From positions 1 through 39,425 of the forward strand of contig CACOAO010000016.1 of NCBI GenBank assembly GCA_902625215.1: a DNA stretch of 39,425 bases, read 5' to 3'. The notes under the pieces were generated by a model. The model saw only the letters and a program-made list of their open reading frames with translations, was not told where the DNA came from and did not search any database. Source of the stretch: an uncultured SAR116 cluster alpha proteobacterium. GTDB lineage: Bacteria > Pseudomonadota > Alphaproteobacteria > Puniceispirillales > Marisalimonadaceae. Position 1 is the stretch's first letter, and every line of letters begins with the position of its first letter. Positions 1 to 39,425 of the stretch are shown here, in pieces. Position numbers and translations under genes: made by a program.

Positions 1-45
1 GTATATGTAAATTGCCTTAAAGAGCTCTATAACATTATTTATTTG

Positions 46-348
46 TTAAATAATTACATTAAAACCTTCAAACTCTGGATGACCTAAATAAATATCATTA
101 TGTTTTCCTGCACCACTATGTGCTTTTCTAAAAGCATCGGATTTTGTCCAATTTGTAAAATCTTTTTCTGTCTTCCATGTACTATGAGAAGCATAAAGTG
201 TAAAGGTATCTGTATTTTTACCTTTTATTAAATTAAATTTTTGGAAACCAGGAACATTTTTAAGAAAAGTGTCACGTTGTTTCCAAATATTTTCAAATTC
301 AATTTCACGACCTAATACAATTTTAAATCGGTTCATCGCTATATACAT
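46..348 (-). CDS. IsdG/HmoA-like antibiotic-biosynthesis-monooxygenase (ABM) domain protein
   Basis: Small single-domain protein of about 100 residues resembling the ABM superfamily, which includes the haem-degrading monooxygenases IsdG and HmoA. Seen: a GF-x-x-F segment after the first helix and a W-x-x-SDAF-x-x-AH block. An early Asn, a Trp and a His (about N6, W67 and H77 from the start chosen here) fall at the spacing of the IsdG catalytic triad Asn-Trp-His. Start choice: an upstream in-frame ATG (355-357) directly abuts an AGGAG, whereas the ATG at 346-348 lies 9 nt after that AGGAG, so the latter is preferred. Haem degradation is an inference from the triad; other ABM proteins oxidise quinols or aromatic metabolites. 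It is a lone leftward gene at the window edge, and no haem uptake genes are visible beside it. Confidence 0.75.
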   Translation of the reverse strand: MYIAMNRFKIVLGREIEFENIWKQRDTFLKNVPGFQKFNLIKGKNTDTFTLYASHSTWKTEKDFTNWTKSDAFRKAHSGAGKHNDIYLGHPEFEGFNVII

Positions 349-673
349 ATTAAACATCTCCTAATATAAATATTTATGAAAAGTTTTTATTTTTAAAATC
401 ATTTTTAATAATATTGTTTATTGCATTGTGTTCTCTAATATTTTGAATAATAAAAAATAATCCTAATTCAGTGAAATTTCTACAAAATAATTGTTAGCAT
501 AAATAAAATTAGCTTTTCTGCATTAAGAAACATAATTACAACCCATAGTTTGCTTTTAATTAATGTGTAACCTAAAACAATATTGAACAAATTATGGTAG
601 TAATCGTAATTATTGAAAATTGGACTAAACCTTGCTAAGTTAAACTTCAGAGGTAAAACATAAGAGGTATGTT
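349..673. other. AT-rich intergenic region between two divergent small genes
   Basis: No coding frame or RNA gene is evident in these 325 bases. The left edge carries the AGGAG ribosome-binding site of the leftward monooxygenase (358-362). The right part carries the promoter and ribosome-binding site of the cysteine-rich gene. The middle is featureless AT-rich sequence. Confidence 0.5.
613..641 (+). promoter_or_regulatory. Sigma-70-type promoter of the cysteine-rich gene
   Basis: TTGAAA (613-618), a 17-nt spacer, then TAAGTT (636-641) preceded by TGC, which gives an extended -10. It lies about 30 nt upstream of the ATG at 674, with a ribosome-binding site AAGAGGT at 662-668. Assigned by motif matching only. 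Confidence 0.5.
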
Positions 674-826
674 ATGACTGAACAAATAGATAAAGAAGAA
701 AATTGTTGTAAAAATACATGTTGTGCTGACGGTTGTTGTAGCGATGGTTGTGTTTCTGGGAATTGTAGTACTACGTGTTGTGCAGATGGCTGTTGTTCTG
801 AAAAAGACAACTGTTGTGAGTACTGA
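674..826 (+). CDS. 50-residue cysteine-rich protein, possible metal-binding (metallothionein-like) peptide
   Basis: I do not recognise the family. The frame encodes 50 residues, 14 of them Cys (positions 11, 12, 16, 17, 21, 22, 26, 31, 35, 36, 40, 41, 47 and 48). Most occur as CC pairs separated by three residues, and TCCADGCCS occurs twice (residues 15-23 and 34-42). There is no His, no aromatic residue except the penultimate-to-last EY end, no signal peptide and no membrane segment. The first ten residues are acidic and Cys-free. An AAGAGGT ribosome-binding site precedes the ATG, with an extended -10 promoter upstream and an A/T hairpin terminator downstream, so it looks like a real monocistronic gene. 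All 14 Cys codons are TGT. A cytoplasmic thiolate cluster for Zn, Cu or Cd is the simplest inference; a redox buffer or a precursor peptide is possible. The CC-x3-CC periodicity differs from the CxC/CxxC-plus-His pattern of cyanobacterial SmtA. Confidence 0.7.
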   Translation: MTEQIDKEENCCKNTCCADGCCSDGCVSGNCSTTCCADGCCSEKDNCCEY

Positions 827-877
827 ATAAAACTTTCAGTTTATTACTCATACTTTGATTATGTAATTTCATAATGA

Positions 878-909
878 AAAAAAACCTTTTTTATATTTAA
901 GGTTTTTTA
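878..909 (+). terminator. Intrinsic terminator after the cysteine-rich gene
   Basis: AAAAAACCTT (879-888) pairs perfectly with AAGGTTTTTT (899-908) across a 10-nt loop. The stem ends in a T tract and, being flanked by A and T runs, could work in both directions. It lies 50 nt past the stop at 826 and faces the leftward pseudogene. Confidence 0.6.
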
Positions 910-974
910 GAATTTTCAAAATCTTATTTAACTATAAGTAATTGACGCAGTTATGATGTTTTAAAATTTTATTT

Positions 975-1668
975 TTATTTATTAATAATATAAACATGTA
1001 CTGGAATATTGTTGTATATACTGTCCTCACCACCTTTTAAAACAAATTCTATTTCTTCTCTTCTTTTTAAAAAAGCAAGTTTTCTCAAAAAACTTTTTTT
1101 TTTGAAACTCAAACTGACATTGCTCTTATCTTCTTTTCCTTTCTACTATCACTTATTATTCTAAATTTCATTTCACCAGGAGGGAATTTTAATTGCAATA
1201 ATGGATTTATTTTTGCCAGTCTTCTGCTCAATATATCAGCAGTATCCTTTTGAAAAACTCGTTCGATTTTGTCAGAAGCAGAACTGGTAAATTTTGAATA
1301 AAAGTAAAGAGCAAAAAGTCTAATATTATTTTTAAGATAAAAATTAATTTTATCATCATTAGCTATTAACATTGGTATAAAAGTTTCAACAACAAAGTCT
1401 TTGGTGTATTGCCCTTTAGTTATATAAAACTTTGAGTCAGAGCGTTAAAACTTTATTGCTATGTTTTCGACTTTTCTAGAGAATTATCTTCATATTCACC
1501 AATCATCTGAAATGAGATTTTCATAGGTATATCAATAATTTCACCATTTTTACCTCTTCAAAATCTGAAGTGTAAGTTGTTATTTGGGATGAATTTGGAT
1601 TACAAGCATTTAAAAATAAAATGATTTGCAAATTAAAAAAATATTATGATTTTGCTTAAATTAAACAT
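975..1668 (-). pseudogene. Decayed lipoprotein gene (multiple frameshifts and stops)
   Basis: Reading leftward from ATG at 1666-1668, a chain of frames makes one plausible exported lipoprotein if several frameshifts are corrected. It has a short hydrophobic start, then a lipobox LNAC with its Cys at about 1602-1604, a TSDFEE segment, a second-frame segment GEIIDIPMKISFQMIGEYE, a third-frame segment from about 1438 to 1109 (86-110 codons, the longest intact piece), and a last frame with KLAFLKRREEIEFVLKGG ending at TAA 975-977. At least four breaks occur, several in A or T runs. I do not recognise the family. The longest piece could be annotated as a gene starting at 1372, but its upstream frame stays open and sensible to about 1438, and both ends continue in other frames. 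Decay is therefore more likely than an 87-residue protein. Confidence 0.5.
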
Positions 1669-1691
1669 TATTTGAATAAGACATTAAAAAA

Positions 1692-1762
1692 AAGTGATCA
1701 AACAGTTTTCATAGTTAGATATTGTAAAGAATAAAACTGTTAGTCAATATCTTTTCTCACTT
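1692..1762. repeat. Interlocked inverted repeats (possible H-type pseudoknot)
   Basis: AACAGTTTT (1701-1709) is the exact complement of AAAACTGTT (1733-1741), and AGATATTG (1717-1724) is the exact complement of CAATATCT (1745-1752). The order is a-b-a'-b', so both stems can only form together as a pseudoknot. An outer pair AAGTGA (1692-1697) and TCACTT (1757-1762) encloses them. It lies between the decayed lipoprotein gene and the XRE gene, and the role is unknown. Confidence 0.5.
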
Positions 1763-1880
1763 ACTCCACGGTAACTGAATAGTTTGGGTATGGGGTAAAA
1801 ATAATTTAAAATTATACCTACCTTTGAAATTTTAAGAGATTTTAAAAATTCAACTAGAGACACATTAATTTAATAATTAA

Positions 1881-1912
1881 TTGACATCATTCATAATAGT
1901 ACATAATATAAT
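1881..1912 (+). promoter_or_regulatory. Promoter of the XRE regulator, probably leaderless
   Basis: A perfect -35 TTGACA (1881-1886) is followed after 17 nt by TAATAT (1904-1909), overlapping TATAAT (1907-1912). Transcription would begin within a few bases of the ATG at 1918, and no Shine-Dalgarno sequence is present between them. Confidence 0.5.
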
Positions 1913-1917
1913 TATTT

Positions 1918-2328
1918 ATGAATAATATTAAAAATATAACAAATCCCCTTGAAAGAAGAAGACTTCAGTTTGGATATAGTCAACAAGAAATATCTAAACT
2001 TCTTGGCATTACCCAATCTCAATATTCTAGAATTGAAAAAGGTGACTCAGATCCCAACAAACATCTAAAGAAATTGTCAGAGATCTTTAATTGTGAACCA
2101 AATGAGGTTTTTCAAGGCAAAATATTAAGAGAAATAGAAGACGATTTTTTGAATGATCCAACTAATAATTTTCAAAGAATATTTCATGAAAGAAAACCTG
2201 GATATGTAAACTTGAAAATAGACGGATGGTTCACAAAGAAACAAATAATAGATAATTATGAAATGCTTATAAAAGAGTTAGATGAATGGAAGGTTAATGA
2301 AGATGGAATTAGATGGAAATATAAATAA
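1918..2328 (+). CDS. XRE-family helix-turn-helix regulator
   Basis: A 136-residue DNA-binding protein. Residues 13-66 form a Cro/C1-type helix-turn-helix: the segment from RRLQFGYSQQEISKLLGI to the conserved SRIEKGDSDP is the classic XRE signature, followed by a helix ending in NEVF. The remaining 70 residues (acidic, then a WFTKKQIIDNYEMLIKELDEW segment) match no domain I recognise and may dimerise or bind a partner. The ATG sits 6-9 nt after the -10 box with no ribosome-binding site, so translation may be leaderless. Its 3' end overlaps a 45-codon frame in another frame. Small XRE proteins in this context are usually autoregulators, phage-type repressors or antitoxins; nothing here decides between them. 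Confidence 0.8.
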   Translation: MNNIKNITNPLERRRLQFGYSQQEISKLLGITQSQYSRIEKGDSDPNKHLKKLSEIFNCEPNEVFQGKILREIEDDFLNDPTNNFQRIFHERKPGYVNLKIDGWFTKKQIIDNYEMLIKELDEWKVNEDGIRWKYK

Positions 2329-2434
2329 CAAAGAAAACATTGAAGAAATATCTGAAAAAAGATTAGAAGAAATCAAACAAAAATACCCAAATTTTATGAA
2401 AATTTATACAATCAATGACTATAAAAAAATATAA
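2297..2434 (+). CDS. Small hypothetical protein overlapping the XRE gene
   Basis: A 45-codon frame starting inside the end of the XRE gene (32-nt overlap, +1 frame) and ending with TAA at 2432-2434. A GGAAGG lies just upstream of ATG 2297; a second in-frame ATG is at 2303. The product is highly charged, with many Glu and Lys (for example the helix-like stretch ENIEEISEKRLEEIKQKYPN), and ends YTINDYKKI. No domain is recognised. The overlap suggests translational coupling to the regulator, as in two-gene regulator/partner modules, but it is short enough to be chance. Confidence 0.4.
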   Translation: MKMELDGNINNKENIEEISEKRLEEIKQKYPNFMKIYTINDYKKI

Positions 2435-2452
2435 CAATTAACTAAATGTTTT

Positions 2453-2878
2453 TTATTGCGTCATAGCATCAAAAATAGAAATATATCCATCTTCTGTTTT
2501 TAAATAAATTCCTGCACCTTCTACTTTACCACTAATTTTTTGATTTCCAATTTTGGCAATATATTCATAATTGTAAGTTACTGTAACATAATCTGCTGTT
2601 TCAGACCTTGATATTATATTAAAAGAATTAATTTTCTTTTCAGCATTCTTCATAATATCACTGTTTAGCAATTCACTCATTTCTTTTTTACTGATAAAGG
2701 AGTACTCACCATTAGATAAAATCATAGAATTATATTCATCTAAATAGGTATTAGAGATAGTGTTAAAACCTTTTGCATTTAGTTGTTTAAACATAAGGTC
2801 TTTCAATTCATCTGAAAATGAATTGGATATTGAGCAAAATAAGAAGGAAATAGCAATTGTAAATCTAATAAAAATCAT
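2453..2878 (-). CDS. Exported protein of unknown function (possible NTF2-like fold)
   Basis: A 141-residue protein with a Sec signal peptide: a hydrophobic core at residues 4-18 and a probable cleavage after SFS (22) before DELKD. The mature part begins with helices and ends with alternating strands (DYVTVTYNYEYIAKIG, then a GKVEGAGIYLKTEDGY segment). This is the layout of SnoaL/NTF2-like periplasmic proteins such as those labelled nuclear transport factor 2 family, but no diagnostic residue was found and the fold is an inference. It is transcribed leftward alone. The gene lies between the XRE module and a possible remnant of the glmS 3' end. Confidence 0.6.
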   Translation of the reverse strand: MIFIRFTIAISFLFCSISNSFSDELKDLMFKQLNAKGFNTISNTYLDEYNSMILSNGEYSFISKKEMSELLNSDIMKNAEKKINSFNIISRSETADYVTVTYNYEYIAKIGNQKISGKVEGAGIYLKTEDGYISIFDAMTQ

Positions 2879-2948
2879 ACTAAAACGTATCTTGCAATTA
2901 ATGATTTGTAAATTAATTTGGATTAGAAAATTAAGTGCGTCCTTTGGA

Positions 2949-2998
2949 TGTTATTCTACGGTTATAGAAGGTTTCAGATTGGACATTATTATAGACCA
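2949..2998 (-). other. Possible remnant of a glmS 3' end
   Basis: On the minus strand this short frame reads MSNLKPSITVE then TAA (2951-2953), against NLAKSVTVE-stop at the true glmS end (3965 onward). At the DNA level 2949-2968 matches 3963-3982 at 17 of 20 positions, in the same orientation and the same reading phase relative to the stop. Nothing upstream of it is recognisably glmS. It could be an attachment-site duplicate or chance. Confidence 0.3.
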
Positions 2999-3049
2999 CA
3001 TGATTTGAATTTATAGTTTAACTTAACATATAAAATAAATTAATTCTGT

Positions 3050-3078
3050 TTGACAAATTAAATAATAAATTTTCTAAT
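3050..3078 (+). promoter_or_regulatory. Near-consensus sigma-70 promoter for the 152-residue exported protein
   Basis: TTGACA (3050-3055), 17-nt spacer, TCTAAT (3073-3078), which is 11 of 12 consensus positions. The start codon is at 3113, giving a leader of roughly 30 nt with only a weak GAG ribosome-binding site. Confidence 0.6.
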
Positions 3079-3112
3079 CTAAATTAGTAATATTATTTAA
3101 CGAGATATTTCT

Positions 3113-3571
3113 ATGAATATATTTGTGAAATTATTTTTTTTCTTAATTCTCAATCTTGCGATTAACACAAAAATTTTAACTGCTAATGAATTAGATAATG
3201 TAGGAGCATGTGCGGGTGTAGTAATTGGAAATGCATCTGTTGATTTTAGTTTGGGTGATCAAAAAGGTTTCGATGACGGTATTAAATTAGGAATTACTGC
3301 TTATGTAAGTCAAGTTTTTGTAAATAATTATAGTAAGAATGATATAGCAATTGCTGACAAAATACTTGCCTCAAACACAGATAAAATTATAAATGCTGCT
3401 AATACTCAAACTTTTGATGAAACAATATTTGAAGAAGTTATAAAATGTTATCGTATGTTGAGTATCTTGGTTATGAAAAATGCTGATACTATTAAAATCA
3501 ACTCTAAAAAAATTAATAATATTATAAACCAAAGAAATAAACTTTTGAGAAGAATGTTATCGGCAGGATAA
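3113..3571 (+). CDS. Exported protein of unknown function with two cysteines
   Basis: A 152-residue protein. A signal peptide is visible: Lys6, a hydrophobic core at 7-18, and a probable cleavage after TA (24) before NELDN. The mature region is mostly helical, with a Gly-rich start (GACAGVVIGNASVDF), a central Asp/Asn-rich segment and a basic C-terminus (KLLRRML). There are only two Cys, C33 and C112, which could form a disulphide in the periplasm. No family is recognised. It has a strong promoter of its own and stands alone, between the putative glmS-end remnant and the recombinase-like frame. It is therefore likely cargo of whatever was inserted there. Confidence 0.65.
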   Translation: MNIFVKLFFFLILNLAINTKILTANELDNVGACAGVVIGNASVDFSLGDQKGFDDGIKLGITAYVSQVFVNNYSKNDIAIADKILASNTDKIINAANTQTFDETIFEEVIKCYRMLSILVMKNADTIKINSKKINNIINQRNKLLRRMLSAG

Positions 3572-3614
3572 TTTTAATAGATAGTAATTAAACTCAATTA
3601 TATCTTACTAATAA

Positions 3615-3964
3615 TTACTTAATAAATTCCATCCACATTTTTCCACGAATAAGAGGATATTTCTTCTTTCTAAATTTCAATCGTTCTTGTCGTTCTGAGT
3701 ATCTTTTTAGTACCGAATAGACATTTGTATTCTTCCAGAGGTGACCTTCTTTGGTGGTCAAACCTTTCTCATTTAAGACCTTCGCAATTCTTCTATAACC
3801 CAATCCATCTTTATGAAGTGATTTGACAAGTCTATAAATCTCTAATTGTTTTTCTGAATATCGTGTTGGATTTTGTTCTGGAAGAAGGTTGTTGAACCTC
3901 TTGGAAACCTCATAAAACAGATAGTTTGAATACTCTCCGTTTGAAAAGTATTGTCCAATCTCTG
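3615..3964 (-). pseudogene. Recombinase-like helix-turn-helix frame without a clear start
   Basis: A frame open from the end of glmS down to TAA at 3615-3617. The C-terminal half (SLHKDGLGYRRIAKVLNEKG followed by LTTKEGHLWKNTNVYSVLKRY) resembles the DNA-binding recombinase region of serine recombinases: a Y-R-x-I-A-x-x-LNE-x-G helix-turn-helix and a W-x-x-x-x-V-x-x-x-L motif. Upstream it reads NYLFYEVSKRFNNLLPEQNP. There is no ATG or GTG in the frame; TTG at 3801-3803 would give only 62 residues, and the frame runs into the glmS coding end. No catalytic resolvase domain is present. It may be a truncated site-specific recombinase or a stand-alone DNA-binding protein that lost its start. Confidence 0.5.
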
Positions 3965-5812
3965 CTATTCTACTGTTACAGATTTCGCTAAATTTCTTGG
4001 TTGATCTACATCTGTACCTCTTTCATTAGCAATATGATAAGCCAGTAATTGAGCTGGAATAGCCATAAGGAATGGTGATAATAATGATTTAAAATCATCT
4101 TGAAAGTTTGGTATTTCTATTTTAAAATGAGCAAATATTGCCTTTTCAATACAATTCTTGTCTGCGATTAAAATAATTTTAGCTCCTCTTGAATGTGCTT
4201 CCTGCAAATTACTAATTGCTTTATCTTCATTACCATCTGAAACTAAAAACATTATTACCGGGACTTCATCTTCTATTAGAGCAATAGGACCATGTTTCAT
4301 TTCTCCGGCTGCGAAACCTTCAGCATGGATATAACTAATTTCTTTTAACTTTAATGCACCCTCTAATGCTAGAGGATACAAAAGTCCCCTACCAAGAAAA
4401 ATTATGCTTTTTGCATTTTTAATATTCTGCGATATAAACTTAATTTTATTTTCCATATTTAACATTTGCGCGAGAGCACCAGGCAGAGCATGAATGTAAG
4501 CACAAATATTTTTTATATGGTTTGTTTTTAAATTATTAAATTTTTTCCCTAAGGCAACTGCCATTATAAATAAAATAATCAATTGTGAGGTGAAAGATTT
4601 TGTACTTGCCACCCCTATTTCTGCCCCAACTCGAGTATATAAACTATAATCTACTTCTCTATCTATTGTACTATCCTCAACATTAACTATAGCATTAGTA
4701 CTTAATCCAAGCTTTTTCCCATGCCTTAAGGCCATTAGAGTATCTAAACTTTCACCAGACTGTGAGATTACCAACATAGCACTTTGGCCAAAAACAGACG
4801 GTTTGCGATATCTATATTCTGAGGCTAAATCTATTATAACAGGTAAGTCTGCGATATGTTCTATCCAATACTTACCTACCATTGCTGCATAGTAACTTGT
4901 TCCAGCAGCAGTAATTAGCAATGTATTTTTATGTTTAAATCCTAATTTATTTAGATCTATATTAATTTCAGATTGATTTTTGATGAAAGTTGAAATTGTT
5001 TGAGGAATTACGGAGGGTTGTTCAAATATCTCCTTTTCCATGAAATGTCTATAACCACCTTTTGTTATCAAACCAATTTCAGCTTTTATATTAATAATTT
5101 TTCTATTAACTTCTTCATCATTTGCGTTGAAAACATTAACATCTTCTGATTTGATTAATGCATGATCCCCATCCTCTAAATACATTACTCTTTGGGTTAA
5201 ATGATTTATAGAGTGAGCGTCAGAACCAATAAAATTGGATTTTTCACCTAAACCGATCGCTAAGGGTGATGAATTCCTTGATATAAATAATTCATTTGGA
5301 AAATCTAAACTCATTGCAACAAAAGCAAATGCACCTTTAATATCTCTTAATACAAGTCGACCTGCTTGCAGCAAATTATTTCCTGATCTTATGTATTTCA
5401 TAAACAGGTGAGGTAATACCTCGGTATCGGTCTGACTTCTAAAAGTATATCCTTCTGCGATTAGTTTATTTTTAATAGCTTCATAATTTTCTATAATTCC
5501 ATTATGAACAACTGCTACTTTATTTTCACTTGTCAAAGGATGAGCATTTTCAACACTAATATTTCCATGTGTGGCCCACCTTGTATGGCCTATAGCTATT
5601 GAAGCTTTAAAATATAATTTATCGTTAAATTCTTTTTTCAATTTATTAATTAAATTGACAAGTTTGCCTTCTGACTTCACAAGTTGGAGCGTCCCATTAT
5701 ATGCTGCAGCAATGCCAGCAGAGTCATAACCCCTGTATTCAAGTTTTTTCAAACCTTCAACAACGAGTTGGCTTGCATTTTGTTTTCCTATAACTGCAAC
5801 AACACCGCACAT
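3965..5812 (-). CDS. glmS: Glutamine-fructose-6-phosphate aminotransferase (isomerizing)
   Basis: Makes glucosamine-6-phosphate from fructose-6-phosphate and glutamine, the entry step to UDP-GlcNAc for peptidoglycan and lipid A. The 615 residues are the normal length. The N-terminal Ntn-type glutaminase begins MCGVV, with Cys2 as nucleophile after Met removal, followed by GHTRWATHG and the HNGIIENY and SQTDTEV motifs. Two SIS sugar-isomerase domains follow (from about residue 285), with the SQSGESLDT phosphate-binding loop and the catalytic stretch HAEGFAAGEMKHGPIALIE. The C-terminus ends QPRNLAKSVTVE, as usual. It is divergent from glmU across a 92-nt spacer that must hold both promoters. 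No glmS ribozyme is seen. Confidence 0.97.
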   Translation of the reverse strand: MCGVVAVIGKQNASQLVVEGLKKLEYRGYDSAGIAAAYNGTLQLVKSEGKLVNLINKLKKEFNDKLYFKASIAIGHTRWATHGNISVENAHPLTSENKVAVVHNGIIENYEAIKNKLIAEGYTFRSQTDTEVLPHLFMKYIRSGNNLLQAGRLVLRDIKGAFAFVAMSLDFPNELFISRNSSPLAIGLGEKSNFIGSDAHSINHLTQRVMYLEDGDHALIKSEDVNVFNANDEEVNRKIINIKAEIGLITKGGYRHFMEKEIFEQPSVIPQTISTFIKNQSEINIDLNKLGFKHKNTLLITAAGTSYYAAMVGKYWIEHIADLPVIIDLASEYRYRKPSVFGQSAMLVISQSGESLDTLMALRHGKKLGLSTNAIVNVEDSTIDREVDYSLYTRVGAEIGVASTKSFTSQLIILFIMAVALGKKFNNLKTNHIKNICAYIHALPGALAQMLNMENKIKFISQNIKNAKSIIFLGRGLLYPLALEGALKLKEISYIHAEGFAAGEMKHGPIALIEDEVPVIMFLVSDGNEDKAISNLQEAHSRGAKIILIADKNCIEKAIFAHFKIEIPNFQDDFKSLLSPFLMAIPAQLLAYHIANERGTDVDQPRNLAKSVTVE

Positions 5813-5904
5813 TTCGAATACCTCTTATTAATTTTTAATTAATATAATTATAAACACAAATTTTAAAGCTTTATATTTGTAAACATTAGAGATATAACAT
5901 TTTT

Positions 5905-7200
5905 ATGGAAGTTTGTTCAATTATATTGAGTGCCGGTAAAGGAAGTAGGATGCTATCAAACATACCTAAACCTTTACACTTAATTTCAGGGAAAACAATG
6001 CTTCAATGGGTCATTGATGCTAATAAATCTGCTGGAATAAAAAAATCAATAATCGTAATTCCTGAAGAATTTAACAATAGTAATTTTAAAAATAAAAATT
6101 TATCTACTGTTATCCAAAAAAGACCTATTGGGACGGGTGATGCAGTTAAAAAAGCTGTTTCGCTGTTAGAAAACTTTGAAGGTTTAGTAATTATATGTTT
6201 TGCAGACACACCTTTTATAACTTCTAGAACACTAAAAAAAATTATAAAATCTTTTAAAAATGGTACAGACCTTGTAATAACGGGCTTCCAAAAAAAAGAA
6301 AATAATAATTATGGCAAAATAATTTTTAACAATAAAAATAAACCTCAAGAAATTTTAGAGTATAAAAATGCCAACAAAAAAGAAGTTAATTCAAATTTGT
6401 GTAACGGTGGCATTATGGGCATACATAGTTCTTCTCTAAAATACCTAGATAAAATTAAAAAAGACTCTCTCTCTGGAGAATATTACTTAACCAATATTGT
6501 CAAAATTTTGAGTTCTGAAAATAAAGATATATCTCTTATAGAGATAGAAGAAGAAGAAATTATTGGTATTAATACTCAACTAGACTTGTCAATTGCAGAG
6601 AATATTTCTCAAAATGCAATTAGGAAAAAGGCTATGTTGAGAGGAGTTAGGTTAATTGACCCTAATTCTACTTTTATAAGTCATGACACTAAATTTGGTA
6701 AAGACATAATAATACATCCAAATGTGGTTTTTGGAAAAAATGTAGTGGTAGACTCATTTGTTGAAATTAAATCATTTACACATATTGAAGACTGCAAAAT
6801 TAAAAAAGGTTCTTTAATTGGACCTTTTGCAAGGATTAGAGGTAAAACTATTATTGGTGAAAAGTCTAAAGTTGGTAACTTTGTAGAAATTAAAAAAAGT
6901 AACATATCTGAAAGCGTAAAAATCAATCATTTGTCATATGTTGGAGACACTGAAATTGGATCTTCAACCAACATTGGTGCAGGTACAATTACGTGTAACT
7001 TCGATGGCATTAATAAAAATAAAACAAAAATAGGTAAAAATACTTTTGTTGGTTCGAACTCAACAATCATAGCACCCATTAAAATAGGTAACAATGTAAC
7101 AATGGGAGCTGGAAGTATATTTAATAAAAATATTCCTAACAGCAGTCTTGCAATTGGTAGGGCACATCAAGTAAATAAAAAGAAAAATAAAATTAAATAA
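5905..7200 (+). CDS. glmU: Bifunctional GlcN-1-P acetyltransferase / GlcNAc-1-P uridylyltransferase
   Basis: Catalyses the last two steps to UDP-GlcNAc. The N-terminal pyrophosphorylase domain starts with SAGKGSRM (the G-x-G-x-R-M nucleotide motif) and carries the QKRPIGTGDAV uridine-binding segment, the FADTPF Mg-binding Asp and the CNGGIMG motif. From about residue 235 the protein is a left-handed beta-helix with hexapeptide repeats (for example GPFARIRG, VGNFVEIKKS, HLSYVGDTEIG, NIGAGTITCNFDG), the acetyltransferase. At 431 residues it is slightly shorter than the 450-460 typical, with a lysine-rich tail. It is divergently paired with glmS, so two of the enzymes of UDP-GlcNAc synthesis share one intergenic control region; glmM is not in the window. 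Confidence 0.96.
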   Translation: MEVCSIILSAGKGSRMLSNIPKPLHLISGKTMLQWVIDANKSAGIKKSIIVIPEEFNNSNFKNKNLSTVIQKRPIGTGDAVKKAVSLLENFEGLVIICFADTPFITSRTLKKIIKSFKNGTDLVITGFQKKENNNYGKIIFNNKNKPQEILEYKNANKKEVNSNLCNGGIMGIHSSSLKYLDKIKKDSLSGEYYLTNIVKILSSENKDISLIEIEEEEIIGINTQLDLSIAENISQNAIRKKAMLRGVRLIDPNSTFISHDTKFGKDIIIHPNVVFGKNVVVDSFVEIKSFTHIEDCKIKKGSLIGPFARIRGKTIIGEKSKVGNFVEIKKSNISESVKINHLSYVGDTEIGSSTNIGAGTITCNFDGINKNKTKIGKNTFVGSNSTIIAPIKIGNNVTMGAGSIFNKNIPNSSLAIGRAHQVNKKKNKIK

Positions 7201-7266
7201 CAAAATTAAAATATTCCACCTCATAATATTAAACCTATTTTTTATCTAATATGCATGAGACTATCT

Positions 7267-8055
7267 TTAAGTAATGAAAGGTGGTACTTCAAGCCATGGG
7301 GGATTACCTTCATTCCATAATTTATTTAGTTTAATATTGTCACGAAGAGTATCCATTGGATGCCAAAATCCACTATGATGGAATGCTCCCATGACACCAT
7401 TATTTACAGCTCTTTGAAAAGGCTCTGCTTCTAAAGCTATATTTACTTCATCAGTATCTATAAACCTTAAAAAACTTTTGTTTAAAAACATGAAACCAGC
7501 ATTAACAATTTCCGAACTAAACTCAGGTTTTTCAATAAAAGTTTTTACTTTATTGCCCTTAACAATAAGACTTCCGTAACGTGAAGTTGGATTAATTGTT
7601 GTTATAGTTATCTCAGCTTTAGTCTGATAATGTTGATTTATAAGATTTTTGAGATTTACATTACCGACCCCGTCACCATAAGTAAGAAAAAATTGATCAT
7701 CTAAAAATGGCTTTAATTTTAGTAAACGTGATCCTGTATGTGTTAAAAAACCAGTGTCAATTAATGATATTTTCCAATTTTTGTATTTATTTTCAATTGT
7801 ACTAATTTTTTTTTCTTTATTAAATTGAATATGCAGGTCTTTTCCAAGAGTTAATTTTTCATAAAAGTATCTTTTGATAATTTCTTGCTTATATCCACAA
7901 GCAATTATAAACTCAGTGTGACCTTGGATACTGTAAATATCCATTATGTGCTCTAATATTGGCATATTACCTATTTTAACCATGGGTTTTGGTATGGAGT
8001 TTGTTTTTTCCGATAACCTTGTCCCTAATCCTCCTGCAAATATTACTACTTGCAT
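7267..8055 (-). CDS. rfbF: Glucose-1-phosphate cytidylyltransferase
   Basis: Forms CDP-glucose from CTP and glucose-1-phosphate, the first step towards CDP-linked 6-deoxy or 3,6-dideoxy sugars of surface polysaccharides. The 262 residues match RfbF in length and layout. The start carries FAGGLGTRLSEKTNSIPKPM, followed by ACGYKQEIIK, LTYGDGVGNV (metal-binding Asp), the IEKPE motif, NAGFMFLN, and the C-terminal GFWHPMDTLRD typical of cytidylyltransferases rather than RmlA. The ATG immediately follows the stop of the upstream SDR gene, so it is the last gene of a translationally coupled set. No CDP-glucose 4,6-dehydratase (RfbG) is recognisable beside it. Convergent with glmU. Confidence 0.9.
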   Translation of the reverse strand: MQVVIFAGGLGTRLSEKTNSIPKPMVKIGNMPILEHIMDIYSIQGHTEFIIACGYKQEIIKRYFYEKLTLGKDLHIQFNKEKKISTIENKYKNWKISLIDTGFLTHTGSRLLKLKPFLDDQFFLTYGDGVGNVNLKNLINQHYQTKAEITITTINPTSRYGSLIVKGNKVKTFIEKPEFSSEIVNAGFMFLNKSFLRFIDTDEVNIALEAEPFQRAVNNGVMGAFHHSGFWHPMDTLRDNIKLNKLWNEGNPPWLEVPPFIT

Positions 8056-8973
8056 TTATGCCTCCTCATAGAACTTGATTGTTTTGCTTAAACCTTCTAA
8101 AAGTCCTGTATTGCCTACTAAATAGGATTTATCAGCGTCATCTTTTAAATTAGGTTGTATGTTAGTTAACTTTTTCTCAGAACTAATAACGTAATTTTTA
8201 GGAACTTTTACAGTTATATTTTTTCCATTAGCATTTGCGATCATCTGCAAAATATGCTTTATACCTCCAATAGTAGAAGTGGTTTTTCCAACAACATTAT
8301 AAACCATATATCTATCATCAGAGTTAGAAATGAGATTTACTAATAAAGCCTGAAAGTCTTCACAAAAAAGAAAATTACGAACAGCAGTACCATCATTTCT
8401 TATTTCCATAACATTATGCTCTGCAATTGATTGACAAAGATCTGCAATTAAAGTCCAACCAATATTAGCTCTTTCAGTCTGTGGTGGCCCATATACATTT
8501 GACAATCTCAAAATAGAAGCGTTACCGTAAAGTTTAAGTAATTGTTCACATGCCAAATGAGTATATCCATAAATGTTAGTTGGATCTGTTATGTTGCATT
8601 CAAAATTTTGTTCCTTATATACCTGCATAGTTGAGAGATATAAAATTTTAGTTGATGATGAATTCAATTTGGATGCTTGGATTATGTCTGCTAATATTCC
8701 ACAATTTATATCTATTGTGTGTCTATAATCTATCTCTGATTCATTATGATTTAACGATATACAAAATAAAATGTTACTATAATCTGAAAGATTTAGGTCA
8801 ATTTCAGCTATTCTAGATTTTATTCTAATATAGTTTACAACCATTTTATTAAGATTTTTATCGACGTCTTCAGTCGTACCGACACCATCAACCTCCCAGC
8901 CATCATGATAAAGAGCAGCTGCAGATAGGCCTCCTAGATATCCATTAACACCAAAAATAAGTACTTTTTTCAT
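8056..8973 (-). CDS. NAD-dependent epimerase/dehydratase (extended SDR) with altered YxxxK motif
   Basis: Extended short-chain dehydrogenase acting on a sugar nucleotide. The Rossmann start GVNGYLGG binds NAD(P), STMQVY carries the Ser of the active site, and RLSNVYGPPQ plus RNFLFCEDF are the usual substrate-domain motifs. The active-site Tyr sits in YGYTHLACEQ, where the usual Tyr-x-x-x-Lys reads Tyr-x-x-x-His, so the catalytic Lys appears replaced. Start choice: ATG at 8971-8973 overlaps the upstream cupin stop by 4 nt (ATGA), which is better than the in-frame ATG 18 nt earlier at 8991 that lies inside the cupin gene. The exact reaction (epimerase, reductase or dehydratase) cannot be told from sequence. 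Confidence 0.85.
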   Translation of the reverse strand: MKKVLIFGVNGYLGGLSAAALYHDGWEVDGVGTTEDVDKNLNKMVVNYIRIKSRIAEIDLNLSDYSNILFCISLNHNESEIDYRHTIDINCGILADIIQASKLNSSSTKILYLSTMQVYKEQNFECNITDPTNIYGYTHLACEQLLKLYGNASILRLSNVYGPPQTERANIGWTLIADLCQSIAEHNVMEIRNDGTAVRNFLFCEDFQALLVNLISNSDDRYMVYNVVGKTTSTIGGIKHILQMIANANGKNITVKVPKNYVISSEKKLTNIQPNLKDDADKSYLVGNTGLLEGLSKTIKFYEEA

Positions 8974-9428
8974 TTGTGAATAATTTCCCAATTATAATCA
9001 CTAAAACTTTTATCCTCAGGTGAGTATCGTAACATTTCATCAGGTTCATGAACTAAATCACTACAATTACAAATTATGGCTTTTTTATTACCAATAACCT
9101 TGTATCCATTAGCTACTCCAGGTGGAATTTGGCATAAAGAGTAATTCAGTTCCCCTAAGTAATGTTCTTCTAACAACTCGTAAGTATTTGATCCTTTTCG
9201 TTTGTCTAACAAGACTAGTTTAATCATACCTTCGACAACAACATAATTCTGAGTTTGTCTCGTGTGTAAATGCCAACCTTTAATGACACCTGGATATGCT
9301 GTAGAAAAATAAACCTCACCAAACTTTATGAATTCACTATCAGTTTTTTTTATCATATGCATTATTGATCCCCGTTCATCAGGAATAATATTTTTTTTTA
9401 CTATAATTACATCTTGTATCTTTGACAT
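8970..9428 (-). CDS. RmlC-like cupin, dTDP-4-dehydrorhamnose 3,5-epimerase family
   Basis: A 152-residue cupin of the sugar-nucleotide 3,5-epimerase family. Seen: the early PDERGSIMHMIK, then VIKGWHLHTRQTQNYVVVEG (the His and following strand of the RmlC core), LLDKRKGSNTYE, the PPGVANGYKV turn, and the terminal SFSDYNWEI, which resembles the DYxW end of RmlC. It likely inverts C3 and/or C5 of a 4-keto-6-deoxy sugar made by neighbours. The GWHLH spelling instead of the usual GLHYQ of true RmlC suggests a different sugar. It is first gene of the three-gene run cupin, SDR, rfbF, with AAAGG ribosome-binding site at 9437-9441 and a possible operator of direct repeats upstream. Confidence 0.8.
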   Translation of the reverse strand: MSKIQDVIIVKKNIIPDERGSIMHMIKKTDSEFIKFGEVYFSTAYPGVIKGWHLHTRQTQNYVVVEGMIKLVLLDKRKGSNTYELLEEHYLGELNYSLCQIPPGVANGYKVIGNKKAIICNCSDLVHEPDEMLRYSPEDKSFSDYNWEIIHK

Positions 9429-9442
9429 TTATATTACCTTTG

Positions 9443-9475
9443 TTAAATCATTATTTTGCAAACTTAAATCATTAT
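9443..9475. repeat. 12-bp direct repeat upstream of the cupin gene
   Basis: TTAAATCATTAT occurs at 9443-9454 and again, identically, at 9464-9475. The 21-bp period equals two helical turns, which would place two protein monomers or dimers on one face of the DNA. It starts 15 bp upstream of the cupin ATG, a position suited to a repressor site or UP-like element. Confidence 0.35.
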
Positions 9476-9669
9476 GTGTTTTACGAAATTATTAATACTA
9501 TATAATTAGCTATTACAAATATATTAAATCTTTTTAAAAGAAATATGATGCTTACTAATATTCAATTCAGAAATAAAGTCACATATAATTAAAATATTAT
9601 TTTCAACATTTAAATTTTAAGGTGTCAAATTATAGATTTTATATCATCATATTTTTAATAGTATAATAA

Positions 9670-9685
9670 AGTGATTTTTATCACA
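9670..9685. promoter_or_regulatory. Crp/Fnr-like palindrome or weak terminator
   Basis: AGTGATTTTTATCACA is a near match to the Crp-family TGTGA-N6-TCACA. It lies about 26 bp past the stop of the 340-residue SDR gene and some 240 bp upstream of the cupin gene. Read on the minus strand it is a GTGAT/ATCAC hairpin followed by TTTATT, so it may instead be a weak terminator for the SDR gene. Confidence 0.3.
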
Positions 9686-9711
9686 GATTACACGTATTTT
9701 TATAATTATCC

Positions 9712-10734
9712 TTAAAGTTCAAATAATTTAGTATTTAATTCACTGTTTTTTTGTTTTAGCAAATTTAAACGACAATATTGTGAAGAGTTTCTAAAATTGT
9801 AAAAGTGACTATTCCCATACTTTTCAATTGTTTTAAAGTAAAAATTTGATAGTTCTTCAACAGTATCTTCTAAAAGATAAAGAGGCCATTGCTCCTTGTA
9901 CCATGATTGAAATTTTGTAAAATCAACAGTGTAACTTCGTGAATCTAGGGGGTTTTTTTCTGCTATAGAGATTTTAGAATTTGTTAATTCAGAAATACGT
10001 TCTGCTAACTCTTTAATCCTAAATGTAAAAATTTTAGAACCTACATTAAAAACCTCAAATGAATTTTCTAAAGATGCACTTAAACAATATTTCATCGATC
10101 TTGCCATATCTTTTACATTAATAAAAGGCCGCCAAGGCTTGCCATCACTTAAAATATCTATTCTACCTGTTGTCAATGCTGTAATTACAAAATCATTTAA
10201 AACTAGATCTAATCTTGTTGCGCGAGAAACTCCGCAAGCCGTTGCAAATCTAAGACAGATTACTTTTAAATTATTACCAGCAACCTTTTTAAGACCAAGT
10301 TCTGCATTTATTTTACTTTTTGCGTAATCCGTAATAGGTTGAACTTGGTCAGTCTCTACTTTGGCATAGTCTCCCGCACAACCATAAACACTACATGAGC
10401 TTGCAAGAATAAAACGAACTTCTTTTTGACTTGATTTGCATAATTTAGCAATTCTTATAGCCTCATATTCATTAACTAAATAAGTATGATTAGAGAAATT
10501 GGCTCCCATTGGATCATTTGAAACAGCAGCTAAATATATACAAAAATCAGTATTAATTGATTTAAAGTCGAAAGTTGATTTTGACAAATACCTTACGTTT
10601 TTAAATTTGTGAAAGTTATCAAACCAATTTGGATCAATGACAGTTACATCATAAACATCCTTCAATAATTCAATTAGTGAATCTCCAACATAACCAAGGC
10701 CTCCGAAAATAGTAACACTTTTTTTTTTTGACAT
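9712..10734 (-). CDS. NAD-dependent epimerase/dehydratase (extended SDR)
   Basis: A 340-residue sugar-nucleotide SDR. The N-terminus has FGGLGYVGDSL (NAD-binding GxxGxxG) and an Asp after the second strand (VIDPNW) that favours NAD. The active site is complete: SSCSVYG supplies Ser and TDYAKSK gives Tyr-x-x-x-Lys. Later motifs are LRFATACG, the RPFINVKDMAR substrate loop and FEVFNVGS. It has a tail of about 35 residues (from about 305) rich in Asn, Ser and Tyr, not usual for the family. It is separated by 283 nt from the cupin-SDR-rfbF run but in the same orientation, downstream of a glycosyltransferase-like gene. Likely modifies a sugar nucleotide for surface polysaccharide; the substrate is unknown. 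Confidence 0.85.
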   Translation of the reverse strand: MSKKKSVTIFGGLGYVGDSLIELLKDVYDVTVIDPNWFDNFHKFKNVRYLSKSTFDFKSINTDFCIYLAAVSNDPMGANFSNHTYLVNEYEAIRIAKLCKSSQKEVRFILASSCSVYGCAGDYAKVETDQVQPITDYAKSKINAELGLKKVAGNNLKVICLRFATACGVSRATRLDLVLNDFVITALTTGRIDILSDGKPWRPFINVKDMARSMKYCLSASLENSFEVFNVGSKIFTFRIKELAERISELTNSKISIAEKNPLDSRSYTVDFTKFQSWYKEQWPLYLLEDTVEELSNFYFKTIEKYGNSHFYNFRNSSQYCRLNLLKQKNSELNTKLFEL

Positions 10735-10783
10735 TTTTAAAACTACTCCAAAATATTTTTTTTATATATAGTTTGGCAATTAA

Positions 10784-11584
10784 TTAATACCCTCTATAAG
10801 ATAATCTTTTATGAGTTAATAACCCTGGAGCCACAATTACATTAAATTGTTTTTTTCTCCACCAAGAAATATTAAGTTCCATCTCCACATTTTTGAAACC
10901 ACCGGGACCTCTTTGAATATTACTTTCATCTGCTTTTTTTATGATTATGTCTAAGTATTTATCTCTATCAACAAGAATAGATTGATTAGTCCAATTAATA
11001 ATCTCACTTGAAACCAAGAAAAATCCATCATGTAATTTTTCTATTAAATCTGGATGATATTTTTCAGGATTTTCATATACATACATAGAATTTCCAATTA
11101 ACTTTTTAGCTTTTACAGGTCGAATTATTCTTTTCAGGTTTGATAAGAAATTATTTGACCAAAATTGTTTATATTTTTTTATACCTACAAAAGGTTCTCC
11201 CGGATTAAATCTATTCCTTAAACGCACCTGTATTGCTTCATATTTATATAATAAATCAATTGATATTTTAATTTGATTATACGTTGTTTCTTTATTTTCT
11301 ATTAATTCTAAATCATTTTCTAATAATAAAATTGACCCATTTGGCATATTATTTACAAGTTTTTTTAAGTGACCTAAAACTCCTATATTTTCTTTCAATA
11401 AAATGGGTTTAAACTTGAAATATTTAGCTAACTTAATTCCTTCATTAGTATATTCAGGTAAGCAAATGAACTTTTTGTTTGTCAAACTTAAAAGACCATT
11501 TTTTTCATATGAATTTAGTGAGTTTTCTAAACTGTCATAGCCTTTCCAACTTATCATACCTATTGAAAATTGTAGTTTAGACAT
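10784..11584 (-). CDS. Glycosyltransferase-like protein (GT-A type)
   Basis: A 266-residue protein resembling family-2-type nucleotide-diphospho-sugar transferases. The start IGMISWKGYDSLENSLNSYEKN fits the first strand and helix. ENIGVLGHLKKLV matches the N-x-G-x-x-x-x-x-x segment, and SILLLENDLELI is the strand ending in an acidic metal-binding motif (END-x-E in place of D-x-D). No membrane segment is present, so it would be a cytosolic or membrane-associated enzyme. It lies upstream of the SDR gene in the same direction (49-nt gap), consistent with the surface-polysaccharide block. Donor and acceptor cannot be inferred. The C-terminal half (from about 120) is less typical, so the family call is moderate. 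Confidence 0.6.
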   Translation of the reverse strand: MSKLQFSIGMISWKGYDSLENSLNSYEKNGLLSLTNKKFICLPEYTNEGIKLAKYFKFKPILLKENIGVLGHLKKLVNNMPNGSILLLENDLELIENKETTYNQIKISIDLLYKYEAIQVRLRNRFNPGEPFVGIKKYKQFWSNNFLSNLKRIIRPVKAKKLIGNSMYVYENPEKYHPDLIEKLHDGFFLVSSEIINWTNQSILVDRDKYLDIIIKKADESNIQRGPGGFKNVEMELNISWWRKKQFNVIVAPGLLTHKRLSYRGY

Positions 11585-11614
11585 TTCATCGATCCAATTA
11601 ATTTAATTTTAACT

Positions 11615-12589
11615 TTAGCTTGGTATTTTAATTTTTGCTTCAAATTCTCTTAATCTTCTATAAACACTCGCTAACTCAATAATTGTGGGCCATGCCCTTA
11701 AAAGATATTGCATAGATCCTTCCACCCTCCCAAAAGCTCTTATTATTTGTTGCATTACACCTAGTGTAACAACTCCTGCAACTATTGCTGGAGCTAAAAA
11801 TACATAAGCAGATAATACATTTGCTTGCATGTAAGCCATTCTTCCAATATTAAAGTACAAGTATCTAATAAAGCTGAAAAAATGAATAGACCTTACATCA
11901 TCAAATAATTCTTCAATATTTTTTGGACGAACTGTATTATCGTCTTCAGCAATGACTAGTAGTTTCCTGTAAGCGGCTTCCTTTTTTTGCAGATCATATT
12001 CTACCCCTACCAATCTTAAAATCCACCCAAGGCCAATTAAAAAAATCGTTCCTCCAATTGTCCATAACAAAGCACCTGTTATTAATCCATATTCCCAATC
12101 TCCAAAAAAATATATTGGAATGCCAACTGATAAACCCAATAATATTGGTATAAATTGAATGAGCACCATTATTGATTCAATTAAACTTGTGCCTAATGAC
12201 TCCATTATTCTTGAAAATTTAATAGTGTCCTCTTGTACCCTTTGAGCTGCACCTTCAATTTTACTGGCCTTTTCATATACAGAATGATACCACTCAACCA
12301 TAGCGGTTCGCCATCTAAATAAATAGTGAGCAGTAAAAAAAATCATTATAACATAAACAAAGACGTAAAGCCCTGCTAATGAAATAAACGAAAATAGACT
12401 TTCCCAATATTCCTCTATTGTTATTGAATTGGGTTTAGAAAGTGCCTTTTGAATCATATCATAAAATTCACCAAACCATTCATTAATTTTTACGTCAATT
12501 TTAACTTGAACCCACAAAGATGATAAAATTATGAATGAACCTATCCATGACCATAAAAACCATTTTTTTATTAAGAAAAATCTAAACAT
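11615..12589 (-). CDS. sbmA: SbmA/BacA-family peptide transporter, short form
   Basis: Inner-membrane transporter of the SLiPT family, which moves proline-rich antimicrobial peptides and other peptides or modified compounds inward using the proton gradient. Diagnostic features: HYLFRWRTAM, the signature IEGAAQRVQEDT, EAAYRKLLVIAEDD, YFNIGRMAYMQ, and the C-terminal LRAWPTIIELASVYRRLREFE. Four or more hydrophobic segments are visible (about 10-26, 68-88, 135-160, 170-192 and 245-280). At 324 residues it lacks roughly the first 70 residues of E. coli SbmA (406 aa), including its first membrane segment, although its start lies at an ATG with a membrane segment right after. In rhizobia BacA also affects very-long-chain fatty acids of lipid A. 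It lies between polysaccharide and rod-shape genes. Confidence 0.88.
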   Translation of the reverse strand: MFRFFLIKKWFLWSWIGSFIILSSLWVQVKIDVKINEWFGEFYDMIQKALSKPNSITIEEYWESLFSFISLAGLYVFVYVIMIFFTAHYLFRWRTAMVEWYHSVYEKASKIEGAAQRVQEDTIKFSRIMESLGTSLIESIMVLIQFIPILLGLSVGIPIYFFGDWEYGLITGALLWTIGGTIFLIGLGWILRLVGVEYDLQKKEAAYRKLLVIAEDDNTVRPKNIEELFDDVRSIHFFSFIRYLYFNIGRMAYMQANVLSAYVFLAPAIVAGVVTLGVMQQIIRAFGRVEGSMQYLLRAWPTIIELASVYRRLREFEAKIKIPS

Positions 12590-12623
12590 CTAAAACCTCA
12601 ATTTATTTTGTTTTTTTGTATTA

Positions 12624-13748
12624 CTAGACTTCTTTATCATGAACATTAATACTTAACACCATTCCTACACCAATCAATACTGTCAATAAAGAAGTGCCTC
12701 CATAACTTATTAATGGAAGGGGTGCTCCTACTACAGGAAGTAAGCCACATACCATTCCAATATTCAAACTCAAATAAAGGAATAAGAGAAAACCTATCCC
12801 TAATGTAACAATTTTGCAAAATAACGAGTTTAATTCTAAAGAAATTTTCATGATCGAAATTATTAAAATACAAAACACTAAAATAATTGATATTGATCCC
12901 AAAAAACCTAATTCTTCTGAAATTAATGTAAAAATAAAATCTGTATGTTTTTCGGGTAAATAATTCAATCTACTCTGACTTCCTAACAAATAACCCTTCC
13001 CAAAAAAACCACCAGAACCAATCGCTATTTTTGATTGTATTATTTGATAACCACTGCCTAAACTGTCAATTTCAGGATTTAAAAATACTAAGATCCTATC
13101 TTTTTGATAATCATATAATTTATTCCAAATAAAAGGCACTGAAGAGGCAAAAAGTATGAGGCTCAATATAACAAATTTCATTGAAATCCCAACAAAAAAT
13201 AGTATTGCTAGCCCTAAAATAATTATAGTGAGACCTGTACCTAAATCTGGTTGGGAAATTACTAAAAAACCAGGTAAAATTATCAAAAAAACTGGAAAAA
13301 CGTAACTAATAAGTCTATTAAGTTGAATTCTTGAAATATAATCAAAATACCTAGCTAGTGTCAAAATTAAAGCTAGTTTCATGAATTCTGAAGGTTGAAA
13401 ATTAATTCCCCCTAAATTAAGCCATCTTTGAACATTTCCTGTTCCAATAAATTTAACTAAAATCAACGTTAATATCCCTATGATAAAGGATGCAACACTC
13501 AATTTAAAAAAAATAGTATGAGGTAAGAAGGCTAAAATTAACATTAAAAAAATTCCAAAGATTAATCTTATTAAATGGTTTTTAGCCCAAGGATCCCAAT
13601 ACCCCCCTGCTGCAGAGTATAATGAAGCCACACCCACTAAACCGAGCAGAATTACACACAATATTATTATCCAATTAAGTTTTAATAATTTAGATAAAAA
13701 GATAAAATTTAGACTTTTATCAGCAAATTTATTTGATTTGTAACTCAT
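12624..13748 (-). CDS. rodA: Rod-shape peptidoglycan polymerase RodA
   Basis: SEDS-family glycosyltransferase that polymerises lipid II together with PBP2 during elongation. Ten or so membrane segments can be followed. Signature regions are GGYWDPWAKNHLIR near the start, GINFQPSEFMKLALIL, the SQPDLGTG loop with the catalytic-type Asp, GKGYLLGSQSRLNYLPEKHTDFIF split over the large loop, and GAPLPLISYGGTS near the end. Start choice: ATG at 13746-13748 (MSYKSNK) avoids a 29-nt overlap with mrdA that the upstream ATG at 13790 would cause. Directly downstream of mrdA (13 nt), so it is part of the mreB-to-rodA run. Confidence 0.95.
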   Translation of the reverse strand: MSYKSNKFADKSLNFIFLSKLLKLNWIIILCVILLGLVGVASLYSAAGGYWDPWAKNHLIRLIFGIFLMLILAFLPHTIFFKLSVASFIIGILTLILVKFIGTGNVQRWLNLGGINFQPSEFMKLALILTLARYFDYISRIQLNRLISYVFPVFLIILPGFLVISQPDLGTGLTIIILGLAILFFVGISMKFVILSLILFASSVPFIWNKLYDYQKDRILVFLNPEIDSLGSGYQIIQSKIAIGSGGFFGKGYLLGSQSRLNYLPEKHTDFIFTLISEELGFLGSISIILVFCILIISIMKISLELNSLFCKIVTLGIGFLLFLYLSLNIGMVCGLLPVVGAPLPLISYGGTSLLTVLIGVGMVLSINVHDKEV

Positions 13749-13761
13749 AAGATTTGATACT

Positions 13762-15693
13762 TTAAACTTTAAAAATATATTTAAACACATCTCTTGCTAT
13801 TGGTGCAGCAACAGATGAGCCACTTCCTCCATGTTCAACAACTATACTTATAGCATATTTAGGCTTTAACACAGGTGCATATCCTACAAACAATGCATGG
13901 TCTCTTTTTTTCCAAGGTCTATCCTCATTCTTAATTAAACCCTTTTCTCTTTCTGCTTCAGATATTCTTACAACTTGGACTGTTCCAGTTTTACCAGCCA
14001 TTTCTATTTCCTTTGAACCTATTTGATAATTTCTAGCAGTTCCATTATTTCCATTAACAACACGTTCCATAGACTTCATTATAAAATTTAAATGTTGAGG
14101 GTTTATTTTTAAGGGTTTAAATCTACTATTATTTTTATTTAACATTAAAGTAGGTGTTACAGAGAATTTACCATTAGCTATTCTAGAAATCATAGTGACT
14201 AACTGAAGAGGTGTCGTAAGAAGATATCCTTGACCTATAGAAGCATTTAATGTTTCACCCAATGACCATTGCAAACCATCACGTTTAAGCTTCCATTCCT
14301 TATTTGGAACAACACCTTTGGACTTGTTATCAATCTCTATATCATAATATTGTCCAAGTCCAAGTTTTTTCATCATTATAGCAATTTTATCAATTCCAAT
14401 TTTCAAACCTAATTCATAAAAATATACGTCACATGATTGCTCAATTGCTTCAATCAAATTTAATTTTCCATGACCGTCCTTAGCCCAACAATGAAAAGTA
14501 CTGGAGCCTAATTCTTTTGATCCATTACAGTAGAACTTTGTATCATAATTAATTATGCCACTTTCCAAAGCTGCCAATGCAACAGCCATTTTAATTGTTG
14601 ATCCTGGAGGATAAACGCCAGACATACTTCTGTTTAGAAGAGGTGCTCTAGAATTATTTTTAAGATTATTCCAAACCTCTATTTCTAAATCATCTGAAAA
14701 AATATTTGGGTCATATCCTGGAGAGGATACTGAGCATAAAATTTCCCCATTTTCAATATCCATTACTATAAGTGAACCCGATTGTGGGTCAACTATTCTA
14801 TTTTTTTTGTCTTTATAGATATAATCTTTATTTACATAATTAATATTATATGCCCTTTCAATCTGTTTCTTTATATTTTTATCTTGTCTAGAAACTAAAG
14901 TATTATTTCCTCTTTCAAATCTTTCAATTGCAAAAGCTTGAAGTCCCATATCTAATGATATTTGTATATCATTGCCTGAAATGGTGTTTTCGTAAATTTG
15001 TGATGCTATTATGTGACCTTTTGAGGTTACTTCATTTCTTTTTCGACCAAACTTTCCTCTTAGGTCTGTATCAAAAGATTTTTCCAAACCTGTCTTTCCA
15101 ACCTCAAGTAAAGAAGTATTAAAGTTGATTTTACTTGGGCTATCTTTGTTAGAGTATGGACCAATATATCCGGTAATATGACCAGCAAATATTCCTTGCG
15201 GATAGACTCTCTTTTTTGTCATCGAAAAAATAATTTCTGGAAATTCAATACTTCTAATAGCTAATTTTGAAACATCTTTTTGAGATAAATTTTTTGTTAT
15301 TAAAATATCTTTTGGTAGACCTTTTGAATTAGATTTTATTTCATTATAAAATTTAATTAAGTCTTTTTGGTTAATATTAATAACATTTAAAATTTTATTA
15401 ACTACATTATCTACATCTATATCCTTATTCCATTTAAGAACTAAAGAAAACCCATCCATATTTCCTGCAAGCAAACGCATTTTACGATCTAGTATCCTAC
15501 CTCTTTCTGGAGCTACCATATGAAAATTAAATTGATTATCATCAGAAAGTTTTTCATACTTTCTATTCTCAATCATTTGTAAATCAAAGAATCTCCAACC
15601 TATTGCTCCAACGACAAAACTCTTGAAAATAGATAACAAAAAAAATCTTTTTGATATTGTTTTTTCTAGGTTTTTTTGACTTTTATTTTTCAT
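13762..15693 (-). CDS. mrdA: Penicillin-binding protein 2 (elongation transpeptidase)
   Basis: Class B transpeptidase of the rod complex, anchored by one N-terminal membrane segment (about 17-36) with the domain outside. The N-terminal PBP-dimer domain has the PERGRILDR motif (62-70). The catalytic motifs are S365-T-I-K368 in YPPGSTIK, S420-C-D422 in the EQSCDVYFYELG segment, and K568-T-G in MAGKTGTVQ. The 643 residues are normal. About 40 residues (near 262-302, rich in Lys, Asn and Tyr) are inserted between the helix after the linker region and the transpeptidase domain start PQSGSLIVMD; related proteins usually join here with a short turn. Sits 3 nt after mreD and precedes rodA. Confidence 0.95.
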   Translation of the reverse strand: MKNKSQKNLEKTISKRFFLLSIFKSFVVGAIGWRFFDLQMIENRKYEKLSDDNQFNFHMVAPERGRILDRKMRLLAGNMDGFSLVLKWNKDIDVDNVVNKILNVININQKDLIKFYNEIKSNSKGLPKDILITKNLSQKDVSKLAIRSIEFPEIIFSMTKKRVYPQGIFAGHITGYIGPYSNKDSPSKINFNTSLLEVGKTGLEKSFDTDLRGKFGRKRNEVTSKGHIIASQIYENTISGNDIQISLDMGLQAFAIERFERGNNTLVSRQDKNIKKQIERAYNINYVNKDYIYKDKKNRIVDPQSGSLIVMDIENGEILCSVSSPGYDPNIFSDDLEIEVWNNLKNNSRAPLLNRSMSGVYPPGSTIKMAVALAALESGIINYDTKFYCNGSKELGSSTFHCWAKDGHGKLNLIEAIEQSCDVYFYELGLKIGIDKIAIMMKKLGLGQYYDIEIDNKSKGVVPNKEWKLKRDGLQWSLGETLNASIGQGYLLTTPLQLVTMISRIANGKFSVTPTLMLNKNNSRFKPLKINPQHLNFIMKSMERVVNGNNGTARNYQIGSKEIEMAGKTGTVQVVRISEAEREKGLIKNEDRPWKKRDHALFVGYAPVLKPKYAISIVVEHGGSGSSVAAPIARDVFKYIFKV

Positions 15694-15696
15694 TTA

Positions 15697-16218
15697 CTAA
15701 CTCTTTATTAATCGAGTTACAAAACTAAAAATATTAATACCAAAATTAATAATAGGAAAAAGTATCAATGTAACACCTACGTGAAAGAATACAGGGCTTA
15801 ATTGAGGTACTGATAAATTTATTATCAAATTTAACAAAAATATTATACTAAATACAAAAATGAAAATTATAGTAAAATATATCCATTCTTCTTGATGTTT
15901 TTTATTAACTCTATCCAACAATATACTTTCTATGAAATATTTTAATAAAAGAAGAAAGATTGAAGTAATTCCAAGATTATTTCCAATCATTATGTCATGT
16001 AAAAAGCCTGATAAAAATAGAATAATATTAGATGGACTAATATTTAATCTAACAATGCACAAATATATTATTATTGAAATTAAACTTGGAGTTGCTGTTT
16101 TAAACATTGAGAAAAGACCCAAAGATGTTTGAAAATTCATTATTAAAAATAAAAAAACAAACATAAACATGCTTTTTGAAAATTTATAAACATAGTAAAG
16201 TTTATTATTTTTTATCAA
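15697..16218 (-). CDS. mreD: Rod-shape determining protein MreD
   Basis: Small integral membrane protein of the elongasome, with about five hydrophobic segments over 173 residues (for example LFLIMNFQTSLGLF, IIIYLCIVRLNI, NIILFLSGFLHDIMIG and FTIIFIFVFSIIFLLNLII). The FLSGFLHDIMIGNNLGITS stretch matches the conserved G-x-x-x-D-x-x-x-G-x-x-x-G of MreD. Sequence is otherwise poorly conserved, so the assignment rests on this motif and the position between mreC and mrdA. The start is TTG at 16216-16218, overlapping the mreC stop by 4 nt; ATG at 16168-16170 is an alternative that would shorten the N-terminus before the first membrane segment. Confidence 0.88.
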   Translation of the reverse strand: MIKNNKLYYVYKFSKSMFMFVFLFLIMNFQTSLGLFSMFKTATPSLISIIIYLCIVRLNISPSNIILFLSGFLHDIMIGNNLGITSIFLLLLKYFIESILLDRVNKKHQEEWIYFTIIFIFVFSIIFLLNLIINLSVPQLSPVFFHVGVTLILFPIINFGINIFSFVTRLIKS

Positions 16219-17150
16219 TCTTCAACACTTTCAATTTTTCTTTTTCCACTCAAATTTAAACCTTTTAAATTAATAGTCGATTCAGGTTTTTGTAAGGGAG
16301 CAAAACCTTGAAAATTTTTTGAAGCAAAAGCTTGGGAATTTTTGTTAGTAATTATAGATACATAAGTAAGCCTATGAAAATCAACAGTTGGTTTTACATA
16401 GTATTTACCAGAAAAACTTTTTACAATTTTACCTACGTTTATACCTGAAGGTAACCTTTCTCCATGTCCAGATGTTTGAACAGCTTCTCCTTCTATGGGC
16501 TCAGCTTTTGATGATAAAAATTTTATTTTTAGTAGTTTACCACTTTGTCCCTGAACAACTGCAGGCCAGTTACTGTTAGTTAAATATACAGGTATCATTG
16601 AATTGATATCTATCAATAACAAGATTCTGCTAGTCTTTAAACTAACATTAACTACATATCCTACTAACCCAAGAGAAGATATAGCTGGTTGACCAACTTT
16701 TATACCATAATCTTCACCAGCATTGATTAAGACAGTATTCGCAAAAACACCACCAGGGGCTGTAATAGCCCGTCCAGTAATAATTTTATTTTTTCTTTCA
16801 GGCAAAACTTTAAGTAGTTGTCTTAGTTCTAATAATTCCAGCTCTTGACTAGATGTTTTACTGTTAATAACTCTTAGTTTTCTTACTTCACTTTTTAATC
16901 TTATGTTCTCTTCTCTAAGAGAACCAGCAGATTTAACATCTTCAAATACTCCTGCTATTTCTTTAACTGGTTTATTTAGGGCAAATGTTATAGGCGCTAA
17001 AAAATCAGAGAGGAAGCCCTTAATATTTCTTATAGCTATAAGGTCTAACTTACCTAAAAAAACTAATGTAAGACATAAAACCACTAGTATAAAATTAAAA
17101 TTTTTACCACCTTTAAATGATTTTAATCTTGACGGCTTGCTTGAAACCAT
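16215..17150 (-). CDS. mreC: Rod-shape determining protein MreC
   Basis: Bitopic periplasmic scaffold that activates PBP2-RodA. A basic N-terminal cytoplasmic tail (to about residue 18) is followed by one membrane segment (FILVVLCLTLVFLGKLDLI) and a coiled coil (about 70-115, with SLREENIRLKSEVRKLR). Two beta-barrel domains follow, with ITGRAITAPGGVFANTVLIN, GIKVGQPAISSLGLVGYVV and TSGHGERLPSGINVGKI. The 311 residues are within the family range, and the C-terminal 35 residues are an added basic tail. It starts 34 nt after mreB and overlaps mreD, in the usual mreBCD order. Confidence 0.95.
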   Translation of the reverse strand: MVSSKPSRLKSFKGGKNFNFILVVLCLTLVFLGKLDLIAIRNIKGFLSDFLAPITFALNKPVKEIAGVFEDVKSAGSLREENIRLKSEVRKLRVINSKTSSQELELLELRQLLKVLPERKNKIITGRAITAPGGVFANTVLINAGEDYGIKVGQPAISSLGLVGYVVNVSLKTSRILLLIDINSMIPVYLTNSNWPAVVQGQSGKLLKIKFLSSKAEPIEGEAVQTSGHGERLPSGINVGKIVKSFSGKYYVKPTVDFHRLTYVSIITNKNSQAFASKNFQGFAPLQKPESTINLKGLNLSGKRKIESVED

Positions 17151-17184
17151 CTTTACTCACTCATTGTTATTTTTTTGTTCTTTA

Positions 17185-18222
<1,038 letters not shown>

Positions 18223-18316
18223 TTAATTTCCCTTCTGTAAGGTTTATAGTTCAATAATATAATTAAACCTTTGAATTATATTGAAACTGATAACTTAAAT
18301 CAAAGAATTAATCATA

Positions 18317-19363
<1,047 letters not shown>

Positions 19364-19407
19364 TTATTGTGATCTTAAAATCAGATACGATCTTATTAAC
19401 AGGAATA

Positions 19408-19959
19408 TTAAATTTGATCTAGTAGTTTTGTTTCTGTTTTATGACCTCTTGAAATAGCAGACACCCCTGTCCTAGATATTTCAGTATCCCCTAGTGAACG
19501 CATTAAATCGATAAAAGCATCTAATTTACTAGGCTTCCCAGTAAGTTCAAAAACAAAACTTGTTAATGTAACATCAAGTGTTCTTGCTCGAAAAGTTTCT
19601 GCAATTCTTAATGCTTCGACCCTATTAGCACCTTTAACAACAAGCTTAACTAATGCAAGCTCACTTTTTATAAATGGTCCCTCTAAAGTCAAATCTCTTA
19701 CTATATGTACTGGAACTATTCTCAACAATTGGGATTTTATTTGTTCAATAGTCATTGAAGTTCCTCTAGTAACAAGAGATATCCTTGATAAACTTCTTAA
19801 TTTATCTATTTCGGTAACAGTTAAACTTTCAATGTTATAACCTCTTCCAGAAAAAAGACCAATTACTCTAGCTAATGTGCCAGGTTGATTATCAACTACT
19901 AAAGAGAGAGTTCTCGAAGTTTCAACTTCTTCAACTTCATTTTTTTGATAAACAGACAT
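19408..19959 (-). CDS. ilvH: Acetolactate synthase regulatory subunit
   Basis: Small ACT-domain subunit that activates IlvB and gives it feedback inhibition by valine. The 183 residues contain an N-terminal ACT domain beginning TLSLVVDNQPGTLARVIGLF, then SGRGYNIESLTV, the typical valine-site region, and a second ACT-like half with LALVKLVVKGANRVEAL and the conserved FELTGKPSKLDAFIDL. It begins 11 nt after ilvB, so the two subunits are co-transcribed and likely coupled. Also named ilvN in some alphaproteobacteria. Confidence 0.96.
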   Translation of the reverse strand: MSVYQKNEVEEVETSRTLSLVVDNQPGTLARVIGLFSGRGYNIESLTVTEIDKLRSLSRISLVTRGTSMTIEQIKSQLLRIVPVHIVRDLTLEGPFIKSELALVKLVVKGANRVEALRIAETFRARTLDVTLTSFVFELTGKPSKLDAFIDLMRSLGDTEISRTGVSAISRGHKTETKLLDQI

Positions 19960-19970
19960 TTTAGCTAACC

Positions 19971-21731
19971 CTAAACTAATGCAAGACCTTCACTAGAGGT
20001 ATCTTTATGATTGTCGTGAGAACTTAAAATCATCTCATTATGTGCGGCACCTGATGGTATCATAGGAAAACAATTTTCCTCTTTTTCTACTCTAATGTCT
20101 GCAATCACTGGACCTTTAATGTTTATCATATCATCAATAGTAGTGTCTAAATTATTTACATTATCCACTCTCAATCCAGAAATACCAAAAGATTCAGCAA
20201 GTTTTACAAAGTCTGGTAATGATGAGGTATAGCTTTCGCTATATCTTGACCCATGATTTAACTCTTGCCATTGTCTAACCATACCCATCCACTCATTATT
20301 TAAAATAAAAATTTTTACTGGCAATTTATATTGAACTATTGTCGAAAGTTCTTGCATATTCATTAAAAAGGAAGCTTCTCCTGAAATATCAATTACTAAT
20401 GATTTTGGATGAGCAATCTGCACCCCTACTGATGATGGAAGCCCATACCCCATCGTACCTAAGCCACCAGAAGTCATCCAGTGATTCGGTTTAGAAAATC
20501 CAAAATATTGTGCAGCCCACATTTGATGTTGCCCTACCTCTGTTGTTATGTAGGTATCAAAACTTTTAGTTTTCTCATATAAGGACTTGATCGCTTGTTG
20601 TGGTTTTATATTTTGTCCAATTTGTTTGAAACCTAATGAATCTTTATCTTTCCATTCATTGATTTGAGACCACCATTTTGTTTTTGTTTTCATAGATTTT
20701 TGATTATGAAGTTTTTTTACTTCTTGAACTAACGCTGATAATATATTTTTACAATCACCCACAATACCGTAATCAACATGTACAACTTTATTAATAGATG
20801 ATTTATCCACATCAATATGAACTTTTTTGGAATTGGGGGCAAAAGCATTTAACCTTCCTGTAACCCTATCATCGAAGCGTGCTCCGACATTAAGCATAAC
20901 GTCACAATTATGCATAGCTAAATTTGCTTCATATGTTCCGTGCATACCTAACATGCCCAAAAATCTTTTATTTGAATTTGGGACGCAACCCAAACCCATA
21001 AGAGTAAGTGTAACTGGACAGTCTAGAATGTTTACTAATTCTGTAAGAAGTTTAGAAGCTTCCGGTCCTGAATTTACTACACCTCCACCACCATAAATTA
21101 TTGGACGTTCTGCCTCCAATAGTAATCTTGCAACCTTATTAATCAAATTCTGATCTACATAAGAGGAAATATTTTTATTTATATTATTTATTTTATTTTT
21201 TTTATTTTCGTACTTTACATTTGAGAGTTGTATATCTTTTGGCAGATCAATAAGAACTGGGCCAGGCCTTCCTGAAGAAGCTATTTCAAAAGATTTATGT
21301 ATAATTTCACATAATTTGTTAGGATCTTTTACTAAGTAATTATGTTTTGTACATGGTCTCGAAATACCGGTAGTATCGGCTTCTTGGAAAGCATCGGTTC
21401 CAATTAAGTGGGTAGGCACTTGTCCACTTAGACAAATTATTGGTATAGAGTCCATCAATGCGTCTGTTAATCCAGTAATTGCATTAGTTGCACCTGGACC
21501 AGATGTGACTAAAACACACCCTACTTTGCCTGTTGATCTAGCATATCCTTCAGCAGCATGTACTGCGGCTTGCTCATGCCTAACTAATATATGTTTAATT
21601 TTTTTATTTTCGAATAGAGCATCATATAATGGTAATACTGCACCACCAGGATATCCAAATATTACCTCAACATGGTTTTCCACAAGAGCTTTGATTACAG
21701 CCTCTGCTCCACTGATATAATCAACTTTCAT
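19971..21731 (-). CDS. ilvB: Acetolactate synthase catalytic subunit
   Basis: Thiamine-diphosphate enzyme condensing two pyruvates, or pyruvate with 2-oxobutyrate. The start ATG at 21729-21731 (MKVDYISGAEAV) is preferred to an in-frame TTG 42 nt upstream because family members begin here, giving 586 residues. Landmarks: FGYPGGAVLPLYD, catalytic Glu at about 53 in VRHEQAAVHAAEGYA, GPGATNAITG, the FAD-related central domain NVGARFDDRVTGR, and the C-terminal ThDP site ISGEASFLMNMQEL with ILNNEWMGMVRQWQ. The usual Gly-Asp-Gly metal motif reads GEA here (about 451-453). Downstream of miaA, upstream of ilvH. Confidence 0.97.
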   Translation of the reverse strand: MKVDYISGAEAVIKALVENHVEVIFGYPGGAVLPLYDALFENKKIKHILVRHEQAAVHAAEGYARSTGKVGCVLVTSGPGATNAITGLTDALMDSIPIICLSGQVPTHLIGTDAFQEADTTGISRPCTKHNYLVKDPNKLCEIIHKSFEIASSGRPGPVLIDLPKDIQLSNVKYENKKNKINNINKNISSYVDQNLINKVARLLLEAERPIIYGGGGVVNSGPEASKLLTELVNILDCPVTLTLMGLGCVPNSNKRFLGMLGMHGTYEANLAMHNCDVMLNVGARFDDRVTGRLNAFAPNSKKVHIDVDKSSINKVVHVDYGIVGDCKNILSALVQEVKKLHNQKSMKTKTKWWSQINEWKDKDSLGFKQIGQNIKPQQAIKSLYEKTKSFDTYITTEVGQHQMWAAQYFGFSKPNHWMTSGGLGTMGYGLPSSVGVQIAHPKSLVIDISGEASFLMNMQELSTIVQYKLPVKIFILNNEWMGMVRQWQELNHGSRYSESYTSSLPDFVKLAESFGISGLRVDNVNNLDTTIDDMINIKGPVIADIRVEKEENCFPMIPSGAAHNEMILSSHDNHKDTSSEGLALV

Positions 21732-21832
21732 TTTATTAATACTTTCAATCAGAAAATCATTAGTTACCAACAATTTTTGTAATCGTCAACTTTATAATAT
21801 AAAATTATAAATATTAATCTTTTTAAGAAATT

Positions 21833-22759
21833 TTATTTCATATTAATGATTTTATATGGAATATAATTATAATTAAACCATGTAATTTGTCTTTTAACAT
21901 ACCTTCGCGTATCTCTCTTACTTAATCTAATCGCCTCCTCAAAAGAGATTTTTTTATCCAAATAATTTAACAACCATCTTACCCCGAGACTTTTTGCGAT
22001 TGGTAGTGATCTATTGATATTAGAATCATGTAATTTTTTTACCTCCTCAATGGCGCCTGCTTTAATCATATTATCAAACCTTAATTCGCATCGTTCATAA
22101 ATTGACTTTCTTTCTAAATCAATTAAAAAATTATAAATATTTCTCTTAATTGCACCTTTCCTTGTCTGTTTATGCCAATATGTCATATTTTTATTAGTTT
22201 GAAGAAAAACAGCATATGACCTTAATAACCTATGTTTGTCTTGATTTTTACCAACATATTTAGGGTCGATATTGAAGTTTGTTTTTTTAAACCTATCTAT
22301 ACCAATGTTTTTTAACTTTATTAAACTCTTATTTTTATTTTCTTTCGTAAGTATTGGGATTGGAGCCAAACCATTAATTGCTGCATTGAGATACAAACCT
22401 GAACCACCAACTAATATGGCTATTTTTTTGGTTTTCTCAATATCTTTTAAAACTATATTTAATCGATTCAACCAATCAGCAACTGAATAATTGATATTAG
22501 ATTTAACATATCCATACAAGAAATGTGGTACTTGATTTAAATCTACTTTTGATGGTCTTGCAGATAATAATTCTAAATCTTTATATACCTGGACAGAATC
22601 AGCATTTATTAACACACCATTAATTAATTTAGCTAATTTTATTGCTAAGCTAGATTTGCCAACGCAAGTGGGCCCTGCGATTATAATTAAATCATTCTTA
22701 TAATGATAATCATTTTTGATTATATCAAAATATGTTTTAAGTTTTAATACACTAGACAT
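21833..22759 (-). CDS. miaA: tRNA dimethylallyltransferase
   Basis: Adds a dimethylallyl group to A37 of tRNAs reading UNN codons. The P-loop GPTCVGKS is at residues 29-36 after an unusually long, non-conserved N-terminal extension of about 20 residues. Following motifs are INADSVQVYKDLELLSARPS (the Asp acting as general base and the conserved substrate Gln), the PHFLYGY segment, VGGSGLYLNAAINGL and SLGVRWLLNYLDK, then KRDTRRYVKRQITWF, the hallmark C-terminal element. The 308 residues are normal. It is divergent from serB with 29 nt between starts, and is followed by ilvB about 100 nt downstream. Confidence 0.95.
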   Translation of the reverse strand: MSSVLKLKTYFDIIKNDYHYKNDLIIIAGPTCVGKSSLAIKLAKLINGVLINADSVQVYKDLELLSARPSKVDLNQVPHFLYGYVKSNINYSVADWLNRLNIVLKDIEKTKKIAILVGGSGLYLNAAINGLAPIPILTKENKNKSLIKLKNIGIDRFKKTNFNIDPKYVGKNQDKHRLLRSYAVFLQTNKNMTYWHKQTRKGAIKRNIYNFLIDLERKSIYERCELRFDNMIKAGAIEEVKKLHDSNINRSLPIAKSLGVRWLLNYLDKKISFEEAIRLSKRDTRRYVKRQITWFNYNYIPYKIINMK

Positions 22760-22788
22760 ATTTAATACTATAATATATTTAAAATTTC

Positions 22789-23703
22789 ATGAAAGACTAC
22801 TTATTAATTTCTAATACTAAAGATAACAAACTCAAAGGAAAACTCCTTGATTTAATATCATTCAAAATAGAAAAAAGTATAGATGAAAGTATTTTTTATA
22901 AAGAATTGAGTCCAGGGAAAGCCTACGAGTGGGAATTAACCCCCAAACGATGTAATAAAAAACTTAAAAATTTAACATCTCACTTAAAAAAAAATTATAA
23001 TCTAGATTGTAATTTTATAAAATCAACTGCAAGAAGAAGGAAAAAGTTACTTATAGCTGATATGGATAGTACTATTATTAAGGAAGAAAGTTTAGATGAA
23101 CTTGCAAAACTAATAGGAAAGGAAAAGGAGGTTAGTTTTATTACAAATGAAGCTATGAATGGAAGAATAGAATTCAAAGAGGCTCTTATAAAAAGAGTTG
23201 CATTATTAAAAGGAAGTTCTAGCAGCATTTTAGAAACTTTAAAAAATAGTATTAACATAAATAATGGAGCGAAAGAACTGATTAAAACAATGAATATGAA
23301 TGGATCAGTAACTGTTCTTGTCTCTGGAGGTTTTACTTTTTTAACTGAGTATTTAAAAGAAATATTGGGGTTTAAATATACTCATGCTAATTCTATTCAA
23401 ATTATTCAAACAGAATTTCTAAAAAGTGAGATAACTGGAAAAATTGAAGGTCCGATTTTAGATAAAGAGGCTAAACTTGAATTCTTAAAAAAATATATAA
23501 AAAAATATAAGCTTGATAATGACGATACAATATGTGTTGGGGACGGAGCAAATGATATTGAAATGATAAATTATGCTGGATTAGGGGTGGCTTATAAAGG
23601 AAAAGCTACTTTAAATAAAATCGCTGACGTACACTTTAATAACACAAATTTGTTAGGATTGTTATACGCCCAAGGTTACGCAGACAAAGATATAATAAAA
23701 TAA
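22789..23703 (+). CDS. serB: Phosphoserine phosphatase
   Basis: HAD-superfamily phosphatase that performs the last step of L-serine synthesis. The nucleophile motif is D91-M-D93-S-T95 in LLIADMDSTIIKEESLDEL. Motif II is VLVSGGFTFLTEYL, and motifs III and IV are in the KLEFLKKYIKKYK region and GDGANDIEMINYAG. The first 85 residues correspond to the non-catalytic N-terminal region of proteobacterial SerB. Sits between divergent miaA and convergent degP, whose stop lies only 5 nt away, so no intervening terminator is apparent. Confidence 0.95.
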   Translation: MKDYLLISNTKDNKLKGKLLDLISFKIEKSIDESIFYKELSPGKAYEWELTPKRCNKKLKNLTSHLKKNYNLDCNFIKSTARRRKKLLIADMDSTIIKEESLDELAKLIGKEKEVSFITNEAMNGRIEFKEALIKRVALLKGSSSSILETLKNSININNGAKELIKTMNMNGSVTVLVSGGFTFLTEYLKEILGFKYTHANSIQIIQTEFLKSEITGKIEGPILDKEAKLEFLKKYIKKYKLDNDDTICVGDGANDIEMINYAGLGVAYKGKATLNKIADVHFNNTNLLGLLYAQGYADKDIIK

Positions 23704-23708
23704 AAAAT

Positions 23709-25151
23709 TTATTTTAGCTCTAATGCAATAAATCTAGTACCATCCTCTACCTTAACTAAAAGTAATAAAGCTTTCCTTTTTTGCTTAATAGCATTTTTAA
23801 TCGCTTCATCAATAATATCTAGGGAATTAACTTCTATTTGACCAACTCTTAGAATAACCATGCCTGGATTTAATCCGGCTTGTTGAGCTGCGCTATTATT
23901 AATAATTGAAGTTATGACTACTCCAAAATCAACATTATTTAGTTTAAACTTTCTTTTGTTTTCCTTAGAAAGTTCTTCTGCTGTAAATCCTAATTTGTCA
24001 TATTTTTTCAATTTTACATTTTTCTTTGAAGTTTTACCAATTAAATTATCTTTTTCTGCTAACTCAAGCTCACCCAATGTTACATTCAAAGTGATATTTT
24101 TACCATTTCTTAAAATTACTAGTGGAACAGATTTACCGACAGGAGTGCCGGCAACAACTTTAGGAAGCTCTTTCATATTTTTGATTTCAATATCATTAAA
24201 TTTTAGTATAACGTCACCAGTTTTGACGCCAGCTTTTTCAGCGGGACCTCCCTCAGTTGCAGATGAGACTAGTGCACCTCTGGCGGTTTTCATGCCTAAA
24301 CTATCTGCAATTTCATTAGAAATTTCTTGTATAAGAACACCAAGCCAACCTCTTTTTGTTCTGCCATATTGCTTTAATTGATCTGTAACCTGTTTAGCTA
24401 AATTTGATGAAACAGCAAAACCTATACCAACAGATCCTCCAGATTGAGAAAAGATGGCCGTATTAATTCCAACAACATTACCTTTCATATCAAATAAAGG
24501 ACCTCCTGAATTACCTCTATTAATAGATGCATCTGTTTGTATATAATCATCATATGAGCCAGACAAATTTCTTCCTCTGGCAGATACAATGCCAGCAGTA
24601 ACTGTTCCACCAAAACCGAAAGGATTTCCAATTGCCATAACCCAATCCCCAACTCTAAGGTTATCAGAATCTCCAAATTGTACGGCTTTAAGTTTTGTTT
24701 TTTTGGGATCAATTTTTAAAAGAGCAACATCAGTTTTAGGATCTTTACCCACTACTTTGGCCTCGAAAGATGTATCATCAAATAATATAACCATTATTTT
24801 TTCAGCATTATCAATAACGTGGTTGTTAGTAATAATGTAACCTGCTTTGTCAATGATAAAACCTGAACCTAGTGATTGGGCTTTTCTTTTTTTATTTCCA
24901 GGATTGTCAAATTGTTTAAAAAAATCTTCAAAAGGGGAGCCAGGTGGGAAAGATGGCATTTCTCTTGATTTTTGCTCAATAACCGTAGTTGTTGATATAT
25001 TAACTACAGAAGGACTTAATTGTTCAGCTAGATCGGCAAAACTTTCTGGGGCAGATTTTGCGTTAGCAACATTAATTACAAACAAGAAAAAATATAAACT
25101 TGTAATTACGAAATATTTATAAACATTTTTAAATTTAAGTTTGTTAGACAT
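23709..25151 (-). CDS. degP: DegP/HtrA-family periplasmic serine protease
   Basis: Periplasmic protease and chaperone of envelope quality control. A signal peptide (hydrophobic 14-28, cleavage after ANA at about 31) precedes the trypsin-like domain with the triad His111 (TNNHVID), Asp141 (KTDVALLKID) and Ser215 (NRGNSGGPLF). Two PDZ domains follow (about 260-355 and 378-478), with GWLGVLIQEIS and ARGALVSS opening the first. The 480 residues are normal for alphaproteobacterial Do proteases. Downstream of hflC by 102 nt. A possible promoter, CTTAAA and CATAAT separated by 17 nt (25176-25204, minus strand), lies in that gap. Confidence 0.95.
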   Translation of the reverse strand: MSNKLKFKNVYKYFVITSLYFFLFVINVANAKSAPESFADLAEQLSPSVVNISTTTVIEQKSREMPSFPPGSPFEDFFKQFDNPGNKKRKAQSLGSGFIIDKAGYIITNNHVIDNAEKIMVILFDDTSFEAKVVGKDPKTDVALLKIDPKKTKLKAVQFGDSDNLRVGDWVMAIGNPFGFGGTVTAGIVSARGRNLSGSYDDYIQTDASINRGNSGGPLFDMKGNVVGINTAIFSQSGGSVGIGFAVSSNLAKQVTDQLKQYGRTKRGWLGVLIQEISNEIADSLGMKTARGALVSSATEGGPAEKAGVKTGDVILKFNDIEIKNMKELPKVVAGTPVGKSVPLVILRNGKNITLNVTLGELELAEKDNLIGKTSKKNVKLKKYDKLGFTAEELSKENKRKFKLNNVDFGVVITSIINNSAAQQAGLNPGMVILRVGQIEVNSLDIIDEAIKNAIKQKRKALLLLVKVEDGTRFIALELK

Positions 25152-25253
25152 TTACCCACCATAAGATTATTTTTAATTATGCATTTAAAAGTGGCCCTTT
25201 TAAGGCTAAATTAAGCAATAGTAATATTCATTTTATAGATAAGACAAAATTAT

Positions 25254-26126
25254 TTATTCTTTACCGTCTTGCTTACCGAAAAAGCTAAAGAAATCACTAT
25301 CAGGACTCAATAACATTGTCGTTCCATCATCTGCAAATGTGTTTTCATATGCCAACATTGATCTATAAAACTTAAAAAACTTTTCATCTTGCCCAAATGC
25401 ATCAGAATAGATTTTAATAGCTTGAGCGTCGCCATTTCCTCTTAAAGCTTCTGCTTTTCTTTTACTTTCCGCAACAAGTACAACTTTTTGTTTTTCTGCA
25501 TCCGCGCGAATTTTTTGCGCCTCTTCTGCACCCTCTGCTCTGAACTCTTTAGCTTCTTGCTCTCTTTCTGTCTTCATTCTGTTAAATATATTTTGACTAG
25601 TAGCTTCTGGATAATCTGCTCTTCTAATACGTACATCAATTATTTCCATGCCAAGTTTTTTTATTGTAGAATTAACTTCATCTCCAATATCTTCAACAAT
25701 TTTAGTCCTGGCGTCAGATAAAATAGCTGTAAGTTCGAACTTACCGAACACCCTTCTTACAGATGAATCTATTATAGACTCTAAACGTTGACGAGCGCCG
25801 AATTCATTCCTCACTGTTTGGTAGAATAAAAGTGGATCTGTTATTCTGAATCTAGAGTATGTATCAACCTCAAGTCTTTTTTGGTCAGCCAAAATAACTT
25901 CTTCGGAGTCTTGGGATACAAGAGATAATACCCTTTTTTCAAAATATGTTACTTCTTGTATAAAAGGTACTTTGAAGTTCAATCCTGGCTTATTAACTAA
26001 TCTTTTAGGTTCACCAAATTGTAAAACTAAGGCTTGTTGGGTTTGATCGACTGTAAAAAAAGAACTTAATATGCCGAATAATACAACTAACGCGCCTAAA
26101 CCTGACATTATTTTTAAAGAAGACAT
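25254..26126 (-). CDS. hflC: FtsH-modulating membrane protein HflC
   Basis: SPFH/prohibitin-domain protein that forms a membrane-anchored complex with HflK around the FtsH protease, facing the periplasm. One N-terminal membrane segment (LGALVVLFGILSSFFTV) is followed by VDQTQQALVLQFGEP and the SPFH domain (about 25-180), then a long charged coiled coil (EREQEAKEFRAEGAEEAQKI and onward to about 240), and the end motif TMLLSPDSDFF. The 290 residues match the family. The start lies 2 nt after the hflK stop, indicating tight coupling. Confidence 0.96.
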   Translation of the reverse strand: MSSLKIMSGLGALVVLFGILSSFFTVDQTQQALVLQFGEPKRLVNKPGLNFKVPFIQEVTYFEKRVLSLVSQDSEEVILADQKRLEVDTYSRFRITDPLLFYQTVRNEFGARQRLESIIDSSVRRVFGKFELTAILSDARTKIVEDIGDEVNSTIKKLGMEIIDVRIRRADYPEATSQNIFNRMKTEREQEAKEFRAEGAEEAQKIRADAEKQKVVLVAESKRKAEALRGNGDAQAIKIYSDAFGQDEKFFKFYRSMLAYENTFADDGTTMLLSPDSDFFSFFGKQDGKE

Positions 26127-26128
26127 TA

Positions 26129-27223
26129 TTAATTACCCTTCTGTTTTAGTTGATCTAATGGGAGGTATGGAACAACACCAGATGAGCTCGCTGAGTTATC
26201 CATTATGATTTTTTTAACTCTTGAAAAGACTTTTTCCATAGTTTCAAGATAAATTCTTGACTCTGTTACTTCAGGGTTGAGTTTATAGCTTTTGTATATT
26301 GAATTAAATCGGTCTGCATCACCTTTTGCTCTGTTAACTACTTCACTAGCATACGCTTCAGCTTCAGATATAAGTTGAGCCGCTTCACCTCTAGCCCTTG
26401 GCACGATATCATTTCTGAATGCTTCAGCTTCATTTATAAGGGTGTCCCTGTCTTGCCGAGCTCTTTGTACATCATTAAAAGCATCTATGACTTCGGTTGG
26501 TGGATTAACAGAAAGTAATTGTACATCTCTTATTTCAACACCTGCTTGATACTCATTCAAAAGCTCTTGTAGCATGTTTTTAGCTTTTAGTTGTATATCT
26601 TGACGCCCACCAGTTAAAGCTGTTTGTATTTTAGTTTGTCCAATAATATCTCTCATTACAGATTGAGCCGCGACTTTTACAGTTTCTGGCGGGTCTTGAA
26701 TATTGAAAAGATATGCCCCTGCATCAGCAATTTTCCAAAAAACAATAAAATCAATATCAATATTATTTTCATCACCCGTGATCATTTTTGATTCGTCTGG
26801 AACATCTCTCCTGCTTGTAGATGCGCCTCCAAATGATCTGTAGCCGATTTCTATCCGATTATCTCTTGTAACATCAGGAGTAATAACTTTTTCTATTGGA
26901 CTTGGAAGGTGATAATGTAAACCAGGTGGTGTGGTTCTTACCCATTCTCCAAACCTCAGAACAACACCTTGTTGTTGCGGATTGACTCTGTAAATACCTG
27001 TCATTAACCAGATGGCTAACAAAACAAATAACAGAATTGTAAAACCTTTACCTCCACCAAATCCACTTGGCATCATTTTTTTCAATTTATCCTTACTTTC
27101 TTTAAGCATCTGATCTACGTCTGGGGGAGTTCCATTTGAGTTAGGTTTTTTACCCCAAGGATTTTGATTATTGCCACCGCCCCAGGGCCCAGAGCCATTA
27201 TCATTGATATTATTTATTATCAT
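26129..27223 (-). CDS. hflK: FtsH-modulating membrane protein HflK
   Basis: Partner of HflC. The cytoplasmic N-terminus (about 1-60) is rich in Gly, Asn and Pro (GPWGGGNNQNPWG), as in all HflK proteins. A single membrane segment (GFTILLFVLLAIWLMTGIY) and the SPFH domain follow, with VNPQQQGVVLRFGEW, TPPGLHYHLPSPIE and MITGDENNIDIDFIVFW. The helical part carries PRARGEAAQLISEAEAYA. The 364 residues are normal. First gene of the hflK-hflC-degP run; promoter elements should lie in the 123-nt gap shared with the divergent mrp gene. Confidence 0.96.
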   Translation of the reverse strand: MIINNINDNGSGPWGGGNNQNPWGKKPNSNGTPPDVDQMLKESKDKLKKMMPSGFGGGKGFTILLFVLLAIWLMTGIYRVNPQQQGVVLRFGEWVRTTPPGLHYHLPSPIEKVITPDVTRDNRIEIGYRSFGGASTSRRDVPDESKMITGDENNIDIDFIVFWKIADAGAYLFNIQDPPETVKVAAQSVMRDIIGQTKIQTALTGGRQDIQLKAKNMLQELLNEYQAGVEIRDVQLLSVNPPTEVIDAFNDVQRARQDRDTLINEAEAFRNDIVPRARGEAAQLISEAEAYASEVVNRAKGDADRFNSIYKSYKLNPEVTESRIYLETMEKVFSRVKKIIMDNSASSSGVVPYLPLDQLKQKGN

Positions 27224-27346
27224 TTTTTACTCCAAATAGGTTTGAAAGTATAAAGCTTTATAGATATTTGATACGATTTATGTATGATATTTGCACTATA
27301 TTAATAAATTTCAACCTTTACTAAAAATTATTTCTAGGTACCAGGA

Positions 27347-28414
27347 ATGACTAACACAAAATTAGAAGAAATTATTGAAATTCTAAAGTCTATAAGCTTG
27401 AATAACCACTCCAAAAACATCTATGAAAACAAAATGGTTAATGGTTTAAACTATAAAAATAATGTTATTTCATTAACCCTAGAATTTCAACCAGAACAAT
27501 TAAAACAATCCGAAGCAATTAGAAATTTAATTCATGAAAAATTATGTAAAGTTGACGATGTAAATAAAGTAGAAATAATCTTGACATCACACAAAACCAA
27601 GAAAAACAATTCTAATATTGATGAACTATTGAGACCTGCAAAATATATTATAGCAGTAGCTAGTGGAAAAGGAGGTGTTGGAAAATCAACCACAGCTATA
27701 AATCTAGCTTTGTCATTGTCAAAATTAGGTCATAATGTAGGAATTTTAGATGCTGACATATACGGTCCAAGTCTTCCAAAATTAACTGGGATTAATAATA
27801 AGCCTAAAATTAATGGAAAAAAAATAATTCCACATACTGCGTTCGGTTTACAAGTAATGTCAATTGGATATTTAGTTCCTGAGAATACTGCAACAATTTG
27901 GAGAGGACCTATGGTGATGAGAGCTATTGAACAACTGCTTAGAGATGTAAGCTGGTCTAATCTAGACTTTTTGATTATAGACATGCCACCTGGAACTGGA
28001 GATGCTCAATTAACATTATCACAAAAAGTTAAATTGACTGGTGCAATTATTGTTTCAACTCCTCAAGATTTATCTTTAATAGATGCCAGAAAAGGGCTAA
28101 ATATGTTTAAAAAAGTGAATGTTCCTATCCTAGGGATCATTGAAAATATGAGTTATTTTGAGTGTTATAATTGTAAAACAAAGCATGAAATTTTTGGCAG
28201 TGGTGGAGCAAAAACAGAAGCAGAAAAATTAGGCATAACATTTTTAGATGCCATTCCTCTTCACATATCATTAAGGACTACATCTGACGAAGGCAATCCT
28301 ATTGTTCACCAAGAACCACAAACATACATTTCAAATAAATATATGCAAATAGGGTATAAAATACTAAATCAAATCGAAAAAAACAAAAAACAAGCCCATC
28401 AAGTCATTAAATAA
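27347..28414 (+). CDS. apbC: Mrp/ApbC Fe-S cluster carrier ATPase
   Basis: P-loop ATPase of the Mrp/NBP35 family that transfers Fe-S clusters to apoproteins. An N-terminal MIP18-like domain (about 1-80) precedes the deviant Walker A GKGGVGKST at 107-115, followed by ILDADIYGPSLPK, FLIIDMPPGTGDAQL and the cluster-binding C273-x-x-C276 in FECYNCKTKHEIFG. The 355 residues are typical. Divergent from hflK and convergent with folA (1 nt between stops). Likely supplies cluster enzymes in general; the class I fumarase nearby in the window is one possible client (inference). Confidence 0.93.
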   Translation: MTNTKLEEIIEILKSISLNNHSKNIYENKMVNGLNYKNNVISLTLEFQPEQLKQSEAIRNLIHEKLCKVDDVNKVEIILTSHKTKKNNSNIDELLRPAKYIIAVASGKGGVGKSTTAINLALSLSKLGHNVGILDADIYGPSLPKLTGINNKPKINGKKIIPHTAFGLQVMSIGYLVPENTATIWRGPMVMRAIEQLLRDVSWSNLDFLIIDMPPGTGDAQLTLSQKVKLTGAIIVSTPQDLSLIDARKGLNMFKKVNVPILGIIENMSYFECYNCKTKHEIFGSGGAKTEAEKLGITFLDAIPLHISLRTTSDEGNPIVHQEPQTYISNKYMQIGYKILNQIEKNKKQAHQVIK

Positions 28415-28415
28415 T

Positions 28416-28964
28416 TCAGATTATTCTTGTGTAACGCCAATAGCTATGTTCTGGAACACCATTTATTTCAAAATGATGTTCAATTTTAGTTTTTTCCCAA
28501 TCATTTTCATTTAATTTGGGAAATTTAATACCTGTTTTTATATCACTCTTAACTTTTGTCATTTCAATGTTATTACAATACTTTAATCCTATTTTATATA
28601 TTTCTGCTCCACCAAATAAAAATATTTTTTTTTGAATTATATTTTGATTTATTTCTAAGTTAACCTGGATCCATTCATCAGCCTTGATAATTGCATCTTT
28701 GAATGAATTAACTACTATTGCGCCATCAGCTCTCCAAGAAATAGAATTGGTTAACACAATATTTGCTCTTCCTGGCAGTGGTCTACCAATAGAATCCCAT
28801 GTTTTTCTACCCATTATTAAAGGGCTACCCATTGTTATTTTTTTTAATCTTTTAAGGTCCCCTGGTAAATGCCAAAGTAAATTTTTACCATCACCAATTA
28901 TTCTGTATTCATTCATAGCAACAATACAAAAAATTGGGTTTTTCAAGTTTTTTGTAGTTATCAT
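28416..28964 (-). CDS. folA: Dihydrofolate reductase
   Basis: Reduces dihydrofolate made by ThyA back to tetrahydrofolate. The N-terminus reads IVAMNEYRIIGDGKNLLWHLPGDL, with the conserved Trp and the acidic substrate residue, followed by MGRKTWDSIGRPLPGR (NADPH phosphate site) and FLFGGAEIYK. The 182 residues are slightly longer than the usual 160-170 because of a Lys/Asn-rich insert before FLFGGAE. The ATG directly follows the thyA stop with no spacer, an arrangement that ties the two steps of the thymidylate cycle together. Confidence 0.95.
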   Translation of the reverse strand: MITTKNLKNPIFCIVAMNEYRIIGDGKNLLWHLPGDLKRLKKITMGSPLIMGRKTWDSIGRPLPGRANIVLTNSISWRADGAIVVNSFKDAIIKADEWIQVNLEINQNIIQKKIFLFGGAEIYKIGLKYCNNIEMTKVKSDIKTGIKFPKLNENDWEKTKIEHHFEINGVPEHSYWRYTRII

Positions 28965-29759
28965 CTAAATTGCCACTGGTGCTGGAATATTTGGTAAAGG
29001 GTCATAATCGGTAATATTAAAATCTTCAAATTCAAAATCATTAATATCAGAATGCTTTTTAGAAATTTTCAATTTTGGTAACTTTTTAGTTGACCTGGTC
29101 AATTGTAATTTAGCTTGTTCAAAATGATTCATATACAAGTGTGCGTCACCAAGTGTATGAATAAATTCACCAACCAATAAACCTGTTACGTTAGCAATCA
29201 TATGTGTCAAAATTGAATAGGATGCAATATTAAAAGGTACTCCAAGAAATATGTCTCCACTTCTTTGGTACAATTGACAGGATAATTTGTTTTTAGCAAC
29301 GTAAAATTGAAATAAACAATGACATGGTGGAAGAGCCATACTTCCTATGTCTGATGGATTCCAAGATGATACAATCATTCTTCTTGAGTTAGGGTTATTT
29401 TTTATTTCTCTGATGATATTATTTAATTGATCAAGCTCTCTTCCATCAGGAGTGTCCCATCTTCTCCACTGCTTTCCATAAACAGGTCCAAGGTCTCCAT
29501 TTTCATCTGCCCACTCATCCCATATTGATACTTTATTTTTTTTCAAATAGGATATATTAGTATCTCCTTTAATAAACCATAATAATTCATGAATAATTGA
29601 CCTTAAATGCAGTTTCTTAGTTGTTAATAGAGGAAGCCCCTCATTTAAATCAAATCTCATCTGCCAACCAAAAATTGATTTTGTTCCTACACCAGTCCTA
29701 TCATCTTTTTCATCACCTTTTTGTAGAACCTGACTTAGTAAATCTAAATATTGTTTCAT
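28965..29759 (-). CDS. thyA: Thymidylate synthase
   Basis: Methylates dUMP using methylene-tetrahydrofolate. The 264 residues align with the E. coli enzyme without gaps at key sites: [11 protein letters not shown] (20s), the catalytic Cys146 in [40 protein letters not shown] and HLYMNHFEQ, ending in the conserved PAPVAI. First gene of a two-gene unit with folA, leading leftward away from ssrA. The 80 nt between its start and the tmRNA gene must hold back-to-back promoters. Confidence 0.97.
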
Positions 29760-29828
29760 ATAAAAAATCTCAACTTAAAAAAAATTATTCTCTAACATTA
29801 TGTGCTCTTTAATTAAAAAAATAAATAT

Positions 29829-29836
29829 TGTATAGT
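29829..29836 (+). promoter_or_regulatory. Probable -10 element of the tmRNA gene
   Basis: TG followed by TATAGT (29831-29836), about 7 nt upstream of the first stable hairpin of the transcript, GTCAT-TTCG-ATGAC (29843-29856). No convincing -35 was found; the upstream sequence is A/T runs. Confidence 0.4.
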
Positions 29837-29842
29837 AAAAAA

Positions 29843-30160
29843 GTCATTTCGATGACTATGGTGATAAACATTTTTTAGAATAAGCTTAGCGGACCCGGGG
29901 GCGGTACCCGGCACCTCCACCAAAATATTTGGGGGTGAAATAGGATCGACGCATGTAGTAAAAATTAAACTTTCACTCGGCATTGTACCACCGTTATCGG
30001 ACTTTTTAAATAGTTGCAAACGACAACTATGCTCCGGTAGCTGCAGCAGCGTAAGCAGCCAAAGCGACCGAAATCTAGTCTTGTTCTATAGCTAGAGCAG
30101 GCGGGGTTATTGTTTACCTGGCAACAGAAAAACATTGGTGGCGAGAAACTATTTCTCGCC
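29843..30160 (+). ncRNA. ssrA: Two-piece (circularly permuted) tmRNA
   Basis: Rescues stalled ribosomes and tags the product for proteolysis. The acceptor piece comes first, as in alphaproteobacteria: a T-arm CCGGG (29895-29899), 7-nt loop, CCCGG (29907-29911), then CACCTCC (29912-29918) and ACCA (29919-29922). After only 8 nt comes the 5' end of the coding piece, GGGGGTGAAATAGGATCGAC (29931-29950). GGGGGTG pairs with CACCTCC to rebuild the acceptor stem with one G-U. The resume codon GCA at 30016 opens ANDNYAPVAAAA-stop (30016-30054), so the full tag would carry one further Ala in front. The 3' border is set by the hairpin at 30140-30160 and is approximate, as is the 5' border. sspB follows immediately. 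Confidence 0.93.
30140..30160 (+). terminator. Strong hairpin closing the tmRNA gene
   Basis: GGCGAGAAA (30140-30148) pairs with TTTCTCGCC (30152-30160) across a 3-nt loop. It is the last GC-rich element of the gene, but A rather than T follows it, so it may be a 3' end processing or protecting stem rather than a classical terminator, and transcription could run on into sspB. Confidence 0.45.
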
Positions 30161-30243
30161 ATCTCAAAAAAATTAATATTTTTATTGAAAAAATAACTTT
30201 CGTAAATGTAGAGTAATAATTAGTATTTAATGGGGTATAAATT

Positions 30244-30759
30244 TTGACAAATAAACATGACGATAATGGTTTTAATTCTAAAGGTTTTGATTACGACAAT
30301 TTGGTTGAGGAAAGTCTTAAAAGTGTTGTTAAAAAAGTTTTAAAAATTACTTCGGAAACCGGCCTAGTAGGCGACAGTCACTTTTTTATTGAATTTAATA
30401 GTAATGACCCAGAAGTAATTGTGCCTTCTGAGTTAAAAAATTCTAATGACTCCAACATAAAAATTATAATTCAACACCAATTCTGGGATTTAAAAACAAC
30501 AAATGAACATTTTGAAGTCACTTTGTCTTTCAACGGCGAAAAAAAGAATATTTTCGTACCATTTAGAGCAATTACATCTTTTACCGACCCTTCAGTAGGT
30601 TTTGGCCTACAATTCAAAATCGAAAAAAATATGAATGACACTAATTTAAATATTAGAGAAGACTCAAGTCATGACAAACCAAAATTGGCAAATTTTAAAA
30701 CTACAGAAGTCAAGTCTGGAGATATAGTTTCACTTGATGAATTTAGAGATAAAAAATAA
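30244..30759 (+). CDS. sspB: ClpXP adaptor SspB, alphaproteobacterial type
   Basis: Delivers ssrA-tagged proteins to ClpXP. The N-terminal domain (about 15-125) has [49 protein letters not shown] and [20 protein letters not shown], the usual alpha SspB landmarks. A low-complexity linker leads to the ClpX-tethering tail [10 protein letters not shown] at the very end. TTG at 30244 is taken as start because GGGG (30232-30235) lies 8 nt upstream and no nearby ATG preserves the N-terminal domain. It lies directly downstream of ssrA, the RNA whose tag it recognises. Confidence 0.9.
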
Positions 30760-30794
30760 ATTTTAATCCATATAAAACAACGAGGTTAATTAAA

Positions 30795-32192
30795 GTGATT
30801 AAAAAAAAAACTAGAATCGAAACTGACTCTTTTGGTGAAATAGAAGTTAATGATGATAAATATTGGGGAGCTCAAACTCAAAGGTCAATCATAAATTTTC
30901 CTATTGGTTGGGAAAAACAACCTAAAGCAATAATAAGGGCTTTAGGTATTATTAAGAAAGCTTGCGCTCAGGTCAATCGTGATAATCAAAAACTTGATAC
31001 AAAAATAGCTGATGCAATTATTCAAGCATCTTCTGAAGTTGCCGATGGTAAATTAGATGATCATTTTCCACTCGTTGTTTGGCAAACAGGTTCAGGAACA
31101 CAGTCAAATATGAATGCTAATGAAGTAATATCTAATCGTGCAATTGAAATTTTAGGTGGTAAAATGGGTTCAAAGATGCCTGTTCATCCAAATGACGATT
31201 GCAATATGGGTCAGTCATCTAATGACACTTTTCCGACTGCAATGCATATTGCCACAGCAATAATGACTAATTCTACTCTAATACCAAACTTAAATGAATT
31301 AAAAACAGCTCTTCAAAAAAAATCTGAAGAATTTTCTAAAATAATTAAAATCGGTCGAACTCATACAATGGATGCTACTCCACTTACATTAGGTCAAGAG
31401 TTTTCTGGTTATGCGCATCAATTAAATATGTCGATTAATAGGATAAATAAATCGCTAAACGATATTTATGAATTAGCGCAAGGAGGTACAGCTGTTGGTA
31501 CAGGTTTGAGTACGGAAATTGGATGGGATGTAAAAGTAGCTAAAAATATTTCTGAAATAACTAAATTACCATTCAAAACGGCACCTAACAAATTTGAAGC
31601 TCTTGCCACTCATGACGCGATGGTTGAATTTTCTGGTACACTAAAAACTGTTGCAGTCTCAATTTATAAAATTGCTAATGATATACGCCTCTTGGGATCA
31701 GGTCCAAGATCTGGTCTAGGTGAATTATCATTACCTGAAAATGAGCCTGGAAGCTCGATTATGCCTGGTAAAGTTAATCCAACACAAATTGAAGCTGTTA
31801 CACAAGTATGTGCGCATATTTTTGGAAATGACGCAGGAGTTGGATTTGCAGGATCTCAAGGACATTTCGAATTAAATGTTTACAAACCTATGATTGCCTA
31901 TAATGTTTTACAATCAATTCAGCTATTAAGTGACGTAACATCAACTTTTTCAAAAAAGTGCATATTGGATATAAAAGCAAATGTTTCTAATATTAATAAA
32001 CTCATGCGTGAAAGTTTAATGTTAGTAACCGCACTAGCTCCTCATATTGGATATGACAATGCATCAATAGTTGCAAAAACAGCCCATAAGAATGGAACAA
32101 CCCTTAAAGCTGAAGCAATTAATTTAGGTTATGTCAGAGAAGAAGAATTTGACATTATAGTAAATCCTGAAAAAATGATTGGGCCAAAATAA
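30795..32192 (+). CDS. fumC: Class II fumarate hydratase
   Basis: Iron-independent, oxygen-stable homotetrameric fumarase of the TCA cycle. The 465 residues carry [14 protein letters not shown] (98-110), [14 protein letters not shown], catalytic His190 in [10 protein letters not shown], and the superfamily signature [11 protein letters not shown] at 319-329 with the catalytic Ser. The start is GTG, with GAGG 9 nt upstream (30782-30785). It lies 36 nt after sspB and 52 nt before a class I fumarase, so the same reaction is encoded twice in tandem by unrelated proteins. Confidence 0.97.
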
Positions 32193-32243
32193 AAAAGTTT
32201 AAATAAATTTATAAAAGTTTATCAATTTAAATGGGAGATTATT

Positions 32244-33854
32244 TTGAGCAAATTTTTTTATTCACCAATGTTTCCCCTAACTGAAGATACTACAGAATAT
32301 ATAAAAATTTCAAAATCTTATGTTAAAACTAAAAAAATTAATAATTCTGAATTATTGATAGTTAATCCTAAAGCTCTTACTTTTTTATCACAAAGAGCCT
32401 TTTTTGATGTTTCGCATTTACTTAGAAAATCTCACTTACAACAATTAAAAAATATATTGGATGATAGAGAAGCATCACAAAATGATCGTTTTGTAGCTCT
32501 ATCGATGTTAAAAAATGCCAATATTGCTTCATCAGGTATTCTTCCTATGTGTCAAGATACTGGCACAGCAATAATTATTGGATATAAAGGTGAAAAAGTA
32601 TTTACAAATTCAGATGATGGAAAGTACTTATCGCTGGGAATTTATAACACTTACCAAGAGAAAAATTTGAGATTTTCTCAATTAGCCTCTGTATCAATGT
32701 TAGAAGAAAAAAATACTACGAATAACCTACCAGCAGAAATAAGTTTATTTGCTAGCCAAGGTCAAGAATATAAATTTGCATTTGTTCAAAAAGGTGGTGG
32801 ATCAGCTAATAAAACTTTTTTATACCAAGCAACACCTGATACTTTAAATTCTAAAAATTTGAAAAAGTTTCTTTATGAAAAAATAATTTCATTAGGCACA
32901 GCTGCTTGTCCACCTTACCACTTATCAATAGTAGTCGGAGGAACATCTGCTGAACTTAATTTAAAAACAGTAAAACTTGCTTCTATTCGTTTTCTAGATA
33001 ATTTACCTTGTAAAGGAAATTATAAATATGGTCACGCATACAGAGATCCCAAATGGGAAAAAATTATATTAGAACTAACTAGAAAAATGGGTATTGGTGC
33101 ACAGTTTGGAGGAAAATATTTTTGTCATGATATAAGAGTAATTCGGCTGCCAAGGCATGGTGCCTCACTACCTATCGGGATAGGGGTGTCATGTTCTGCA
33201 GATAGACAAATACTAGGTAAAATAAATAAAAGTGGAGTATTCTTAGAAAGATTAGAGAGGAACCCAAGTAAATATTTGCCGGAAACTAATACTGAGGATT
33301 TGTCTGAGGAGGTTATTGAAATAAATTTAAATTATCCAATGAAAGATATATTAAGTCAATTAAATAAATGTTCAGTAAAAAAAAGAGTCAGCTTGACCGG
33401 ACCTATGATAGTAGCAAGAGATATTGCACATGCAAAGTTGCTTGAAAGATTAAATGATGAGGGTAAACTCCCAAGTTATATAAAAGACCATCCTGTTTAT
33501 TATGCTGGACCAGCTAAAACTCCAAAAGGTATGGCTTCAGGTTCTTTTGGACCTACTACAGCGGGTCGAATGGACGCTTATGTTGATAAATTTCAACAAA
33601 ATGGAGGATCAATGGTCATGCTAGCAAAAGGTAATAGATCTAAAGAAGTAAAAGAGTCCTGCAAAAAATATGGTGGTTTTTATCTTGGAACTATTGGTGG
33701 TGCTGCTGCGAAAGTAGCTCAAGATTACATAAAAAAAATTGAGATAGTGGAATATCCTGAATTTGGTATGGAAGCAGTGTGGAAAATTGAAGTTGAAAAA
33801 TTTCCTGCATTCGTTGTAATTGACAATAAAGGAAATGATTTTTTTGAGATTTAA
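32244..33854 (+). CDS. fumA: Class I (Fe-S) fumarate hydratase
   Basis: Single-chain hydro-lyase with an oxygen-sensitive 4Fe-4S cluster, interconverting fumarate and malate. The 536 residues match FumA/FumB in length, and the three cluster cysteines are present at C103 (PMCQDTGTA), C222 (TAACPPYH) and C317 (GVSCSADRQ), almost the E. coli positions 105, 224 and 318. The C-terminal domain has [18 protein letters not shown] and [20 protein letters not shown]. The start is TTG with GGGAG (32233-32237) 6 nt upstream. E. coli FumA also dehydrates D-tartrate to oxaloacetate, which is relevant to the converging tarD gene, whose stop overlaps this one by 4 nt. Confidence 0.93.
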
Positions 33855-35017
33855 GTGGTCATCTGTTTCATAATTGAAAAAAGATCAGATTTTCCTTCAA
33901 AACCAATTCCAGTTATTTCTGGTAAAGTCACAAAACTTTTTTCAACCTTAACACCATCAGGAAACCCTCCATATGGTTGAAAAAGATCTGGATAACTCTC
34001 ATTTCCACCAAGTCCTAACCCTGCTGCGATAGCTAAGGACATTTGATGACCTCCGTGAGGAATACATCTTGAAACATCCCATTCATATTCTTTGAGCATC
34101 TCAATAATTTTTAAATATTCAACTAATCCGTAACTTAAAGCGCAATCAAATTGCAGCCAATCTTTATTTTTCCTCATACCAGCGTATCTTATTAGATTTC
34201 TTGCATCATGCACTGAGAACAAATTCTCACCAGTTGCTAATGGAAGTAAATAATGCTTAGACAACTCTTTATGAAGTTCAAAATCTAACGGATCACCTGG
34301 CTCTTCGTACCAAAACAAATTATAATTAGACAGAGCAGTCCCATATTCAATTGCAGTTTCCAAATCAAATCTGCCATTTGCATCAACAGCAAGTTGATCT
34401 TCAGGACCTAATATTTTTAAAACAGCTTCGATCCTTTTACAGTCTTCAGATAAAGAGGCACCACCTATTTTCTTTTTAACTACTGTATAACCAAGATCTA
34501 AATATTTTTTTATTTCGTCAGTTAAACCATTTATTCCTTGATTTGGCCAATAATATCCACCAGCAGCATAAACAAAAACTCTTCTATTTGGCACACCATC
34601 CCCGTATCTCTCTGCAAGCATTTGAAACAATGGCTTATCTTCAATTTTAGAAACAAGATCCCATATTGCCATGTCAATAGTCCCTACTGCTACAGACCTT
34701 TCCCCGTGACCACCAGGTTTTTCATTTTTCATCATAACATTCCACATTTTTGTGGGATCAAAATTTGTACCTTCATCATTTAAAATTTCATTGGTATTAG
34801 CTTCCAATAATCTTGGAACAAATCTCTCTCTAATAAGGTGACCTTGTCCATACCTTCCATTAGAATTAAACCCATACCCTATTAAAGGCTTTCCATTTCT
34901 AAGGACATTAGAGCAGACAGCAACAACGCTTATGGTCATTTTTGAAAAGTCAATATAAGCGTTTTTGATATTGGAACTTATAGATTTTGTTTCTTCAATT
35001 ATATTAGTTATCTTCAC
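33851..35017 (-). CDS. tarD: D(-)-tartrate dehydratase (enolase superfamily)
   Basis: Dehydrates D-tartrate to oxaloacetate with Mg. The 388 residues align closely with Bradyrhizobium TarD, and every catalytic residue is present at a constant offset of -1: K183 in the KKKIGG motif, metal ligands D212 (VDANG), E238 (WYEEP) and E264 (ATGEN), and H321 in IPHGGHQM, with D292 in QFDCAL as the His partner. The start is GTG at 35015-35017; no closer ATG fits the family start KITNIIE. It is alone leftward, converging on the class I fumarase. Related galactarate or glucarate dehydratases differ in the region after strand 7, where this protein keeps the HGGHQ of TarD. Confidence 0.88.
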
Positions 35018-35089
35018 TATATTATTCCAGATTAAGATAATAGATATTAAGAATTAACTAAATTAATGGTTTATATTGTAACTAAGCAG

Positions 35090-35215
35090 TTAACCCTGAC
35101 GTGCTTTGAATCTAGGATTTCTCTTATTAATAACGTATAGACGACCTCTACGTTTTACAATTTGAGAGTTTCTATCTCTAACTTTAAGAGTTTTTAAAGA
35201 ACTTACTACTTTCAT
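35090..35215 (-). CDS. rpmJ: 50S ribosomal protein bL36
   Basis: A 41-residue basic protein of the large subunit. It begins [20 protein letters not shown] and ends [18 protein letters not shown], the standard alphaproteobacterial form. It is the zinc-free type: the usual Cys and His zinc ligands are absent, with Asn and Gln in the NSQ stretch where others have a Cys. The gene stands alone between tarD and msrA, as is common in Alphaproteobacteria, and a GGTCAA/TTGACC element at 35261-35266 on the minus strand may be its -35 box. Confidence 0.95.
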
Positions 35216-35289
35216 AATTGACCTATTTTTACTATGCTTGATATATTATCATATAACTTTGGTCAAGGTCTAAAATAACTTTAATAAAT

Positions 35290-35916
35290 TTATTTAAATT
35301 TAACACCACAACCACCTAAACCACAATAGCCATTAGGGTTTTTATAAAGATATTGTTGATGATAAATTTCAGCGAAATAAAAATCTATATTACTTTTAAT
35401 TTCAGTCGTTATTTCATCATATCCTGCGGACACAAGTAAACCTTGAAATTCATTCTTTAAATTTTTTATATAAATTAGTTGTTCAGCACTACTTACAAAA
35501 ATTGCAGATCTATATTGAGTGCCAATATCATTACCTTGCCTCATCCCTTGCGTTGGATCGTGTCCTTCCCAAAATGCAATTAAAATAGTTTTTAAATCTA
35601 TTTTTTTGGGATCATATACCACTCTAACAACTTCAGTGTGTCCTGTTAATCCACTACAAACTTCTTCATAAGTAGGATTTTTAGTATAACCACCAGCATA
35701 TCCTACTGATGTATGATAAACTCCGTCAAGTTGCCAAAAAATTTTTTCAGCACCCCAAAAACATCCCATTCCAAGCATAATAATTTGAAAATCTTCTGGA
35801 ACATCCATCAGATTATGGCCATTAATTTCATGAAATAATTCTTTTACTATTGGATCATTCCTACCTAACAAAGCTTCTGATTTATCGACAAGATTATTTT
35901 TGTTTGGAAAAAACAT
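35290..35916 (-). CDS. msrA: Peptide methionine-S-sulfoxide reductase
   Basis: Repairs the S epimer of oxidised methionine. The nucleophile Cys52 is in GMGCFWGAEKIFW, followed by GYAGGYTKNPTYEEVCSGLTGHTEVV with the conserved Glu and His, then FWEGHDPTQGMRQGNDIGTQYRS split over the family core. Two C-terminal resolving cysteines, C198 and C203 in GYCGLGGCGVKF, permit the thioredoxin-linked cycle. The 208 residues match the E. coli type with an N-terminal extension of about 40. Lone leftward gene, divergent from speA over 110 nt. Confidence 0.96.
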   Translation of the reverse strand: MFFPNKNNLVDKSEALLGRNDPIVKELFHEINGHNLMDVPEDFQIIMLGMGCFWGAEKIFWQLDGVYHTSVGYAGGYTKNPTYEEVCSGLTGHTEVVRVVYDPKKIDLKTILIAFWEGHDPTQGMRQGNDIGTQYRSAIFVSSAEQLIYIKNLKNEFQGLLVSAGYDEITTEIKSNIDFYFAEIYHQQYLYKNPNGYCGLGGCGVKFK

Positions 35917-36026
35917 GAGATACTTATTTTAGATCTAAGGTTAAAAAAACTATTATAAATATAAGCATAACTTGACCAACTGACAATAGCAATATAATCA
36001 ATTTATTAAAATTAAAGGCCAATAAT

Positions 36027-37904
36027 ATGTATGATGATATTTATGGAATAAAAAAATGGGGTGATGATATACTTGAGGTCCTAAATAATGGCAATATAGG
36101 ACTTAAAAATCCATTCTATCCATCTAATCCTTCTGTCGACCTAATTAAAATTATAGAAAGTCTTAATGAAAGAGGTATTAGTTGCCCAGTACTATTAAGA
36201 GTTACAGATTACTTAGCATTTAGAATAAAACAAATTAATGAAACTTTTTTTAAAGCAATCAATGAAGTTGGATATAAAGGTTATTACAAGGGTGTTTTTC
36301 CAGTTAAAGTTAATCAACAGGCACAAGTAATTGACAGAATAGTTGAATTTGGAAAAGAATTTGATTTTGGTTTAGAAGTTGGTTCTAAACCTGAATTATT
36401 AATAGCTTTAGCACATGATCTCTCAAGCGAGTCTACCATTATATGTAATGGAATTAAGGACAGAGAATTTATTAATTTGGCGATCTTATCACTTAAAATT
36501 GGTTTTAAAACTATTTTAGTTTTAGAAAGTCCACGTGAACTTGATCTAATCATTAAAGTTTCTCAGGAACTAAATGTAAGACCATTACTTGGAATAAGAG
36601 TAAAATTAACAAACAAAGTTAGTGGTAATTGGTCTCAATCAAGTGGAGATCGAAGTGCATTTGGAATGTCTGTAGAACAAGTAATGAAAGTTGTTAAAAA
36701 ATTAAAATCATATAACTATCTTGATTGCTTGGTTTTACAACATTCACATCTTGGAAGCCAAATTCCTGACATCATCGAAATTAGAAAAGCATCACAAGAA
36801 GCTTGTAGATTTTACTCAGAAATGAGCAAACAAGGAGCACCACTAAAATATTTAGATCTTGGAGGTGGCTTGGGAGTGGATTATACAGGAGAACAAAAAT
36901 CTTCTCTCAACTCAATAAATTATACATTAGACGAATACTGTGTAAATATTGTTGAAACTGTTAAATATGAATTAGATCAATCTAACATAGATCATCCTAT
37001 AATAGTTACTGAGTCTGGAAGGGCATGCATTGCATCTAGTTCAATGCTAGTTTTTAATATTTTAGAGACAACAAATTTTGATAGTGAAAAAAAACAGGAA
37101 ATTAATCTAAAAGACCACCCTTTATTGAAAAATATGATTCAAATTCCTGAATATTTAAATTTAGAAAGAGCCCAAGAATGTTTGAACGATTTAAATTATT
37201 ATAGAGAAGAAATAAGAGCTCTTTTTAGGAGTGGTCAAATAGATTTATCAAATATGGCAAAAACTGAAGAGACTTATTTATATGTAATAAATAAAATTAA
37301 AACTGTGCTCTCTTCAACAACAGAAGTAACTGAAGAACTTCAAGATGCAATTGATAATATGGCAGATATATATCATGGAAATTTTTCTTTATTTCAAAGC
37401 CTACCAGATGTTTGGGCTATTGATCAAATTCATCCAATTGCACCACTTCAAAAACACAATAAGCGTCCAAACAGAAGAGTTATTTTAAATGATATTACTT
37501 GCGATAGCGATGGTATAATAAATAAATTTGTACTGAAAGACGGTGTTTCAAACACATTACCTTTGCATGACATTAGTGATGATGAGGACTACTATTTAGG
37601 AGTGTTCTATATTGGTGCCTATCAAGAAACGTTGGGTGATCTTCATAACTTATTTGGTGATACAAATGTTGCTACAATAAGATTAAAAGAAAATGGAGGA
37701 TTTCAATTATTACATGAGCAAGAGGGTGATACTATTTCAGAAGTTTTAACTTATGTTGAATATGAACCTAAAAATATAATAAATAGGTTCATACGTATTG
37801 CAGAGGATGCAGTTAGAAGTAGAGACTTATCACTTTCAGAAAGAAAAAAAATAACTCAATCATTCAAGGATTCGATTTCTGGTTATACTTATTTTGAAAA
37901 ATAA
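36027..37904 (+). CDS. speA: Biosynthetic arginine decarboxylase
   Basis: PLP enzyme converting arginine to agmatine, the first step of putrescine synthesis by the agmatine route. The 625 residues are typical. Lys94 in KGVFPVKVNQQ binds PLP, then LEVGSKPELLIAL, the QHSHLGSQIPDI loop and KYLDLGGGLGVDYTG, and the C-terminal beta domain carries NDITCDSDG (the conserved Cys of the second active-site half). The alpha-barrel and inserted helical bundle (about 370-460) match SpeA rather than the smaller ornithine decarboxylases. AAAGG lies 9 nt upstream of the ATG. The next two genes convert putrescine to spermidine, so this heads a polyamine operon; agmatinase would be expected beyond the window. 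Confidence 0.95.
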   Translation: MYDDIYGIKKWGDDILEVLNNGNIGLKNPFYPSNPSVDLIKIIESLNERGISCPVLLRVTDYLAFRIKQINETFFKAINEVGYKGYYKGVFPVKVNQQAQVIDRIVEFGKEFDFGLEVGSKPELLIALAHDLSSESTIICNGIKDREFINLAILSLKIGFKTILVLESPRELDLIIKVSQELNVRPLLGIRVKLTNKVSGNWSQSSGDRSAFGMSVEQVMKVVKKLKSYNYLDCLVLQHSHLGSQIPDIIEIRKASQEACRFYSEMSKQGAPLKYLDLGGGLGVDYTGEQKSSLNSINYTLDEYCVNIVETVKYELDQSNIDHPIIVTESGRACIASSSMLVFNILETTNFDSEKKQEINLKDHPLLKNMIQIPEYLNLERAQECLNDLNYYREEIRALFRSGQIDLSNMAKTEETYLYVINKIKTVLSSTTEVTEELQDAIDNMADIYHGNFSLFQSLPDVWAIDQIHPIAPLQKHNKRPNRRVILNDITCDSDGIINKFVLKDGVSNTLPLHDISDDEDYYLGVFYIGAYQETLGDLHNLFGDTNVATIRLKENGGFQLLHEQEGDTISEVLTYVEYEPKNIINRFIRIAEDAVRSRDLSLSERKKITQSFKDSISGYTYFEK

Positions 37905-37931
37905 CTAATTAGAAATTTATGGGAGTTTGAA

Positions 37932-39137
37932 ATGGAAAATATTTTAGTTATTGGTGCAGGTGGTGTCAGTCATGTAACTGTTCACAAAATGGCACAAAAT
38001 CATAATTATTTTAAAAACATAATTTTAGCAAGTAGGTCTATAACAAAATGCTTCCAAATTAAGAATAGTATAAAAGATAAATATAATATTAACATTGAAG
38101 TAGCAGAACTCGATGCCGACAATGTAGAAGAGACGGTGACATTGATAAAAAAATTTAAACCATTCTTGGTTGTTAATCTTGCTCTTCCCTATCAAGATAT
38201 TAATATTATGGATGCTTGTTTGTTAACGGATACACACTATTTAGATACAGCCAATTATGAACCTAGGGACGAAGCAAAGTTTGAATATAAATGGCAATGG
38301 GACTATGATAAAAAATTTAAGGAAAAGGGTCTTATGGCTCTTTTAGGATCAGGTTTTGATCCAGGTGTTACAAATGTTTTTACATCTTATACTAAAAAAC
38401 ATTTTTTGGATAGTATTGATTTTTTAGATATTCTTGACTGCAATGATGGTGATCATGGATACCCATTTGCTACTAATTTTAATCCTGAAATTAATATTAG
38501 AGAGGTTACATCTGATTCTAAGCATTGGGAAGATAATCAATGGAAAATTGGACCAGCCCTTAAGAAAAAAGTCTCTTTTAAATTTCCTGAAATTGGAAAT
38601 AAAAATATGTATTTAATGTATCATGAAGAATTGGAGAGTTTAATAAAACATTATCCTGAGATTAAAAGAGCAAGATTTTGGATGACATTCGGTGATAACT
38701 ATTTAAAATATTTAGATGTTCTCCAAAATATAGGTATGACATCTATCGAACCAGTCAATTATAATGGAACAGACATAATCCCATTACAATTTTTGAAAAG
38801 TGTTTTACCAGATCCTGGCAGTCTTGGACAAAAAACAAAAGGTAAGACTTGTATAGGCACCATAGTCACTGGTAAAAAAAACAATTTAGAAAAAACATAT
38901 TACACATATAATATTTGCAATCATGAAGATTGCTTTAAAGAGGTGGGTAGCCAAGCAATTTCATACACGACTGGAGTCCCCGCAATGATAGGATCATTGC
39001 TAATGTTAAAAAAAAGCTGGTTCAAACCAGGAGTTTGGAACATGGAGCAATTTGACCCAGATCCATTTATGGAGCTTCTCAATGAGCATGGTTTACCTAC
39101 GAAAACCATACAGCTAGAAAACAAAGTAAATTTCTAG
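37932..39137 (+). CDS. Carboxy(nor)spermidine dehydrogenase
   Basis: Saccharopine-dehydrogenase-like enzyme that reductively joins putrescine (or diaminopropane) to aspartate semialdehyde. The 401 residues begin with the Rossmann motif VIGAGGVSHVTVHKMA and continue with NLALPYQDINIMDACLLTDT and the YLDTANYEPRDEAKFEYKWQWD region, then GSGFDPGVTNVFTSY, the characteristic family stretch, and DCNDGDHGYPF. Near the end is PAMIGSLLMLKKSWFKPGVWN. GGGAG lies just upstream. Its stop overlaps the probable GTG start of the next gene by one base. Context with speA and the decarboxylase indicates the alternative spermidine route that does not use S-adenosylmethionine. Confidence 0.9.
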   Translation: MENILVIGAGGVSHVTVHKMAQNHNYFKNIILASRSITKCFQIKNSIKDKYNINIEVAELDADNVEETVTLIKKFKPFLVVNLALPYQDINIMDACLLTDTHYLDTANYEPRDEAKFEYKWQWDYDKKFKEKGLMALLGSGFDPGVTNVFTSYTKKHFLDSIDFLDILDCNDGDHGYPFATNFNPEINIREVTSDSKHWEDNQWKIGPALKKKVSFKFPEIGNKNMYLMYHEELESLIKHYPEIKRARFWMTFGDNYLKYLDVLQNIGMTSIEPVNYNGTDIIPLQFLKSVLPDPGSLGQKTKGKTCIGTIVTGKKNNLEKTYYTYNICNHEDCFKEVGSQAISYTTGVPAMIGSLLMLKKSWFKPGVWNMEQFDPDPFMELLNEHGLPTKTIQLENKVNF

Positions 39138-39425
39138 TGGATAAAATTTTCCAAACTATGGGAGGAGACCCAAGAAATTTTAATAAACTAGATTTATATA
39201 AATTACCAAGTCCTTGCTTTGTTATTGATAAGAGGGCATTGATTGATAATTTGTTGACATTAAATCACCTAAAATCACAAACAGGTGTTAAAATTTTAAT
39301 TGCTCTAAAGGCTTTTTCCACTCCTTATTTTGCTCCTTTAATATCTGAATATTTAGATGGATGTTGTAGTTCTGGTTTATATGAAACAAAGTTAGCTAAA
39401 AAATTTTTTAAAGGAGAAATTAGTA
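39137..39425 (+). CDS. nspC: Carboxy(nor)spermidine decarboxylase, N-terminal part (runs off the window)
   Basis: The first 96 codons of a PLP-dependent fold-III decarboxylase that releases spermidine from carboxyspermidine. Seen: LYKLPSPCFVIDKRALIDNL (family start) and ILIALKAFSTPYFAPLISEY, where the Lys is the PLP ligand, followed by LDGCCSSGLYE. The remainder lies outside the window. The start is GTG at 39137-39139, sharing its first base with the upstream stop; ATG at 39158-39160 in the same frame is possible. The pair dehydrogenase/decarboxylase is the defining signature of the carboxyspermidine pathway. Confidence 0.85.
   Translation, partial: MDKIFQTMGGDPRNFNKLDLYKLPSPCFVIDKRALIDNLLTLNHLKSQTGVKILIALKAFSTPYFAPLISEYLDGCCSSGLYETKLAKKFFKGEIS

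Follow-up and report, generated by a model that had tools for sequence, protein, structure and literature searches.

A family of small fourteen-cysteine proteins in uncultured marine proteobacteria, with a probable metallothionein-like role

What does a bacterium do with a protein of 50 residues, 14 of which are cysteines? The question is raised by an open reading frame at positions 674-826 (+) of a stretch of 39,425 nucleotides from an uncultured SAR116 cluster alphaproteobacterium. This stretch, called the window below, is the whole of contig G000:C16, and a single copy of the gene was found in the genome (2.0 Mb in 66 contigs). Our best explanation, held with better than even confidence, is that the product is a metallothionein-like protein of the cytosol, small and mostly acidic, whose family lies outside the libraries that we searched.

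The gene and its conservation

Translation of the frame gives MTEQIDKEENCCKNTCCADGCCSDGCVSGNCSTTCCADGCCSEKDNCCEY, in which cysteine accounts for 28% of the residues and histidine is absent. The cysteines form six CC doublets and two single residues, spaced CC-x3-CC-x3-CC-x3-C-x4-C-x3-CC-x3-CC-x5-CC, a layout of seven cysteines, a short linker and seven cysteines that is nearly a mirror image. The nonapeptide TCCADGCCS occurs twice, at residues 15-23 (716-742, +) and 34-42 (773-799, +). The frame, the lack of histidine, the CC-x3-CC rhythm and the internal duplication had all been described in an earlier note on this DNA, and translation confirmed them. From the base composition of the window, the chance of at least 14 cysteines per 50 codons is ~4e-11. 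No hydrophobic N-terminal stretch was seen in the window protein by eye, in agreement with the note's statement that a signal peptide is missing.

The note had also called the gene complete, with promoter, Shine-Dalgarno site, frame and terminator, and this stood only in part. The frame is intact and a Shine-Dalgarno AGAGG is found at 663-667 (+), 6 nt 5' of the ATG, with similar purine-rich sites also preceding many homologues. The promoter found no support, as a consensus scan of positions 380-1000 revealed no sigma-70-like site upstream of the gene on the + strand. The terminator is a weak candidate at most: an A/T-rich hairpin with a terminal T-run at 879-908 (+) folds at -7.9 kcal/mol (z -1.55), 16 of 200 shuffles fold equally well, and it was not among the matches of a stricter terminator scan. 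The word AATTGATACTTAT, which precedes several homologues, was considered as a shared promoter element and rejected, since three genomes showed no enrichment of it at other places (36 matches with at most one mismatch vs 32 for the reversed control). An antisense frame from the list of open reading frames, at 640-810 (-), mirrors the cysteine codons; it was not taken as a gene and looks like a by-product because selection acts on the + frame.

Evidence for that selection came from a scan of the genomes of 84,980 species, which uncovered 29 homologous loci at E<=1e-3. In an alignment of 27 members the cysteines are kept nearly throughout, with exactly 14 in 25 members, 15 in L022 and 13 in L030. 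Twelve core cysteine columns show no substitution in any of the 34 core sequences, a set that leaves out the gapped variants L020, L023 and L030, the duplicate L028, and four loci with unit loss or decay (L043, L045, L046 and L047). In 11 of these 12 columns the codon switches between TGT and TGC. Pooled pN/pS was 0.23 (105 pairs of 15 genes). Among the 30 pairs listed of these 105, the unsaturated ones gave dN/dS of 0-0.26. In a separate comparison, a few very close pairs, separated by 0-2.5 synonymous differences, reached values up to 1.2. The frame at 674-826 (+) is a real gene under purifying selection; a search for homologues with conserved cysteine spacing and a synonymous/non-synonymous comparison, both proposed in the earlier note, thus had positive outcomes.

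Variation across the family follows the repeat. Cysteines are conserved from residue 11 to residue 48, the N-terminal ten residues being the variable part. L043, L045 and L046 lack exactly one 5-residue CC-x3 unit, L045 also having an inner TGA, and the copy at L047 is decayed, which points to a modular repeat in an accessory gene that can be lost. Modular change by whole units fits metallothioneins. Histidine is absent from 22 of the 27 members and occurs once, at varying places, in the other five; F, W, Y, L, I and V together amount to 0-5 residues per member, and the net charge ranges from -9 to 0. Low mass, very high cysteine content, conserved cysteine spacing and few aromatics, the traits of metallothioneins in the broad sense, are all present. 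An AlphaFold2 model, built without metal, had no confident fold (pLDDT 60.6, pTM 0.34); such a prediction is compatible with metal-dependent folding and neither supports nor refutes the metallothionein reading.

Distribution and genomic position

The 29 loci are labelled in their record titles as uncultured alpha-, beta- or gammaproteobacteria, one being given only as Pseudomonadota. In the window's genus (g1) the gene is present in 17 of the 37 genomes searched, own genome included, and in none of 24 genomes from other genera of the same order. A sample of the class had it in 5 of 385 genomes (own included) and a sample of the phylum in 1 of 398, the window's genome being that one; the order of genome G068 had it in 17 of 32. 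Incomplete genomes may account for part of this patchy presence, but the five members of the window's genus scored as at least 90% complete are all without the gene. One genome, G823, has two copies ~1.3 kb apart (L106:1498-1641 and from 2973), the second a shortened variant. No phage or plasmid carrier was confirmed: the peptide pattern matched 16 and 188 viral stretches, none of which held in tblastn. This spread past the Alphaproteobacteria, as judged by record labels, goes beyond the earlier note, as do the glmS/guaA positions and the zur/zrg linkage in genus g18 described below.

In the window the gene lies in a variable region that is bordered by the 3' side of glmS (3965-5812, -; TIGR01135 by NCBIfam). 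Its divergent neighbor, at 46-357 (-), encodes an ABM-domain protein (PF03992 by Pfam), homologues of which are also found near the Cys gene in L023, L032, L043 and L046, the one in L023 (5335-5664) being downstream on the same strand. An HTH_3 regulator (1918-2328, +; Pfam) belongs to a cluster with members in 11 of the 20 glmS-side stretches read in the genus, that of the window among them. Adjoining the 3' end of glmS is a serine-recombinase domain fragment at 3615-3803 (-), which matches PF07508 at E 2.3e-4, with 21.8 bits against a cut-off of 21.1.

The position next to glmS recurs. Across 30 loci (29 named ones and the window), the Cys gene is 3' of glmS in seven and 3' of guaA in six, three of the GlmS and two of the GuaA proteins having been compared with family models; in L122 and L123, glmS, recognized by eye, is again on the same side of the gene. 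The gene lies between ~10 bases and 3.1 kb from glmS or guaA. These loci are not independent because several are relatives of one another. The glmS and guaA sites are integration hotspots. In the window's genus, 24 of 40 genomes yielded glmS, and its 3' flank (3.9-10.4 kb) was read in 19 of the 23 besides the window's. The content of this flank varies from genome to genome across the 19 and the window; none of the 19 carries the Cys gene there, and eight carry it elsewhere. One cluster has open reading frames in 11 of the 20 glmS-side stretches; three of these frames were tested, and all match PF07508. The small proteins matching this family (L154:2232-2645, L154:388-729, L155:1558-1935 and 3615-3803 of the window) may belong to, or be left over from, an integrative element not yet described. 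A phage-type integrase adjoins the Cys gene in L059. No convincing direct repeats marking an insertion were found at glmS or guaA.

The recurrence 3' of glmS and guaA, together with the hypervariable region beside glmS, suggests that the Cys gene is an accessory gene spread by genomic islands, an interpretation to which we give less weight than to the binding of metal proposed below. Synonymous codon sharing was examined as a sign of horizontal transfer: it was somewhat above expectation for the Cys gene in many between-lineage pairs and near expectation for glmS and guaA, with the window's own pairs at expectation. The test is a weak one because it uses 28-46 codons per pair and the pairs are not independent. 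Two kinds of small proteins with a C-x2-C ... C-x2-C (zinc-ribbon-like) pattern were also seen near the Cys gene in several congeners and not in the window (L026:4751-4972, L026:8777-8959 and similar frames); one kind had no Pfam match and the other a Rhodanese_C match below the cut-off.

The zinc link and competing explanations

The window protein is likely to work like a metallothionein. With no visible signal peptide, it would remain in the reducing cytosol, where its 14 thiols should stay reduced and could wrap several soft metal ions as metal-thiolate clusters. By analogy, each chain might hold ~4-5 Zn(II), or more Cu(I), and the two mirrored halves of seven cysteines may provide two clusters. 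The cell would gain a means of buffering or storing metal, most likely zinc.

The pointer to zinc was found in genus g18, in the order of G068. A zur gene was identified in 11 of its 13 genomes (E<=1e-25), and the Cys gene is present in the same 11, always ~0.1-0.75 kb from zur and beside zrgE and/or zrgB of the Zrg type; ten of these copies are intact and that of G814 is a 20-codon remnant. The Fur-family neighbor has 34-38% identity to the Zur of the window's genome vs 21-26% to its Fur where the latter matched, and its best NCBIfam match is the Zur model, below the cut-off. In L010 zur is followed by genes for an FtsX permease, a DUF3299 protein and an ABC ATPase, and the same trio stands 3' of znuA in the window's genome. 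In Vibrio, ABC permease, ATPase and DUF3299 genes are part of Zrg, a zinc-uptake system under the control of Zur, and the Zrg operon of Vibrio parahaemolyticus is strongly induced under zinc lack, according to the accessible portion of the report (PMC9817125). ZnuA was detected in none of the ten g18 genomes tested and in five of six genomes of the window's genus, all read from incomplete assemblies. A precedent is offered by Synechococcus WH8102, in which Zur activates the metallothionein gene bmtA, as stated in the available part of that study (PMC9337993). Because the g18 gene adjoins zur and Zrg-type genes in all 11 genomes with zur, we favor zinc as the main metal, again with less weight than metal binding as such.

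The genome of the window has its zur on a different contig from the Cys gene, in a zinc-uptake cluster (L070:3424-8969) with znuC, znuB, znuA and Zrg-like ABC/FtsX/DUF3299 genes. This zur was assigned through its ZnuA neighbor (PF01297), with znuC and znuB recognized by eye, and the best NCBIfam matches of Zur and ZnuA are the models of these names, both below the cut-off. A clear palindrome resembling a Zur box, TGTTAYGTTATAACATTRC, precedes znuA in five of five genomes of the genus. Upstream of the Cys gene no Zur box beyond chance was found in 55 loci, a few of them on the same contig twice: the best matches had 2-6 mismatches, and at most three mismatches were seen in 11 of the 55 loci vs 30 of 300 single-base shuffles of the window sequence. 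In the window, L012, L014 and L016, the best match runs into the start codon.

This result bears on the most serious of the competing explanations, namely that the linkage to zur in g18 came about by accident when an island gene landed at a tmRNA/zur boundary, so that the gene's function need not involve zinc. We give this a substantial chance, somewhat short of even. Four of the five g18 loci scanned (L010, L013, L057 and L058; not L056) have a tmRNA gene at a distance of ~1.4-3.8 kb from the Cys gene, so a single insertion at the edge of an island could have brought the gene next to zur by hitchhiking. The lack of a Zur box above chance agrees with this, as does the location of the gene elsewhere in other genera; in the 12 other zur loci of G068's order, the Cys gene was absent from the 3.4 kb stretch in every case. 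Against it, the adjacency has been kept in all 11 g18 genomes with zur, one of them with the remnant, despite the divergence of Zur, which is 60-67% identical between the two g18 subgroups, nearly the same distance as separates the Zur proteins of other genera from the query (56-67%).

The choice of metal is the next point of doubt. A protein binding copper(I) or mixed soft metals through its thiolates, with a role like that of MymT, appears unlikely. Dense CC motifs and the absence of histidine suit Cu(I)-thiolate cores, the family has the former and no conserved histidine, and outside g18 no zinc gene was recognized beside the Cys gene. No copper gene was recognized there by eye either, and the only recurrent metal genes seen near the Cys gene are the zinc ones. 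Neither a metal exporter nor an ArsR/MerR regulator was recognized beside it, most neighbors having been judged by eye.

The earlier note had offered a thiolate-cluster or redox peptide, or else a modified-peptide precursor. The thiolate cluster is the reading we prefer, by inference, and a cytosolic thiol redox buffer or a store of cysteine or sulfur, in which the thiols and not the metal matter, ranks behind it as an improbable rival. Such a role would account for 28% cysteine in a tiny acidic protein and for a patchy accessory distribution, but it is the spacing of the cysteines, and not their content alone, that is kept over great divergence, which a store would not need, and no reductase or sulfur gene was recognized by eye in the recurrent neighbor clusters. 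The precursor of a RiPP-type modified peptide, little supported and in our estimate most improbable, would suit a short cysteine-rich peptide and the genome with two copies ~1.3 kb apart, but the cysteines are conserved over nearly the whole length with the variable part at the N-terminus, and no modification or export enzyme was recognized in 33 recurrent neighbor clusters (by eye, some by Pfam).

Returning to the metallothionein-like reading with zinc, one may tentatively go further, to a proposal that we consider less probable than not: a separate class of bacterial metallothioneins, with mirrored halves of seven cysteines and a CC-x3 unit gained or lost whole, carried on islands beside glmS, guaA or tmRNA genes among ocean proteobacteria, and serving as a Zur-tied zinc bank in one lineage without detectable ZnuA. 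Trace metals in the open ocean are scarce and variable. Metallothioneins of that habitat are documented for marine cyanobacteria in the accessible text of one paper (PMC9337993). A conserved family in bacteria of the SAR116 type and in other uncultured proteobacteria of the sea would imply that metals are buffered or banked by heterotrophs too, and that this trait is traded on islands. The family in addition offers a clean cysteine framework on which to study how metals might be selected by a bacterial metallothionein that has no histidine. It is real and worth a bench test, its function resting on inference.

Comparison with known systems

No significant match of the family to Pfam, NCBIfam or PHROG was obtained, nor any of the window protein to PDB sequences, in agreement with the note's description of it as unrecognized. 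The best Pfam scores were at chance level, to families of the high-sulfur keratin and conotoxin type (E 0.3 and 0.5), and were driven by cysteine content. High-sulfur keratins and conotoxins are secreted or structural disulfide proteins of animals; the likeness is one of cysteine content only, and we claim no homology.

The closest comparison is with SmtA/BmtA (PF02069), which are likewise small cysteine-rich proteins of ~50 residues (profile length 51) with a zinc context. The family differs from them in its CC-x3-CC rhythm, its 14 cysteines, the lack of a conserved histidine ligand and the lack of a confident predicted fold, while SmtA and the Pseudomonas metallothioneins are folded clusters containing histidine, in the available parts of two sources (PMC10612145, PMC7387436). 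PF02069 matched none of the 27 members at E<=1 and none of 40 genomes of the window's genus, the window's included, Synechococcus elongatus being positive among 14 controls; the note's view that the protein is not of the SmtA type is borne out. The genomic settings have one feature in common, as the marine bmtA also adjoins an integrase-like gene, its neighbor in WH8102 being weakly similar to a phage integrase (PMC9337993, in the portion available).

A search of full-text literature, most subscription papers lying outside it, gave no match for metallothionein together with SAR116, and no title or opening of an abstract among the papers listed by related searches described such a cysteine-rich family. 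MymT, the mycobacterial copper metallothionein, is likened to the family by description only, both having an unusual motif; the accessible part of one source presents it as a bacterial metal-binding peptide whose motif is unlike those of other bacterial metallothioneins (PMC10612145). Judged by its sequences, the family stands outside SmtA/BmtA and represents a new, apparently undescribed family of the broad metallothionein kind.
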